Part shown: piece after piece, positions 1-64,000 of the stretch
Layout: each line of letters begins with the position of its first letter
How positions within the stretch are numbered: the stretch's first letter is position 1
Assembly (NCBI GenBank): GCA_028710895.1
Contig: JAQTTH010000003.1
Coordinates: 248,001 to 312,000 of the forward strand
From: Paludibacter sp.
GTDB taxonomy: Bacteria; Bacteroidota; Bacteroidia; Bacteroidales; Paludibacteraceae
Length of the DNA stretch: 64,000 nt
Direction of reading: 5' to 3'
Position numbers and translations under genes: made by a program
The notes under the pieces: generated by a model
Told to the model about the DNA's origin: nothing
Databases searched by the model: none
What the model saw: only the letters and a program-made list of their open reading frames with translations

Positions 1-3000
1 GAAGGAGAGGGGCAATATTGTATAGAATTGTTGATGGTACTGAAGGTTCTAGTTTCGCATTTTCACTTTCAGGTGGAACTTCCACGAACTATGCAGAAGG
101 AGTGCTTGTTGCTTATACTAATGTCGATTTTGCTTCGAGTTTTGATGTGACACCTGGTACTATAACGGCTCCTGGTAGTACAGGAACTACTGTTTCGCCT
201 ACTGGTGTTACGACCGTGACTCCCAATGCTCTGATTTTACAGTGTGGTTTAAGCTTCAGTAGTATTTCTACTGCGAGGACTTTTAGCACCTGGTCTGTTG
301 CCACATCTCCTGCGTTGACAGAGTTGTATGATGTTGTTGGTACTCAGTATGCTACTGTGGGATTAGCAACAGGCGTTCAATCCACCGCTGGTGCAACTGG
401 ACTAGGTAGTATTAGCGTTAGCGGTACCTCATATCTTGGAGGTATAATTCTGGCTTTAAGGCCCTTGAAGATTTTCAGATCTTTGACGACAGGCAATTGG
501 AACTCAACAAGTACTTGGCAGCAGTCAACTGATGGGGGAGTAAATTGGGTTGCTGCAACTACAACCCCTGTAACAACAGATGGCTCTGTTACTATAAGAA
601 ATGGTCATACAGTAACTGTTTCGGCATCTGTTTCGGCGGATGATGTTACGGTAGATGCTGGCGGGCAGGTTACTGTGAGCAGCGGTCAAACACTTACTGT
701 TGCAAATGGTGCTGCTGCAAATGATATGATAGTTAATGGAACTTTGGTGAATTCAGGTACAGTTACTACAACTGGTATTCTATTGGTTAATGCCGGAGGT
801 GCTTATCAGCATGCACAGAATGGTGGCACTATCCCAACGGCAACATGGAATACAACATCAACTTGTAATATCACGGGGATAACGAATGCTACTACGCTTG
901 CAGGTTTAGGGCAGACTTTTGGTAATTTCACATGGAATTGTACAAATCAAGCTACAGGAAATTTCTATCTGGCAACAAATATCAATGTGCTTGGTAACTT
1001 TACTGTTTTGAGTACAGGGGCGACAAATGATCCCAATAATTTTTCCCTGAGAATGTCAAATACAGCTACCGGATATACAATGAACGTAGGCGGTAATTTT
1101 GTTGTAAGTAACACTGCTGCATTTAAAATGAATAATAGCACTGGGGCATGCTCACTGAATATTGGTGGAAATTTGATTATAAATGGTGCAGGTAGTAATT
1201 TTTGTATTGTTTCTGGCGCAGTAAATTCTGTTGTAAACCTAAGTGGTAGTTTCAATTTGAGTGCGGGAACATTTACAATGAGCGAAGATGCAAATACAGG
1301 GACGCTGAATGTTGCCCGTGATTTTTCTTTTGCTTCTGGAACAACTATAACAGAATCCTCAACTGGATCTGGAAATATTGTATTCAATGGCACAACACAG
1401 CAAATGTTTTCTTCAGGGGGAACTGTTTCCAATATAATTAATTTCACAGTAAATAATGGAGCAATTCTTCAAATGGGTACGGGTGCAAGTCCAAGTACAA
1501 TAACAGGTGCCGGTTCATTTGTGCTGTCGGCTGGTGCTACACTCGGTGTAACTTCACCTAATGGAATTGTTTCTGCAATAGGGACTGCATCGGGCAATAT
1601 ACAAACAACAGTTGGGAGAACATTTACCGCTGGTGCCAGCTATATTTACAATGGAACTTCTGCACAAGTAACCGGTACCGGTTTGACCCAAAATACACCA
1701 GCAAACTTAACGATTAATAACTTCGCAGGTGTTTCACTAAGTTCTGCTACCACAATTTCTGGAATCCTTACATTGGTTACAGGTACACTGACAACGACTA
1801 CCTATTCTCTGACATTGACAAATACTGCTACTACTGCTGTTGTTGGAGGGTCTGCTACGTCGTATGTGAATGGACCATTGAAATGGACTTTACCCTCCAG
1901 TTTAGCTTCGGGTTCTACTTATAATTTCCCTATAGGTGTAGGAGCAGCATCTCCATCTTTTAATTATTATCCATTTTCATTGGTTAATCCTACAACAGGA
2001 GCAACTCCTACTGTACAAGTTGAAGCAAAACAGGGGAATCCCGGAGGCTCAGCAGGTACGGGTCTTTCTGCAATAAGCACTACAGAATATTGGCAATTGA
2101 CAACTACGGGTACATATACTAATAGTGCAGTTTCAATGGCTCGCCCTACAGCCATATCGCCTTACACCGTTGTCGCAACTTGCGGAACTGTCAATGGCTC
2201 ATATTCAAACTTAGGAGGTGTTTTTGACAACTATGGTGTATACAATTCAGGTACTACTGTCAATAAATTTTTCCGTTTTGGAACCAGTACTTCTGCTTCA
2301 CTGGACGTGGATAAAACAGTGTTGTATGGATTTAATTATCCACTGGCGTATGGCCCTTCGAGTGAACAATCGTTCAAAGTGAGTGGTGTTGCATTGACAA
2401 CAGATGTAGTTGTTACTCCCTCTAATTCTAATTTTGAAATTTCAACGGTATCCGGAGGTATATTTCAAACTACGCCGATAACATTGACTAAATCTGGAAG
2501 TAATAATGTAAGTTCAACAATATATGTAAGATTAAAATCCGGATTAGTATTAGGCAATTATAATTCATCTGTCACTGTTTCTACAACAGGATTATCAAGT
2601 AAGACCGTAAATTTGTATGGATCAGTATCACCAACTATTACTGCAAGTGGTGGCGGTTCGTACTGTGCGGGTAATACGATAACATTGGGAAGTACAGGTG
2701 GCGCTAACTGGTATTGGACAGGCCCCAATAACTATTATTCAACAACTCAAAGCCCTACTGTAACGACTAATGCCACTGTAGCTATGTCGGGTACGTATAC
2801 AGTTAGTGGAAGTACCCCAAGTGGTACTACTTTGCTGACAAATGGTGATTTTGAATTAGGTGATAATTATTTTACAAGTGCTTATACATATTTTACCACC
2901 AAGGACATGGGCGAGTCTAGGTATGCAATTGTGAAGCTCCCATCAACTGTCCATTCAAATTTTTGTAGTGACTGTGGTGATACTATACCAACTCCAGGAG

Positions 3001-5366
3001 CAGGATATCAAATGGTTGTAAATGGTGCGGGTACTGAGCAGACTATTTGGGCTCCAACTTCCTCAATAACTGTAACCCCATATACTAATTATCAATTTAC
3101 ATATTGGGTTCAGACAGTTGTAAATGGCAATGACCCATCACCATCGAAGTTGCAGTTATATGTGAATGGCGTTGCAGCAGGGCCGATTTATACTGCAGAT
3201 CCAACAACAGGGCTTTGGACATTGTATAAGTATAACTGGTATTCCGGGGCTTCAAATACAGCTAATTTAGCTTTGAAAAATGAAAATTTTGCGACTGGGG
3301 GAAATGACTTTGCTCTTGATGGAATACGTTTTGAACAGGTTTATACTTCTACTGCTTCAGTTGATGTAACAGTTTTGGCTGCGAATGCTCCGGCTAGTGT
3401 AAGTGTAAGTGCTTCGGCTAACCCGGTGAATGCCGGCACCAGTGTCACCTACACGGCAACACCAACCAATGGTGGCACAGGTCCAACCTATCAATGGTCT
3501 GTAAATGGGGTTAATGTGTCAGGTGCTACAGGTACAACTTATACGTATATTCCTATTAATGGAGATATTGTAAAATGTACAATGACATCCAGTTCTGCTT
3601 GTTTAACAGGTAGTAATCCTGTCTCATCGTCGGTAACAATGGTAGTAAATTCAGTAGTATATAAGAATTATTGGGTAGGGACAAATAGCACTGACTGGGG
3701 AACAGCCTCAAACTGGTCGGCAGGTTATGTGCCGGGTGATAATGATGAAGTAGAATTCTCTACAATCAAAAATAATTCTTTAAATGCAAAACGTAATTTA
3801 GTTTTGGATATAGACAGGAGGGTAAGTCGGTTAATTGATAGTACTTCTTTGCCTATCCGACAATTAATTATACCTGCTGCCAGATCGTTGACAGTGAGTG
3901 ATACTATTAGAATTCCGACAACTTATCCGGATTCTTCCAGAATTTATATTCAAACTGATGCTAACGGTAGTCAACAAAACGGAACGTTGATATTCCATAA
4001 TATTGGTAAGGTATATGCTTCGGTTGAAATGTATGCAAGAGGTTCATATAGTGCATTAGGAGCATCATATGGAGGAAATACCTATCATTATAGTTGGCAG
4101 TATTTTGGCATTCCGGTTACCTCAGTTATTGCTAATCCAACTTTTTATGGATCATACGTTAGAAGTTGGTATGAGCCGGGAACCAATATGACAAATCACT
4201 GGAAGAGTTTTACAAATGACTCTATTGCAAGGGCATTTTATGGGTATGAACTTACTCAGCAGACTCAGAAAGTTATCGTTTTTCAAGGTCAGCTCGTGAA
4301 TTCCGATTGGACCTCTCCCGTATTGGCTAAAACCGGGACTGCCGGATTCCCGGGACAGTATGTATTTGCCAATCCATATACTGCTGCAATTAACATGGGG
4401 AAATTTATAACGACCAACTTGCCTTACGATACTGATGGTTCAGTATACCTGTATAGCACAGGTTCGTATGCGGAATGGGGAAATAATGGAGTTGGTGGGA
4501 CTGATGGTACTAGTCCCGGACAATATCAGGTATGTACAAATGCAGCTGGAGCTACCCAGATATCATCAATGCAGGCAGTACTTATGCAGGTTGGTACAGG
4601 CTCATTGGGAACTTCAAAAATAGCATTTCGTTATAGTGACGTCGAAAAGACTAATGTGCTACAGCGAACAAAGGGGCAAATTGCTTCGCCGGCATCATCT
4701 TTGATGACGAACATCAGAATTGATGTTGCTGGAACTCGATATACTGACAGGATATGGCTATTTTCTGACTCAATATTTACGTCGCATTATGATAAAGGCT
4801 GGGATGGACGTAAGCTCTTCGGAATTGCATTAGCTCCTCAATTGTTTGTTCAGGAGGAGGATGGATCTTATCAGATTGCATGCAAGAAAAATATAAATAA
4901 TACGGTACTTGGATTTCAGAGCGGTATAGATTCAGAGTACACATTCACTTTTACGAATGCTAATCTTGATAAATCCTATTCTGCTGTATATTTAATTGAC
5001 TCAGTAACTAGCAGTATTATTGATATAACACGTAGTGGTACGACATATACATTTAATGTTGATACACTGGGAGTTTATACAGGTCGCTTTAAGATTATAG
5101 CACGTAATATTGAAGAACCTATAAAAGGGAATAGTTCGAAAATCAGGATATTTAAAGCTGCAGGACAGATTTTTGTTGATAACAGTAGCAGTGAAAAGGG
5201 TGAATTCAGTTTGTTTGATGTGGCTGGCAGATGTATTTCCAGAAGTAATTTTAACGCGAACTCAGTTTCAGCAGTTTCCTCGGTTGATAACTATGGGATA
5301 TACATAGCCCGAGCAGCAACCAGTACCGACAAAGCTACTGAACGTTTTATTATTGATAGACAATAA
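1..5366 (+). CDS. Giant T9SS-sorted surface protein, 5' end missing
   Basis: The frame is open to the left edge, so the gene starts upstream; residues are numbered from the first in-window TTG at 18 (1782 residues visible). The protein is very rich in Thr, Ser, Gly and Asn, as in secreted beta-strand repeat proteins. A GNWNS-STW module sits near residue 158 and a related NWSAGYVPG module near 1232; these occur in Bacteroidota surface proteins. Residues 940-1110 look like a jelly-roll (GDFELGDNYF at the start) and 1125-1210 like an Ig/PKD domain. Residues about 1565-1700 repeat the core of the secreted protein encoded at 6720. The last 75 residues (LFDVAGR, then YGIYIAR) fit a T9SS type A sorting domain. 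No catalytic motif was recognised; an adhesin or structural surface role is inferred. The next gene starts 3 bases after the stop. Confidence 0.8.
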   Translation, partial: RRGAILYRIVDGTEGSSFAFSLSGGTSTNYAEGVLVAYTNVDFASSFDVTPGTITAPGSTGTTVSPTGVTTVTPNALILQCGLSFSSISTARTFSTWSVATSPALTELYDVVGTQYATVGLATGVQSTAGATGLGSISVSGTSYLGGIILALRPLKIFRSLTTGNWNSTSTWQQSTDGGVNWVAATTTPVTTDGSVTIRNGHTVTVSASVSADDVTVDAGGQVTVSSGQTLTVANGAAANDMIVNGTLVNSGTVTTTGILLVNAGGAYQHAQNGGTIPTATWNTTSTCNITGITNATTLAGLGQTFGNFTWNCTNQATGNFYLATNINVLGNFTVLSTGATNDPNNFSLRMSNTATGYTMNVGGNFVVSNTAAFKMNNSTGACSLNIGGNLIINGAGSNFCIVSGAVNSVVNLSGSFNLSAGTFTMSEDANTGTLNVARDFSFASGTTITESSTGSGNIVFNGTTQQMFSSGGTVSNIINFTVNNGAILQMGTGASPSTITGAGSFVLSAGATLGVTSPNGIVSAIGTASGNIQTTVGRTFTAGASYIYNGTSAQVTGTGLTQNTPANLTINNFAGVSLSSATTISGILTLVTGTLTTTTYSLTLTNTATTAVVGGSATSYVNGPLKWTLPSSLASGSTYNFPIGVGAASPSFNYYPFSLVNPTTGATPTVQVEAKQGNPGGSAGTGLSAISTTEYWQLTTTGTYTNSAVSMARPTAISPYTVVATCGTVNGSYSNLGGVFDNYGVYNSGTTVNKFFRFGTSTSASLDVDKTVLYGFNYPLAYGPSSEQSFKVSGVALTTDVVVTPSNSNFEISTVSGGIFQTTPITLTKSGSNNVSSTIYVRLKSGLVLGNYNSSVTVSTTGLSSKTVNLYGSVSPTITASGGGSYCAGNTITLGSTGGANWYWTGPNNYYSTTQSPTVTTNATVAMSGTYTVSGSTPSGTTLLTNGDFELGDNYFTSAYTYFTTKDMGESRYAIVKLPSTVHSNFCSDCGDTIPTPGAGYQMVVNGAGTEQTIWAPTSSITVTPYTNYQFTYWVQTVVNGNDPSPSKLQLYVNGVAAGPIYTADPTTGLWTLYKYNWYSGASNTANLALKNENFATGGNDFALDGIRFEQVYTSTASVDVTVLAANAPASVSVSASANPVNAGTSVTYTATPTNGGTGPTYQWSVNGVNVSGATGTTYTYIPINGDIVKCTMTSSSACLTGSNPVSSSVTMVVNSVVYKNYWVGTNSTDWGTASNWSAGYVPGDNDEVEFSTIKNNSLNAKRNLVLDIDRRVSRLIDSTSLPIRQLIIPAARSLTVSDTIRIPTTYPDSSRIYIQTDANGSQQNGTLIFHNIGKVYASVEMYARGSYSALGASYGGNTYHYSWQYFGIPVTSVIANPTFYGSYVRSWYEPGTNMTNHWKSFTNDSIARAFYGYELTQQTQKVIVFQGQLVNSDWTSPVLAKTGTAGFPGQYVFANPYTAAINMGKFITTNLPYDTDGSVYLYSTGSYAEWGNNGVGGTDGTSPGQYQVCTNAAGATQISSMQAVLMQVGTGSLGTSKIAFRYSDVEKTNVLQRTKGQIASPASSLMTNIRIDVAGTRYTDRIWLFSDSIFTSHYDKGWDGRKLFGIALAPQLFVQEEDGSYQIACKKNINNTVLGFQSGIDSEYTFTFTNANLDKSYSAVYLIDSVTSSIIDITRSGTTYTFNVDTLGVYTGRFKIIARNIEEPIKGNSSKIRIFKAAGQIFVDNSSSEKGEFSLFDVAGRCISRSNFNANSVSAVSSVDNYGIYIARAATSTDKATERFIIDRQ

Positions 5367-5369
5367 GAA

Positions 5370-5990
5370 GTGCAGAAAAGGCAAAAGAACATATTGATTT
5401 TTGTATTGACATTAGCAGGATTGTTAGTGGCAATATTGTATTCGCCTATCGGTACTCCGGGTGATTATTCTTCATTGTATTATTACTCGGTAAATCCGGG
5501 CGTGCAATTTCAGGGAGGGATTGCAAATGCTCCATCTGTCTATAGTTCAGTTGATTACAATGAACCTGAATTAATTTTACCATTACAAGAAACAAGTCAG
5601 AAGACCATTGCGAAAGCAACTATTGCTGGGTCAGCAAATTCAGAGGATAATATAATTTCTACAGGGCAGATTAACTCAGCACCTATTACAAGAGATCAGG
5701 CTAATTCCACAATTGGTGGCGCTTCATCTTTGAGCTCAACAGCTTCACGAACTAAAACCAATGCAAGTGCCGTATTGACTCAGCAAGGCTATGGATTTAC
5801 TTCGCTTTCAACAGACCTCACATCAAATAGTACTACCACAAAGCAAAATACTTTATCGGGTCCAAGTGGAGGTGGTACTGATCCTGGTGGTGATCCAGCC
5901 GGACCTCCAATTCCAGTTGGTGATGGTTGGGTTTTTCTGTTGGTTTTGGCTGGTGTGTATGTGTCTGTAAAAAAAACTATTTTAAAATGA
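5370..5990 (+). CDS. Small membrane-anchored protein with Gly/Pro-rich C-terminal sorting-like tail
   Basis: 206 residues from a GTG start 3 bases after the preceding stop, so the two genes are probably co-transcribed and translationally coupled. An N-terminal hydrophobic segment (about 8-28) follows a basic start (MQKRQKN). The middle is a low-complexity Ser/Thr/Asn/Gln-rich stretch. The C-terminus has a Gly/Pro/Asp-rich linker, then GPPIPVGDGW, a hydrophobic helix (about 185-200) and a basic end (VKKTILK). This layout (short motif, one transmembrane helix, basic tail) resembles the PEP-CTERM class of processing signals and a similar tail seen on small Bacteroidota proteins. Function is unknown; a processed surface protein partnered with the giant protein upstream is inferred. 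The GTG start is the least certain part. Confidence 0.65.
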   Translation: MQKRQKNILIFVLTLAGLLVAILYSPIGTPGDYSSLYYYSVNPGVQFQGGIANAPSVYSSVDYNEPELILPLQETSQKTIAKATIAGSANSEDNIISTGQINSAPITRDQANSTIGGASSLSSTASRTKTNASAVLTQQGYGFTSLSTDLTSNSTTTKQNTLSGPSGGGTDPGGDPAGPPIPVGDGWVFLLVLAGVYVSVKKTILK

Positions 5991-6005
5991 TATTGTATAT
6001 TGCAG

Positions 6006-6042
6006 AAAAGCGTTATTAGTTTCGGCTAATGACGCTTTTTTT
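6006..6042 (+). terminator. Rho-independent terminator after the 5370 gene
   Basis: A 14-bp stem (6006-6019 with 6026-6039, one G-U pair) closes on a 6-base loop and runs into a T tract. It lies 15 bases after the stop codon and ends the first transcription unit. Confidence 0.9.
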
Positions 6043-6719
6043 GTATACATAAATTAGCTTACCATATTTAGATGAATATTACCCACTGAAATTCATTCAT
6101 ATCGTATTTATCTACTCAAACTGTTCTCATCGAGCTAATTATGGTATATTTTCTACAGTTTGGATGCTACTATTGTAATTTTCTGCTATAGTCTTGTAGT
6201 ACCTATATTGTAATTATTACGATAGAATATCTAAAATTCTCCAATTTCATACATATTCCGACTGTTTGAAGTTAAATGTTTATCCAAAATAGCCAAAAAA
6301 CATTAATATATGTATACAAATAATAAAATATATGCATGTTTATTGCCGGTATTTATTCATTAAAATTCTCTGATTGATTTCCATATATTGAGGTTGTAAA
6401 ATCTTGTTGCGCTAAACTGTAGAATTAAGTACTACACCAACCTGCAATTTATATGAATTTATATTGTAAGTAAATCTATTTGTTTGCTGTGAATCAATGG
6501 TTTATAGGATTTTTTCGACCATAACGAATATAAACCAACCACTGTCATTTTTCAGGTTTTTAATCCCAATTGAAAATAATACTACAACCTTTGTTTTAAG
6601 TGCTACAATCAGCTGAATATCAGCATAATAATAAACTTGCTGTATATTTGCATCGTAATCAATCAACAATGATTCGACAAACAAAACTATCTGTTTAATT
6701 CTCGCTAAAATTTTGGATT
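6043..6719. other. AT-rich intergenic region, no gene seen
   Basis: About 680 bases of AT-rich sequence between a strong terminator and the start at 6720. The only open frame (a 60-codon minus-strand stretch near 6502-6684) has no recognisable features. A TATATTTG box at 6643-6650 matches the Bacteroidota -7 promoter consensus, but I see no good -33 TTTG at the right distance. It would give a leader of roughly 60 bases for the gene at 6720. Confidence 0.5.
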
Positions 6720-7667
6720 ATGAAAACTTCAACATTTAAAACAGTCATTGTAATGTTAGCAACTTTGCTATTCGTTGCACACCTTTTTGGACAACAGTTG
6801 GCGGGTACTCGTATAGACGTAAATGGAACCCGATATTCAGATAAAGTATATATTTATCAAAGTTCTACAAGTACACGTGGTTTTGATAAAGGGTGGGATG
6901 CTCTTGACCCTGATAGAAACAATGAGAACTCATTAGCTCCCGAAATTCTTGGAGTAGAAGGAACAGAGCAATATCATATTGATGTTGTTCCTGATTTGAA
7001 TGATACTTATATTGGTTTCCAGGCTGGAGAAGATACAACTTATACAATGACATTTACAAATCAAAATCTCCAATTACTTTACGAACATCTTTCTTTGTTT
7101 GATTCTATAGCTAACAAAACAATTGATATCTATAACAGTGGAACTCAATACACATTTAATGCTCAAAGAACAGCTTCAGTTGTAAAGAGATTCAAATTGA
7201 TAGCTACAAAATTTTATGTTGAGCCGGTTACTCCTCCAGTAGTTCCTACTGATACAACTCCTGTTGTTGTACCGATTGACACTATTCCGACTGACACTAT
7301 TCCTGCAGATACAGTAACAACTGATACAATACCTGTTGATACAGTTGCTGTTGATACAACGGTTGTTGATTCAACTAGTACTTCAAGCCAGGCTAGTCAA
7401 ACTGTAAAAGCTTTGCCAAATCAAATGGATTCACACGATATGAAAGTGAGAGTATATACTGTAAACAGAACTGTTTACGTAAATAATACAGACAAAACGA
7501 GTGGTGTTTTGAACTTATACAATGCTCAAACCGGAAAAGTTGTAAAGAACTTCAGGTATGCTGCTCAAACTACAACTTCAGTTCAATTTGACGGACCTGC
7601 AGGAATATATGTAATGAATGGAACTACAGGTAAGGGTCAAATTTCAGGAAAACTTTTAATACAATAG
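6720..7667 (+). CDS. Secreted protein sharing a module with the giant surface protein
   Basis: 315 residues. A signal peptide (about 1-25, ending LFGQQ) is followed by a module (about 28-165: RIDVNGTRYSDKVYIY, FDKGWDA, IGFQAGEDTTYTMTFTN) that clearly matches residues 1565-1700 of the giant protein at 1-5366 (RIDVAGTRYTDRIWLF, YDKGWDG, LGFQSGIDSEYTFTFTN). A low-complexity linker (about 170-225) repeats TDTIP/VDTV units rich in Pro, Thr and Asp. The end (about 240-315: VLNLYNAQTGKVVK, then GIYVMNG) has the shape of a sorting-type beta domain, as on T9SS substrates. Transcribed alone, between two terminators. Function unknown; a cell-surface role is inferred. Confidence 0.8.
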   Translation: MKTSTFKTVIVMLATLLFVAHLFGQQLAGTRIDVNGTRYSDKVYIYQSSTSTRGFDKGWDALDPDRNNENSLAPEILGVEGTEQYHIDVVPDLNDTYIGFQAGEDTTYTMTFTNQNLQLLYEHLSLFDSIANKTIDIYNSGTQYTFNAQRTASVVKRFKLIATKFYVEPVTPPVVPTDTTPVVVPIDTIPTDTIPADTVTTDTIPVDTVAVDTTVVDSTSTSSQASQTVKALPNQMDSHDMKVRVYTVNRTVYVNNTDKTSGVLNLYNAQTGKVVKNFRYAAQTTTSVQFDGPAGIYVMNGTTGKGQISGKLLIQ

Positions 7668-7700
7668 ATTTAAAGGTAATAAGGTTGGTTTTTATTAGGA

Positions 7701-7735
7701 AGATGCAGAGACGCGATGTCTCTGCATCTTTTTTT
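7701..7735 (+). terminator. Rho-independent terminator after the 6720 gene
   Basis: Perfect 12-bp stem (7701-7712 with 7718-7729), 5-base loop, followed by a run of seven T. Confidence 0.92.
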
Positions 7736-7798
7736 ATATGATACTTATCAGTCAGCGCTGTTATGGTCGGACGCACTGATACTCCCGAAAGAAATAGG

Positions 7799-7806
7799 TA
7801 TATTTG
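7799..7806 (+). promoter_or_regulatory. Probable -7 promoter element of the S9 peptidase gene
   Basis: TATATTTG matches the Bacteroidota TAnnTTTG -7 consensus and lies 20 bases before the ATG at 7826. No clear -33 TTTG was found, so only half the promoter is supported. Confidence 0.45.
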
Positions 7807-7825
7807 CAGGCTTATTTAAAATTAA

Positions 7826-10243
7826 ATGAGAATGAAGAAAACAATATTATTAATAGCATTTATACTGATGACAGTAACTAAAAATAAGGCTCAAGAAAAC
7901 CTGACTTATCAAACACCTCCGGCAAGTATACTTCAATTAGCCGATTACGAACGTGCCCCGTGGGTAACAATTGATACGAAGAAAGAATATATGTTGCTCA
8001 CGTATCGAAGCACGTATAAAAGCCTCGAAGATTTGAATCAGCAAGAGATGAGTATGGGTGGGTTGCGTATCAATCCTATTACAAATATCGCTTCGGCAAC
8101 AAACTACATCAACAACCTGAAAGTACGTAAAGTGGTTGATAAAGAGCCGGTACAGGTAAAAGGGCTACCTGTAAATCCACGGATTACTTTTGTAACCTGG
8201 TCGCCCGACGAAGAAAAGATTGCTTTCACAAACACTACGGCTAAAGGGGTAGAACTTTGGGTGCTTCATATAGCTTCTGCTCAGGCTACACGGCTGACAG
8301 AGCCGGTGGTGAATGCCAATTTGGGTAACCCAATCAACTGGAATCGTGAGAGTAAAAAAATACTGGTAAGGTTACTACCTAAAAACCGTTCAGCCCTGAT
8401 TGATCCAAAACAAGAAATGCCAACAGGTCCTACCGTGTCGGTAAGCGATGGGTCGAAATCACAAAACAGAACCTATCCCGATTTGCTCAAAAACAGAAAC
8501 GATGAAACTAATTTTGTCACTTTGGCAAGTTCGGAACTATACCTGGTGGATTTGCAGGCGAATGCAGAACTCTTTAAGCCGGCTGATATGTATGTAACGG
8601 AAGCTTTCTCGCCCGATGGGAATTTTGTATTGCTGACTACTTTGCATAAGCCATTTTCGTATGTTGTTCCCTTGAATCGTTTTCCAATGACTTCGGTTGT
8701 GTATGATCTGAAAGGTAAAGAGGTGAAAACCGTCAATGAAGTTCCGCTTTCGGAAGTACTGCCAAAGGGTTTTATGGCTGTGCGTACAGGGAAACGACAA
8801 ATGAACTGGCGTGCTGATAAGCCGGCTACATTGTTTTATGTGGAGACATTGGATGGTGGCGATCCTCAAACAAAGGCAGAATATCGGGATGCTGTTTACC
8901 AATGGGATGCGCCTTTTACTGCTACTCCAACATTACTGACTAAAACAATTCAGCGGTATTCGAATGTGCTATGGGGCAATGCCAATGTAGCTGTTGTTGA
9001 GGATGAATGGTACGATACGCGCAACGAGAAAACGTATTTGATAAATCCGTCGAAGCCGGGTGAGCCTGCAAAAGTAATTGCCGACCGGAACTATCAGGAT
9101 GTGTATTCCGATCCCGGGCATTTTGAGCTGAGGAAAAATGAATTCGACAAATATGTATTGGCGATTGAGCATAACAACCTTTACCGCGTTGGAGATGGGC
9201 ACACACCGAAAGGTCAGTTCCCGTTTATTGATGAACTTAGTTTGGAAACCTTGAAACCAAAGCGTTTATACCAATCTACGTACACCGATAAGATGGAAGA
9301 AATTTATGATATTGAAGATTTCAAAAAAGGAGAGGTGCTTGTACGTATTCAGTCGAAGAATGAGTTCCCAAACTATTATTTCCGCAATTTCCGCAAGAAA
9401 AATGCGCTGACTCAGGTTACTCATTTCCCCAATCCGTTCGAAAGTATCAAAGATGTGTATAAAGAGCTGATTAAGTATAAACGTGCAGATGGTGTTGAAC
9501 TGTCGGGAACGCTTTATTTGCCTGCAGGGTATGATCGTAGCAAGAAAGAAAAATTGCCATTGCTTATTTGGGCATATCCGGCTGAATATAAAGACAAAAA
9601 TAGTGCAGGACAAACAACAGCCAATCCGAGTGAATTCACATACCCCTATTATGGTTCGTTTGTGTATTGGGTAACGCGGGGTTACGCTGTGCTCGATGAT
9701 GCTGCATTTCCTATTATTGGCGAGGGCAAAACGGAGCCTAATGATAACTTTATTGAGCAATTGGTGGCAAATGCCAAAGCGGCTATCGATGCAGTGGATT
9801 CGTTGGGCTATATTAACCGTAAGAAAGTGGCTGTAGGTGGACATTCGTATGGGGCATTTATGACTGCTAACCTGCTTACTCATTCCGACTTGTTTGCCTG
9901 TGGGATAGCCCGAAGTGGTGCCTATAACCGTACACTTACCCCTTTCGGTTTTCAGAGCGAACAGCGTAATTACTGGGATGCACCCGAAGTGTATAATGCC
10001 ATGTCGCCATTTATGACTGCTGATAAAATGAAAACGCCGATATTACTTGTGCATGGTGAAGCTGATAATAACCCGGGCACATTTACATTGCAAACCGAGC
10101 GATATTTCCAGGCATTAAAAGGTCTTGGAGCACCTGCACGCATGGTAATTCTGCCGAAAGAGCAACACAGCTATGTGGCGCGTGAGAATATCCTGCACTT
10201 GCTCTGGGAGCAGGATCGGTTTCTGGAGAAATACCTGAAATAA
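7826..10243 (+). CDS. S9 family (S9D-type, glutamyl endopeptidase-like) serine peptidase
   Basis: 805 residues: a signal peptide (about 1-22), a long N-terminal beta-propeller region (about 30-530) and a C-terminal alpha/beta-hydrolase peptidase domain. The catalytic triad can be placed: Ser674 in GGHSYGAFM, Asp747 in HGEADNNPGT and His781 in EQHSY. The stretches around Ser674 (GIARSGAYNRTLTPFGFQ) and after Asp747 closely follow the plant chloroplast glutamyl endopeptidase branch (S9D) of prolyl oligopeptidases as I remember it, rather than DPP IV or classical POP. It would cleave peptides, probably after Glu, in the periplasm. It stands alone with its own -7 box; the start is the first ATG of a typical signal peptide. 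Activity on Glu is inferred from the subfamily only. Confidence 0.9.
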   Translation: MRMKKTILLIAFILMTVTKNKAQENLTYQTPPASILQLADYERAPWVTIDTKKEYMLLTYRSTYKSLEDLNQQEMSMGGLRINPITNIASATNYINNLKVRKVVDKEPVQVKGLPVNPRITFVTWSPDEEKIAFTNTTAKGVELWVLHIASAQATRLTEPVVNANLGNPINWNRESKKILVRLLPKNRSALIDPKQEMPTGPTVSVSDGSKSQNRTYPDLLKNRNDETNFVTLASSELYLVDLQANAELFKPADMYVTEAFSPDGNFVLLTTLHKPFSYVVPLNRFPMTSVVYDLKGKEVKTVNEVPLSEVLPKGFMAVRTGKRQMNWRADKPATLFYVETLDGGDPQTKAEYRDAVYQWDAPFTATPTLLTKTIQRYSNVLWGNANVAVVEDEWYDTRNEKTYLINPSKPGEPAKVIADRNYQDVYSDPGHFELRKNEFDKYVLAIEHNNLYRVGDGHTPKGQFPFIDELSLETLKPKRLYQSTYTDKMEEIYDIEDFKKGEVLVRIQSKNEFPNYYFRNFRKKNALTQVTHFPNPFESIKDVYKELIKYKRADGVELSGTLYLPAGYDRSKKEKLPLLIWAYPAEYKDKNSAGQTTANPSEFTYPYYGSFVYWVTRGYAVLDDAAFPIIGEGKTEPNDNFIEQLVANAKAAIDAVDSLGYINRKKVAVGGHSYGAFMTANLLTHSDLFACGIARSGAYNRTLTPFGFQSEQRNYWDAPEVYNAMSPFMTADKMKTPILLVHGEADNNPGTFTLQTERYFQALKGLGAPARMVILPKEQHSYVARENILHLLWEQDRFLEKYLK

Positions 10244-10275
10244 TGCATAATTCATAATGCACAATTCATAATAGT
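10244..10275. repeat. AT-rich short repeat (CATAAT/TTCATAAT type), left copy
   Basis: Interspersed CATAATTCA/CATAATGCA words directly after the peptidase stop. Related stretches lie at 11138-11180 (same orientation) and 11233-11262 (opposite orientation), flanking the XRE-type regulator gene. Shared core: CATAATGCACAATT. Confidence 0.6.
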
Positions 10276-10360
10276 CGCGAACCCAGTTCCTTTAATCACT
10301 CAATTAAACCTCAAAAGAGTGCTTTAGTACCTTTGAGAGTTTAGTTTCTTTGGGTGAATT

Positions 10361-10377
10361 CCCCGCCGCTTGCGGCG
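10361..10377. repeat. GC-rich hairpin (CGCCGCTTGCGGCG)
   Basis: A compact palindrome in AT-rich DNA. A near-copy lies at 10406-10425. The shared core (CGCTTGCGG with C/G flanks) suggests a REP-like dispersed element; it has no T tract and is not a convincing terminator. Confidence 0.55.
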
Positions 10378-10405
10378 AAAAGAAAAATAGTAATCAATCA
10401 TTATA

Positions 10406-10425
10406 CCCCGTCGCTTGCGGCGGGG
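10406..10425. repeat. Second GC-rich hairpin, near-copy of 10361-10377
   Basis: CCCCG..CGC TT GCG..CGGGG palindrome, about a 9-bp stem with one wobble pair. It is paired with the similar hairpin 45 bases upstream. Confidence 0.55.
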
Positions 10426-10512
10426 AGATTCATTCAAGAATTAAATAATATTCAACAAGCCAGCGAGTGAGTAATTCATTCGTTGTTTTTTTTATTGCAT
10501 TCTGTGAGCATA

Positions 10513-10722
10513 ATATCATATATTTTGATTTGAATATGTTATAGTTAGATTTAAATATAGCATATTTAGACTTATATATTGTATATACAGAGTTAAATGG
10601 TTCATTTGTTGATTTAAATATGTGATATTTAAACACATATATTGCATAGTTAGATTTAAATATTGTATTTATTGATTGTAAAATCATATATTCTGATTGT
10701 ATAATTATATATTTTGATTGTT
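10513..10722. repeat. Degenerate 21-bp tandem array, ten units
   Basis: Ten consecutive units of exactly 21 bases fill this stretch without gaps. Units tend to begin ATAT and end in TTAGATTTAA or TTTTGATTGT; divergence between units is high. Read on the minus strand the repeat gives a heptapeptide pattern (IFKSNYA, IYKSKYA, IFKSKYM). It ends about 60 bases before the start of the XRE-type regulator gene. There are no spacers, so it is not a CRISPR array. A second 21-bp array of different sequence lies at 61159-61305. Confidence 0.8.
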
Positions 10723-10780
10723 TCCCTGAAAAAAATTACTACATTTGGGGTGTTTATAAGAATAACTCAACTCTATTATT

Positions 10781-11134
10781 ATGCTAAAAGTCAATATCCT
10801 GCGTGTTTGTGGTATAAGGAGCATTAATAAGCCCCTTTCGTTTTTCAGAAATCATGGTTTTTCGTCTGCATCTGCTACCCGCATGGCCGGAGGCACAATG
10901 AATGGCTTCTCGCTCGAAACTGTGGAGAAACTTTGCCTTGCGCTTAACTGCACGCCAAACGATTTGCTGGAATGGGTTCCTTCTAAAGATATGGCTGCAA
11001 ACACCACGCATTCGCTGAACACCTTAAAACGTAACGAAGCTCTTTTGAATACCGTGGCTCAACTGGTCAACAGTGTCCCGTTGGAGAAACTAGAACGTAT
11101 ACAGGAAATTATTCAAAAAGAATTGGAAGGGTAA
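10781..11134 (+). CDS. XRE/Cro-C1-type helix-turn-helix regulator
   Basis: 117 residues. The region about 28-66 (SSASATRMAGG, then SLETVEKLCLALNCTPNDLLEW) fits the second half of the Cro/C1 helix-turn-helix fold: SLETVEKLCLALNCTPNDLL is the typical final helices of small phage-type regulators. The last 40 residues form a predicted amphipathic helix (NEALLNTVAQLVNSVPLEKLERIQEII), possibly for dimerisation. It lies alone in a repeat-rich region, just downstream of the 21-bp array, and converges on the tryptophanase-like gene. Targets are unknown; the adjacent array is an obvious candidate but this is unproven. Confidence 0.8.
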   Translation: MLKVNILRVCGIRSINKPLSFFRNHGFSSASATRMAGGTMNGFSLETVEKLCLALNCTPNDLLEWVPSKDMAANTTHSLNTLKRNEALLNTVAQLVNSVPLEKLERIQEIIQKELEG

Positions 11135-11137
11135 TTA

Positions 11138-11180
11138 ATTCATAATTCATAATTCAAAATGCATAATGCACAATTTGTAA
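11138..11180. repeat. AT-rich short repeat, right copy
   Basis: Repeated TTCATAATTCATAATTC and GCATAATGCACAATT words directly after the regulator stop, related to 10244-10275. Confidence 0.6.
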
Positions 11181-11196
11181 ATTAGGATGTGAACCT

Positions 11197-11232
11197 AAAG
11201 AGACCGAATGATATTCATCATCCGGTCTCTTT
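11197..11232. terminator. Bidirectional terminator between convergent genes
   Basis: A 10-bp stem AAAGAGACCG/CGGTCTCTTT continues after a mismatch with ATGAT/ATCAT, closing on a 4-base loop. A-rich and T-rich flanks fit termination from both the XRE-type gene (plus) and the tryptophanase-like gene (minus). Confidence 0.85.
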
Positions 11233-11262
11233 CATTATGAATTATGCATTATAAATTATGCA
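11233..11262. repeat. AT-rich short repeat, inverted copy
   Basis: TTATGAATTATGCATTAT words, the reverse complement of the words at 10244-10275. Confidence 0.5.
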
Positions 11263-11268
11263 TTAATT

Positions 11269-12717
11269 TTACAGGCTTTCACCAAAATCGGCTTTAAATT
11301 TTGCCATCAGTTTCTGAGGCCAGTCGCTGGTTGGTTCCAGTCCGCCCATAAAGAAACGCAATACAGGTGGTTCGTACACAAAGCGCAAACCGCCTATCAG
11401 TTCGCGATTGTCGTACAACCAGTTCATGCGGTCTTCCACGTATTTTATTTGCGACAGCGTAAATACCCGACGAGGAACAGCAAGGCGAAGTAATTCCATG
11501 TCGGCATAGGTTTCGTTGCCTTCTTCATCGCGTTGGTTTGATATAGAACCACGTTCCATACCACGAATTCCGGAAATCAAAAATAACGCTGCTGCCAATG
11601 CTCCGGCCGGATATTCGGTTTGCGGAATGTGTGCGCACACCTGCATGGCATCCACGTGAGCACCCAATACGCCGGCTGGCTTAATCATAGGAACACCTTT
11701 TGCGTCCAATGAATCGACCAGGTATTTAATGAAACTTGGACTTTGGCAAATCATGGTTTCGTCTAATGTTTCGTAAAGGCCAACGGCCATGGCTTCAATT
11801 TCGCGAATGGAAATACCACCGTAAGTCGTAAAACCTTCGTAAAGTGGTACCAACGCTTCCAGTTCTTTGATTATTTCAGGGCGGTCGGTACACATACCAC
11901 CACCACGCGAAGAACTGATTTTACGGGCCGAGAAATAGCATAAATCGGCCAATGAAGTCATGGCATGGATAACTGTTTTCATATCCGAACCTTTGAATTC
12001 TTCTTCGCGTTTCAAAACCAGATATGCATTTTCGCCGAGTAAACTACAATCCAGCACAAGACGAATGCCAAATTTGTCGGCAATGGCACGTACATCACGC
12101 AAGTTTTGAACAGAGAATGGTTGTCCGCCAATGAGGTTGGTAGAAGCTTCCATGCGAATAAACGGAATGTTAGCAGCGCCATGACGTTTGATAACCTCTT
12201 CCAGTTTTTCAATGTTCATGTTTCCTTTAAACGGATGGTCGGAATTAATTACATACGCTTCAGGGTAAAGCAGCTCCACAATTTGTCCGCCTTTGTCGGT
12301 AATGTGAGCCATGGCAGTGGTAAAGTGGTAGTTCATGGGCACGAGACTACCTTTTTTTACGTATGCCAGCGCAATGATATTTTCGGCAGCACGACCCTGG
12401 TGAACCGGCAATAAATACTTTTTGCCCAATACGTCTTGTACGGCTTTTTCGAGGCGATAAAAACTTTGTGAGCCGGCATAGGCGTCGTCGCCCTGCATCA
12501 TTGCAGCCAGTTGGTTGTCGCTCATGGCATTGGTGCCCGAGTCGGTAAGCATGTCGAGGAAAACATCTTTAGTACTTAGGCGGAAAGTGTTGAATCCACC
12601 CTCATAAAGTGCCTCCAGTCGACGTTCGATAGGCACTAAATTTAATTTTTGTACAATGCGTACCTTGTGAAGTTCCAACGGGATGTTTTCACCGCTGTAA
12701 AATTTGATTTCTTGCAT
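11269..12717 (-). CDS. Tryptophanase-family beta-eliminating lyase (divergent)
   Basis: 482 residues, the usual length of tryptophanase and tyrosine phenol-lyase, PLP enzymes that split the side chain from an amino acid giving pyruvate and ammonia. Family landmarks are clear: DSGTNAMSD (59-67), DDAYAGSQSFY (77-87), HQGRAAEN (106-113), the PLP-ring Asp223, the PLP lysine Lys266 in SARK, YEGFTTYGG (293-301) and a C-terminal YEPPVLRFF. Several residues differ from characterised members as I recall them. The SAKKD/SGKKD motif reads SARKISSS. The Arg three residues after the PLP Asp is Leu226. The Thr of PTHQGRG is Val105. Arg389 in MERG matches the phenol-binding Arg of tyrosine phenol-lyase rather than the residue in E. 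coli TnaA. The family is certain; tryptophan as substrate is not. Confidence 0.85.
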   Translation of the reverse strand: MQEIKFYSGENIPLELHKVRIVQKLNLVPIERRLEALYEGGFNTFRLSTKDVFLDMLTDSGTNAMSDNQLAAMMQGDDAYAGSQSFYRLEKAVQDVLGKKYLLPVHQGRAAENIIALAYVKKGSLVPMNYHFTTAMAHITDKGGQIVELLYPEAYVINSDHPFKGNMNIEKLEEVIKRHGAANIPFIRMEASTNLIGGQPFSVQNLRDVRAIADKFGIRLVLDCSLLGENAYLVLKREEEFKGSDMKTVIHAMTSLADLCYFSARKISSSRGGGMCTDRPEIIKELEALVPLYEGFTTYGGISIREIEAMAVGLYETLDETMICQSPSFIKYLVDSLDAKGVPMIKPAGVLGAHVDAMQVCAHIPQTEYPAGALAAALFLISGIRGMERGSISNQRDEEGNETYADMELLRLAVPRRVFTLSQIKYVEDRMNWLYDNRELIGGLRFVYEPPVLRFFMGGLEPTSDWPQKLMAKFKADFGESL

Positions 12718-12841
12718 AATGTGAGTAATTTTTTAATGTATGAGATTTAATTTGACTGTTCGTGTCTACAAAAAAGAGAGTGCTTCGGTTAGCAAGCGTA
12801 CAAATTATTGATAGGCGAAATGGCTCAATAAATTTGAATGA

Positions 12842-12870
12842 CAAAGATATAAATATTTTAATAAAAACAA
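12842..12870 (-). promoter_or_regulatory. Promoter of the tryptophanase-like gene
   Basis: On the minus strand TTG (12870-12868), 18 bases, then TATCTTTG (12849-12842). This is a close match to the Bacteroidota -33/-7 promoter (TTTG, TAnnTTTG) at normal spacing. The expected start near 12835 gives a leader of about 115 bases. Confidence 0.65.
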
Positions 12871-13203
12871 TGAAATTGGAATAAAATGGAAGCAAAAGTG
12901 GCTGAATTCGTTGGAATGATAAGTAAACTTAACTGTGGGATGATAGATTATTGTTGCTGTGTGCGCTTTGATGCTGATAAAGTATAAAATTGCAATATTA
13001 AATAGGCCTGTAATACAATAAGGTAACCAACCTTTTTGGGTTAGAAAATGTATAAATACCTTTCAATAGAGTCACAAGAGGCATCATATAAGTCAAAAAC
13101 TCCACTGATAAACGTCATTTTTTGCACACATAACATGAAACAAAGCTTTATTTTTGTTGCATAAAATCTATAAACATTAAATAATTTAATACATGAAAAA
13201 ACA
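12871..13203. other. AT-rich divergent upstream region of susC-1
   Basis: Carries the presumed promoter of the pectin-locus susC gene. A TATTTTTG box at 13149-13156 fits the -7 consensus; the nearest TTTG (13121-13124) is 24 bases upstream, too far for a standard -33. This suggests dependence on an activator. No coding region or convincing hairpin seen. Confidence 0.45.
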
Positions 13204-16200
13204 ATGAAAGAAGCAATTAAATTTAAAAAGCTATTTTTCAACCGTTTTGCGCTTTCAATTATTGGGGCACTATTTGCATTCGGTAGCACTAGTGCTCAGG
13301 TTAAGGCAGTTTCGGGTGTGGTGAAAGACGCAACTGGTGAAACAATTATTGGTGCATCAGTTCAGGTGAAGGGTACAAAAGTTGCTTCAATTACCGATTT
13401 AAATGGCGCTTATAAAATTAATGTTCCGGCGGATGGCAAAGTGCTTGTGTTTACCTATGTGGGTATGGAGAAGAAGGAACTTCCCATTACCGGGAACATA
13501 ATAAATGTAACCTTACAGGCATCAGATAAAACACTTGACGAAGTTGTTGTAATTGGATATGGTACTCAAAAGAAACGTGATTTGACCGGTTCGGTTGCAT
13601 CGGTTGGCGAAAAACAATTGAGAGATATCCCGGTGTCCAGTGCTGCAGAGGCTTTGACCGGAAAACTTACGGGAGTTCAGGTAACTACTACTGAAGGTTC
13701 GCCGGATGCCGAAATTAAAATCCGTGTTCGTGGTGGTGGTTCTATAACACAAAGCAATACGCCACTTTACATTGTTGATGGTTTTGCCAAAGACGACATA
13801 AAAGATATTGCTCCTTCAGAGATAGAAGATATGACTGTTTTGAAGGACGCATCATCAACTGCAATTTACGGATCAAGAGGTGCAAATGGTGTTATTCTTA
13901 TAACTACAAAATCAGCCCAGCTAGGGAAACTATCTGTTTCGTATAATGGATATGTTGGAATGAAACAGGTGTCAAAATTCTTAGATGTTCTGACTCCTTA
14001 CCAATTTGCAAAGAAACAGTATGAAAGAGCAGTCTGGAGTAATAAAGTGTCAAGCGATTATGAACCATATTTTGGTAACTTCTCTGATATAGATTTATAT
14101 AACTATAAGAACGCTACAAATTGGCAGGATGAAACATTTGGAAGCACAGGTTATGTTACGAATAACACTGTTTCTATAAGTGGTGGGAAGAAGAAATTTA
14201 GTTATAACGGTAACTTTAGTCATATTTACGATAAAGCCATCATGTATAGATCAAATTACATGCGGGATAACTTCAGTGTGAAATTAAAATATACTCCATT
14301 AGATTGGTTGAAGTTAGATTTTTCTACTCGTTATACAACAACTACAATTAATGGTTCCGGTGCAAACGATCAAACGGGTACAGAAAAATCAACAAGTGAC
14401 TCCAGAGTAAAAAGTGCAGTTATTTACACCCCTATTCCTCTAAAAAATTTGGCCACACAAGGTGATGATACAGAGGCTTCTTCAGAGTTATATTCTCCGC
14501 TTACGACCAGTGATGATAATAATAGATTACAAAAAAATAAAGACTTTAACGTCAATGGTGGTTTGACAATAAATTTATCCAAGAATCTGAGTTTTAACTC
14601 GACTATCGGACTAACAAACTCTGAGAAAATTGATAAACGTTTCTACGGATTGAGTTCGTATTATGTGCGGCTTGGCGGAGCCAAAAAGCGCTTACCTGAA
14701 AATGTTCCTGCACCTGCCACTATAATCAGAAGTACTAACCTTTCTACACTTCAGAATACCAATGTGATAAATTACAAAAAGGATGATATATTCAAAGGGC
14801 ATAATTTGAATGTTGTTTTGGGACAAGAAACATATATTAAATCTTCCGACTATATTACACAGGATCTGGAAGGTTTTACCAGAACAAAAATGTCAGAAGA
14901 TGTTTGGGCTGATTTATCAGATGGAACTAATATAGGTACATTCCATATTTATAATTTTGACGAGAAATTATTTTCTTATTTTGGTCGTGTGAATTATGAT
15001 ATGTATGACAGATACCTACTTGCACTTACTTTCAGAGCCGACGGTTCAAGTAAGTTTACGAATGGTAATGAATGGGGATATTTTCCATCCGTTTCGGCTG
15101 GTTGGAGAATTTCTGATGAAAAATTTATGGCTAATACTCAATCCTGGCTTTCAAATCTCAAATTAAGAGCCAGTTATGGTGAAGCCGGGAACAATAGAAT
15201 AGATGATTCGGCATTTAAACGCGTATATTCAGTGTCAAATTCAATTTATCTGAATCCAAGCATATATCCAAATATTTACACAGTAGGTGATATTTTAGCG
15301 AACCAAAATCTTAAATGGGAAACCACCATTACCAGAAACTTAGGATTAGATTATGGATTTTTTAAAAACAGGTTGAGTGGGTCTATTGAACTTTACTCGA
15401 ATACAACTAAAGATGCATTAATAAAAATGACCATTTCCGGTGTTGGTTATTCCAGTCAATGGCAGAATGCAGCTACTACTTCTAATCGAGGAACAGAATT
15501 TAATCTAAATGCCATATTAGTTCAGTCAAAAGATTTCAATTTAAACTTCTCATTTAATATAAGTGCGAATAAAAATATTGTAGGTAAAATAGGTACTCTT
15601 TCAAGTTATACTTTCAACGAGGGTTGGGCTGGGAGTATGTTAACAGCATCTAACAGCTATGTTGTAACTCCGGGGCAGTCCGTAGGACTAATATATGGTT
15701 ATGTGAACGATGGAATGTATAGTGCTGATGATTTTACATGGAGTGGCTCTAAATGGGTTATGAACGCTCAGAAGTACTCAACGGCAATTGAAATTGGAAG
15801 AGATGATAATAATAAGCCAATATATAAATATTCAGATTCAAACGGGGCTATTTTTGCTGATAACAGTGCAATTGATGGATTGAGTTGGGGACCTGGTTCT
15901 ATGAAATTGAAGGATTTGAATAACGATGGTAAAATTACAGATGCTGATCGCCGGCAAATAGGAGATACAAATCCTAAACATTTTGGTGCATTCTCTTTTA
16001 GCGGTAATTATAAAGCATTTGATGCGAGTATAAATTTTAACTGGGTATATGGAAACAATATATATAATGCGACTAAAATTGAGCTAAGTTCTTCATACTA
16101 TAAATTTCGTAATTCATTAGCTAATACAGCAAATTCCTATACCCAAATTGATTGGGCTTCAGGTGCTCAGGTTACAGATGCAGCAACATTAAACCAGATA

Positions 16201-16515
16201 AACGCAAATGCTTCCATGTGGTCTTCACCAACAGGGAATTACGCTGTAACTTCCTGGGCTATTGAGGATGGATCTTTCTTAAGGCTTAATAATTTGACTG
16301 TTGGATACACATTTCCTGCTAAACTGACTAAGAAATGGTATGTACAAAAACTCAGACTTTACGCCACTGGCTATAATTTATTCGTACTCACAAAGTATTC
16401 GGGCTACGATCCCGAAGTAGATACCAGACGAGCAACACCTGCTACTCCCGGGGTAGATTATTCAGCTTATCCTAAAAGTCGTTCCTTTAACTTTGGTGTA
16501 AACTTAACTTTTTAA
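13204..16515 (+). CDS. SusC/RagA-type TonB-dependent outer-membrane transporter (pectin locus)
   Basis: 1103 residues, normal for SusC. After the signal peptide (about 1-31) comes a carboxypeptidase-regulatory-like domain (about 33-107: VSGVVKDATGETIIGASV), then the TonB-box/plug region from about 110 (DEVVVIGYGTQKK, LTGKLTGVQV, VRGGGSI, PLYIVDGF, VLKDASSTAIYGSRGANGVILITTK) and a beta-barrel ending in an aromatic residue (GVNLTF). It would import pectin oligosaccharides across the outer membrane with energy from TonB, capped by the SusD protein encoded 13 bases downstream. The ATG at 13204 is chosen because the ATG at 13193 runs into a stop. First gene of the pectin locus. Confidence 0.95.
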   Translation: MKEAIKFKKLFFNRFALSIIGALFAFGSTSAQVKAVSGVVKDATGETIIGASVQVKGTKVASITDLNGAYKINVPADGKVLVFTYVGMEKKELPITGNIINVTLQASDKTLDEVVVIGYGTQKKRDLTGSVASVGEKQLRDIPVSSAAEALTGKLTGVQVTTTEGSPDAEIKIRVRGGGSITQSNTPLYIVDGFAKDDIKDIAPSEIEDMTVLKDASSTAIYGSRGANGVILITTKSAQLGKLSVSYNGYVGMKQVSKFLDVLTPYQFAKKQYERAVWSNKVSSDYEPYFGNFSDIDLYNYKNATNWQDETFGSTGYVTNNTVSISGGKKKFSYNGNFSHIYDKAIMYRSNYMRDNFSVKLKYTPLDWLKLDFSTRYTTTTINGSGANDQTGTEKSTSDSRVKSAVIYTPIPLKNLATQGDDTEASSELYSPLTTSDDNNRLQKNKDFNVNGGLTINLSKNLSFNSTIGLTNSEKIDKRFYGLSSYYVRLGGAKKRLPENVPAPATIIRSTNLSTLQNTNVINYKKDDIFKGHNLNVVLGQETYIKSSDYITQDLEGFTRTKMSEDVWADLSDGTNIGTFHIYNFDEKLFSYFGRVNYDMYDRYLLALTFRADGSSKFTNGNEWGYFPSVSAGWRISDEKFMANTQSWLSNLKLRASYGEAGNNRIDDSAFKRVYSVSNSIYLNPSIYPNIYTVGDILANQNLKWETTITRNLGLDYGFFKNRLSGSIELYSNTTKDALIKMTISGVGYSSQWQNAATTSNRGTEFNLNAILVQSKDFNLNFSFNISANKNIVGKIGTLSSYTFNEGWAGSMLTASNSYVVTPGQSVGLIYGYVNDGMYSADDFTWSGSKWVMNAQKYSTAIEIGRDDNNKPIYKYSDSNGAIFADNSAIDGLSWGPGSMKLKDLNNDGKITDADRRQIGDTNPKHFGAFSFSGNYKAFDASINFNWVYGNNIYNATKIELSSSYYKFRNSLANTANSYTQIDWASGAQVTDAATLNQINANASMWSSPTGNYAVTSWAIEDGSFLRLNNLTVGYTFPAKLTKKWYVQKLRLYATGYNLFVLTKYSGYDPEVDTRRATPATPGVDYSAYPKSRSFNFGVNLTF

Positions 16516-16528
16516 ATCGCAATATACA

Positions 16529-18466
16529 ATGAAAAAGAAATTATTATATACAATTATCATAGTATTGACATTCGGATTCGCTACATCTTGCACTGATCTT
16601 TTACAGGTGTCAAGTGTCTCAATGCTTACTGATAAGGATGTGTTTACTGAACCAGATTCAGCAAATCAAGCTATAGCTGCTATCTATGATATTTTTGGAC
16701 AAAATAACTCGTACAGAAACAGACTCTGGCTTCAGATGGGAATAAATACCGATATAGAATACCGGTCGGGTTGGTCCTATCCGGCTTCTATCACCTTAAG
16801 TAAAGCCGATGATTATTTTGCTTTATATAATGCGAATCCTTCGTTTACCGATGGTAATTATAATGATGTTGGAGCTGCAAATCCATGGAGTCGCTTATAT
16901 CAGGGTATTGAAAGAGCAAATCTGGCAATAGCCGGGATACGCAAATATGGAAGTCCTGTTTCCGGAAATGATATGGGTCATTTATTAGGTGAAGCCTTAA
17001 CTTTGCGGGCCTATTTTTATTATGATTTGGTTAAATGGTGGGGCGATGTCCCTGCGCGATTTAGTCCTGTAGATGAAGCAACTGTGTATTTACCAAAATC
17101 TGATAGAGATACAATTTACAATCATATTATCAACGATTTGCAAGAAGCTGTTGGATTACTTTATGCTCCGGCAGCGAATAAATATACGCTTACAACAAAA
17201 AGGGTCAGCAAAGATGCAGCAAGAGGATTACTTGCCAGAGTTTGTTTATCTGCAGCGGGGTATTCTATGCGTCCCGTTACAGGAACCGATGGTTCTGAGA
17301 TTAAAATTACTGCTTCGGAGACTCGTCAAAAAGAGCTTTATTCGATTGCACGCTCTGCATGCAGAGACATAATCGCAGATGGAAAATATGCTCTGGATCC
17401 AAGTTTTAAAAATATTTTTTACGAACAATGTCAGGATTTAGATACTCATGGACGCGAAGCAATTTGGCAGTTACCATATCTTTTAGGATCACGTGGGAGA
17501 ATGCTTTATAATTTAGGACTGCCCCGAGAATCAGATAGTGATTTGTCTAATCAACTTTATAACCCACAAGCAATAAGTAGTATTCAGTTTCGTATAATGC
17601 CTTACTTTTATTATGATTATAATGTCAGCGATAGTAGGAGGGATATAACGATAGCCCCATATAAAGTAGTGAAAAGCGCCACAATCGACTCTACTATGGA
17701 ACAATCTGTATCTTCAGGTGTACTTGGCTTTACTCTTGCTAAATGGAGAGCAGAGTGGGTGAAAACTCCGGTGTCAAGTCAGGACGATGGAGTTTCTCCA
17801 ATTGTTCTTCGCTATGCGGATGTTTTATTAATGTTTGCAGAAGCTGATCTTTTCCTTAATGGAACTGATGGGGCTGAATATCTTAATATGGTTCGTCGAA
17901 GAGCTTTCAAACAATCATTGAACGCAGTTTCTGCATTCGATTTACCGTTAACCTTAGACAATATAAAGAAAGAAAGAGCTTTTGAGTTTTGCGGAGAGAA
18001 TATTCGAAAATATGACTTGGAGCGTTGGGGAGAATTGAAATCATCAATGGATATTGCAAAAGCTAAGTTAACCGCATTGCGAGACGGAACAGGTGAGTAT
18101 GTTGATGTTCCTGCAACTATTTACTATAAATATACATATGTGCCATACCCAACAGAAAAAACCAAAGATACAAAAATTAAAGGGGAAAGAGTGATTACAT
18201 TTTATGGTATGCAAAGAGGTGAAACAGAAGTAAAAACTACAACCGACCCAACTGGCGGGTGGATAAAAAAAACGTGGACACAAGCAAAGGCTTCCGCAAA
18301 AGATGCTAACGGGGTTTCATATGAAACGGAATATTACCTGAGCGATGGATTTATTAGTAGCTTGTACTTAGGTGATCCGGATAAACGTCAATTACTACCG
18401 ATCATGGGTCAGATTATTGGAACAAGTAACGGCAAACTCTATAATAATTATGGATACGACAAATAA
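16529..18466 (+). CDS. SusD/RagB-type nutrient-binding lipoprotein (pectin locus)
   Basis: 645 residues with a lipoprotein signal (FATSC, Cys at about 21). The SusD fold is seen in DVFTEPDSANQAIAAIYDIF near the start, the TPR-like core (ALTLRAYFYYDLVKWWGDVP; DAARGLLARVCL) and the C-terminal VLRYADVLLMFAEADLFLNG plus RAFEFCGENIRKYDLERWG. It would sit on the outside of the outer membrane as the lid of SusC and bind oligosaccharide. The unusually long C-terminal section (about 520-645) contains Lys-rich loops. It follows susC by 13 bases and is co-transcribed. Confidence 0.95.
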   Translation: MKKKLLYTIIIVLTFGFATSCTDLLQVSSVSMLTDKDVFTEPDSANQAIAAIYDIFGQNNSYRNRLWLQMGINTDIEYRSGWSYPASITLSKADDYFALYNANPSFTDGNYNDVGAANPWSRLYQGIERANLAIAGIRKYGSPVSGNDMGHLLGEALTLRAYFYYDLVKWWGDVPARFSPVDEATVYLPKSDRDTIYNHIINDLQEAVGLLYAPAANKYTLTTKRVSKDAARGLLARVCLSAAGYSMRPVTGTDGSEIKITASETRQKELYSIARSACRDIIADGKYALDPSFKNIFYEQCQDLDTHGREAIWQLPYLLGSRGRMLYNLGLPRESDSDLSNQLYNPQAISSIQFRIMPYFYYDYNVSDSRRDITIAPYKVVKSATIDSTMEQSVSSGVLGFTLAKWRAEWVKTPVSSQDDGVSPIVLRYADVLLMFAEADLFLNGTDGAEYLNMVRRRAFKQSLNAVSAFDLPLTLDNIKKERAFEFCGENIRKYDLERWGELKSSMDIAKAKLTALRDGTGEYVDVPATIYYKYTYVPYPTEKTKDTKIKGERVITFYGMQRGETEVKTTTDPTGGWIKKTWTQAKASAKDANGVSYETEYYLSDGFISSLYLGDPDKRQLLPIMGQIIGTSNGKLYNNYGYDK

Positions 18467-18488
18467 GATAACTTTAATACAATTGAAA

Positions 18489-20171
18489 ATGAAAACTATA
18501 ATTTATAAATATTGTCTATTCTCATTCGTTGTCCTACTTTCATTATTCGGTTTATATTCTTGTCAGGAAGTCTCTGAACTGCAACTTCCACGGATATTTC
18601 AACCGATTAACTTTAACTGCTCGTTAGACAAAACAGTTGCAACAATTTCCTGGTCACAAGTTGATAGTGCGAAATCTTATACGTTGATTTTAAGTACGGA
18701 TAGTATCAACTATAGTAATCCGATTATTGACACCACCACTACTCAATTATCCTGCAAAAAGGAATTGGCTGGTGAAACAAAATATTTTGCGAAAATTAAA
18801 GCGAATGCCTCAGATTCACTTAAGAACTCAAAATTTAATTCTAAGTTGTCGTTTAAAACCCCTGCAGAAAATATTTTCTTAGGATATGGAACAAGCAACA
18901 ATACCGGGAAATTGTATAGTGCTTATATGACTAGTGTCAGGGGATTAACAATCAAATGGACTCCTGGAGCAAATGTTACACATTTTATTCTCACAAATGC
19001 TGCAGGAACAGTAAGAGACTCTGTAACTATTACTCCTTCCGAAGCTGCTGCAGGTGAAAAACAAGTGAGTTCTTTAGATAATTCTAAATGGAAGGTGCAA
19101 ATTCATAACGGAACAATTCTCAGGGGGACTACATACGGTATAGTCGAGGGTGATGTTATTCTCAATGATGGAGATAATCTTCAGGCTGCATTGGCTGGTG
19201 CTACTGCTGGTCAGGTAATACTGCTTGCTGGTACAGGAAATTATATTACTGGTTCTGGTGCCGTATCGTTTACTTCAAGTATAAAGTTAAGAGGGCTTTC
19301 CCCAACACAACTTCCTACAGTATGTATGAAAACAGGGGCATCTGCAACAGCTAATATGTTTGGTATCCCTGCAGGAGCAGCCATTGATAGTTTGATATTT
19401 GAGAATTTGAATCTCACGGGATATTGTGAAAATTTACTTTCTAATACAAAAGTTGCATATGTGTTTAACAATAAGGTGCAATGCTCTGTAACAGATATAA
19501 AATTCAATAACTGTAATATTCACAGTTTTGCAAATACAGTTTTCAGACTTTCTGGAGGTTTAGCAACCGGTGGTAACGATATTACAAATCTAACATTTAA
19601 TGGTTGCATAATGAATGATGTTGGGACTGGTTATGCAATTGTAAATATAAGTAAGTCATATGATTATATCCAGAATATTAAGTTTGCAAATTCAACGATA
19701 TCTAAGTTTGATTATCCATTGATTTCGATTGCTCAAACTGCAATATTGCCAAAACCGATTAATTCGGTACATGTTACTAACTGTACTTTCAATCAATCGA
19801 CACAAAGTGCAGCAACGAAAGCACTATTTTCTTTTGATTTTGTAAACATAACCAATGGGATAACTATCTCTAAATGTATTTTTGGCAGTTCTGGTTCAGT
19901 TTCAGCAGGTTTAAAAGTAACTAACACAACCTCAACTCCAACTATTAGTGTATCAGGCTGTTATTATACTTCAGACTTTGTAGACGAAACCCTGATAGCT
20001 TCAGTGCTTTATTCTATTAAACCTAAAATGACACAGTACTCTGGTAAATCTACCGATTTGTGGGTGAATCCTGTTACTGTTTCAACAACAATTCCGTCTA
20101 CTGGTGGAGATTTTACCCTTAAGGATACTTCTTTTGCAGGTAAGGGTGTTGCCGGAGACCTTCGCTGGTAG
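18489..20171 (+). CDS. Surface lipoprotein with FnIII-like and beta-helix domains (DUF4957/DUF5123-like)
   Basis: 560 residues from ATG 18489, chosen because it gives a proper lipoprotein signal (MKTIIYKYCLFS... GLYSCQE); an upstream in-frame ATG would overlap susD by about 95 bases. Residues about 30-125 look like a fibronectin III domain (ISWSQVDSAKSYTLILS). The rest is a right-handed beta-helix with short repeated strands (SLIFENLNLTGYC, DIKFNNCNIHSF, NLTFNGCIMNDV, NIKFANSTISKF, SVHVTNCTFNQS) and ends FAGKGVAGDLRW, the ending I associate with DUF5123. Such proteins are common third genes after SusC/SusD in pectin loci. A surface glycan-binding role is inferred; weak lyase activity cannot be excluded. 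Confidence 0.8.
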   Translation: MKTIIYKYCLFSFVVLLSLFGLYSCQEVSELQLPRIFQPINFNCSLDKTVATISWSQVDSAKSYTLILSTDSINYSNPIIDTTTTQLSCKKELAGETKYFAKIKANASDSLKNSKFNSKLSFKTPAENIFLGYGTSNNTGKLYSAYMTSVRGLTIKWTPGANVTHFILTNAAGTVRDSVTITPSEAAAGEKQVSSLDNSKWKVQIHNGTILRGTTYGIVEGDVILNDGDNLQAALAGATAGQVILLAGTGNYITGSGAVSFTSSIKLRGLSPTQLPTVCMKTGASATANMFGIPAGAAIDSLIFENLNLTGYCENLLSNTKVAYVFNNKVQCSVTDIKFNNCNIHSFANTVFRLSGGLATGGNDITNLTFNGCIMNDVGTGYAIVNISKSYDYIQNIKFANSTISKFDYPLISIAQTAILPKPINSVHVTNCTFNQSTQSAATKALFSFDFVNITNGITISKCIFGSSGSVSAGLKVTNTTSTPTISVSGCYYTSDFVDETLIASVLYSIKPKMTQYSGKSTDLWVNPVTVSTTIPSTGGDFTLKDTSFAGKGVAGDLRW

Positions 20172-20185
20172 TAAATAATAATTAT

Positions 20186-20222
20186 AAGGGGTATTGTTTT
20201 GTGAACCAAAATAATACCTCTT
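20186..20222 (+). terminator. Hairpin between the beta-helix lipoprotein and GH28 genes
   Basis: A 16-bp stem with two wobble pairs and a 5-base loop, but only a weak T tract after it. It may attenuate the SusCD transcript before the enzyme genes or stabilise the upstream mRNA. Confidence 0.5.
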
Positions 20223-20283
20223 GTTCTCAAGCTTATTTGAAAATATAAATAATAAGCATGTTTTTAACTAAAATTAATAGCCA

Positions 20284-21927
20284 ATGCGCAGAGCACAAAA
20301 AATACTGACGCTCGTATGTATTACGGGATTTATTCTGACCTCCGGTATAGTGAAGTCGTCGAATAAATATGACTATTTATATAAGCAACTTCCTTTTTCG
20401 ATGCAAAAAATTGCAGTTCCGGTTTTCAAAGGAAACACGGTGTCTGTTGCTGAATTTGGTGGAGCTGGTGACGGGGTGACATTGAATACCGATGCATTCA
20501 GGAAAGCAATTGACGCACTCGAACTCAAAGGGGGTGGAAAGTTGGTTGTACCTGCCGGGGTTTGGTTTACGGGTCCAATTGAACTGAAGTCCAATATCAA
20601 TTTGAATCTACAGAAAGGTGCTTTATTGCTTTTTTCGCCCGATTTTAATTTATATCCCCTTGTAAATACTTGTTTCGAAGGACTGTCAACACGTCGTTGC
20701 CAGTCGCCTATTTCAGCTCGTAATGCCGTGAATGTAGCGATAACAGGTGAAGGATCAATTAATGGTTCCGGTGAGGCATGGCGACCACTTAAGAAAGCGA
20801 AAGTGACTGACATTTATTGGAAAAAGGTGCTGAAATCGGGTGGAGTTTTAAAAGACCCAACGTATTGGTTTCCAACTCAAAAATCCTTGAAAGGCGAGTC
20901 GATGAGCGATATGAATGTCCCACGGGGCGTGCTGACTGACTCGCAGTGGGTAGATATCAGAGATTTTCTGCGTCCGGCAATGATTAATTTTATCGAATGT
21001 AAGAATGTGTTTTTACAAGGGGTTTTATTCGAAAACTCGCCCAGTTGGAATATCCATCCGCTCATGTGTACGAATGTTATTATCGATAATATTTTTGTTC
21101 GGAATCCCTCTTATGCTCAAAACGGTGATGGGATTGATGTGGAATCGTGCAAGAATGTAATTCTTGTAAATAGTAAATTCGATGTGGGCGACGATGCTAT
21201 CTGTATTAAATCGGGTAAAGACGAAGAGGGACGCAAACGTGGCCGTCCTACTGAAAACATGATTGTGGATAACTGCAAAGTGTTCAAGGGGCATGGTGGA
21301 TTTGTTGTTGGTAGCGAAATGTCGGGTGGAGTTCGTAATATTTCGGTTAAGAATTGTCAGTTTCTTGGAACAGATGTGGGTCTGCGGTTCAAGAGTAATC
21401 GAGGGCGTGGAGGAGTGGTTGAAAATATTTATATTAGTGATATATACATGTTTGATATTGCAACTGATTCTTTTCTGTTTGATCTGTACTATGGTGGAAA
21501 ATCGGCATCCGAGTCACTTGAGGATGGTGATGTGAAGCAGGTTGAAGCCCAGATTCCTGCGGTAACAGCTGAAACTCCGATATTCCGAAATATTTACGTG
21601 AAGAATATTGTTTCGAGAAATGCTCGTAGAGCCATGTATTTCAATGGATTACCAGAAATGAACATATCCAATATTAATATTGAAAATGCTTACATTACTT
21701 CTATGTTTGGTGCTGAGTTGAGTGAGTCGGAGGGAATAAATATCAAAGGCATACATATTATACCTCAAACTGGTCCGGCATTGATTTTACAGAATGTGAA
21801 AAACTTTGAAATATCAGACTTTTATTATCCGGATTCAATTCAGGAGGTTATAAAAGTGAGTGGAAAATCAACAAATATCAAATTACCTCTCACTATTGAT
21901 AAATTGAAGATTATCGGGATGAAATAA
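20284..21927 (+). CDS. GH28 polygalacturonase
   Basis: 547 residues with an N-terminal signal peptide (about 1-26). The GH28 parallel beta-helix signatures are complete: N280-x-D282 in NGDGIDVES, the paired acids Asp303/Asp304 in VGDDAICIKSG, His337 in GHGG, and R368-x-K370 in LRFKS. The start of the domain reads SVAEFGGAGDGVTLNTDAF and PAGVWFTGPIELKSNINL, typical of the family. It would hydrolyse alpha-1,4 bonds of polygalacturonate; the long insert at about 180-240 and the close exo-type relatives in Bacteroidota make an exo mode possible. No T9SS tail, so it is likely periplasmic. Last gene before a strong terminator. Confidence 0.93.
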   Translation: MRRAQKILTLVCITGFILTSGIVKSSNKYDYLYKQLPFSMQKIAVPVFKGNTVSVAEFGGAGDGVTLNTDAFRKAIDALELKGGGKLVVPAGVWFTGPIELKSNINLNLQKGALLLFSPDFNLYPLVNTCFEGLSTRRCQSPISARNAVNVAITGEGSINGSGEAWRPLKKAKVTDIYWKKVLKSGGVLKDPTYWFPTQKSLKGESMSDMNVPRGVLTDSQWVDIRDFLRPAMINFIECKNVFLQGVLFENSPSWNIHPLMCTNVIIDNIFVRNPSYAQNGDGIDVESCKNVILVNSKFDVGDDAICIKSGKDEEGRKRGRPTENMIVDNCKVFKGHGGFVVGSEMSGGVRNISVKNCQFLGTDVGLRFKSNRGRGGVVENIYISDIYMFDIATDSFLFDLYYGGKSASESLEDGDVKQVEAQIPAVTAETPIFRNIYVKNIVSRNARRAMYFNGLPEMNISNINIENAYITSMFGAELSESEGINIKGIHIIPQTGPALILQNVKNFEISDFYYPDSIQEVIKVSGKSTNIKLPLTIDKLKIIGMK

Positions 21928-21943
21928 TACAAAACGTTTACAT

Positions 21944-21984
21944 AAAAAACAGATAAATGGATATCCATTTATCTGTTTTTTTTT
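21944..21984 (+). terminator. Strong terminator after GH28
   Basis: A perfect 19-bp inverted repeat (21944-21962 with 21963-21981; a few central bases form the loop in RNA) ending in a T tract. Splits the pectin locus into two transcription units. Confidence 0.9.
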
Positions 21985-22218
21985 ATTGTGTAATTGAAAG
22001 TTTATCCAGTAGTTTTTTAGTATGTTTTATACAATAAGGATTGATATTGTGCAGAAAATCAAATAAATAACTGTGCTAAGTCGATTGGTTTGTCTTCTCG
22101 ATTAAATAAGTTTTGCATATATTAGTGATGTGCACAAAAAATATCAGATAATCCACATTTAATATTGTTTAGAAAAGTACTTTAGCACTGTCTAATCACA
22201 AAATCTAAAAGAAATCAC

Positions 22219-24945
22219 ATGAAAAAAAATTACGCAATCGCATTGCTTATGCTATGCATCACACATCTCACCTTTGCACGTACAATTTATGTTGCAACAT
22301 CCGGAAACGATTCAAATCCGGGTACAGAAAGTTCTCCTTATTTAAACATTCAAAAAGCTGTTGACGAAGCTTCTCCGGGCGACGTTATTTATTTGCGCGG
22401 TGGTACTTACATGCTTACCAAACGGGTGAAAATTGAAAAAGCCGGAACAGCGGATAAACGAATCTGCTTGTGGGCATATCCCGGCGAGAAAGTAATTATT
22501 GATGGAACAAATGAAGTTGTAACTTCGGTTAATGAATTCAAACAAGCCCGTTGTATTTACGTTAACCATTTTGGCGACTATTGGCATTTTAAAAACCTGG
22601 AATTATGTAATGCCAAAGACAACGGTATGAAGATGGAAGGAAGCTATAATATTGTCGAAAATTGTAAATTTCATGATAATAATGATACCGGTCTCCAGAT
22701 AGGGATGTATAAGGATTTTTCAATTGAAGAAACTCAATCGTTTCCCATTAAGGGCGAACCTCAGTTCAATCCGGGATATAATTATTGTAAAGGTAATATA
22801 ATTATCAATTGCGATTCGTGGTACAACTACGACAAAGTGTCATTCAGTGGTTCCGACGATGGTGGCGATGCCGATGGATTTGCCTGCAAGCTTTTTCCGG
22901 GTCCGGGTACCGAATTTCATGGTTGCCGCTCATGGAACAACTCCGATGATAACTGGGATTTGTACATGGTTTATCATCCTATTATTATTGATAATTGCTG
23001 GAGTTGGAATGCCGGAAAAACTTCGGCTGGAGTAGGCATTGGTAATGGTAACGGATTCAAACTTGGAGGTGGAGGAACCTCGGGTGGTGCCGCTTTTGCT
23101 CAGTCGGTAGGTGCTCATGTTGTTCGTAATAGCGTGGCATTTGATTGTCTACATAAAGGTTTCGACCAAAATAATGCGTATGAAGCCATGTATATTTTAA
23201 ATAATGTATCGTTTGGGAATGAATATAATTATCGTTTTCCTACCATTTTTCAATACGGAACAATGTATATGCGTAACAACATTGGGTTTAAACCAACGGT
23301 ATTAAATCACGAGTTTTTGTCGGCTGACAAAACCGGAGCACAGGTTCCAAACACGGCATTTAATAGCTGGACTACTTTTGATGGTTGCGATCCATATAAG
23401 GATGGAAACAAAGTAAATGGTGTTGTAAAAAGTGCTCAGGACTACTCGGCTCAGTTCAAAAGTTTGTCTTCTACGCTATTTTTGGCTGATCGTCAATCGG
23501 ATGGTAGTTTGCCTGATAATGATTTCTGTAAATTGATTTCAGGTAGTAAATTTATCAATGCGGGTGAAAATATAGAAAACTTCAGCCCGGCAGCACATAG
23601 CCCGGGTGGATTGACGCTTGCACCAATTTCAATTTTGTATAACGATGGAAAAGCTGATATGGGTGCTTATGAAACAGGGTTGGCAACTACGGCTACACTT
23701 TCGCTTATTTCAGGCAAAGCCGATCAGTTTGTATTTTCCGGTGCAGCAATTACTTCAACGGTTTATAAATGGGGTGGTGCTGCTACAGATGTAACAGTCA
23801 CCAATTTGCCTGATGGATTAACAGCAGTGAAAGATGCCACTGCAAAAACAGTTACAATCTTGGGAACTCCTACAACAGAAGGAACTTACAGCATAGTCAA
23901 TGTAGGTGGAACGAATGCTATTACCCTGTCCGGAGCAATTAAGATTTCAACAGTTGCTGCTGCCAGTCTTGTGTTAAGCGAGGGTAAAGCTGTGCAAGAA
24001 GTATTTTTTGGAAATGCAATGATAACAACTGTATTTACCTGGGGTGGTGGAGCAACTGATGTCTCGTACTCAACTTTGCCTGCCGGTATCACTGCTGTAA
24101 AAGATGTTATTGCTAAAACACTTACAATTTCAGGTGCTCCAACTGAAGATGGATCGTTCTCAGTAACTACAATTGGTGGTATGGAAGGCTCGGGTGTTGA
24201 AATTAATTGCAACATAGTTCGCGTATTACCGACGAAAATTCTAACCGGAGACTGGTATCATCTTCAGGACTCAATCAATCACTTGCCGGCTGACCTTCAG
24301 GGAGTACTTTCAATTGGAAATGGAACAGTTGCTGCCAATCCAACTATATTAAATCCGGCATATGTTGAATCAGCAGGCACAGCCCCTTCGGGTTGTACGA
24401 TTGGTGCAATCAACGTAGAGCGTAGTGGCGGTTATGCTATGTGGACTTCACCCAGTTTGGTTGAAATGAAAATGAATCTCAATTTTACAGGAACCCGTAC
24501 GTTGAACGTTGAATATACAGTTGGAGGAGTAACCAAAACATGGACTTCTGCTTCGTTGGCAAAACAAACAATGCTGAATTGGGATATAATGCTCGCCATT
24601 GGATTGGAACCAACTAAAAAACCAGTTACTATTAAATTCATTAATACAACAACTTCCGGAGGAATTCGTATTTACGATTTCTATGTAAAAACTTATGATG
24701 TTACATCAGCAGTCGAAAGAGTCAAAACACCAAGAGTTTCGTTCCAGATGTATCAAACAGAAACAGCTTTGATTGTTTATGGAGATATTGCTGCGTTGAA
24801 AGTATATAACTTATCAGGCTCTCTGGTTGCTCAATCAACTCTGTCGCAAATAGTTGAAACACATAAATTAAACAATGGAATTTACCTGGTTCAGGTAACT
24901 GATAAGTCCGGTCGCGTTACCACTCAAAAATTTATCAAACGATAA
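22219..24945 (+). CDS. PL9-type pectate lyase with Ig-like domains and T9SS sorting domain
   Basis: 908 residues. A signal peptide (1-20) is followed by a PL9 parallel beta-helix (about 21-400). By comparison with Dickeya Pel9A, the calcium ligands align as Asp219 (GGDADGFACK) and Asp243, Asp244, Asp247 (NNSDDNWDLY), and the catalytic base as Lys281 (GNGNGFKLGGGG). The spacing Asp219 to Asp243 is the same as in Pel9A. Two similar Ig-like repeats follow (about 490-655; KWGGAATDV and TWGGGATDV), then a further beta domain. The final 70 residues (LKVYNLSGSLVAQ, NGIYLVQVTDKSGRV, FIKR) form a T9SS type A sorting domain. It would cleave de-esterified polygalacturonate by beta-elimination at the cell surface. 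First of four tandem PL9 paralogues. Confidence 0.92.
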   Translation: MKKNYAIALLMLCITHLTFARTIYVATSGNDSNPGTESSPYLNIQKAVDEASPGDVIYLRGGTYMLTKRVKIEKAGTADKRICLWAYPGEKVIIDGTNEVVTSVNEFKQARCIYVNHFGDYWHFKNLELCNAKDNGMKMEGSYNIVENCKFHDNNDTGLQIGMYKDFSIEETQSFPIKGEPQFNPGYNYCKGNIIINCDSWYNYDKVSFSGSDDGGDADGFACKLFPGPGTEFHGCRSWNNSDDNWDLYMVYHPIIIDNCWSWNAGKTSAGVGIGNGNGFKLGGGGTSGGAAFAQSVGAHVVRNSVAFDCLHKGFDQNNAYEAMYILNNVSFGNEYNYRFPTIFQYGTMYMRNNIGFKPTVLNHEFLSADKTGAQVPNTAFNSWTTFDGCDPYKDGNKVNGVVKSAQDYSAQFKSLSSTLFLADRQSDGSLPDNDFCKLISGSKFINAGENIENFSPAAHSPGGLTLAPISILYNDGKADMGAYETGLATTATLSLISGKADQFVFSGAAITSTVYKWGGAATDVTVTNLPDGLTAVKDATAKTVTILGTPTTEGTYSIVNVGGTNAITLSGAIKISTVAAASLVLSEGKAVQEVFFGNAMITTVFTWGGGATDVSYSTLPAGITAVKDVIAKTLTISGAPTEDGSFSVTTIGGMEGSGVEINCNIVRVLPTKILTGDWYHLQDSINHLPADLQGVLSIGNGTVAANPTILNPAYVESAGTAPSGCTIGAINVERSGGYAMWTSPSLVEMKMNLNFTGTRTLNVEYTVGGVTKTWTSASLAKQTMLNWDIMLAIGLEPTKKPVTIKFINTTTSGGIRIYDFYVKTYDVTSAVERVKTPRVSFQMYQTETALIVYGDIAALKVYNLSGSLVAQSTLSQIVETHKLNNGIYLVQVTDKSGRVTTQKFIKR

Positions 24946-24950
24946 ATAAG

Positions 24951-24994
24951 AAAAAGTTGACAAAGAAGCACTAATCCTTCTTTGTCAACTTTTT
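24951..24994 (+). terminator. Terminator after the first PL9 gene
   Basis: Perfect 18-bp stem (24951-24968 with 24977-24994), 8-base loop, AAAAA/TTTTT base. It also shows that the next gene starts after it, at 25021. Confidence 0.92.
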
Positions 24995-25020
24995 CATTAA
25001 TACCTTACATAAAAATGCAT

Positions 25021-27812
25021 ATGAAAAAAACTACTCTTTTCTTATTGGGATTACTATTTTTTGTAGGCTTTGCCTCAGCTCAGGTTTCCGAAACTTTCGA
25101 AACAGGTATGCCTGCCGCGGCACCTTCGTCTGAAACAACAGCCACACTGGCTTCCGGCACATGGAAACTCAATGGCGTTTTTGGTAAAGCTGATAATGGA
25201 AGTAACCGTGCAGCTATGAATACCAATGGTTATATGATTTCACCCGCCATTGATAAACCTATTTCGGTAAGTTTTACTCATCGTGGGAGCGGAAGTGGCA
25301 AAGTTATTACGGTTTATAAGTCTGTTGATAATGGTGCAAATTGGACAAGTATTGGAACGGCAACGGTTAGCTCGTCATCAACCTACGCCCAGACCAATAT
25401 GTCGGTGAGCGAAGCCGGGACAAAAGGCGTTCTGCTGAAGTTCCTTTGCGGATCGGCTACTATTTATGTTGATAATATAACTGTCACCGTTTCTACTATG
25501 GGCGATGAACCAACCACTCAGGCTTCCATTACTGCCTCGGAAGTAACTGGGTCTTCCATGAAAATCAACTTCACCAAAGGAAATGGTACAAGTCGTTTAT
25601 TGATTTATTCCAAAGGATCTCCAGTAGCTTGGACGCCGGTAGACGGAACTGCTTACCTGAATTTGCCAAAACTTCTTGACACGAACGTAACAGCAGCTTA
25701 TGCCGGAAACGACGATAACGTGTTGATTACAGGTCTCGAAGCTGGTGAAACCTATCATTTTGCCGTATTTGAATACAACGGAACTGCTGAAAACTCAAAC
25801 TACCTGACTTCTACGGTTGGTCGCGTTTCGCAACTTACCTCGCAGGTTTCGAGTATTACCATCAATCCTTCAATAATTAATTTCGGGTCAGTAAAAACAG
25901 GCACTTTCTCAAAACGGAGCTTTACCGTCTCCGCTAAATACTTGTTGCCGGCCGATGGAAATATATTAGTTGGGGACATAACGCTTAGTGCTTCTTCTAA
26001 TTTCCTGATATCTATTTCTCCATCAAGTGGTTTTACATCATCACTTAATTTACCTTATGCCGGAAGCACCTTGGCAACCGACACTGTTTATGTGCAATTT
26101 TCACCAACATCATTACAATCATATAATTATAATCTGACTTTGATTGGTGGTGGCGCTTCAGCACAGGTTCAACTGCTCGGTGTTGGCTCTAATACCGATG
26201 CAAAAACGTATTATATTGCTCCAACAGGAAGCGATTCGGGCGAAGGAACATTTGATTCACCCTGGTACAACCTTCAGAAAGCAAATGATGCTGCCTTGCC
26301 CGGAGATACTATTATTTGTCGTGGAGGTACATATTATCCGAACATGATGAAAGATGGAACAAAAACAACAGTTAGACTATATACAATTGCAACAGCTGCT
26401 AAACGCATTACCATTAAAAACTATCCCGGTGAATTTCCGATTCTGAATTTCAAAGACCAACCCAAACAATTAAATATTAGAGGTATTCAATTGAATGGAA
26501 GCTACTATCATATTTTTGGTATCCACATTACACAGGCCGGCGATAATGCCATTAAACTGGAAGGAAATCATAATATTGTGGAACGCTGTACTTTTAGTTA
26601 TAACGATGACGGTGGTATTCAACTTGGTTTCGGGCATGTTTTCTCCGATACAAACCCGGGAGTTTCAAAAAATGATGGAAGCTATTGCTGTTACAACGAT
26701 ATTATTGACTGTGATTCGTATCTGAATTATGATATGGATACCAATGGAGGTGATGCCGATGGTTTTGCCTGTAAAATGCACAATGGAATCGGCTATCGCT
26801 TTATTCGCTGCCGTTCGTGGGATAACTCCGATGATGGTTGGGATTTATACGAAACGGATTATGCTGTGAAGATTATTGAATGTTGGGCATGGGGTTCCGG
26901 TCGTGCCGAGAACTTTGGCTGGACAAATGATACAGGCTCGTTCCAGGGAAATGGAAATGGAGTGAAGATGGGCGGAAACGGTACCGGTGGTTCGTCGGAA
27001 GGTATTCACGAAGCATGGAATTGCGTGGCATTCAACTGTAACAAAACAGGTTCTGTAAAAGGTTTCGACCAAAATAGTCACAATGGTGGCGAAGTGTTGG
27101 TGAATTGTTGGTGAATTGTTTGGCGTTTGGTTGTGGTTACGACTTTATGTTTGAAAAGTCGGCGACCAACTGCGAATATTACAACAATGTTTGTTTTGGA
27201 AATATAGAAATTGCCGGTGGCTTGGATAGCAATAATGCCATGTTGTCAACCTCAGATAAAGCGTGGAAAACCAATGTTGTTCGTGGATTTGGGGCATCGG
27301 ATTACGTTAGCTTGAGCGAAGATGATGCCAAAGCTCCACGTGGTGCCGATGGTAGTTTACCAACCAAATTTGCCCGTTTGAAATCAGGTAGTGTATTGGT
27401 AGATAAAGGACTTTGGAAGAATATACCTTATACCGATGAATTTCCTTGGTTGAAACAAGCTGTTTACGGTGCAGGTCGCGATTTAGGTCCGTATGAACTT
27501 CAGGAAGGTCAGATTAATACAGGCTTGCAGGTAATCATGAACATGAATGCCAAGCTGAATTTATCTGTTTCGCCAAATCCATGTGTAAACGAAGCAGTAG
27601 TGAAATTCAGCACTGAAAATTCAGGTCGTGCAACGATTAATATTTGCAGCCTGAATGGTCAGGTTATATCAAAAGCTTACGAAGGACAAGCCGACTCGGG
27701 TGTAGAATATTTTATTCCTGTATCAGTTTCGTCACTTAGCAATGGCGTTTACTTGTGTCAGTTAGTTATTGGAAATACAACTAAAACAAGTAAAATGATT
27801 GTAGTCAGATAA
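25021..27812 (+). pseudogene. PL9-type pectate lyase interrupted by an 11-bp duplication frameshift
   Basis: TTGGTGAATTG occurs twice in tandem (27097-27107, 27108-27118). Removing one copy joins the two frames in register (EVLVN then CLAFGCG) and restores a 926-residue protein; as read, translation stops at 27114 after 697 residues. Restored domains: signal peptide (1-20), a jelly-roll domain (about 25-160), FnIII (165-275), Ig-like (280-395), PL9 beta-helix (400-780) with Asp580, Asp604, Asp605, Asp608 and Lys649 matching the Pel9A calcium ligands and base, and a T9SS sorting domain (850-926; VSPNPCVNEAVVKFS, NGVYLCQLVIG). The truncated product keeps all active-site residues but loses the last helix turns and the sorting signal. 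It could be a true recent mutation, a reversible switch or an assembly error. The start at 25021 follows the upstream terminator. Confidence 0.88.
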
Positions 27813-27824
27813 TAAATTTATTTT

Positions 27825-27893
27825 CACGCAAAGTCGCGAAGGCACAAAGGTCAATATTTACAATTTTGTTTGGCGTCTTGGCGACTTTGTGTG
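27825..27893. repeat. REP-like inverted repeat between PL9 genes
   Basis: CACGCAAAGTCGC (27825-27837) pairs with 27881-27893 (one wobble) around a 43-base loop that contains further GCACAAAGG/GGCGTCTTGG words. CGCAAAG/TTGGCGACTTTG elements of this kind are common intergenic repeats in Bacteroidota. No long T run follows, so termination is doubtful. Confidence 0.55.
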
Positions 27894-27929
27894 ATATTTT
27901 TTATGTGCTTATTTTCAACCTTAAATCAC

Positions 27930-29804
27930 ATGATAAAAAAATACTACTTCCTCATTCTATTGGGATTATTGTGTCCGTTTCTCTCGGCAAAACAATACTA
28001 TTTGTCTCCAACAGGCAACGATTCCAGCAACGGACTGACTCTTCAAACTGCCTGGCAATCGCCCAATACAGCATTCACCAAACTCGTTGCCGGTGATACA
28101 CTGTGGGTAAAAGGCGGAACATATACCGTTTCTTCAACCATAAAAGCTTCAAACCCTGCCACTAAAACTGCTCCGGTATTGGTTTCGGCCGTTCGTGGCG
28201 AGAAACCCGTCTTCGATTGCACTCCCATGCGCCATGCCGGTAGCGAAAGTTCTACCTATCGCGGAATGGATTTGCGTCAGGCTTACTGGCGTGTGCGTGG
28301 TATCAAAATCTACAAAGCCGGATACAATGGAGTCATTATTGCCGGTGAAAATATTACACTCGAGGGTATGACTATCGAAGAATGCGGTATGGACGGAATT
28401 GCGTTAGCAGCCGGTGCAGTGAATGCTTATATTCTCAATTGCGACTCGTACCGAAATTGTAATATCTCTGCCAATGGTGAAAATGGTGATGGTTTTGCAG
28501 CCAAAGAAGGTACAGGAACCGTTTTCTGTGGTTGTCGTGCATGGGAAAATGCCGATGATGGGTGGGACGTGTACGGTGGAAATCAACCCATTCTGGTGGA
28601 TAGTTGCTGGTCGTACGGCAATGGTGTAAACTATTGGGCCGATCAGATTACCAGCTATCAGGGTGACGGAAACGGTTTCAAACTTGGTGGCGGTGGCGGT
28701 GTCGACGGCAATGCCTCCAATGTGGTTGTAAATAGTTTTGCATTTGGCAACGTAGGTAAAGGCTTTGACCAAAACCACAATTCATGGGGCATTACCTGTA
28801 TCAATTGCACTGGTTACAACAACCACGGCATGGGAAATTTTGCCTTTGAAGAAACGCCAACCATGGGAAAACATGTGATGATAAATAACCTTTCGTATGC
28901 CGGAACAGGGCAAGCCATTGTGGTCGGAAGCACCGAAACAACCAATAGCTGGAACCTCGGACTTTCCTTTACCGACGATATGTTCGAAAGCCTCAATGTG
29001 GCCGACTATATGGTGCCCCGGGATGATGATTATCGCCTGACAGATCCTCGCATTCTTTCGTTATTCAAACTAAAAAGCAATAATCCGGCTATCGATAAAG
29101 CAACTGTTCAGACCATCATTCGCCTGAAACCATTTTATGCCATTCCATATTCCGGAGCAAAACCCGATTTGGGTGCAAAAGAATTTGTTTCCGGAGCATG
29201 GACCTATCCAATTCCCGACCAGAAAGATACAACTGTTGTAGACACAACCGGAACTGGTACAGGTGGTACTCGTCCAACGGGAACGAAAACCGTGATTGTG
29301 AATGTGGCAAGTCAGTTCACCGTGGCTACCGGTGCTAAATCAACCGTTTGGGGTCCGTTTCATTTGGCTTCTGCCGAAAGTGCAATTTTCGACTTTCAGG
29401 CAGTAGGTTCATCCAGCGGTGCAGCTATTATAGAATTCTCAAAAGACAATATCACATGGGAACAGGTTGGTGCTCAGGCAAAAAATGGAAGCACAAGTTG
29501 GGTGACAGGAAAATTGATTGATTTGAGTTCAACTTCTGCTCCGTGGGGTCCAACCATCTATATTCGGTTCAATAACAACAGTACCAAAGATGTGAATATC
29601 AGGAATCTGGTAATCACGGGCACACTTTATACCCTGAGTGCGGTGAACCAACTGAATGAGGATTTCGGAAAAGTTGTTTCGGAAAGATTTTTTGATCTGA
29701 ATGGTCAGGAAATACACACATATCACGAAGGATTGTTGATTAAACGTACTGTTTATGAAAGTGGTAAGTATAAAATCCTGAAAATTCTAAAGTTGAATGA
29801 TTAA
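27930..29804 (+). CDS. PL9-type pectate lyase with C-terminal beta-sandwich
   Basis: 624 residues from ATG 27930, which gives a clean signal peptide (MIKKYYFLILLGLLCPFLSA); an in-frame upstream start would lie in the REP-like repeat. The PL9 domain (about 22-430) has Asp187 (ENGDGFAAK), Asp209, Asp210 and Asp213 (NADDGWDVY) as calcium ligands and Lys251 (GDGNGFKLGG) as base, plus the family's GKGFDQN motif. A Thr/Gly-rich linker (about 435-455) leads to a jelly-roll-like domain (about 458-565) that may bind carbohydrate. The end (FFDLNGQEIHTYHEGLLIKR) resembles only a degenerate sorting domain, so the route to the surface is less sure than for its paralogues. Confidence 0.9.
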   Translation: MIKKYYFLILLGLLCPFLSAKQYYLSPTGNDSSNGLTLQTAWQSPNTAFTKLVAGDTLWVKGGTYTVSSTIKASNPATKTAPVLVSAVRGEKPVFDCTPMRHAGSESSTYRGMDLRQAYWRVRGIKIYKAGYNGVIIAGENITLEGMTIEECGMDGIALAAGAVNAYILNCDSYRNCNISANGENGDGFAAKEGTGTVFCGCRAWENADDGWDVYGGNQPILVDSCWSYGNGVNYWADQITSYQGDGNGFKLGGGGGVDGNASNVVVNSFAFGNVGKGFDQNHNSWGITCINCTGYNNHGMGNFAFEETPTMGKHVMINNLSYAGTGQAIVVGSTETTNSWNLGLSFTDDMFESLNVADYMVPRDDDYRLTDPRILSLFKLKSNNPAIDKATVQTIIRLKPFYAIPYSGAKPDLGAKEFVSGAWTYPIPDQKDTTVVDTTGTGTGGTRPTGTKTVIVNVASQFTVATGAKSTVWGPFHLASAESAIFDFQAVGSSSGAAIIEFSKDNITWEQVGAQAKNGSTSWVTGKLIDLSSTSAPWGPTIYIRFNNNSTKDVNIRNLVITGTLYTLSAVNQLNEDFGKVVSERFFDLNGQEIHTYHEGLLIKRTVYESGKYKILKILKLND

Positions 29805-29815
29805 AAATATAATCC

Positions 29816-32152
29816 ATGAAAACACATAATATAATAGTTTCGCTAGTTGCAAGTTTGATTATTTCGATGAACTGTTTTGCCGACGTGGTTGTACAAGCCG
29901 AAAGTGGAACTTTTGTTGGAAAAACCGACACGCAACATGCTGGTTATACCGGCAGTAGTTTCGTTGATTTGACCAATGCCGTAGGAAGTACCTTATTACT
30001 TGAATTTACATTGGCTGAAGATATGCCGGCAGCCACCGTGAAAGTTCGTTGGGCAAACGGCAAATCGGACGACCGCGCCATGAGCTTTACTGTCAATGGT
30101 ACTTTGCAGGTTGCCAGTCAGGCTTTTGGGAGTTCGGGTGCATATACAACCTGGCTTGAAACATCTGTAACGCTAAATTTACGCAACGGAACGAATCAGG
30201 TATTACTAACTTCGCTTACAGCAAATGGTGGCCCGAATCTGGATAAAATAACCATTGTTGGTGCTTCTGAAGGCACAAAAGAATTTGCGTTGAACGTCAG
30301 TATTCAGGGGAAAGGAACCGTTATTCGCACACCGGATGCACCTTTTTACGCCAAAGGCTCAACCGTTCAGTTGCAGGCTGTTCCCGATCCGGCGTCACAA
30401 TCTACTTTTTTGGGTTGGACAGGCGATGTAAATGGATCATCATTAATTACGTCTATTATTGTTGATACGATAAAAAATGTCACAGCATCGTTTAAATCGG
30501 CCATTCATGCCAGCATTTACTGTGCTCCGGTGGAAAAAGGCGGAAGCGATACCAATACGGGATCAATAAGTTCGCCGGTATTTACGGTGGACAAAGCATT
30601 AGCCATGGCTGAACCGGGCGATACCATTTTTATGCGTGGTGGAACCTATCGTTATTCGGCGACTGTTTTTATGACTAAAAATGGGAATCCACAGGGATAT
30701 TACAATATTTTCAATTATCCGGGTGAGAAACCGGTATTGAATTTTTACGATATTTTCTCATCGTACACGGTGGTGGATGCTACTGCTCGTGGAGAGGCTC
30801 GTGGCTTTAAAATTACAGGTAACTACTATTACTTAAAAGGACTTGAAATTTGTCAGGCACCCGACAATGGAATTAAAATTGAAGGAAGTTATAATATCTG
30901 CGAGCAACTGGTTTTACATCACAATGGAGACGGTGGCATTCAGATTGGATTGGCGAAAGATGTCGCCGATGCTGTCGATAAAGTGTGCTATAATGTGATA
31001 AAAAACTGTGATGCTTATCGTAACCTCGACTGGGGAACTTCGTACGAAAACGCTGATGGTTTTTCCTGCAAGCTTTCGCCGGGGGCAAACAATCGTTTTG
31101 TTGGTTGTCGCGCATGGGAAAATGCCGACGATGGTTGGGATTTTTACATGACGCACTATACCATTTATGTGGATTCTTGCTGGGCTATGGGCAATGGTAA
31201 TCCCGATTTGATAGTTACCAACGACCCTGATTGGGAATACGGACAAAAAAACACACCGCCTTCAACCTGGAACGGCGACGGAAATGGATTTAAACTTGGT
31301 GGCGATGGTTGGGCTGCAAAGCATCAGGTGCGCAATTGTGTGTCGTTTGATGGTTATTCAACCGGAGCTTGTTACAGCGAAAATAATAATGCCGATAGTT
31401 TGTTTATTTTCAACTGTGTAGGTTGGCAGGGATTGAAAAACTTCAGGGTACGTGCTTATCCGAGCGATTTACGCAATAACATCAGTTTTGATGCCAAAGT
31501 AGGTGGCGAAGCTCAGATGTTCGATTTGGCTGCCGGAACTACCGAGAAAAATAACTCGTGGAACAATATCAATGGTGCTGCGGCTTTAGTGCCTTATAAA
31601 ACTGCAACGGGTTCTTCATTCGACCAGAAAACCATTTACAACCAGTTTGTAAGTACATCAAAAGCTGATTTTCTGGCACCGCGTGAAACCGATGGAAGTT
31701 TACCCAAAAATGGTTTCGGACGATTGAAACCGAACTCCATTTTTATAGACAAAGGCAGCAATGTTGTTCGGGGAATGAATCCTGCGACATTGAAAAGTTT
31801 CGATATCAGTTTAACCGGTTTCTATGGTGCTGCAGTTGATATGGGAGCTTATGAATTTGTCCCAACAACCGGACTTAAAACCATTCAATCGGCTGCGAAA
31901 AACCTGAAAGCATACCCTAATCCGTTCATGCAGGCAACAACTTTTGACATAGAAGCTGTTGAAAATGGAAATGCTCAACTGCAGATAACAGATTTAACCG
32001 GAAAAGCAATTGTTGCAGTCAACATCGGGGATTTAATGATTGGAGAAAAACGCACAATCCGGTTCAATAATGATATTAAAGCGGGAATTTATGTGGTTGA
32101 CTTTATAAACGGAAATTATCGTCAGTCGTTGAAATTGGTAAAAATGAATTAA
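29816..32152 (+). CDS. PL9-type pectate lyase with CBM35/6-like domain and T9SS sorting domain
   Basis: 778 residues: signal peptide (1-22), a CBM6/35-like module (about 23-155: VVQAESGTF, VRWANGKSDDRAM), an InlB-type repeat (about 158-225: GKGTVIRTPD, FLGWTGDVNG), then the PL9 domain (about 228-690). Active-site positions: Asp414 (ENADGFSCKL), Asp438, Asp439, Asp442 (NADDGWDFY) and Lys493 (GDGNGFKLGGDG). The C-terminus (LKAYPNPFMQATTFDIE, AGIYVVDF, LKLVKMN) is a T9SS type A sorting domain. It lies 11 bases after the previous stop and one base before the CE8 start, so these genes form one operon. The CBM would hold the enzyme on pectic substrate at the surface. Confidence 0.92.
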   Translation: MKTHNIIVSLVASLIISMNCFADVVVQAESGTFVGKTDTQHAGYTGSSFVDLTNAVGSTLLLEFTLAEDMPAATVKVRWANGKSDDRAMSFTVNGTLQVASQAFGSSGAYTTWLETSVTLNLRNGTNQVLLTSLTANGGPNLDKITIVGASEGTKEFALNVSIQGKGTVIRTPDAPFYAKGSTVQLQAVPDPASQSTFLGWTGDVNGSSLITSIIVDTIKNVTASFKSAIHASIYCAPVEKGGSDTNTGSISSPVFTVDKALAMAEPGDTIFMRGGTYRYSATVFMTKNGNPQGYYNIFNYPGEKPVLNFYDIFSSYTVVDATARGEARGFKITGNYYYLKGLEICQAPDNGIKIEGSYNICEQLVLHHNGDGGIQIGLAKDVADAVDKVCYNVIKNCDAYRNLDWGTSYENADGFSCKLSPGANNRFVGCRAWENADDGWDFYMTHYTIYVDSCWAMGNGNPDLIVTNDPDWEYGQKNTPPSTWNGDGNGFKLGGDGWAAKHQVRNCVSFDGYSTGACYSENNNADSLFIFNCVGWQGLKNFRVRAYPSDLRNNISFDAKVGGEAQMFDLAAGTTEKNNSWNNINGAAALVPYKTATGSSFDQKTIYNQFVSTSKADFLAPRETDGSLPKNGFGRLKPNSIFIDKGSNVVRGMNPATLKSFDISLTGFYGAAVDMGAYEFVPTTGLKTIQSAAKNLKAYPNPFMQATTFDIEAVENGNAQLQITDLTGKAIVAVNIGDLMIGEKRTIRFNNDIKAGIYVVDFINGNYRQSLKLVKMN

Positions 32153-32153
32153 A

Positions 32154-34244
32154 ATGAGAAAGATATTTTTGCTTTGCACTACCTTGTTTTGCTGTATTTC
32201 AGCCTTTTCTGCGAATGAAATAATTGTAGCTAAAGATGGCACAGGTAATTTTACAACCATACAGGAAGCGGTAAACAGTATTCCTACCACAAATGCCGAA
32301 TGGAAAACCATTATCGTAAAAAATGGTTTGTACAACGAGCAGGTATCTATCGCTTGCAGTTACGTGGCATTAGTTGGCGAATCCCGCAGTGGAACGCATA
32401 TCGAGTTCAACCTGCCGCGTGCGGTTTGGTATGCTGCACATGGCGTAAATACAGGCACCGGCGTTATCAATATTGCCGGAAATATGCACGATATTGTCAT
32501 TGCCAATATGTATGTCCGCAATACGTTTGAAGGTTCGGAAGATTACACTGAGGTAATTCGTACCGAGACAGGTTCTACAAAGTTGTGGTTTATCAATCTG
32601 GATGTGCTTTGCCTGTGGAAAGATACCTTTGCACCCTGGGGAAAAGCGGGTGGCATGTATTACGTGAATAATTGCAACTTTCGTGGAAGCATTGATGCCT
32701 TCTGTCCGCGTGGCTATTGCTATGCCATCGATTCGCGATTTACCGAAACCAAAAGCTCCAGCCCCATCTGGCACGAAGGTGTGGCTACCGAAGATCAAAA
32801 ACTGGTTATTCAGGGCGGTTCCGTTCACAGCGAATACAACAAACAGGTAAAACTTCAAAATTCCCAGAATTACGCTAAATTCTATTATTTGGATGTTCAT
32901 TTCTCGGATAGCATAGCCTCGTTGGGAACAAGTGCCACCACCAATTTTTATAGAGTTACGGGGTTGGCCGGCCTGACCTGGTTTGCCAATACGCTGACGT
33001 TGGCTAATCGTAAACTGATAGACGCTGCCTGGACTTTTGATGGCAAATGGGATCCCGAAACTGTGATGCCGGCAGTATTGCCTTTCGTAGCATTGCCACA
33101 ACCATACAACGGACGTTATTCAGTGGCAGCAGGAATTACGGCACTGAAATGGATTCCAATGCGCAATGCTGTTTCGCAAAAAGTGTATTTTGGAACCACC
33201 GAACAGCCTGAGTTGTTGGGTGAAACCACTGCGAATGCAATCAATACCCCAACGTTGGAAGCTAATAAAACCTATTACTGGCGGGTAAATACAGTGACTG
33301 CCGATGGTGAGATACAAGGACCACTATGGTGTTTTACCACTTCGGACAATATCGATCCGGTAACACCTTCTACGTTGACGCTGGTGGGAAAAAACAATCA
33401 AACCATTATTATTGGAAACGCCATTGAAACATTTAGCTACAAAATGGGTGGTGCCACGCAGTTTAAAACCACCGGTTTGCCTGCCGGAACGCAAGCTGTA
33501 CTGAAAACAGACACCATTATAATTTCGGGAACACCAATCACCACCGGCACTTATGGTTTCACGGTTGAAACAACTGATGCCTTGTCCAATGCCAAAGTAA
33601 CAGGAACAATCGTAGTGAAAAACCTGAACGACACAGTGCCCGATGCACCTACCGAAACAGACTACACTTCTACGCGATTGGCGAAATACACCACCATTCT
33701 CGACTGCAAAACCATGCCGCAGGAACCGGCGTGGATAGTAAAAAGCGGTAGTGTGAGTTGGAGTTCGGGTACAGGTTACAAATGGGGTAGTACATCGGCG
33801 TACCTTACTGTGAAAGTGATTGGTTGCAGTAGCGTCGATGTTACGTTCACAAATACATCAACTTCACGCCCCGTTGTCATTTCGGATGGTGGTAGCGGTA
33901 ATGACAAAACGGCTTATGCGACGCAGGCAAACGTGGAAGCCACAACTACTTTTATTCCAAAAACAACCGGCAGTGATGATATACTGATTAAAACGTCCAG
34001 TTCAAGCGGGCTGTCTGTTACCAAAATTGTGTTGTATGGAAATAGCAGTGCTATACATGAAATAAGATTTGAAAAAGACATTGATCTGAAAATTCAGAAT
34101 GGAAATTTGACTTGTTCGGAACCAATTGACATATTCTCAGTAAGTGGCTTTTTAGTCAACTCTAAAACATATAAAGCACTACTTGCAAAGGGAGTCTATG
34201 TAATTAAATATCAAAACAATTACTCAAAAATCATTATTAACTAG
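32154..34244 (+). CDS. CE8 pectin methylesterase-family protein with unusual active site
   Basis: 696 residues: signal peptide (1-20), CE8 beta-helix (about 21-310), an FnIII-like domain (about 320-400), further beta domains and a weak sorting-type tail (IDIFSVSGFLVN, AKGVYVIKY). The CE8 start is clear (IVAKDGTGNFTTIQEAVNSIP, IIVKNGLYNEQV). The two catalytic aspartates align as Asp157 (LWKDTF, usually QDTL) and Asp181 (GSIDAF, usually GTVDFIF). The Gln before Asp157, which helps form the oxyanion hole in plant and Dickeya enzymes, is Lys here, and I do not find the second Gln. It would demethylate pectin ahead of the PL9 lyases; the substitutions leave efficiency or exact substrate open. Confidence 0.85.
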   Translation: MRKIFLLCTTLFCCISAFSANEIIVAKDGTGNFTTIQEAVNSIPTTNAEWKTIIVKNGLYNEQVSIACSYVALVGESRSGTHIEFNLPRAVWYAAHGVNTGTGVINIAGNMHDIVIANMYVRNTFEGSEDYTEVIRTETGSTKLWFINLDVLCLWKDTFAPWGKAGGMYYVNNCNFRGSIDAFCPRGYCYAIDSRFTETKSSSPIWHEGVATEDQKLVIQGGSVHSEYNKQVKLQNSQNYAKFYYLDVHFSDSIASLGTSATTNFYRVTGLAGLTWFANTLTLANRKLIDAAWTFDGKWDPETVMPAVLPFVALPQPYNGRYSVAAGITALKWIPMRNAVSQKVYFGTTEQPELLGETTANAINTPTLEANKTYYWRVNTVTADGEIQGPLWCFTTSDNIDPVTPSTLTLVGKNNQTIIIGNAIETFSYKMGGATQFKTTGLPAGTQAVLKTDTIIISGTPITTGTYGFTVETTDALSNAKVTGTIVVKNLNDTVPDAPTETDYTSTRLAKYTTILDCKTMPQEPAWIVKSGSVSWSSGTGYKWGSTSAYLTVKVIGCSSVDVTFTNTSTSRPVVISDGGSGNDKTAYATQANVEATTTFIPKTTGSDDILIKTSSSSGLSVTKIVLYGNSSAIHEIRFEKDIDLKIQNGNLTCSEPIDIFSVSGFLVNSKTYKALLAKGVYVIKYQNNYSKIIIN

Positions 34245-34277
34245 CTATTTTTGCTTCTTAATCTTAATGCTCTCAGA

Positions 34278-35759
34278 ATGTCACAGTCAAAAACGATTCC
34301 GTTGTTTCTTTTTCTCGTTTTATCCCTAATGTCCGTTTGCAATGTTTTTGCTGTCGACCCATATTCCAAACGAATGGCGGATGCTCAGATGTCACGCAGC
34401 GGAACGTTACTAACATGGGATTACCCAAACGGACTTTTTGCTGAATCAGTCCTTAAAGTTTACAACAAATATGGTGGTAGCACATACTATAATTATGCAT
34501 TAAATCATGCCAAAGCTGTTGTAAATTCCTCTACTGGCAAAATATCAGGTTATAGTTTTACAGCCTACACACTTGATAATATCAACCCGGGACAGTTTCT
34601 GATGCAAATTTATACCACAGAAAATGCTTCTCAATATAAAGTTGCACTGGACACACTTCGAAAACAATTATCTAAACAACCACGTACCAACAACATTGCT
34701 ACAGGTGGCTTTTGGCACAAAGCATCATATCCGCATCAAATGTGGCTCGATGGCTTGTATATGGGGACGCGATTTTACGCCAATTACGAGAAAACTTTCA
34801 ACAACGGTGCTGCCTACGATGATATTGTAAACCAGTTTGTGCTCATTCATAGCAAAACTTATGACCCTGCTTATCAACTCAATTATCATGCATGGTCGGC
34901 AACTCCTACCGATGCCAACTCGTTTTGGGCCAATCAAACGGCTCCGTTTTTAGGTTGTTCCAAAGAATTCTGGGGGCGTGGAATGGGTTGGTATGCAGCG
35001 GCTCTGGTGGATGTGTTGGAGATTCTGCCCGCAAACTATGCCCGCCGACAGGAATTGGTGGATATTCTTAATCAGGTCGCTGCGGGAATTAAGCGTTGGC
35101 AAGACCCAACAAGTGGCTGTTGGTATCAACTCTTGCGATACAATAATACTATGTCTTCCAATGGAACAGCCAACTACCTGGAAGCGTCAGCTTCGAGCAT
35201 GTTTACCTATGTATTGCTAAAAGCTGTTAGACTGGGTTTGGTTTCAAAGGACGATTATCAGGCTGCTGCTATTAAAGCGTATCAGGGTTTGATAACCAAT
35301 TTTGTTACTGCAGATGCCAATGGCGTACTATCACTAAATCTGATTTGTAGATCAGCTGGTTTAGGTCCTTCAACCAGTCCAACACGCGATGGCACGATCA
35401 ATTATTACCTGAATGGGAGTGATGCAGGAGTTAAAGTTTCGAACGATTTGAAAGGTGTTGGACCGTTTATAATGGCCAGTGTGGAGTATGAAACATTGCA
35501 AAGTACTATAACCCATAGTGACGAAATTTCAATAACACCTCAAGATTTTCAGATAATCATCAGTAATAAAAGCTCCATCACCGTTCAATCTGCTGGAAGT
35601 CTGCTAAATAATGTAGTAATGTATAACTCTGCAGGTCAGATTGTAACTAGTTTTAACGGACATGATATGTCCGAAATATCATTGCCTGTATCACATTGCC
35701 AACAAGGGGTCTATCTGTTGTTTATAAATGGAGGTCTGGCTCGAAAGGTGGCTATTTAA
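34278..35759 (+). CDS. GH105 unsaturated rhamnogalacturonyl/galacturonyl hydrolase
   Basis: 493 residues from ATG 34278 (an upstream TTG at 34251 is less likely). Signal peptide about 1-27. The (alpha/alpha)6 barrel carries GH105 signatures: TGGFWHKASYPHQMWLDGLYMG with the catalytic Asp158, the WGRGMGWYAAALVDVLE motif, GCWYQLL, and YLEASASSMFTYVL near the end of the domain. It removes the unsaturated uronic acid left at the non-reducing end by pectate or rhamnogalacturonan lyases, releasing a keto-sugar for catabolism. The last 70 residues (VMYNSAGQIVTSF, QGVYLLFINGG) look like a T9SS-type tail, which is unusual since most GH105 enzymes are periplasmic or cytoplasmic. Follows CE8 in the same operon. 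Confidence 0.92.
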   Translation: MSQSKTIPLFLFLVLSLMSVCNVFAVDPYSKRMADAQMSRSGTLLTWDYPNGLFAESVLKVYNKYGGSTYYNYALNHAKAVVNSSTGKISGYSFTAYTLDNINPGQFLMQIYTTENASQYKVALDTLRKQLSKQPRTNNIATGGFWHKASYPHQMWLDGLYMGTRFYANYEKTFNNGAAYDDIVNQFVLIHSKTYDPAYQLNYHAWSATPTDANSFWANQTAPFLGCSKEFWGRGMGWYAAALVDVLEILPANYARRQELVDILNQVAAGIKRWQDPTSGCWYQLLRYNNTMSSNGTANYLEASASSMFTYVLLKAVRLGLVSKDDYQAAAIKAYQGLITNFVTADANGVLSLNLICRSAGLGPSTSPTRDGTINYYLNGSDAGVKVSNDLKGVGPFIMASVEYETLQSTITHSDEISITPQDFQIIISNKSSITVQSAGSLLNNVVMYNSAGQIVTSFNGHDMSEISLPVSHCQQGVYLLFINGGLARKVAI

Positions 35760-35906
35760 CTTCCGTTAGTTGAATATTTTCTTTCACAATCTTATTATTC
35801 TAAATACTCATTCATTTCTTCATTCATTTCGAATAATTATACGAATTATATCAACTATATTTACACCGATTATTTTCGAATAAAAATCTTTTTAAATTTG
35901 AAACTT

Positions 35907-38078
35907 ATGAAAAAACAATTTACTCTTTTAGTACTTATAACATTTGTTGCTGGCACTCTAATGGCAGCAGGTAAGTATGCTACAGCAACAGGAAACTGGA
36001 GCACTACAACATGGTATGATGCTGCAACTGCGGGCAACGCTACGACAGCCCCAACATCAACTGATGATGTATTTATTAACGATGGAGTTACGGTTACAAT
36101 TGATCAGGCAGTGTCGGTGGCGTCCCTTACAGTAGGGCAGGGAGTCAGTGGTATTCTTACGTTTGATGGTATTGCCGTAAGAGCTGCTGTTGTTACAGGA
36201 AGCATAACTGTTGCAACAAACGCTACATTTATTGTTCAGGCTACCGGATCATTTACAAATACACTTGCGATTGGTGGACACATTACAAACAATGGAACAT
36301 TTGATATGTCAAGAGGTTCAAGTACTACAGTTTGTAACGTAACATTTAATGGTACAGGTGAACAGGACCTTTCAGGAACAACACCTGTATTGACCCGATT
36401 CAGAGGTATTACTCTGACAAAAAGTAACGTAAGCGACAAAGTGAAATGTACAATCGATACATATTTTGGTGGTAGTGCGCTATTGCTTCTAACTACAGGT
36501 ACCTGGGACCAAAATGCTGGTAACCTCATCAATACTTCGGGTAATCAAACTCTGGGGAGTGCCAATGGAGTTCTTCTGATTGATGGATCAGGAGGCTATA
36601 CTAATTATAACTCTACGAATTTAAATGCTTCACTTGGAGCTTCTTTAGCTGTAAGTGCAGGAACTTTTACTGTCAATACTTCTGGTACAGTTCGAATTGG
36701 TTGTGGAAATAATAGCTTGACATGTACAACCCCCGGAGTTGTCAATTTGACTTCAGGAACAGTACAAATTTTTGGTCGACTAACATTAACTACAGGGACT
36801 TCAACCATTAATGGAGCAAATGTATTTATTGATCCACAACCTTCCTTCACGGGGGCATCTCCCTTGTCTGGTGGCTCAAATGCCTTTGAGGTTAGTGGTG
36901 CAGGTGGTACATTTAATTTTACTTCCGGGTCTGTAACTCTTGTCAACCCAACTAACACAGCTGCTGCAGGAAGAGATTTAAAAATAACATCTACAGGTAC
37001 TGTCAATATTACGAATGGAGTTATTTACATTGGTGATGGAGTGAGTACCACAGTAAGTACTGGTAGCGCTATTTACAATGGATTCCTAAATGGATCCTCG
37101 TGGGCTATTCCAAACTTAGTTGTTAGATCGGGTGGTCTTACAGGTCGGAATTTAGGGCTCAAGTCTGGTATCACTGTAGGTAAACTAACTATGATCTCAG
37201 GTGCTATAGAATCAATTGCAAGTACAACCGTTACATATAGTGCAGCAGGAACCCTTACTTATAGTGGGGCTGGTGCTCAAACTTCAACTGATTTGGAATT
37301 CCCTACTATCAATGGTCCAGCCAATTTAACGATCAATAATACGAATGGCGTAAATCTTCATGCAGCACGCACGGTTAGTGGTACACTTACTTTGACTACT
37401 GGTACATTAAGTTTGGGTGCAAATAATCTGACAGTTAGTTCTACCGGTTCTATTTCAGGAGGTTCTTCAACTTCATATATTGTTACTGATGGTGCCGGAA
37501 AACTGACGCAAAATGTTGGAGCATCTGCGGCTAAATTATTCCCAATTGGAGCTTCAACAACAAGTTATGATCCGGTAAGCCTGACTCCAACCACCTCAAC
37601 CGATGTGGCTGTAAACGTTGGTACAACTTTGCCTGCGATTGCCCCTGCAGGGTTTAATTATAACCCCAAAGTCTGGGATATTACGCCAACTACAGCATCA
37701 TCAACAAGCATTACCCTGACACCTTCAGCAGCAATTGCAACTTCGGTTGCTGACTGTATAGGGCATTATATCAATAGTGCCTATGTAAATGTGAATGTTA
37801 GTCGTACGGATAACTCTTATACGGCAACATTTGATACATTCTCTCCGTTTGTTACCGGCACTACCGATTTAGGCACTTCCTTTGCTCAAACAAAGATTGA
37901 TGGTGTGTCATTTGACGGACAAACCGTTCTGAATCCAACTCATCAATCACTTCAAGTTTTTGATGCCACAGGACGTTTTGTTCTTAGTTCCACAGACAAT
38001 ATTAATATGAACTCGAGATCAAAAGGTATCTACATAGTGAAAAATGGCAATCAAACCTTTAAAATTGCATTGAATTAA
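35907..38078 (+). CDS. T9SS-sorted beta-rich surface protein
   Basis: 723 residues from ATG 35907 (an in-frame TTG lies 9 bases upstream). Signal peptide 1-20. A GNWSTTTW module right after it (about 26-90: TSTDDVFINDGVTVTID, SVASLTVGQG) is like the modules in the giant protein at 1-5366. The rest is a Thr/Ser/Gly-rich series of short beta strands, as in beta-helix adhesins, with a NFPIG/LFPIGAS-type domain at about 545-560. The end (LQVFDATGRFVLSS, KGIYIVKNG, FKIALN) is a T9SS type A sorting domain. No enzyme motif. Last gene of the pectin locus; binding to plant cell-wall material is a guess from position only. Confidence 0.8.
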   Translation: MKKQFTLLVLITFVAGTLMAAGKYATATGNWSTTTWYDAATAGNATTAPTSTDDVFINDGVTVTIDQAVSVASLTVGQGVSGILTFDGIAVRAAVVTGSITVATNATFIVQATGSFTNTLAIGGHITNNGTFDMSRGSSTTVCNVTFNGTGEQDLSGTTPVLTRFRGITLTKSNVSDKVKCTIDTYFGGSALLLLTTGTWDQNAGNLINTSGNQTLGSANGVLLIDGSGGYTNYNSTNLNASLGASLAVSAGTFTVNTSGTVRIGCGNNSLTCTTPGVVNLTSGTVQIFGRLTLTTGTSTINGANVFIDPQPSFTGASPLSGGSNAFEVSGAGGTFNFTSGSVTLVNPTNTAAAGRDLKITSTGTVNITNGVIYIGDGVSTTVSTGSAIYNGFLNGSSWAIPNLVVRSGGLTGRNLGLKSGITVGKLTMISGAIESIASTTVTYSAAGTLTYSGAGAQTSTDLEFPTINGPANLTINNTNGVNLHAARTVSGTLTLTTGTLSLGANNLTVSSTGSISGGSSTSYIVTDGAGKLTQNVGASAAKLFPIGASTTSYDPVSLTPTTSTDVAVNVGTTLPAIAPAGFNYNPKVWDITPTTASSTSITLTPSAAIATSVADCIGHYINSAYVNVNVSRTDNSYTATFDTFSPFVTGTTDLGTSFAQTKIDGVSFDGQTVLNPTHQSLQVFDATGRFVLSSTDNINMNSRSKGIYIVKNGNQTFKIALN

Positions 38079-38100
38079 TAGTTATTATAGTTGAGTTTTT

Positions 38101-38135
38101 AAAGCGTAGCGTCTGTAAGGCGTTACGCTTTTTAT
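38101..38135 (+). terminator. Terminator at the end of the pectin locus
   Basis: A 12-bp stem (38101-38112 with 38120-38131, two wobble pairs) and a T tract, 22 bases after the stop at 38078. Confidence 0.82.
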
Positions 38136-38193
38136 TTTCAGGAAACAACGTAGTTTTGAATTGAATATGATTTTGTTTCAGCACGTACAATAT

Positions 38194-38230
38194 AAGTCCT
38201 CAAAACCAAATTAATTGATTTTGAGGACTT
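38194..38230 (-). terminator. Hairpin after susD-2, possibly bidirectional
   Basis: A perfect 12-bp stem AAGTCCTCAAAA/TTTTGAGGACTT with a 13-base loop, 28 bases beyond the susD-2 stop. The T tract is better on the plus strand, so it may stop readthrough from both sides. Confidence 0.7.
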
Positions 38231-38257
38231 TTTATTTAGAAGAATAATTTCTTTGTA

Positions 38258-39943
38258 TTAATAACCCGGATTTTGACTTACACTTGCCTGATTAGCAGCA
38301 ATTGCATTTTGTGGAATAGGACGTAAAACCTTGAAATTACCATCACTTCCTTTCATAATAGCTGAAGTTGCTACTCTTGGATTATTTCCCGGAACCCGTG
38401 TTGTAAGTGTTCCTGTTCTTGCAAGATCTTCCCAGCGTTGGTATTCACCGGCAAGTTCGCGAGCTCTCTCATCAAGAATATAATCAATTGTGACATCTGC
38501 CGAAGTAATCGCTGTTGCATTTGAACGACCACGTACCACATTAATGTCGGCGGTAGCAGCTGCCATATTTGTAGCATCTCCCAGTTTAAACTCAGCTTCT
38601 GCGCGAATCAGATATGTTTCGGCCAAACGTGCAAGGAAAATATCCCGTGTACTACTTTTGGTGCTAAAACTGGACTTTGAAGAAGGGTCTGAAAACTTCT
38701 TTATGCAGGGGAATTGCTTGTCCAGACCGGCTAAATCAGCCCAGTTGGCATAATTTGTTCCTGCAGGTTTGACTACAGTTGTAGTCCTATTTGCAGCATC
38801 TGCAGCCCGCCAGGCAGCTTCATCGAATGCTACTCCCGGATTTGGATAATAGAACATTATCTTTGTTGCTAACGGAGCAGTTGCAAAGAATGAATAGAAA
38901 GAAAGTGCAGTCCCATTACCATATACATTTTGCATAAATGTATCACCAAAACGGGTGTCATTTGCATCAGCGCTCAAAAGCGCATACAGTTTAGCGGTTG
39001 GTTGCAATTTAGTATTCATATATGGGCTACCGTCCATAGTTGCATTGTTTGATTCAGGACCTCCCAAATATGCACCATAATAAAAAGCCTGCGAATTCCC
39101 GTTGGTGGCTGCTGATAACGAGGCGCTACTGTATTGAACAGAAAAGAGTATCTCAGCATTTTTCTCGTTCCCGGGCCAGAATACACCTTTGTTTGCAGCA
39201 GTACCGCTGAATTTTATTGTTGACAAAGCTTGTCCGTTGATAGCTGCGGTGGCATAGGCTTTGGCATTTGTAAAATCGTCTGATTCAGCAAATGATTGAT
39301 ATCCCCTTGTTAAATACACAAGTGCCAGAAAATGATTCACAACCCGTTTATTTACACGACCGTCAGGGGTTGCCCCGGCAGCAGGTAAATTAGCCAAAGC
39401 AATTTTCATATCAGTAATGATGCCATTGTAAACATCTTTGGCTGGTGTGCGCTCAAATGATTTTGCAGGATAGTCTATAAAAGTAGTATCCAAAGCCACA
39501 TCGCCAAAATGTTGAACTAAATGAAAATAGTAAAATGCACGTAAGAATCGAACCTCGGCAACCCGTTGTGCACTCTTCCCGGTTCCATAATGAATGGCAT
39601 CATTACATCTGGCAATAGACTGATAAACTGTTTTATAGAAATTTTCTACCGATGTGTTATTTGGCAGTAAATCAGCATAAGTATCAAGACCGTTCGATCC
39701 ATCAGTGAGTTTCCCGCGGCCGGCTGTAAATATATCAGTGCCAGCGGTGAATATCTCAGTGTCACCACCGTAAACATCTCTGAGCGTCGAATAGCACGAG
39801 TTTATCAATGTTTCATATCCTGCTGCAGTTGCATAGTAAGCATCGGCAGTTGTAGCCGATTTGTTTTCCTCATCCAGAAAGCTAGAACACCCGAATAATG
39901 TAAGTGTCACTATACCTATGAGGCATATTATTAATTTTTTCAT
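38258..39943 (-). CDS. SusD/RagB-type nutrient-binding lipoprotein (second pair)
   Basis: 561 residues from the start at 39943, chosen because MKKLIICLIGIVTLTLFGC is a proper lipoprotein signal (Cys at 19); a start 27 bases earlier is in frame but spoils it. SusD features: SSFLDEENKSATTADAYYAT at the N-terminus, AEVRFLRAFYYFHLVQHFGDV in the TPR core, and FLARLAETYLIRAEAEFKLGD with ERARELAGEYQRWEDLARTG in the C-terminal half. It binds oligosaccharide at the surface for the partner SusC encoded 30 bases upstream. It is only distantly like the SusD of the pectin locus, so a different substrate is likely. Confidence 0.94.
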   Translation of the reverse strand: MKKLIICLIGIVTLTLFGCSSFLDEENKSATTADAYYATAAGYETLINSCYSTLRDVYGGDTEIFTAGTDIFTAGRGKLTDGSNGLDTYADLLPNNTSVENFYKTVYQSIARCNDAIHYGTGKSAQRVAEVRFLRAFYYFHLVQHFGDVALDTTFIDYPAKSFERTPAKDVYNGIITDMKIALANLPAAGATPDGRVNKRVVNHFLALVYLTRGYQSFAESDDFTNAKAYATAAINGQALSTIKFSGTAANKGVFWPGNEKNAEILFSVQYSSASLSAATNGNSQAFYYGAYLGGPESNNATMDGSPYMNTKLQPTAKLYALLSADANDTRFGDTFMQNVYGNGTALSFYSFFATAPLATKIMFYYPNPGVAFDEAAWRAADAANRTTTVVKPAGTNYANWADLAGLDKQFPCIKKFSDPSSKSSFSTKSSTRDIFLARLAETYLIRAEAEFKLGDATNMAAATADINVVRGRSNATAITSADVTIDYILDERARELAGEYQRWEDLARTGTLTTRVPGNNPRVATSAIMKGSDGNFKVLRPIPQNAIAANQASVSQNPGY

Positions 39944-39973
39944 ATGTTTCAAAATTATTTGATTGTTCATGAT

Positions 39974-42900
39974 TTAAAATTTTAAATTTACACCAATTTG
40001 GTAGGTAATTGTACTCGGACCATTGTCTTTACCCATGCTTGCTGCTGCCCATTCCGGATCAAATCCTACATATTTTGTAAACACAAAAGGATTCAAAACA
40101 TTGCAATACAACCGAAAACTATTGATATTTAAAGTTTTTGTTACTTTTCTAGGTAAGGTATAGCCCAACGTCATATTGCGTACTTTGACGTATGAAGCAT
40201 CAACCCATGCACCTGGCATATCATTGTTAGCATCGGAACTGGCTGTGTGCCAATAATTTCCAATGCTGTTTGGAGTTGGATACATTTGAGAATTGTGAGC
40301 TTCAGTTGTAGCTACAAAAGATCCATCGGTTGTACTTAAACGGTAGGTACCTGCAGGTATGTAGTAGTCCATATTTAATTTTTGACGACCTCTATCGGTG
40401 AGCAACGTAAATTCTTCCATAAAGGGTGAAAATACTGTCATTCCCTGTGCAGTATAAAGATTTACATTAAAATCAAAATCTTTATAGGTTATAGTAGTAC
40501 CAAGTCCACCGGTCCAGGTAGGATCAGTATGCCCCTGTATACGACGGTCATTTACATCGATTCCTTTGACATTCCCATCAGTATTCCCATCGGTATAGAA
40601 ATCCTTTACTTTAGCCTGTCCTTCTTTTGCAATTACGATACCACTTGAATTGACTACGCGTGGATCTTTATTTTCAACGGCAGTTTTGATATCATCTGCT
40701 GTCCAAACACCATCAAAAACATATCCGTAGATTGAATTAATGTTTTGACCAACAAACCATTTTTGCGTTTTGCTATTCAATACTTTATAAGTACTCTCAT
40801 CGTGGCCAAACAGATTGACAATCTTATTAGCATTAGTTGCAAATGAAGCATTTACAGTCCAGGAAAAATCCTTTTCATTTATAATTAAACCATTCAGTGC
40901 AGCTTCAACCCCTTTATTACTTAGTTCTGCTATATTCTGTGTAATAGCTCCTTTGCCTGACTCATAAGCGAGATTTACAGATTGTAATAGTCCTGTAGAA
41001 TATCTGTCATATAAATCAACACTACCGTTTAGACGATTGTTTAAGAATCCGAAATCAAGCCCGAAGTCAAGTTCCCGTGTTCTCTCCCAGGTTAATACCG
41101 AACTTGCAGGTGAGCCAAGTGGTGTTCCCATGGCTAGCGTAGTTCCAAAATTATAATAAGTAGAAGTAGAACTAATAAGTGGTTTAGTTTGATATGGGTC
41201 AATGTTGTTGTTACCTGTATATCCAATACTACCTCTTAATTTTAAGTTTGAAAGCCACTCTTTAGTCGGGTTCATAAATGATTCTTCTGTTACCCTCCAA
41301 CCTACAGCGGCTGATGGGAATGATGCCCATTGATGTCCGGGAGCTAATTTAGATGAACCATCCGAACGGAAAGAAGCTGTCAATAAATACTTTCCTTTAT
41401 ATGAATAATTTAAGCGGGCAGCTGCCGAAAGCATGGAAAATTCTTTGTAATTACTGGTTACTTTTACAGGTACAGCAGTAGTTCCATTCAGGTTAGTTGC
41501 TCCTCCCAGATTGTACCATTCATAATCCCAGGCATAACCGACCGTAGTAGCTGAATAATCTTCAATATTCCCGGTATAAACACTCCACAATCCCATTACA
41601 TCAAAGGAATGATCTTGGTTGATTTTAAACTTATAATTTATCTGATTATCCCAGGTATAACTGAAAGAATAGTTAGATCCGGCTGAAGCTAATGGGGCAG
41701 ATCCTGCACGATCCTGTGAATATGTGCTTTCGTATAATCCGGTTCTCGAAACAACAAGGTTTGGAGCAAAAGTAGTTTTGATTGTAAGATCTTTTAATGG
41801 ACTATATTGCAGATAAGCATTACCAAGCATCATATATTTGCGGATACTATTTTTGGTATTTGCAGGATCCAGGTCAATCAGTGGATTATATGTTGAAGTT
41901 GGACCACTTGCGCCACCAATTGAATTTGGAAAAATAATATTTCCATCAGCATCCTTAACATCTTCACCTGTTTTTCCGGGAATTAATACGTAATTGCCAA
42001 TAATCGTAGTAGTTGCATTTGATGTCAGATTAGTGGCATATGGTGATACAATCGGACTCATTCGGAATGCATCCAATACGGCATTAACACTTCCCAGTTC
42101 CTGATTGGTTACGGCTGAATTCAGATTAAAACCAACCGACCAGTGTTTATTCAGTTGAGCGGCTAAACTACCTTTTAAGTTGAAGCGATTATAATCTTCA
42201 TTCTGGAAAACGCCTTTCTCATCCTGGTATCCAAATCCAACTACATATGAAATGTCTTTAGAACTTCCGGAAATATCCACATAATGATTTTGCTGTTGTC
42301 CGTTTTGCGATACTAAATCGGCCCAGGGGGTAGAAATATTATTTATAAAACGATTTTGCATAAACTGGCTTCCCCGGAAAGATCCGTTGTCATAAAAAGG
42401 TTGACCGTTTGTATTCAATGTTTGTGTGCCACACCAGATGTTTGCAAAATTCCCCTTGCCGGCTGCCGAAGATGGAGAAGCTATTTCCACAACACCATCG
42501 TTATTTGCATCGGTATAAGAGTTAAATGTTGTAGTGCGGAATTGCATGAATTGCTGAGAATCCATAAACTCTGGCATACGGGCTTTTTGCGAAACACCGT
42601 AATAACCATTGTAAGAAATCTGAGTTTTAGAAGCTTGTTGAGAGCTTTGACCCGATTTAGTTTGGATCAAAACAACACCATTAGCTCCGCGGGAACCATA
42701 AATAGCTGCAGAAGATGCATCTTTCAAAATATCTATCTTATCTATATCCTGTGGATTTAAGAAGTCAATAGACGAAGTAATAACACCATCGACTACGTAA
42801 AGAGGCTCTGTACTGCCCGAAATTGAATTCTGACCACGAACAAGAATGCTGAACCCTGCTCCTGCACGGGAAGAACTTTGCTGGATTTGAACGCCCGGAA

Positions 42901-43348
42901 CACTACCCTGTAATGCACTAATAACGTTCGTTGTTCCTCTTTCTGTAATTTTAGCGGAATTTACGCTCGAAACTGCACCGGTTAGATCGCTTTTTCTTAC
43001 AGAACCGTAACCGACTACAACGAGTTCATTTAATTCATTTGATTCAGTCTCGAGTGCGACATTAATAACACTTCCAGTGATTTCAACTTCTTGTTTCTTC
43101 ATTCCGATAAATGAAAAAACTAGAGTTTTGGCTTTTTGAGACACTTGAAGCGAATAAGCACCATTTACACCTGTAATTGTTCCTGTACTTGTTCCTTTGA
43201 CAAAAACAGAAACTCCAATAATTGGTTCGCCTGTGGATTCTTTAACCACACCTGTAATTGTTTTTGTTTGTGCCAAAATAATTCCGGGAATCATCATGAA
43301 CAAAACAAAAAACAATACTCCCTTTACGCGTGAATTGTTTTTCTTCAT
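39974..43348 (-). CDS. SusC/RagA-type TonB-dependent transporter (second pair)
   Basis: 1124 residues: signal peptide (about 1-26), carboxypeptidase-regulatory-like domain (about 30-105: ITGVVKESTGEPIIGVSV), TonB-box/plug (from about 110: LNELVVVGYGSVRKSDLTGAV, LQGSVPGVQI, ILVRGQNSISG, PLYVVDGVI, ILKDASSAAIYGSRGANGVVLIQTK) and a barrel ending GVNLKF. It would take up an oligosaccharide with the SusD encoded downstream. No enzyme gene is on the same strand, so the pair depends on enzymes encoded elsewhere, perhaps the pectin locus next door. It diverges from the gene at 43768; the shared upstream region holds inverted repeats. Confidence 0.95.
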   Translation of the reverse strand: MKKNNSRVKGVLFFVLFMMIPGIILAQTKTITGVVKESTGEPIIGVSVFVKGTSTGTITGVNGAYSLQVSQKAKTLVFSFIGMKKQEVEITGSVINVALETESNELNELVVVGYGSVRKSDLTGAVSSVNSAKITERGTTNVISALQGSVPGVQIQQSSSRAGAGFSILVRGQNSISGSTEPLYVVDGVITSSIDFLNPQDIDKIDILKDASSAAIYGSRGANGVVLIQTKSGQSSQQASKTQISYNGYYGVSQKARMPEFMDSQQFMQFRTTTFNSYTDANNDGVVEIASPSSAAGKGNFANIWCGTQTLNTNGQPFYDNGSFRGSQFMQNRFINNISTPWADLVSQNGQQQNHYVDISGSSKDISYVVGFGYQDEKGVFQNEDYNRFNLKGSLAAQLNKHWSVGFNLNSAVTNQELGSVNAVLDAFRMSPIVSPYATNLTSNATTTIIGNYVLIPGKTGEDVKDADGNIIFPNSIGGASGPTSTYNPLIDLDPANTKNSIRKYMMLGNAYLQYSPLKDLTIKTTFAPNLVVSRTGLYESTYSQDRAGSAPLASAGSNYSFSYTWDNQINYKFKINQDHSFDVMGLWSVYTGNIEDYSATTVGYAWDYEWYNLGGATNLNGTTAVPVKVTSNYKEFSMLSAAARLNYSYKGKYLLTASFRSDGSSKLAPGHQWASFPSAAVGWRVTEESFMNPTKEWLSNLKLRGSIGYTGNNNIDPYQTKPLISSTSTYYNFGTTLAMGTPLGSPASSVLTWERTRELDFGLDFGFLNNRLNGSVDLYDRYSTGLLQSVNLAYESGKGAITQNIAELSNKGVEAALNGLIINEKDFSWTVNASFATNANKIVNLFGHDESTYKVLNSKTQKWFVGQNINSIYGYVFDGVWTADDIKTAVENKDPRVVNSSGIVIAKEGQAKVKDFYTDGNTDGNVKGIDVNDRRIQGHTDPTWTGGLGTTITYKDFDFNVNLYTAQGMTVFSPFMEEFTLLTDRGRQKLNMDYYIPAGTYRLSTTDGSFVATTEAHNSQMYPTPNSIGNYWHTASSDANNDMPGAWVDASYVKVRNMTLGYTLPRKVTKTLNINSFRLYCNVLNPFVFTKYVGFDPEWAAASMGKDNGPSTITYQIGVNLKF

Positions 43349-43398
43349 TTTTTAGTATTTATTTAAAGTTATATATAGAAGGGTCGTTAAACCTATTA

Positions 43399-43605
43399 CA
43401 AATTTAATGTTTTTTTAGATTGTCGATGTGGATAATTTATTGTAAAGTGTGTATTTATTGACGTAAAGAATTAGGTGTCAGTTCTTCATATTATTGTTTA
43501 GAATTTGATGCAATCGCCGGGTAAAATTCCGGTAATGCTTTCCGGAAATCAAAATCTGTGTTAATATGAATTTATTAAACACATTACGTCAATTTTTCCA
43601 CATCG
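43399..43605. promoter_or_regulatory. Divergent control region with inverted repeats upstream of susC-2
   Basis: On the minus strand TAAATTTG (43406-43399) fits the -7 box for susC-2, without a -33 box. Upstream of it, CGATGTGGA (43424-43432) and ATTGACGTAA (43457-43466) recur as inverted copies at 43597-43605 and 43584-43593. The arms are thus two-part, with spacers of 24 and 3 bases. A -7 box without -33 plus paired distal sites fits activator control; the hybrid regulator encoded at 44916 is the natural candidate. Confidence 0.55.
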
Positions 43606-43767
43606 TTTTAGGTATGTTTCAATACTTTTACAGCTGTAAATAGATACAACTTTTAGAACTAATTTGAAGATGTCACTTCTGATTCTCTGACGTTTTAAAA
43701 ATGCGCTGTTATAAAATCGATTTGAATTATCAAAATAATCTACTAATAACTTTTAAAATTAAAAATC

Positions 43768-44643
43768 ATGAAAAAAAATTACAAAAAAATGTTATCTGTC
43801 CTTTGTTTAGGATTGATTGGTATGTCGGCTTATGCTCAGGGTACATGGAAAGCATTGGGAACTGAGGCTGCTATTACAGCTGGTACAAACATTGAAACTG
43901 GTATTTTTAATCTTACTGTAGCGCATTCCGATGGAGGTGCTGCTGCTGTCATTGGAAAATCAGATGTTGGGGCACCGCATTTTGATTGTAATGGAATAAC
44001 CTGGGACAACGAAGCAATAATTCAGGGAGGTACAAATGGTATGTATTTCGCGCTTAAACCTGCAAGCACTGGTATTATTGATGTGTCCATCAAAATGGGT
44101 AGTGCCAAAGCTACTTTTGCTGTTGAGCTTGCTGACGCTTTTGCAACTGATTTGACAACGCTGACTACTGTTACTGCACCTGTAGCAGCTAGTACAGCTT
44201 ATGCGGCATCGCCTATATTCTTGAATGCAGCTAACTATACAACACCAACAGTAACAGAAACTTTATCTGATGGAACAGTTACAACAGGTACATGGAATGG
44301 TACTGTTGCCATTAATACTTCTGGCGCAAATCAATGGTTAGCAATGTCATTTCCTGTAACAGCCAATAAAATCTATGTTGTTGGATGTTTTGGTTCAAAA
44401 TTAATGTTGCGTGGTATTAACTATTCATTGACATCTGCGGTTAATCAGGTTCTTTCTAATAAGGGTATTTCTTTTAATGGAAAAGAAGTAACAAACACAA
44501 ACAATTTACCAATTGAAATCTATAATGTTTTGGGTAAGAAAGTTGCTGCTTCTAGCACAACAATCTCTACTGCAAATCTTCAAAAAGGTATTTATATCGT
44601 AAAAGCTGTAGGGCTTGCCGGTACATTCAAATTTAGTTTGTAA
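43768..44643 (+). CDS. Small T9SS-sorted secreted protein
   Basis: 291 residues. Signal peptide (about 1-23, ending SAYAQ), then a beta-rich domain of about 190 residues (GTWKALGTEAAITAGTNIE, FDCNGITWDNEAIIQGG, IDVSIKMGS) that suggests a jelly-roll, possibly carbohydrate-binding. The last 65 residues (IEIYNVLGKKVAASS, LQKGIYIVKAVG, FKFSL) are a T9SS type A sorting domain. I do not recognise the central family. Divergent from susC-2 and followed by a terminator, with the hybrid regulator gene next; a link to that SusC/SusD pair is inferred from position. Confidence 0.78.
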   Translation: MKKNYKKMLSVLCLGLIGMSAYAQGTWKALGTEAAITAGTNIETGIFNLTVAHSDGGAAAVIGKSDVGAPHFDCNGITWDNEAIIQGGTNGMYFALKPASTGIIDVSIKMGSAKATFAVELADAFATDLTTLTTVTAPVAASTAYAASPIFLNAANYTTPTVTETLSDGTVTTGTWNGTVAINTSGANQWLAMSFPVTANKIYVVGCFGSKLMLRGINYSLTSAVNQVLSNKGISFNGKEVTNTNNLPIEIYNVLGKKVAASSTTISTANLQKGIYIVKAVGLAGTFKFSL

Positions 44644-44658
44644 ACATATAATTTTGCT

Positions 44659-44694
44659 AATAAGGCTGCCTTAACAAGGCAGCCTTATTTTTTT
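44659..44694 (+). terminator. Terminator after the 43768 gene
   Basis: Perfect 14-bp stem (44659-44672 with 44676-44689), 3-base loop, T-rich tail. Confidence 0.93.
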
Positions 44695-44830
44695 AGTATT
44701 CTCTGCAAACTCAAACCGGGGATTTTTATTAAAGTGTTTAATCTCTGGTAATTCATCTAAGACTTGTTCTTTTATTATTGATTAGATTGTGCAAACTATT
44801 TGTAAGAAAGGGAATAAATATCTTATCTTT

Positions 44831-44864
44831 TTTGCCTACTTCATATTTCTATTGTGTATATTTG
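44831..44864 (+). promoter_or_regulatory. Promoter of the hybrid two-component gene
   Basis: TTTG (44831-44834) and TATATTTG (44857-44864), 22 bases apart, slightly longer than ideal for a Bacteroidota promoter. Its place shows that the true start is the ATG at 44916 and not the in-frame start further upstream. Confidence 0.5.
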
Positions 44865-44915
44865 TTTTTGTTAGCCAGGTCACAAGTTCATAATCTTATA
44901 AATCTAAGCATTCGT

Positions 44916-47900
44916 ATGAAGAAAATCAAATTGCTCGTAGTAGCACTGATTATTTCTAGTGTAGCAAGTGCTCAATACCATTTTTCATTTTCGCATTATA
45001 CTTCCGATAATGGGTTGTCGCAAAACAGTATTACTGCTTTAATGAAGGACCATAAGGGTTATTTATGGTTTGGTACACGCGATGGGTTGAACAAATTTGA
45101 TGGTTCCAGTTTTACGGTATATAATTCCAAACAAGACCAAAATCTATCGGTATTAAGCAATCGGATTTTATCCGTCAAAGAAGATAAATGGGGGTATATA
45201 TGGGTGAAAACCTATGATGATATTGTGTATCGCTTAAATCCATCAACAGAGAAGTTGATGCGAATTGAATATCCGAGAGGCGGAACAATTAATGATAAAA
45301 TTAATGAAATTATTACGCTTCCTTCAGGAACAATATGGCTCACAACAGCAGATAAAGGTTGTTTTCGGATATCAACAGATGAAGAAACACAGCAGTTGTC
45401 GATAAAAGTGTTTAGTACGAATGAGCGAAATCTCTCCAATAATAATGTAAAGACAGTATTTCAGGATCGACAAAAAAATACGTGGATACTAACTGCGGCT
45501 GGTTTGTCCTGTATCGAGCCGAATGGGAAAATAGTACGATTTTTCGAAAAGCAACCATTTAATTCGGTTGCCGAAAATGATAAGAGAATTTTGTTTGGCT
45601 CTGAGGGGAAATTTTATCAATACGAAAAAAGAAACAGATCTTTAAAACCGATAGCATTACCCGATGGAGCTATCGTTTCTAACATAGCCTATTTTACTCC
45701 GAATAACTATATCCTGGCCACTCAAAGCCATGGTTTTTTTACCTACGACGTCCTTCGTCAGGATTTGCAACAGTTCTCAGTTGAAAGATACCCCGAAATG
45801 AAAACCAATGACATTCAGCAAATCTATATAGATAGAGCGGGCGATGCCTGGTTGGGAATTAAATCTCAGGGAATTTTGCGCTACAATCCACAAACAAATA
45901 AAATAGCGTATATACCATCCCGAATGAATGAGGGACAGGTTTCAAACCCCAATTTTCTGATTTTTGAAGACGAGAAAGATATTCTCTGGATTCAGCCTTA
46001 CTTTGGTTCTTTCTCCTGGTTCGACAGGGCTTCAAATACCCTTGTACCATTTTACAGTGCCTACAACGAGGATATCAATACGCTGTTTTCGTACGGCGTA
46101 AATCACGTATTGTCCGACTCTCAGGGCGTGTTGTGGATTAGTACAAATCGTGGCAACGGATTTTTTAAATGTACTTTCCTGCCCGATTATTTCAATCACT
46201 ACCTGCTTCAGGATCATTCAGTTTATAGTATTTCCAACGAAACGAGGGCTATTTTTGAAGATCGTGAAAAACGGCTTTGGGTAGCTTGTAAGGATGGAGC
46301 CGTGCATGTTTTCGATGAAAACAAGAAACAAATCGGAACCTTAAGTGCCGATGGTCGAATTGTTCCGGGAGGAAAAATGGAAGTATTGGTATATAATTTC
46401 TTTCAGGACAAATCCGGAAATATATGGTTGGCAACAAAGCGCCAGGGTCTGTTCAGACTAAAACCAAGAGGTGGGCGGAATGCATTTCAGGTTGAGAATT
46501 TCACGCACAATCCTTCCAACCCTTATTCACCGGTCAACAACGATTTTTATTCTGTTACGCAGGATAAATGGGGTCGTATCTGGGCCGGAAGTTATGGCGG
46601 TGGATTGCATTTAGTGGATGAGCAAAATGGCATCGTTCGGTTTATTCATGCAAAAAATGAGCTAAAATCGTACCCAATAGCCAATTGCTCGAAAGTACGT
46701 CAGGTTTTTGTCGATTCGAAACATCAGATTTGGGTGGCTACTACCGAAGGCTTCATCACTTTCAATGACAATTTCAAATCTCCCAAAAATATAAAGTTTT
46801 CCTATTTCCATAAAAGGGAGAATAGTACCAACAGCTTGGCCTCAAACGATGTACATTGCATTTTCGAAGATGCGAATAACACCATGTGGATAGGGACTTT
46901 CGGTGGCGGATTGAACAAGATGAAGAAAGGCTTAGACTCAAAGGAACCCGAGTTTGAGGTTTTCAATCGCGAAAATGGAATGCCGAATAACGTAATCTAC
47001 ACGATTATCGACGATAAACAGGGCTATCTGTGGCTCACAACCGAAAATTCCATCGTCAAATTCAATAAAAAGACGAGTAAGATTGAGGCCTTTGGCAAAG
47101 GAAATGAATTAGAGAATGTAGAATTCTCCGAAGCATCTGCCTGTTTGCAAAGTTCGGGCGAAATATGCGTTGGTTCCAAGTCCGGTTTCTACTCCTTTAA
47201 GCCCGATATGGTTCATCGCAGGGTTATTCAGGCTCCGTTGGTGTTCACGAAACTGCTCCTTTTCAATAAAGAGGTGGAGATTAAAGAAGAAGGTTCACTG
47301 CTAAAAGAAGAGATTGATAAAACGCCACAGATTGTTTTCGACCACAAGCAGAATGTATTTACAATCGAATTCGCCACGCTGGATATGCGGGCCCCAGAGA
47401 AGATACAATATGCTTATAAATTGGATGGTTTCGATCCCGAATGGAACAATGTGCAGTCGAAGCATTTTGCGACTTACACAGCTTTACCTCCGGGTACGTA
47501 TAAGTTCCGGGTGAAATCCACCGATAGTGAAGGTGTTTGGTTGGATAACGAACGTCAGATTGAACTACGCATTCTGCCTTCGTTCTGGCAATCGGGCTTT
47601 GCCAAATTCATCTACTTCTTACTCGTTATCGGGTTGTTTCTCACTACCCTGTATATATTTATCACGATTTTCAAACTGAAGAACAACGTTACGCTCGAAA
47701 AACAAATGACGGATATGAAGCTCCGTTTCTTCACAGATATTTCGCATGAGCTGCGCACACCGCTCACCTTAATTTCGCTGCCTGTAGATAGTATTTTGCA
47801 GGAAGACATTGACCCAAATATCAAGGAGCAACTTACGCTTGTGCGCCGTAACCTCGATCGGGTGATGGGACTTATCAATCAAATTCTCGATTTCCGTAAA

Positions 47901-49268
47901 ATTCAGAATAACAAGATGCGACTGACGGTTGAAGAAGTTGATTTCGGCGATTTTGTTCGTATCTGCAGCTCCAATTTTGTGGAGATTGCCCATACGAAGA
48001 ATATTACTTTTGATATTATTGACGAATCCAATGGGGTGAAGGTTTGGGTAGATACGGAGCAGTTCGAATCCATTCTGTCCAACCTGTTGTCGAATGCATT
48101 TAAGTTCACACCATCCGGAAAAAGTATAACGGTGAAAGCTTCGGCGAAACAAAACGCAGCTATTCTCTCCGTGTCCGACGAGGGAATTGGCATTGCGCAG
48201 GAAAAAATCAATTTCATTTTCGACCGCTTCTTCAGTGTTTCTACGCTGCGCAACATTGCTCAGAAGAGTACCGGAATAGGACTTGATTTGGTAAAGAAAC
48301 TCGTCGATTTGCACCACGCAACCATTCATGTCGATAGTCAGTTGGGCAAAGGGTCTACGTTCGAAATTGAGTTTAAACCCGGAAACGAACATTTCGACGG
48401 TGATGTGGACCTTGTCCTTGCCGACAATGATCTACAAGAAGCTGAAGTGGGCGAACTGGAGCAAATCGAAGACCTGGAAGATACTTTCGAAAAGAGTTTC
48501 ACACCATTAATACTCGTTATCGAAGACAACGATGAGCTGCGCCACTTCCTGAAAAAGAGTTTAAAGAAAAACTACAAAGTGGCCGAAGCTGAGAATGGGG
48601 TAGTAGGCTGGGCGAAAATTGAAGAATTGATGCCCGACTTTATCATAGCCGACCTTCGAATGCCCGAAATGGACGGAATGGAATTGACGCAAAAGGTGAA
48701 AGAGGATAAACGCACATCGCATATCCCCATCATTCTGCTGACGGCTGTAACCGACCTCGAAAGCAAGCTCGCTGCCATGAAAATTGGTGTCGACGATTAC
48801 ATTACAAAACCCTTTAGTTCGGAGTTTCTGCACGCGCGGATCGAAAATCTGATGGCACAACGAGCCCAACTGCAAAAGTTCTACCGTTCTCAGATAGTAT
48901 CTTCGAAATCCGATTTCAATCTTCCTCAGTTGGAGATAAAATCGCAGGAAGAGGTATTTATGCAAAACCTTATCAAGCTGATGAACGATAACCTCGACAA
49001 TTTCGATCTGAATATCGATTTGCTTGCCACCGAGCTGGGCATGAGCCGCACTGTGTTCTTCAACAAGCTGAAAAGCCTTACCGGCTACTCGCCTGTGGAG
49101 TTTGTGCGTGAAGTACGCTTCGAACGGGCAGCCGAATATATGCGCGAAACAAACCTCACTGTCTCCGAAATATCCTACAAAGTGGGTATCGAAGACCCGC
49201 GCTATTTCAGTCGCTGCTTCAAACAAAAGTTTGGCATGACGCCCTCGGAATTCAGACAGCATAATTGA
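44916..49268 (+). CDS. Hybrid two-component system sensor-regulator (HTCS)
   Basis: 1450 residues from ATG 44916, which gives the signal peptide MKKIKLLVVALIISSVASAQ. The periplasmic sensor is two beta-propellers of Reg_prop repeats (about 30-780; GYLWFGTRDGLNKFDG, GRIWAGSYGGGLHL, TMWIGTFGGGLNK) and a Y_Y_Y domain (about 800-890). One transmembrane helix is near 895-920. Inside are a HisKA domain with phosphoaccepting His944 in SHELRTPL, an HATPase domain (NLLSNAFKF, DEGIGIAQEK, TGIGLDLVK), a receiver domain (VIEDNDELR, Asp1246 in IADLRMPEMDG, TKPF) and a C-terminal AraC-type helix-turn-helix. Such proteins bind an oligosaccharide directly and activate nearby utilisation genes. Targets here are probably one or both SusC/SusD loci. 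Confidence 0.95.
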   Translation: MKKIKLLVVALIISSVASAQYHFSFSHYTSDNGLSQNSITALMKDHKGYLWFGTRDGLNKFDGSSFTVYNSKQDQNLSVLSNRILSVKEDKWGYIWVKTYDDIVYRLNPSTEKLMRIEYPRGGTINDKINEIITLPSGTIWLTTADKGCFRISTDEETQQLSIKVFSTNERNLSNNNVKTVFQDRQKNTWILTAAGLSCIEPNGKIVRFFEKQPFNSVAENDKRILFGSEGKFYQYEKRNRSLKPIALPDGAIVSNIAYFTPNNYILATQSHGFFTYDVLRQDLQQFSVERYPEMKTNDIQQIYIDRAGDAWLGIKSQGILRYNPQTNKIAYIPSRMNEGQVSNPNFLIFEDEKDILWIQPYFGSFSWFDRASNTLVPFYSAYNEDINTLFSYGVNHVLSDSQGVLWISTNRGNGFFKCTFLPDYFNHYLLQDHSVYSISNETRAIFEDREKRLWVACKDGAVHVFDENKKQIGTLSADGRIVPGGKMEVLVYNFFQDKSGNIWLATKRQGLFRLKPRGGRNAFQVENFTHNPSNPYSPVNNDFYSVTQDKWGRIWAGSYGGGLHLVDEQNGIVRFIHAKNELKSYPIANCSKVRQVFVDSKHQIWVATTEGFITFNDNFKSPKNIKFSYFHKRENSTNSLASNDVHCIFEDANNTMWIGTFGGGLNKMKKGLDSKEPEFEVFNRENGMPNNVIYTIIDDKQGYLWLTTENSIVKFNKKTSKIEAFGKGNELENVEFSEASACLQSSGEICVGSKSGFYSFKPDMVHRRVIQAPLVFTKLLLFNKEVEIKEEGSLLKEEIDKTPQIVFDHKQNVFTIEFATLDMRAPEKIQYAYKLDGFDPEWNNVQSKHFATYTALPPGTYKFRVKSTDSEGVWLDNERQIELRILPSFWQSGFAKFIYFLLVIGLFLTTLYIFITIFKLKNNVTLEKQMTDMKLRFFTDISHELRTPLTLISLPVDSILQEDIDPNIKEQLTLVRRNLDRVMGLINQILDFRKIQNNKMRLTVEEVDFGDFVRICSSNFVEIAHTKNITFDIIDESNGVKVWVDTEQFESILSNLLSNAFKFTPSGKSITVKASAKQNAAILSVSDEGIGIAQEKINFIFDRFFSVSTLRNIAQKSTGIGLDLVKKLVDLHHATIHVDSQLGKGSTFEIEFKPGNEHFDGDVDLVLADNDLQEAEVGELEQIEDLEDTFEKSFTPLILVIEDNDELRHFLKKSLKKNYKVAEAENGVVGWAKIEELMPDFIIADLRMPEMDGMELTQKVKEDKRTSHIPIILLTAVTDLESKLAAMKIGVDDYITKPFSSEFLHARIENLMAQRAQLQKFYRSQIVSSKSDFNLPQLEIKSQEEVFMQNLIKLMNDNLDNFDLNIDLLATELGMSRTVFFNKLKSLTGYSPVEFVREVRFERAAEYMRETNLTVSEISYKVGIEDPRYFSRCFKQKFGMTPSEFRQHN

Positions 49269-49270
49269 GC

Positions 49271-49311
49271 AAAAACCTCTCGTATAATTTTGAGTTATAC
49301 GAGAGGTTTTT
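49271..49311 (+). terminator. Terminator after the HTCS gene
   Basis: Perfect 17-bp stem (49271-49287 with 49295-49311), 7-base loop, T-rich end; it begins 3 bases after the stop. Confidence 0.94.
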
Positions 49312-49378
49312 GTTTATGATATAGGTTGGGAAACTACGCCGAACTGAGTTTTTTGTTTCGAAGATAAATGATATAGGC

Positions 49379-49445
49379 TGATGTCGAGCGAAGCGTCCCA
49401 CCTCGTTCAAGTTAAAAGGAAGTCTCCTGACTTCCATATTAAAGT
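49379..49445 (+). repeat. Dispersed repeat, copy C (partial)
   Basis: GATGTCGAGC start, then GTTAAAAGGAAG and a palindromic tail CTCCTGACTTCCATATT, matching the right half of copies B and D. Confidence 0.6.
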
Positions 49446-49483
49446 TGGAATTTTTATTATCACTTTTATCGAACTATTCTCCG

Positions 49484-49566
49484 TAGTGTATATATAATTC
49501 TGCACCCAGTGTTTGGCATAGTGTATCGCTATGTCAAAGCTAAAATAAAAGCCCTTACTTTTGATG
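49484..49566 (+). repeat. Dispersed repeat, copy A
   Basis: Shares with copy B the order AGTGTATA...ATTC, GCACCC, GTGTTTGGCATA, GCTATGTC, GCTAAAA. The right end has diverged. Confidence 0.65.
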
Positions 49567-49629
49567 TTTTAACAAGCGTAATCCTTTATTCTAACAGACA
49601 AAGACACAATCTTCTTGTGCCTTTTTTCT

Positions 49630-49706
49630 GGTTTTAAATAGGAAAGTCTGGATACTTCCTTTTAGCTGCGACATAGCTGCAAGCTATGCCGAACAACCTG
49701 CGCCAA
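49630..49706 (-). repeat. Dispersed repeat, copy D (inverted)
   Basis: Its reverse complement reads TGTTCGGCATAGC, AGCTATGTCGCAGCTAAAAG, GAAGTATCCAGACTTTCC, close to copy B. A further partial inverted piece (ACTATGCCGAACAGAGCT) follows at about 49710-49728. Confidence 0.7.
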
Positions 49707-49774
49707 CTACACTATGCCGAACAGAGCTCTTAACTGTGTACCATCAAATATGATACATTATTCCGATTGCTAAG

Positions 49775-49950
49775 CTACTGTGAACTGAGGTCTGTATATT
49801 TTCCGTTAGCATTATTCCAATAATTTTCGATTCCTTTTGCTAAACTATTGGCCAACTCATATGTTGCTTTAGCTCCATAAAAAAATAGTACAGAAGTTAC
49901 TGTAATCGTTTTCTTTTCCTTATTTACTGTTAGTTCACCACCCCATGAAC
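49775..49950 (-). pseudogene. Orphan fragment resembling an RHS toxin tip
   Basis: The minus-strand frame here (about 58 residues: GELTVNKEKKTITVTSV, YGAKATYELANSLAKGIENYWNN) reads like real protein, unlike the surrounding repeats. The pattern of a beta hairpin followed by an amphipathic helix with IExYWN resembles a segment I associate with C-terminal tips of RHS proteins in Bacteroidota. The open frame continues left-to-right into copy B of the dispersed repeat (to 49987), which supplies an artificial N-terminus; the fragment is cut on the other side too. It lies downstream of the RHS gene on the same strand, where displaced tips are expected. The identity is tentative. Confidence 0.45.
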
Positions 49951-49966
49951 GCCAACCTACGACCAA

Positions 49967-50076
49967 CAGAGTATAAAATTCCAGCACCCGATGTTCGGCA
50001 TATGGCTCTAGCCTATGTCGCGGCTAAAAGGAAAATTCCAGCTTTCCATATTTTATTTGAATATGGAAAGCTGGAA
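49967..50076 (+). repeat. Dispersed repeat, copy B, with 17-bp palindrome
   Basis: Most complete copy: GTATAAAATTCCAGCACCC, GATGTTCGGCATA, CTATGTCGCGGCTAAAAGG, then a perfect 17-bp inverted repeat (50036-50052 with 50060-50076). Copies A, C and D share parts in the same order. Confidence 0.7.
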
Positions 50077-50195
50077 GCAATGAAAACAACTAATTTATTT
50101 TATCATTTCATTTTTTTTTTCTTTTATTACAACGTTACAAACGTTGAACAAACGCCCACTCGTTGAAAACGAGTGGTAGCGTTTCTCGATCCCCA
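50077..50195. other. Short AT-rich stretch after the immunity gene
   Basis: Contains a run of T with CTTTTATTACAACGTTACAAACGTTG and an inverted word CGCCCACTCGTTGAAAACGAGTGG near 50152-50176, which could serve as a terminator-like hairpin for the minus-strand operon. No coding region seen. Confidence 0.4.
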
Positions 50196-50684
50196 TTACC
50201 AAACTGAATCAATTCTATAACATCCTCTTTGTTTGACGATAATTAATTTAATTGTTATCTGATTATTAGTATGTTTATAATTATCATAATAAGAATAAGA
50301 AACAATATACATATTTTGATTTTTTGAATCCTTTCTAAATTTCAATGTTTTTGACCATTTGATATTGAAATCCTGAGATTTCAAAAAAGGATCCGCATCC
50401 AATTCGGCATCTTCATTTTGCTTATCAATTTTATTCAAAAGCCTTATAGTACAATATTTTCTTTTGATTGAATTTAATTTTTCTATTCCTGCTGTTTTAT
50501 TTTCCATCTCTGCCATTTTAGAATTTTCTGTAATATAAGAAGTATAGAATTCATTTAACATATCCAGTATCTTTTCTTCCAAATAAACCTCTTTTGCTTG
50601 GCTGTTTATAGTGTTTGTTTGACAAACAACATTAATTGTCATACTGAACAATATAATAAAAGAGATAGTCATTTTTATTTTCAT
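50196..50684 (-). CDS. Putative secreted immunity protein (DUF3828-like) for the RHS tip
   Basis: 162 residues with an N-terminal signal peptide (MKIKMTISFIILFSMTINVVCQ), so it acts in the periplasm. The mature part (MLNEFYTSYITE, KRKYCTIRLLNKI, LDADPFLKSQDFN, YIVSYSYYDN, ITIKLIIVKQRGCYRIDSVW) matches the DUF3828 pattern as I remember it: a small alpha+beta protein found beside cell-wall amidase effectors. It starts 34 bases after the RHS stop on the same strand, the standard place for the cognate immunity gene, and a periplasmic location suits protection from a peptidoglycan-cutting tip. The immunity role is inferred from location, signal peptide and family resemblance. Confidence 0.7.
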   Translation of the reverse strand: MKIKMTISFIILFSMTINVVCQTNTINSQAKEVYLEEKILDMLNEFYTSYITENSKMAEMENKTAGIEKLNSIKRKYCTIRLLNKIDKQNEDAELDADPFLKSQDFNIKWSKTLKFRKDSKNQNMYIVSYSYYDNYKHTNNQITIKLIIVKQRGCYRIDSVW

Positions 50685-50718
50685 ATCAATTGGCGTTTAA
50701 AAATTATCATTTTAATTA

Positions 50719-53700
50719 TTACTCATTCCCCCATCTTAGAATTGTATAACTTGGCTTATATACTCTATAATCGCTACCCGCCCAAAAACCAGATTGCTTA
50801 AAGTCTGAAATCCATTGTGATCCATTATACATTTGAATATGCCCAAAAGCGTGATATGTATTTTTCCCTTGAAATGAATCGAATACTGCAATATCACCTT
50901 TAGCTGGTACATAATTTTCGGAATCTACTGTTACAAAACCTCTTTTTTGGAGGAACTCATTATAATCCTTAGCAGCAAGAGGGTGTCCCGTAGTATTCAG
51001 TCCACCTGCTTCTAAACCAATTCTTACATATTTTGCACATTGTCCTTGAGATTTTGACAACGCAATTTTATTCATTTTGTCAACAGCTTTATCCTTATCA
51101 TAGTGACCCCCCGCAAAATTCAACGCTCCCACCATGGCACCACTTACCATTCCAAAGAGTATTTCTTCGGCACTATGTCCTCCGGCTACATAAGCACCCA
51201 CACCACCCGTAAATGCAGAAACGGCTATCATCCATCCGTCATTTATCCCTAATGCCCCGGAAGCTGAACCGGCAAACGAGCTGATTAACCCTGCCGCAGC
51301 ACCCTGCCAGAAGTTACCGCCTCGTAGTACGGAAAATCCACCCTGCACCAAAGCATGTGCCGCAGCACGCTCAAGTTCGTTTACTATACTGCCAACATTT
51401 CCAAACTGAACTCCTACTCCTGCGGTTAAAGCCCCCGACATACCGCCTATGATAGCTCCTTTCAAACCTGCCTCAAGGCAATCGCTAAAACTGCCACCAG
51501 ACACAGCCGTGCCAACAACTCCGGCGGCGGCACCCCCGGCTGCCCCGGCCAACATACCGGTTGCAATTACACCAAGAGGTGCAGCTAAAATCCCTACAAC
51601 CCCTCCCACAACAATCGCTGCAGCAGTTGTTACTACAGGCTGCCAGTTTTCGGCCCACCATGTATAACCACTCGGGTCGGTGTATTTAAACGGATTATTC
51701 AAACAATACCCATACCGATTATAATCCAACCAGTTACCGGCATCGGTCAATGTCGGGTCGGGTGAAAAGAAGGAAGCCGTAGCCGGGTCATAAACGCGCC
51801 CGTTCATGTTGATAATGCCGAAGGCATCTAAATGTTCGTGCCCGGTATAGCCACGGTTAATAATTAAATGGCTTTGGTTATCTTTCTGTGTCCAGTCATT
51901 GGCATCGCGCCGTGCACCCCATGGATCATAAGCATACTTCCGTACAATAACACCATTTGCATCGGTCAGTGCTATTAAAGAACCCTGTGCATCCGAATAA
52001 GTATAAAGCAGACTGTCGTTTACATTTGCACTGTTCTGTATCAGAATGGCACCGCTAAGATAATGAATTTTTCGGATAACATTCCCGGTTATTTCTTCTT
52101 CGTAGTTACCCACGTAATACCTCGTGGTGGTAACACCGTTTACAGTTTGCACCGACACGCGTCGCTGGTCATCCACCCCATAGCCGATGCTGTAGGTTTT
52201 ACTGCCTTCGGTAAGCGTGGCTATCTTTTTAAAATCGGTATAGGTTACAGCTAAATCAGCGTTAGGGAAACTTGCCGGCACGCCCGAAATTGTTGTCAAA
52301 GCATGTGGCCCTGTAAGTATTCCATTGGCTATGCCTATTTTGGTTTCAGATTTGGTTCCAGTTCCATCTTCTTTTTCACCTCCGTATTTCAATGTGAAAG
52401 CTCCCAAATCAGATTTCTGAGTGATAGTTCCGTTTGAGTTATCATAACTCATCGAGTAAGGGGTATCTATTCCATTGCGGTTCACCGTCCAACTGATTAG
52501 CCTGTTCAACCCATCGTAGCCCATTGTTTCTGTTTGGCTCGTAAGCTTGTCTTCCCGCAAATGCAGATTGTGGGTATCGGATTCGTACTCATAATACATA
52601 TCCACCACATTATCGGCTTTTATTTCTTTGGTTAGCCCGTTGTCCCAGTAGTCATAAGTAGTGGTTTTACCGTCTTTAGCCAAATGCAATAATTGCCCTT
52701 TGGCATTTTCATCAACTGCTTTCCAAATGGAACGTCCGTTACCATCTTTGGTTTCAGTCAGGTTACTATAACTATCATAAGAGTTTATCGTATAATAGTT
52801 CGATGGATAAGTTTCTTTCTTGATCCTGCCCAGTGCGTCATATTCTTTACCCGAGATAAATACCTTCAGATTATTGTTATTGTCAGCTATTTCCTCTTTT
52901 ACACTCACTACCCTGTCGGTCACATTGGTAAGGTCATAAGTAAAAGTTTGCCTGTTTTTAGTCAGGCCGTTCTTATCTTTGAGTTCTATTGTACCTACAC
53001 GGTGATAGGTATCGTAGGTGTATGAAGTAATTTCATTGTTCCTATTAATGCTTTCTAACCTTCCATCGGGCTTGTAAGTATTAATCGTTTGAATACTGTC
53101 CTTATTGAGATGAATTTTTTGCACTTCCTTTGTTAATTCACCAAAGCCGTTGTATTCCGAACGTATTAAACCACTATTCGGGTCAGTGAGTTTTATGCGT
53201 TTGCCCTGCAAATCGTATTGCATGGTTACGGCTTGCCCGTCTTGGGGTGTACTGGATTTTGTAAGTCCCGAAGCATAATAAGTATATGTTACCTTTTTTC
53301 CATTAACTGAGCTGCTAACGGTTTGTCCGGCATTGTTTAGCGTAGTTATGGTGGTGCTTTCGGGCGTGGTGATAGTAGTGGTCAAATCAACATAGTTTGT
53401 ACTAACATCTCCCATTGGAGTTGTTGCCTTTTTCGGGCGACCAAATTCATCGTAAATGATCGTTTTTGCCCATGTTTTTGCCGCTGCATCTGCTTCGAAA
53501 TAAGGTTCGGAAACACGGTAAACCATACCTTTACGTTTTCCTGCGGCTATATCATTTTCGGTATAATACTCTGTGCTGATCGATATTTTCTTGTTTACTC
53601 CATTAGCATCTTTTAGCCCATAACTATCACTTTGTATTTCGCGCCCCAACGCATCGTACCAGGTAGTAACGGGTGCATTTCCCGAGATTTGGCTATAACT

Positions 53701-56700
53701 GTAATAAACAGCTCCTGTCGGGGCCCCTGTACCAGCCCATTGCAATACGGAAGTTTTGCGGTTTCCGTCGGGATATTTTGTTTCGGTTAATTGTCCCCAG
53801 GCATCGTAAGTATAGCTAGTAACCCGGTTACGCAGTTCGTCTTTTTCGCTATCAAGTAAACCTGTTGTCTCATTCCAGTTATAGGTAGTTGTTTCGTCTA
53901 ATGCATTTGTCTTTGATTTGATAAAACGACCGGCATTTGTTTCCGAGGTATTGTCTTTATAGCATTTAATCGTTGACGTTCGTGTTATTCCATTGCTGGC
54001 TACAGTCACATTCTGAGGATGCCCCCACGGATCATAATTTGAATAGGTGGTTACTACACTATTGGCATCGCCAGCATCAACCGTAGCCACTTTTTGAGTT
54101 ATTTTGTAGGGATTAGTCGCATCAAATAAATAGCTATATCCGGTTGTTCGGGTGTATGTTTCTCCATTTTGAGTCCGTTTAACCGTTATATTTAATGGAA
54201 GATAGGGAGTTGCATTAGCTAACGTAGTGGGTTTTGTAAAAGTACTTACAGTTTCTGTTGTCAAGTTGTCTACAGTGGTCGTTTGTGTAAGTTTACCCGG
54301 TGAGTCCTTGTATTCGTATGTCGTGGTCTGCGTTATACCTGTCTGTTTATCCGTACTGCTTTGTTGTGTTACTATCGGTATATATCTCTTATTTGTTGCA
54401 TCTATTACTTTCACACTATTTGTCAAGCTGGAAACAGAGACATTATCAGTTCCTCCAACTGTGGAGATATGCTGCGAAGCAAGAACCGAAAAGTAATATG
54501 TGGTGTTAATTTCATAGTTGCTTATAACCTTTACATTCTTTTGCGTATTGGTTGATGTTACAGTTGTAAAACCCAAAAAACCTTTACCTTCAGTGTGATA
54601 TTTCGGACTGGCGTAGGTATACGATGTGGTACTACCATCTGCCTGTGTATACGTATCTACCAACAACAAAGGTGCCCGTAACGAACGAACTTTGGCTGTT
54701 GCCTCATCAATGGTATAAGCATCATAATCCGCAAAGTTTTTATAGGTGAAACTTTCAGATTGATTCAACCCATTGGTGATACTACTTACCAAATTGCGAC
54801 GGTTGTCGTTTGGCATGGTAAGTGCATATATATTTGCTCCCTGGTTAATGATAAAATCAGCTATGCCATCACCATTAATATCGGAAATGGTTGTTAGTTT
54901 ATTGTCCAATACCTCAGTAGTTGTCGTTAACGTTATTGGCGTAGTTGATAACTGCCCGTTTCCTAAGTTTTTATAGATAGACCAAACAGTATGGTCATAT
55001 ACGGGAACTGAATTATATTGAGAACTATAAGGATCATAAGGATCATAATTAGGATTCAGTTCATCAATCCAATTATAATTATTTTCATAATTTATTGCAT
55101 CCACTAGTCCATCACCATTGATATCAATAAAATGGACATTAGGACCTTTAAATAGTACTGGGTCTAATGGTTCATTTTTCAAAGTTGGTGTGTTAAATAC
55201 CCCTCCGGTATTGGTAGAAGAGCGCCATATATTATTGCTCGGACACATGGCTATCAAATCGCTCAATCCATCACCATTTAAGTCTAATACCTGATCTTTT
55301 GTTCCACTTATATCATTTATATTCCAGTTTGAGGTATAGTTTAATGATATGTATTCATTGTCTATTGGGGTGCTTTGTGATACATTTCCTGAAGGGATGC
55401 AGATAATGTCTAGCTTCCCATCGGCATCAAAGTCACCAATTTCTATCTGCTTAAATGCATCTCCTGAATTTGTCCATTCATTCACAGGAATCGGATTTAA
55501 TCCATCATTGCTCCCGAAAAAGGCGGCATAACCTCTTCGCCCCTCACCACCTTTATTATAGAATGCCATGACTATGTCATTATAACCATCATGATTTACA
55601 TCGGCTGAGGCTAACTTGACTATTTTTTTGTCGTAATAATCAAAAATATAATTGCTTGTAAATATACCATCTCCATATAGTCTTTCCGTGAAACAAGTTG
55701 AAAATGAACCCGCTCTGCTATTGCCTACGTCAGTATATTTATAAGCATATAAATAATTGTTATTAGTGTATATTATTTCAGCTTTCCCATCGTTGTTGAT
55801 GTCTGCAAAAAGAAATTGTTGATGAAATTTGTCATAATCATGATAAATAAAATTAAGCGTCTTAGCATTTCCATAAGTTTTATTTAGCGGATTATAAAAA
55901 TAAACCGTTACATACCCATATTGGTTTGGAGCCCCTACCCACATTTCAATTCTATCGGGGTATCCATCTCCATCGATATCAGCATAACTCAAGGAAGTAT
56001 GCCCTTCAGGTTGAACGCTAATATTTGAATCCCCAACTGATCCTATTTGATTAAACTGAACGCTATTGTTATCTGCTCCCCAGTTCACAGTGGTAGATCC
56101 TAATTTCGTACCATCCGACGCAGTTATATTAATAGTTTGCAAACGTTTATCGGATGTATAGTCAAAACTGTAAGTTTTTAAGGGATTATTTCCTGATTGA
56201 ACCGTAATCGTACTTAAGAGTTTAGATAGAGTAATCGTTCTACCCGAAATGAAATATTTCCGTGGATTTGCGTTATTATCTACATATCCGAAAAGTACTG
56301 ACTGCCCGGCATAGTCTATCCGAACTAGATATTGTGCATCATCTGAATATGTATAGCTTATTGAATTTCCGTAATTATCAGTCACTTTATTCAGTTTCCA
56401 ACCCAAAAACGCCCCTCCCCGGTTGACTCCATTGGAGTTCTGAGTGTTACCATATTCCAATATTTTACCATCAACGGTAGTAACTTTAAAAGCATTATTA
56501 TTACAAACTATACTTGAATAGTTTTCTGTTTCTGTTGCATATACAGCACCATCCGAAATAGTGGCAATTTTCCCTGAACGATCAGGGGTTCCTCCCGAAA
56601 GATAAATTAAACGCTGCCCATCTAAATATAGGGCATCATTACCATCCCGTTTTATTGAGCTATTTTGTCCATCAAAATATATATTCTTAGCGCCGAGTGT

Positions 56701-57222
56701 GATTGCAGAACATCCAGCAACATCCCAGCCTGTTCCCAAAGCCCCTGCTCCACCCTGGCTGTTATATGCCAGAGAAATGTTGGGTTGCATGCCATTTATA
56801 CCGTCGGGTAGCTCTATTGGTATTTGGTAATTAGCAGCACCTGTTGGCGTAACTGATGCGCTTCCGGGAATACTCCCCACAATTGTTCCGCTCGTTGAGT
56901 TATAACTAACTGTACCATCAGGTGCTTTAACTGCGTAGGTTTTATCAGTGGGTGGAAATAGCAACCCCGGATCTATCTTTCCACTAAAGAAAAATTCATC
57001 CTCAATAGATAGATTTGGATTACTTGGAGATGGAATTGACGTTTTTGCTTGAAAATGAAATCCGGGTTTTAGGGTAATTGATTCCCGTGCCGTATAGTTC
57101 TTTATGGTACCGGTTTCATCTGAGCTAAGCTGATAAGTTACCTGCGGCGTTTGTCCCCATCCCACTGCAGTCCATAAACTAAGTAATATGGATAATATGT
57201 AGTATTTGTAGTTGATTTGCAT
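50719..57222 (-). CDS. RHS/YD-repeat polymorphic toxin with SpvB and FG-GAP domains and amidase-like tip
   Basis: 2167 residues. A signal peptide (about 1-23) is followed by a GFHFQA segment ([12 protein letters not shown]) like the 3-coathanger domain of T9SS-bearing bacteria, an SpvB-type region (about 130-400: [21 protein letters not shown]), seven FG-GAP/VCBS calcium motifs (about 410-790; [36 protein letters not shown]), RHS/YD repeats (about 1100-1780) and the RHS core (about 1785-1855: [42 protein letters not shown]). A Gly/Ala-rich hydrophobic linker leads to a tip (about 2040-2167) with Cys2062 ([10 protein letters not shown]) and His2128 ([10 protein letters not shown], then WISDFKQ), the layout of CHAP/NlpC-like amidases. 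It would cut peptidoglycan of a neighbour. No T9SS tail is possible with the tip at the C-terminus. Confidence 0.88.
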   Translation of the reverse strand: [2167 protein letters not shown]

Positions 57223-57277
57223 AGTGTTTAGAATTGCATTTTACCTTTGCTCTAACTAAATTTGTAAGGGAGTTGTG

Positions 57278-57285
57278 CAAAAGTA
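57278..57285 (-). promoter_or_regulatory. Possible -7 promoter element for the RHS gene
   Basis: On the minus strand TACTTTTG, fitting TAnnTTTG, 55 bases before the RHS start. No well-spaced -33 box. It sits downstream of the tail-fibre gene's terminator, so the RHS gene would need a promoter here. Confidence 0.4.
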
Positions 57286-57301
57286 AAATAGTTGTATTTA
57301 A

Positions 57302-57340
57302 ATAAAAAAACAATCTCCTCTCCGCCAATTAGCGGAGAGG
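57302..57340 (-). terminator. Terminator after the tail-fibre-like gene
   Basis: Minus-strand stem of 9 bp (57340-57332 with 57325-57317) around a 6-base loop, followed by ATTG and a run of seven T. It may be leaky, linking the tail-fibre gene and RHS expression. Confidence 0.8.
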
Positions 57341-57348
57341 TAGGTAGG

Positions 57349-58959
57349 TTATTTTTGATTTTTCTCCAATTGTTCTATTCTCTTTTGTTGCTCTATCACA
57401 TACAAAGTCAACTCTTCCACTTTTTGTAGTAGTTTATTTTGCATTTCAACCATATTTATGCCATTTTCTTTTACATCGGATGCTGACGGAATATTTGGAA
57501 GGTGTTTGTTTGTTTGAATAAAGCTACTTACCTGACCTAATGATGGTAATTTATATTCCGGGTCAAAAACAAAGTCTGGAAAATTATCTACTGATACAAT
57601 TTTTACTTCTGTGGCTCTGATAGTTCCTTTTACATCAAGTAAATATAGCGGATTTGGCGTAGCAGTTCCAATCCCTACGCTTCCGGTTGGTCCTATCGCA
57701 ATTCCATTGGGTGTGGTGTTACAACCAAAGTATGCATAAGAATTATACGCATCAATTACTGCAGTTCCATTAGTATATTGGCCAATGGTTGTTGTTCCAT
57801 GCACTTCCAATTTTGCATTTGGAGCATCTGTACCAATCCCCACATTTCCACCATTAAAAAATGTATTACCTGCTGTACTAATATGAACTCTGGTTTCATG
57901 GTCGCTTTTGGTTATTGATTTCGAGTAAACCATGTTAAATTCAGAATATAATGGCCCATTGGATGCACCGCCTGGTTCTAATGAGAAAATATTATGCGCA
58001 TATTCTCCAACAGGAGTTCCTATTGTCATATTATGGCCACCCCAAAATATGTGGTTGTCATCTATGCCAGAGTTAATATAAATGTTTCCTCTCACATCTA
58101 ATTTTGCCCCGGGTGTACTTGTTCCTATCCCAATATTTCCAATATCATCAATTCTCATTTTTTCAGTATTATTACTCGTGTTGAAAGTGATAAATCCACC
58201 AGTTTCACCTCCTCCTCTAAAGAAATTTATCGAACTATTGGTTTGTCCGTAAAAATGATGTTCGATTGAAAAACTTTTAGTGTTGTATGTCCCTGCTGGA
58301 CAAATAGTACTATAGCCAACAACTCCCAAATAAGTTCCATCTCCTGTTGGATTACCTTCTGATAGTCGACCAAGAACAGTTCCTGTTTGACCATTATCTA
58401 TAAATGAACCAATATCCAATTTGGCTTTCGGATTAGTTGTTCCTATCCCCACATTTCCCACATTATCTATGGTCATTTTGGTTCCATTTACACCTCCAAA
58501 ACTATACCCATTCATTCCGGTTTGATCACCGAAAAATTGCATATAGCCTGTAATAGGGCTTCTTCCTATATTATATCCATAACCAGCATTATTTCCTATT
58601 CTGAATGAGTAACTTGAATTACTGTTTTCAATATCAAGCAATTGATTAGGCAGTGTTGTTCCAATCCCTACATATCCGGAAGCATTAATTGTAAGCCTGT
58701 CACTACCACTCGTACCAAATTTCAAAAATCCACCACTCGTACTTGTGCCTCTTACAAAGCTCATATAACCATTGCTTGTATTTCCCGTATTAACGTGAGT
58801 CATTGTAAATGCCGCTAAACCTGACGATTCAACAGTATATCCACTCACTTGTAACGAATTTACTCCATTTGTAGATAGTGTGTTAAGTGTAGCGCTAGGT
58901 TGCCCATAGAGGAATATCCACGTAAATAATAAAAACGGAATTAATTTAAATTTTTTCAT
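57349..58959 (-). CDS. Tail-fibre-like secreted protein with VGIGT repeats
   Basis: 536 residues. Signal peptide (about 1-19, ending LYGQ). Five copies of the motif VGIGT-x-x-P followed by a LDI/LDV strand (near 95, 168, 280, 372 and 428) are typical of trimeric phage-tail-fibre and adhesin stalks. The C-terminal part (VKGTIRATEVKI, LPSLGQVSSFIQTNKHLPNIPSASDV, MVEMQNKLLQKVEELTLYVIEQQKRIEQLEK) matches the coiled-coil tail region common in Bacteroidota proteins of this type, related to the S74 intramolecular chaperone domain. It would form a trimeric rod on the surface. It precedes the RHS gene on the same strand, so a role as receptor-binding partner is possible but unproven. Confidence 0.8.
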   Translation of the reverse strand: MKKFKLIPFLLFTWIFLYGQPSATLNTLSTNGVNSLQVSGYTVESSGLAAFTMTHVNTGNTSNGYMSFVRGTSTSGGFLKFGTSGSDRLTINASGYVGIGTTLPNQLLDIENSNSSYSFRIGNNAGYGYNIGRSPITGYMQFFGDQTGMNGYSFGGVNGTKMTIDNVGNVGIGTTNPKAKLDIGSFIDNGQTGTVLGRLSEGNPTGDGTYLGVVGYSTICPAGTYNTKSFSIEHHFYGQTNSSINFFRGGGETGGFITFNTSNNTEKMRIDDIGNIGIGTSTPGAKLDVRGNIYINSGIDDNHIFWGGHNMTIGTPVGEYAHNIFSLEPGGASNGPLYSEFNMVYSKSITKSDHETRVHISTAGNTFFNGGNVGIGTDAPNAKLEVHGTTTIGQYTNGTAVIDAYNSYAYFGCNTTPNGIAIGPTGSVGIGTATPNPLYLLDVKGTIRATEVKIVSVDNFPDFVFDPEYKLPSLGQVSSFIQTNKHLPNIPSASDVKENGINMVEMQNKLLQKVEELTLYVIEQQKRIEQLEKNQK

Positions 58960-59088
58960 AAGAATTGATTTTTATTTGTTTGTATATTTTGTCTTGTTAT
59001 AGATGGCTGGTAAAAAAAGTAGTCACTTATAGATAATAAGGCCTGTTAGCGGGCTTGGCCCTGACAGCGTCTTAAAGGGTGTTGAGGG

Positions 59089-59535
59089 TCATTGTTTGAT
59101 GATTTTAAATTCCGTCACCTTCTCCCCGGCTTGTATCCGGAGTATATAATAAGCTGCAGGGTAAACAGCCATATTTACTGGCGTTGTACCTTGTTGTACC
59201 TGTTTATTGAGCAGTTGCTTTCCGTCGGCATTGTACAGTATGATGCGTAGTTGATCCTTGTCACTTCCACCGCTAATGTCTACAGCCAAAGCTCCTTTCG
59301 TTGGATTGGGAAATACTTTGATAGTTCGTTCGCCCAATTGTTCTTCCACCGGCTCGATATTCTTTTTTACATGGGGCGGATTGGGTGTAACAGTAAGATT
59401 CACTACTTTCCGCGATATGCGATTTCCTGCATTGTCGTAAGCATAGCTAACGACATTCTGAGCTACTCCTAGTTGACTAAGAATTGACAACATAATAAGA
59501 ATAACACAAAGTGTTTTAAAATGTAAATGTTTCAT
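59089..59535 (-). CDS. Small secreted protein: YD-repeat start fused to T9SS sorting domain
   Basis: 148 residues. Signal peptide (about 1-25, ending GVAQ), then a single YD-repeat-like strand (VVSYAYDNAGNRISRKVV), a short Pro-rich linker (TPNPPHVKKNIEPVEE) and a complete T9SS type A sorting domain (IKVFPNPTKGALAVDIS, IILYNADGKQLLNK, YYILRIQAGEKV, FKIIKQ). Such mini-proteins are often encoded just before RHS genes in Bacteroidota, and the order here (this gene, tail-fibre-like, RHS, immunity, all on one strand) fits that. It could be a T9SS-delivered surface anchor that interacts with the RHS shell through its YD strand. Function is inferred only. Confidence 0.78.
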   Translation of the reverse strand: MKHLHFKTLCVILIMLSILSQLGVAQNVVSYAYDNAGNRISRKVVNLTVTPNPPHVKKNIEPVEEQLGERTIKVFPNPTKGALAVDISGGSDKDQLRIILYNADGKQLLNKQVQQGTTPVNMAVYPAAYYILRIQAGEKVTEFKIIKQ

Positions 59536-59937
59536 AAAATATGTATAGTTGGTGATTTGTAATCTTAAATCAAAATAATTGCTAATTGAATTAATTATCG
59601 TTACGAAATGTAGTATTTATGACAGGCTAAGTTAAACATTCTGCATATTATAATAAAATATGCCAACAAAAACTTTTGGGACATCATGTTTTTTACATTC
59701 CTAAAAATCAAACAGTTAATAAATGTGTTATAGATATTTTTAGGACATGACAATTATTTGCATAAAATGTATATAAAAAATACTTGATTTGAGCAGGCAA
59801 TGTTCCCTGAATTATGAAAAATTGAAAACAGGTTTGATGGCAGAAGTATGCTTCTTTTTCGCAGATTTTCCATTCAAAAATAAAAACCATATTTTATGAA
59901 AAGTTTAAATAAAGTTAATTTCACTTGGTGGGGTATT
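59536..59937. other. AT-rich divergent region upstream of the RHS operon and the 60114 gene
   Basis: About 400 bases of AT-rich DNA with no convincing gene; the one 60-codon minus-strand frame (59708-59890) lacks features. The promoter of the minus-strand operon should lie near 59540-59600, but I could not find a clear -33/-7 pair. Confidence 0.4.
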
Positions 59938-59966
59938 TTTGATAAAAAAAAATATTTTTATATTTG
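59938..59966 (+). promoter_or_regulatory. Strong promoter of the 60114 gene
   Basis: TTTG (59938-59941), 17 bases, TATATTTG (59959-59966): close to the Bacteroidota consensus in both boxes and spacing. Predicted start near 59973, giving a leader of about 140 bases. Confidence 0.75.
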
Positions 59967-60113
59967 CCCCAATATTTTGTTAATGAAGATGGATGGTGTT
60001 GTTTGTTGAAAGATTTTTTGAAAGTACAGTAGCTAATCAATAACTTGTAACTATTTACTTGTAACTATATATTAATCAACAAAATTTTCAAAACCCTTTA
60101 AGCTTATTTACGT

Positions 60114-60857
60114 ATGAAAACAACTATTGGAAGTGGTAACGAACAAAATGTAACAAACTTAGGATTGATGCTTACAATCTTTCCAACCTATGGAGAGGCC
60201 TACAATCCACCTCGTCTGGCTCTCACAATTCCCGGACTTACCGACTTATTACAAAAAGGAAAACTGGAAATCGATGCTGTAAATGCGGCTGAAATAGTAT
60301 CTCAAAATGCCGTTTCAGCACGTACTGTTGAATTTGAAGACTTCGATAAATTAATCACACGCACAATCAATTCCCTGCGCATTGCAGGCGTATCAGCGCA
60401 AACGCTTACACAGGCAGAAGCTATTGTGCGCGATTTACGTGGTAAACGAGCATCCGGTCTTCTTTCGGATGAAGAACTGGCAGCCGAAAAAGCAAAGGGA
60501 AATACGATAACTCAGGTAAAAGTTCACAACTCAACAATCGACAGTAAGATTGAAAACCTGGCTAAGTATGTATTGTTTTTAGCTGCTGTTCCCGATTACA
60601 AACCAAACGAGGCAGAACTCAAGGTGGAAGGCCTGCAGGCAAAACTGGATGCAATCAAAGCAAAAAATGCAGATGCAAAAACAGCGGAAGCAGCGTTGGA
60701 TGCTGCACGCATATCTCGCAACGGCCTTTTGTATACCAACAACACCGGATTAGTCGATACAGCCTTAGCAGCAAAACTATACGTAAAGTCTGCTTTTGGT
60801 GCCACAAGTCCGCAATACAAACAAATAAGCGGTATTGAATTCACAAAACCAAGATAA
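60114..60857 (+). CDS. Unknown soluble protein, 247 residues
   Basis: I do not recognise this family. There is no signal peptide or membrane segment. The sequence starts MKTTIGSGNEQNVTNLGLMLTIFPTYGEAYNPPR and is otherwise rich in Ala, Lys and Glu with several long predicted helices, notably 160-205 (KPNEAELKVEGLQAKLDAIK, KTAEAALDAARISRNGLLYT), so a mostly helical cytoplasmic protein is likely. It ends KQISGIEFTKPR. It is preceded by the best promoter in the window and a leader of about 140 bases, and is transcribed alone. That suggests high expression. It could be a structural or phage/tail-derived protein, but nothing in the sequence settles this. Confidence 0.8.
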   Translation: MKTTIGSGNEQNVTNLGLMLTIFPTYGEAYNPPRLALTIPGLTDLLQKGKLEIDAVNAAEIVSQNAVSARTVEFEDFDKLITRTINSLRIAGVSAQTLTQAEAIVRDLRGKRASGLLSDEELAAEKAKGNTITQVKVHNSTIDSKIENLAKYVLFLAAVPDYKPNEAELKVEGLQAKLDAIKAKNADAKTAEAALDAARISRNGLLYTNNTGLVDTALAAKLYVKSAFGATSPQYKQISGIEFTKPR

Positions 60858-60950
60858 ACCATATTTCATTATTTATAATGTATGATCTAACTTGGATGCA
60901 GGTGAATGTAAATAATCTCTAATACTACTCAGCTTTGCACTCGGTAAAGT

Positions 60951-60969
60951 CCCTCTCCTTGGGAGAGGG
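60951..60969. repeat. CCCTCTCC...GGAGAGGG hairpin
   Basis: An 8-bp inverted repeat followed by GGTCAGCGACCG and another GGGAGAGG word (to about 61012). Such CCTCTCC/GGAGAGG clusters are common intergenic repeats in Bacteroidota. A related GGAGAGG hairpin ends the tail-fibre gene at 57317-57340. Confidence 0.5.
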
Positions 60970-61060
60970 AACCAACGGTCAGCGACCGAAGGGAGATAAT
61001 TAGGGAGAGGTCGAAATTTGAAATGTAACATTATGGTTTAATCCAAATTAAATTGAACTC

Positions 61061-61103
61061 AAATCCCTTGCTATCGAAGTTTTACTTCGGCAAGGGATTT
61101 TTC
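61061..61103 (+). terminator. Terminator-like hairpin in the 60114-61383 gap
   Basis: 11-bp outer stem (61061-61071 with 61090-61100) enclosing CGAAGT/ACTTCG, then a T-rich tail. It lies about 200 bases after the 60114 gene and would end its transcript. Confidence 0.8.
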
Positions 61104-61158
61104 TTTTCCATCTTCTTCTAACGCAAGCCCCAAATGAGAATAACCCGGCAGTAAATAA

Positions 61159-61305
61159 GTCAGAACCCAAAGGGATTTTATCCGAAGCCAGAGGGGAGTT
61201 GTCAGAACCCACAGGGGTTGAGAAAATTCACAAAGGGGTTCTGTCAGAAGGCAGATGGACAGAGTAAATTCTCAGAGGGGAGTTGTCGGAGGGCAGAGGG
61301 ACTGG
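61159..61305. repeat. Degenerate 21-bp tandem array, seven units
   Basis: Seven gapless units of exactly 21 bases, most beginning GTCAGAA and carrying CAGAGGGGAGTT or CAAAGGGG. Alternate units are more alike, giving a 42-bp higher order. Translated in frame it gives a heptapeptide pattern (IRSQRGV, VNSQRGV). No spacers, so not CRISPR. Same period as the AT-rich array at 10513-10722 but a different sequence. Confidence 0.75.
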
Positions 61306-61323
61306 AGCGAAAACGTACAGATG

Positions 61324-61359
61324 AAAAAGCGGGTACCCAACTCTCGTGGATACCCGCTT
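61324..61359 (-). terminator. Terminator of the CoA-transferase gene
   Basis: Minus-strand 12-bp stem (61359-61348 with 61338-61327, one U-G pair) closing a 9-base loop, followed by TTTTTC. It lies 24 bases after the stop. Confidence 0.88.
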
Positions 61360-61382
61360 CGGCTTTTATAAAACCACAGGTC

Positions 61383-62882
61383 TTATTTGTAATTTTCCCA
61401 GTTTGTTCCCAACATGCTACCGGTTTTCATAAACTCGGTGTGCATACCGAAGCAAGCGTGCAAGTCGGTTGGTGTGTGGCAAGGACCCGACAGTGCCAGG
61501 TAGTCGCGCAGGATTTGTTGGTATGCCGGATCAACGCAGTTTTCGATAATTTCTTCGGCGCGTTGAATCGGCGATTTGCCACGTAAGTCGGCAACACCAT
61601 GTTCGGTAATGATAATATTCACCGAGTGCTCGTTCTGGTCAACGTGCGATACCATAGGTACGATAGCGCTGATATTTCCTTTTTTCGCTGTCGAAGGCGT
61701 AGTAAAGATAGAGATATAAGCACTGCGGGTAAAATCGGCCGAACCGCCAATACCGTTCATCATTTTCGATCCCATCACGTGTGTACTGTTTACGTTTCCG
61801 AAAATATCAGCCTCCAACGCTGTGTTGATGGTGATAAGACCCAAACGGCGAGCCAACTCGGGGCTGTTCGACATTTCCTGCGGACGAAGTACCAATTTGT
61901 CGCGGAAGAATTCCAGATCTTTGTAAAGTTCTTTCAGGATAGGCGTTGTAATAGTCAACGAGCATCCGCTTGCAAATTTGATTTTACCGTTGCGCAGCAA
62001 TTCAATAACCGAATCCTGAATTACTTCGGTGTACATTTCGAAGGTTGGGATATCGGGGTTTGTTCCCAGCGAAGCCATTACTGCGTTGGCAATGTTTCCT
62101 ACACCCGACTGGATAGGTAAAAACTCTTCCGGAATACGTCCCGATTTAATTTCGCTGGCCAGAAAGTTTGCCACGTTCTGACCAATTTTATCAGTCACCT
62201 CGTCGGTAGGAGTGAAGCCACCCACTTCGTCGTCGCGCCATGTTTCAACTACGCAAAGAATTTTCTTAGGATCAACTTTTACTACCGTGCTTCCCATGCG
62301 GTCCGATGGAGTAAGCAAAGTCATTGGCAAACGGTGAGGAGGATCGAGGGGTTCGAAAATATCGTGGAAACCTCTCAATTCCTTTGGGTGATTGTGGTTT
62401 AGCTCCACAATAATGTGGTCGGCCAAATTGCAAATAGTTGGAGAAATACCAACACCTGTAGTCAAAACCAATTCGCCATCGGCAGTGATATCACACACCT
62501 CAATAATAGCAAATTTTGGTTTTGGCATAAACCCGAAACGTAAGTGCGGAGCAATCGAAGATAAGTGCATGTCGAAATACGGAGCGCGTTCGTCGTTCAG
62601 TGCCGAGCGTAAATCTTTGTTCGATTGGTAAGGTGTGCGGAACAAAATGGCATTGGCACGAGCCAAAGCACCGTCTAACGAATCGCCTGTAGATGCACCT
62701 GTGTACATTCCCACTTTAAACTCTTTCCCTTCGGCGTGGAAAGCTTCGGCACGTTTTGCAATGGCCGTTGGAACTTCTTTTGGGCAGCCTGCAGGGGTAA
62801 ATCCGCTGAATCCGATAATGTCGCCGTTGTTTACATAGCTTGCTGCTTCCTCGGCGGTTACAAATTTGTACGTTTGTTGCAT
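61383..62882 (-). CDS. Acetyl-CoA hydrolase/transferase family, probably succinyl-CoA:acetate (or propionyl-CoA:succinate) CoA-transferase
   Basis: 499 residues, the normal length of the family (Cat1, AarC, ScpC). The start matches well (SGFTPAGCPKEVPTAIA), and the catalytic Glu is Glu286 in FEMYTEVIQDS, after the CoA-binding GVGNIANAV at 260-267. Other family motifs are MNGIGGSADFTRSAYISIF and VNIIITEHGVADLRGKSPIQRAEEII. It moves CoA between organic acids in the cytoplasm, in this kind of organism usually joining succinate or propionate formation to acetate or succinate. The exact acid pair cannot be told from sequence alone. It diverges from the dipeptidase gene; a -7-like TAATTTTG lies at 62983-62976. 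Confidence 0.92.
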   Translation of the reverse strand: MQQTYKFVTAEEAASYVNNGDIIGFSGFTPAGCPKEVPTAIAKRAEAFHAEGKEFKVGMYTGASTGDSLDGALARANAILFRTPYQSNKDLRSALNDERAPYFDMHLSSIAPHLRFGFMPKPKFAIIEVCDITADGELVLTTGVGISPTICNLADHIIVELNHNHPKELRGFHDIFEPLDPPHRLPMTLLTPSDRMGSTVVKVDPKKILCVVETWRDDEVGGFTPTDEVTDKIGQNVANFLASEIKSGRIPEEFLPIQSGVGNIANAVMASLGTNPDIPTFEMYTEVIQDSVIELLRNGKIKFASGCSLTITTPILKELYKDLEFFRDKLVLRPQEMSNSPELARRLGLITINTALEADIFGNVNSTHVMGSKMMNGIGGSADFTRSAYISIFTTPSTAKKGNISAIVPMVSHVDQNEHSVNIIITEHGVADLRGKSPIQRAEEIIENCVDPAYQQILRDYLALSGPCHTPTDLHACFGMHTEFMKTGSMLGTNWENYK

Positions 62883-63245
62883 GATCTTTTAATTTGCAAT
62901 TTATTATGTATGAGTAAGTTATTTTAGTTCTTTCGCTGCAAAGAGCGTGAGTGAGATTCCTTCTGAATTTGAGCGCAAAATTACCAATAAAATTTTGATT
63001 GACATTGAAAATTGAGGACTAATTACAGAAAAATTTCATTAATTGAAAATCGACAATAATTCGGGGTTTTTGGCTCGAAATTATTCATTGTGCGGTCTTA
63101 AAAACGTCATAAAACAACTAAATCTGCATTCCTCCAAAAAATGTAAAAAAACAGTATAAATAAAGGTTTTTCCAAAAAATATGCGGATATTTGTAGATAC
63201 ATTATTTAGAATAAATATTCATTGTAAATTAATAATAATCAGCTT
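62883..63245. other. Divergent promoter region between CoA-transferase and dipeptidase genes
   Basis: AT-rich, no gene seen. On the minus strand TAATTTTG (62983-62976) fits the -7 box for the CoA-transferase gene; on the plus strand GATATTTG (63186-63193) is a one-mismatch -7 box about 53 bases before the dipeptidase start. Neither has a good -33 box. Confidence 0.45.
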
Positions 63246-64000
63246 ATGAACGTAAATGATATTCGTCAATTGGAGCCTAAAGCTCTTTGGGAGAATTTTT
63301 ACAGTCTTACTCAGGTTCCACGCCCTTCGGGAAAGAAAGAACCAATAGGTACATTTATTGAAAACTTCGGTAAATCGCTGGGCCTTGAAACCCTGCGCGA
63401 CGAAATTGGGAACGTATTGGTGCGCAAACCTGCTACTCCCGGTATGGAAAATCGCAAAGCAGTAGTGTTGCAAGCTCACATGGACATGGTGCCTCAGAAA
63501 AACAGCAACGTGGCTCACGATTTTCATAACGACCCGATTGATGCGTATATCGATGGCGAATGGGTTACTGCGCGCGATACCACGCTGGGTGCCGATAATG
63601 GCATTGGGTTGGCAGCGGCTATGTCTATTCTTCAGTCAACAGGCGTTCCACATCCGGCTATCGAAATGTTTATCACAGTGGACGAAGAAACTGGTATGTT
63701 TGGCGCGTTCGGACTTCAACCAAACTTCCTGAAAGGCGATATTTTGATTAATATGGACTCGGAAGACGAAGGCGAATTATACGTTGGTTGTGCCGGCGGT
63801 ATCGATGCCGATATTTCGTTCCGCTACCACGAAGTGGAAGTGCCCGAAGGTGATGTGGCGCTAAAACTTTCGCTAACCGGTTTGAAAGGTGGTCACTCAG
63901 GGGTTGATATCCATTTGCAACGTGCCAATGCCAATAAGTTGATGTTCCGTTTTTTGAAAGAGGCGGTTGCTGAGTTCGAAGCACGTATGGCAAGTATCGA
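63246..64000 (+). CDS. pepD: Aminoacyl-histidine dipeptidase (peptidase D, M20C), 3' end missing
   Basis: 251 codons from ATG 63246 run off the right edge; the full enzyme is about 485 residues. M20 metal-site motifs are all present: H78-x-D80 in LQAHMDMV, Asp117 in LGADNGIGLA, the catalytic Glu147 and metal ligand Glu148 in VDEETGMFGA, and Asp171 in NMDSEDEGEL. LYVGCAGGID and KGGHSGVDIH, from the start of the lid domain, are typical of PepD. It splits Xaa-His dipeptides such as carnosine in the cytoplasm. The start fits the family N-terminus (LEPKALWENFYSLTQVPRPSGKK). Confidence 0.94.
   Translation, partial: MNVNDIRQLEPKALWENFYSLTQVPRPSGKKEPIGTFIENFGKSLGLETLRDEIGNVLVRKPATPGMENRKAVVLQAHMDMVPQKNSNVAHDFHNDPIDAYIDGEWVTARDTTLGADNGIGLAAAMSILQSTGVPHPAIEMFITVDEETGMFGAFGLQPNFLKGDILINMDSEDEGELYVGCAGGIDADISFRYHEVEVPEGDVALKLSLTGLKGGHSGVDIHLQRANANKLMFRFLKEAVAEFEARMASI

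Follow-up and report, generated by a model that had tools for sequence, protein, structure and literature searches.

How does an RHS protein that carries no T9SS sorting domain leave the cell, and could the small sorting-domain protein encoded beside it take part? We address this question for one cassette in a 64,000-nucleotide stretch of Paludibacter sp. DNA, here called the window. The first-pass annotation had described four minus-strand genes in the order small YD/T9SS protein, fibre-like protein, RHS protein and DUF3828-like protein, all with signal peptides. An open reading frame check found the four genes in that order where it had placed them, and all four proteins have a hydrophobic, signal-peptide-like N-terminus as judged by eye (Table 1). 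A synteny search, which had been suggested as a check, showed two further copies of the four-gene block in this genome, both with other tips, and the partnership between the YD-CTD and RHS genes in related genomes, so the gene order exceeds chance. PADLOC gave no matches for five proteins. A scan of genome contigs found one distant Proteus locus, and query A4 gave no match in viral contigs.

Table 1. Features of the cassette and its surroundings, in window coordinates
Feature	Position	Strand	Remarks
Likely 3' border of exchangeable tip-immunity unit, 99 bp	50092..50190	none	93% identity to paralogue DNA
Putative immunity protein, DUF3828, 162 aa	50196..50684	-	signal-like start; begins 34 bp past toxin stop
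RHS polymorphic toxin, 2167 aa	50719..57222	-	SpvB, FG-GAP, TcdB_midN, RHS repeats, Rhs_assc_core
Predicted Tae3-like peptidoglycan amidase tip, residues 2057-2164	50731..51054	-	Cys2062, His2128, candidate third residue Ser2139
Fibre protein, VGIGT repeats, 536 aa	57349..58959	-	similar to Bdellovibrio MAT fibre Bd2133 and phage tail fibres
YD-CTD protein, 148 aa, proposed export adaptor	59089..59535	-	signal-like start, one YD hairpin, linker, T9SS type A sorting domain
T9SS sorting domain of YD-CTD protein, residues 74-148	59092..59316	-	profile matches and model
YD hairpin of YD-CTD protein, residues 24-49	59389..59466	-	model strands 24-33, 39-49
Divergent 247-aa gene, no function assigned	60114..60857	+	adjoins YD-CTD gene in 3/3 own-genome copies

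Profile searches of the RHS protein recovered every element of the SpvB/FG-GAP/RHS architecture annotated earlier: SpvB (residues 126-172), FG-GAP, TcdB_midN (763-899), RHS repeats and Rhs_assc_core (1765-1852), together with matches to PF12256 and PF03534. The same searches gave no match to a type A or type B T9SS CTD at E values up to 0.1. A signal-like start (by eye), SpvB, propeller repeats, RHS core and a variable tip place the protein in the SpvB/TcdB class. Polymorphic toxins of the TcdB/TcaC class (Zhang et al. 2012, PMC3482391) likewise combine a signal peptide, SpvB, an integrin-like propeller, RHS and a variable tip, and the published account lists Tox-NLPC/P60 tips and names Bacteroidetes among the phyla; unlike the window cassette, it includes neither "por secretion" nor "DUF3828" in the portion of its text available. 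The PF12256 and PF03534 matches would also suit a eukaryote-directed Tc-type toxin, in which the SpvB/TcdB/RHS body is a Tc B/C component and the tip acts on a host cell. We regard this as extremely improbable, given that the tip is a relative of peptidoglycan amidases followed by an immunity-like gene and that a Tc-complex-like group of related RHS proteins, in which none of 11 has a hydrophobic N-terminus and most adjoin a giant ORF, differs from the window cassette in both respects. Membership in a Tc complex was rejected on the signal-like start and on the genes flanking the RHS gene, which encode only 536 and 162 aa, with no giant neighbor.

With the full-length RHS protein as the query, the tip matches the Tae3 amidase structure 4hz9_A (E = 1.3e-14), supplying a hydrolase match for the peptidoglycan amidase that had been predicted there. 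Cys2062 and His2128 were originally set in a CHAP/NlpC-like context; in the alignment to 4hz9_A they fall on residues 23 and 81 (numbering counted from the alignment), but the tip is Tae3-like. The CHAP profile alone matches it at E = 6.2e-5, below its own cut-off. The 4HZ9 structure is described as Tae3 with a Cys-His-Ser triad (PMC10318531), and C38, H104 and S115 (tip numbering) are invariant in all three aligned tips. Homology supports assigning the tip to the relatives of Tae3, with predicted peptidoglycan amidase activity. Tae3 of the Ralstonia pickettii Tae3/Tai3 pair, to which the tip is homologous with Cys and His aligned, is a small T6SS effector, whereas the enzyme here caps an RHS protein and its genome gave no match to a T6SS sheath. 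Tip matches occurred in 3 of 200 family genomes, the own genome included, and the other two are stand-alone short ORFs.

The tip also matches a PHROG endolysin family (E = 1.6e-18) and has relatives in nine viral loci, as would be expected of a captured phage endolysin that serves the producer's own wall growth or lysis and is no weapon. Such an origin seems very unlikely to describe its present role, because a tip that caps an RHS core, a secreted neighbor and paralogous backbones with other tips and neighbors follow the polymorphic-toxin pattern, as outlined in PMC3482391.

The gene directly downstream of the toxin occupies the position of a cognate immunity gene, and its product has a signal-like start. 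It matches DUF3828 above the profile's cut-off (E = 1.9e-6), in agreement with the initial assignment. Searching PDB chains with phmmer at E values up to 10 returned one solved relative, 3kzt, and no Tai3 chain; a Tai3 identity was accordingly rejected at the level of sequence. No linkage of DUF3828 to Tae3-like tips was seen elsewhere among the family genomes: 6 of 200 contain DUF3828, the own genome included, and the five other loci have neither an RHS nor a Tae3-like gene within about 1.5 kb on each side. A single-sequence structure model of the protein was poor (pLDDT 50). The claim of a periplasmic immunity protein is supported by context, a secreted-type DUF3828 gene adjoining the toxin; we call the product a putative secreted immunity protein, which by its context may protect the producer.

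To identify possible routes out of the cell, we searched the own genome for one marker of each secretion system. SprA, the marker of the T9SS machinery, is present. The T6SS sheath VipB (PF05943) had no match, with E. coli, not a member of the Bacteroidota, as the positive control, and the contractile sheath Phage_sheath_1 (PF04984) had none, with three control genomes positive; delivery by a T6SS or an eCIS was rejected as unsupported in this genome on these single markers. The T9SS-assisted route suggested by the first-pass annotation gains from SprA, from the YD-CTD partnership and from these missing sheath matches, but the RHS protein itself has no CTD match. A closed RHS shell may moreover exceed the width of the SprA channel, which counts against T9SS export.

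The 148-aa protein, first described as a small YD/T9SS protein, indeed combines one YD hairpin with matches to Por_Secre_tail (E = 3.3e-9) and TIGR04183 (E = 3.8e-11). A signal-like start, a CTD above the curated cut-off and SprA in the genome fit a T9SS type A substrate. Residues Y33, D34, G37 and N38 are invariant in 21 aligned YD-CTD proteins, and the protein is under purifying selection among the three own-genome copies (dN/dS 0.08-0.11). Its structure is modeled as a hairpin, a disordered linker and a beta-sandwich. A Foldseek search with the model placed DUF3244 (3d33) first, not a T9SS CTD; the T9SS CTDs 8glk_D and 8gl8_D were among weak matches, and no match fell below E = 0.001.

We assessed the partnership on a FastTree phylogeny of 112 related RHS N-termini, which has open forks, and scored same-strand CTD genes up to 2.6 kb upstream of the RHS gene. 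The window's group comprises 57 rows, a 17-row clade and a 40-row group under a fork with a support of 84 (the latter includes L138, L164 and L170, all three with a YD-CTD gene upstream). A CTD gene lies upstream in 51 of these 57 loci, two of which (L131 and L038) were entered by hand, while chance, calculated from 4.9 Mb in which 150 of 217 candidate CTDs were scored, would yield 0.04-0.06 CTD genes per locus. The count is 36 of 37 in the family sample, which is unselected in that all 76 non-own places were taken in, and three of three in the own genome. Of 49 measured distances, 16 come to at most 13 bases, with some genes overlapping, and the YD-CTD of L139 is a 98-aa piece only. At the class level, 39 of 62 non-own places were taken in, including 12 of the 16 with the best scores; eight loci (L198-L205) were picked after a YD-CTD match had been seen on the same contig, and L213, L218 and L223 also had YD-CTD on the contig, on the downstream side. 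Leaving out L198-L205, class-level rows of the window's group have an upstream CTD gene in 6 of 10 cases, with one more downstream, two at a contig edge and one without.

No YD-CTD gene lies upstream in the Tc-complex-like (0/11), long (0/31) or sister-group (0/7) rows, with less than 2.6 kb of contig on that side in 1 of the 11 Tc-complex-like and 9 of the 31 long rows. The long group is mostly Sec-signaled; 23 of its 31 rows have no upstream CTD gene (the nine on short contigs among them), and eight have another CTD protein upstream, without the YD pattern. In one Tc-complex-like row, L189, a CTD gene lies 1.9 kb upstream but is unrelated. The sister group, mostly Sec-signaled and SpvB-RHS-like, has no upstream CTD gene in any of its seven rows and one downstream. 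Since the sister group does without an upstream CTD gene, as do L144 and L218 within the window's group, the partner is not indispensable everywhere; L144 still shows none over about 14 kb more (L225). Six of the 112 rows, odd or broken, stand outside the group counts (L112, L157, L163, L205, L213 and L223). Among them, YD-CTD lies upstream in L205 and downstream in two others, at less than 1 kb in L223 and farther off in L213. Also outside are L140, L162, L166, L185 (open 5' end) and L118|0, and L128 and L188 have no RHS match. Genomic context indicates that the YD-CTD protein is no stray but often accompanies RHS proteins of this type.

Genomic evidence also indicates that the fibre gene often belongs to the cassette, and its count in related loci is a lower bound because only one query was used. 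The tail-fibre-like character noted for the VGIGT protein is borne out by similarity to phage tail fibres and to the Bdellovibrio MAT fibre Bd2133 (8ond; E = 2.4e-9), matched in the repeat shaft. MAT fibres are described as serving prey recognition (PMC10769870); the match to them is limited to residues 75-298 of 536, the C-terminus lying outside it.

On balance, the cassette probably encodes an antibacterial SpvB/TcdB-RHS polymorphic toxin exported by the T9SS, with the YD-CTD protein providing the sorting signal in trans. The RHS protein would enter the periplasm by Sec, and its shell, by analogy with the RHS family, would enclose the C-terminal amidase, while the DUF3828 protein, also exported by Sec, may guard the producer's own cell wall. 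The YD hairpin could then dock on that shell, and the CTD would hand the pair to the T9SS, bringing the toxin onto or outside the outer membrane. There the MAT-like fibre may bind a target cell, in whose periplasm the Tae3-like tip would cut peptidoglycan peptides. With somewhat less than even confidence, we propose more specifically that Bacteroidota use one RHS hairpin joined to a CTD as a detachable T9SS signal that plugs into the RHS shell and exports it in trans, a single kind of tag thereby serving many exchangeable, tag-less toxins, aimed by a MAT-like, prey-binding fibre of the same cassette. If the YD-CTD protein is such an adaptor, the T9SS would join the secretion systems used to kill rivals, the rule that its substrates carry their tag in cis would gain a trans form, and loss of the 148-aa gene should leave the 2167-aa toxin stuck in the periplasm.

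Two other roles for the YD-CTD protein would leave the RHS protein to a different fate. It could be secreted alone by the T9SS and act as a surface anchor, the role named in the first-pass annotation, holding an RHS protein exported otherwise; the identical gene partnership and YD homology fit such a role as well as that of an adaptor, and T9SS type A substrates are reported to be either released or covalently bound to surface lipopolysaccharide (PMC12635249). The two alternative routes sought, a T6SS sheath and a contractile sheath, gave no match, and we consider an anchor unlikely, though worth keeping in view. The protein or its hairpin might instead act as a lid or chaperone that closes the periplasmic RHS shell or helps it fold, the CTD merely clearing what is left over. 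A single RHS-type hairpin is the expected look of an edge-strand filler, and an LTD domain occurs on either partner. Of the 57 loci, 10 have it at the N-terminus of the RHS protein and six have it on the CTD protein (L178 among these six being a weak match), never on both together; L151, whose LTD sits on a 531-aa fragment of a disrupted RHS frame, is in neither count. The partner nevertheless keeps its CTD in 51 of 57 loci, a feature superfluous to a role confined to the periplasm, making a lid or chaperone quite improbable.

Proximity of polymorphic toxin and T9SS genes has precedents. In Apibacter, SpvB-TcdB Rhs genes adjoin T9SS type A sorting genes (mSystems 2021, PMC8125069), the same adjacency as here, and the T9SS rather than a T6SS was suspected there too. 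The adaptor model goes beyond this adjacency: the Apibacter account concerns one genus and, in the part of its text available, gives no YD-CTD architecture, fibre, partner-free contrast or adaptor mechanism. TANFOR toxins (Jana et al. 2020, PMC7073777) are also mostly Sec-signaled with T9SS substrates enriched nearby, and T9SS export has been hypothesized for them; as that report presents them, they differ in their N-terminal domain, and SprB/CTD proteins take the place of a CTD protein with a single YD hairpin as their partners.

The three own-genome copies carry three different tips. In the window, tip and immunity gene are flanked by DNA stretches common to a paralogue with another tip, and the 99-bp border has its counterpart at L037 11434-11529, just past the gene following the toxin in the C33:290-kb paralogue. 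A tag on a separate protein would also explain how RHS proteins, whose exchangeable tip lies at the C-terminus, can swap ends and still be exported. The paralogue tips matched no Pfam family above cut-off; one sees an HExxH motif by eye and a weak GIY-YIG resemblance among them.

The four minus-strand ORFs claimed in the first-pass annotation are all present and form a cassette that encodes a small protein with one YD hairpin and a T9SS C-terminal sorting domain (CTD), here called YD-CTD, followed by a VGIGT fibre, an RHS toxin and a DUF3828 protein. The divergently encoded 247-aa protein matched no Pfam, NCBIfam or PHROG family above the cut-off, and its gene is found at all three loci in this genome that carry the same RHS backbone (dN/dS 0.06-0.11). 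The palindromes and inverted pair beyond the cassette may represent terminators, or else a small repeat element.

Features of the cassette and its flanks (window positions)
Feature	Position	Strand	Remark
YD-CTD (148 aa)	59089-59535	-	first in transcription order
VGIGT fibre (536 aa)	57349-58959	-	second
RHS toxin (2167 aa)	50719-57222	-	third
DUF3828 protein (162 aa)	50196-50684	-	last
247-aa protein gene	60114-60857	+	divergent from YD-CTD gene
Short ORF	49775-49987	-	may be end of another toxin tip; weak match only (E 0.003) to ORF in locus L114
Imperfect palindromes, ~42 bp	49270-49312, 50036-50076		88% identity to own reverse complement
Inverted pair, ~60 bp	49636-49695, 49992-50053		81% identity
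1496-aa ORF	44778-49268	+	hybrid two-component regulator-like by eye; convergent with cassette

Homology among PDB chains supports the prediction, in the same annotation, of an amidase tip with Cys2062 and His2128: residues 2057-2164 match the peptidoglycan amidase chain 4hz9_A, at E 1.3e-14 when the whole RHS protein is the query and at 2.3e-16 when the tip is searched by itself. By positions counted from the alignment, Cys2062 pairs with Cys23 and His2128 with His81, which we take to be the catalytic residues of Tae3. PMC10318531 identifies 4HZ9 as the amidase effector Tae3, whose triad is Cys-His-Ser. Ser2139, in the motif WISDF, is a candidate for the third triad residue, and tip residues C38, H104 and S115 are invariant in all three aligned tips. 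A related domain occurs in phage endolysins (E 1.6e-18; nine viral loci). Because of the Tae3 match, the aligned Cys and His and the endolysin relatives, the tip is by homology a peptidoglycan-cutting enzyme. Among the viral contigs with Tae3-like domains (L232-L240), L236 has one ending a 962-aa protein.

The neighboring 162-aa protein belongs to DUF3828 (E 1.9e-6, above cut-off) and has a solved relative, 3kzt (E 5.7e-8); no Tai3 chain was among the PDB chains it matched. Its signal-like N-terminal start fits a periplasmic guard. The earlier call of a periplasmic immunity protein is supported by context, and protection of the maker is inferred from where the gene lies, from secretion and from the pattern typical of polymorphic toxins. 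The 536-aa protein matches the Bdellovibrio MAT fibre Bd2133 (8ond; PMC10769870) over residues 75-298 (E 2.4e-9), as well as PHROG tail fibres (E 6e-20). Going only by this likeness, it may bind prey.

Two further loci in this genome, at 290 kb and 90 kb of contig C33, share with the window the RHS backbone, the 247-aa divergent gene, YD-CTD and VGIGT proteins, and differ from it in tip and neighbor: one tip is hydrophobic with a membrane-protein-like neighbor, and the other has an HExxH motif (by eye). At the DNA level, the window and the 290-kb copy are 93% identical over 703 bp where the fibre gene ends and the RHS gene begins, 86% across the YD-CTD gene and 93% over the 99 bp directly past the immunity gene (50092-50190), whereas 50191-51662, spanning tip and immunity, has no match. 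Conserved flanks around an unmatched stretch are the trace expected of module exchange. Two shorter RHS loci of a different type lie on contigs C3 and C15.

We searched with PF12256 among 200 family-level genomes (76 places outside this genome, all retrieved) and 295 class-level genomes (62 such places, 39 retrieved, 8 of them picked since a YD-CTD match had already been seen there). In a tree of 112 RHS N-termini, the window's group comprises 57 rows, and a same-strand CTD gene lies within 2.6 kb upstream in 51 of them (family 36/37, class 12/17, own 3/3; class rows without the eight preselected loci, 6/10), which makes the small T9SS-tailed gene a frequent companion of such RHS genes. Two more rows have a CTD gene within 1 kb downstream (L201, L216), two meet a contig edge (L219, L224), and two have none within these limits (L144, L218). 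The YD pattern is present in 43 of the 51 upstream partners and, by eye, in two further (L211, L153); partners L168 and L177 are cut by a contig end, and that of L139 is a 98-aa piece. Upstream partners come from f1 and nine more family codes, 10 in all, related rows not being independent events. Chance would give 0.04-0.06 CTD genes per locus, from the CTD density of this genome. By NCBIfam alone, the nearest upstream protein was scanned for 69 of the 76 family loci, and 39 of these proteins match TIGR04183, a count that pools all RHS groups and misses loci with an intervening fibre gene. Fibre genes of the window's kind lie within 2.6 kb upstream in 26/57 rows.

A hydrophobic N-terminus occurs in 50/57 RHS proteins of the window's group and in 0/11 of the Tc-complex-like group. 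YD-CTD is absent from the latter, where a different CTD gene lies upstream in one case and downstream in one. The long group (31 rows) also has no YD-CTD: 8 rows carry other CTD proteins (412-681 aa), 14 carry none and 9 have less than 2.6 kb of contig. The sister group (7 rows) has no CTD gene upstream and one downstream. Within the window's group, a lamin-tail domain sits on the RHS N-terminus at 10/57 loci, on the CTD partner at 6/57 and on both at 0/57 (the L178 match is weak). Proteins that work as one unit show exchanges of this sort, though the number here is small.

In YD-CTD, a linker joins the YD hairpin to a type A CTD. Residues Y33, D34, G37 and N38 are invariant across 21 chosen YD-CTD proteins, whose profile matches CTDs in eight PDB chains by sequence, at positions 65-150 only. 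A single-sequence model (mean pLDDT 72.9) has strands at 24-33 and 39-49, a low-confidence stretch at 50-59 and a beta-sandwich. Its Foldseek matches are weak, none under E 0.001, led by the DUF3244 protein 3d33 and then T9SS CTDs (8glk_D, 8qb1_A, 8gl8_D, 8gl6_D; E 0.01-0.06), some in translocon complexes. Among the three copies in this genome dN/dS is 0.08-0.11; the gene is therefore under constraint and not debris.

As the most likely mechanism, we propose that Sec would export all four proteins, the RHS shell would enclose the amidase, and the DUF3828 protein would guard the maker; the YD hairpin would dock onto the shell, the CTD would carry it through T9SS, and the fibre would attach to the target. 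We infer both the docking step and the passage of the RHS protein through T9SS. T9SS sorting domains in the 4.9-Mb genome number at least 150 (150 scored of 217 candidates), and the SprA translocon is matched over its full length; VipB, for the T6SS sheath, and PF04984, for a contractile sheath, gave no match. The presence of a T9SS indicates Bacteroidota, a phylum to which the system is said to be confined (PMC7073777). A finished RHS shell may be too wide for SprA, which counts against its export in that form. The chief rival is that YD-CTD is a surface anchor instead of an export adaptor; the partner's absence from some Sec-signalled relatives weighs on adaptor and anchor alike.

The adaptor reading extends a known theme. 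The signal peptide-SpvB-propeller class was defined by Zhang et al. 2012 (PMC3482391), and T9SS export of TANFOR toxins was proposed from gene neighborhood (Jana et al. 2020, PMC7073777). In Apibacter, SpvB and TcdB domains occur in many Rhs proteins and most rhs genes adjoin T9SS type A sorting genes, as in the window's cassette, with T9SS suspected (PMC8125069, mSystems 2021). In a literature that was mostly non-subscription and without preprints, we found no proposal that a CTD protein with a single YD hairpin acts as an export adaptor; the adaptor would therefore be a new, testable mechanism.

CTD proteins of a different kind, 412-448 aa long, occur in the long RHS group (L130, L132, L135, L137, L150, L175); their genes overlap the RHS start by 1-4 bases, and they may be a further type of partner. 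The 1.1-kaa RHS genes at L039 and L040 each follow another large gene and one for a 355-aa protein, and in L040 the latter protein has a CTD match (E 1.3e-4); the L039 tip bears a weak likeness to GIY-YIG.
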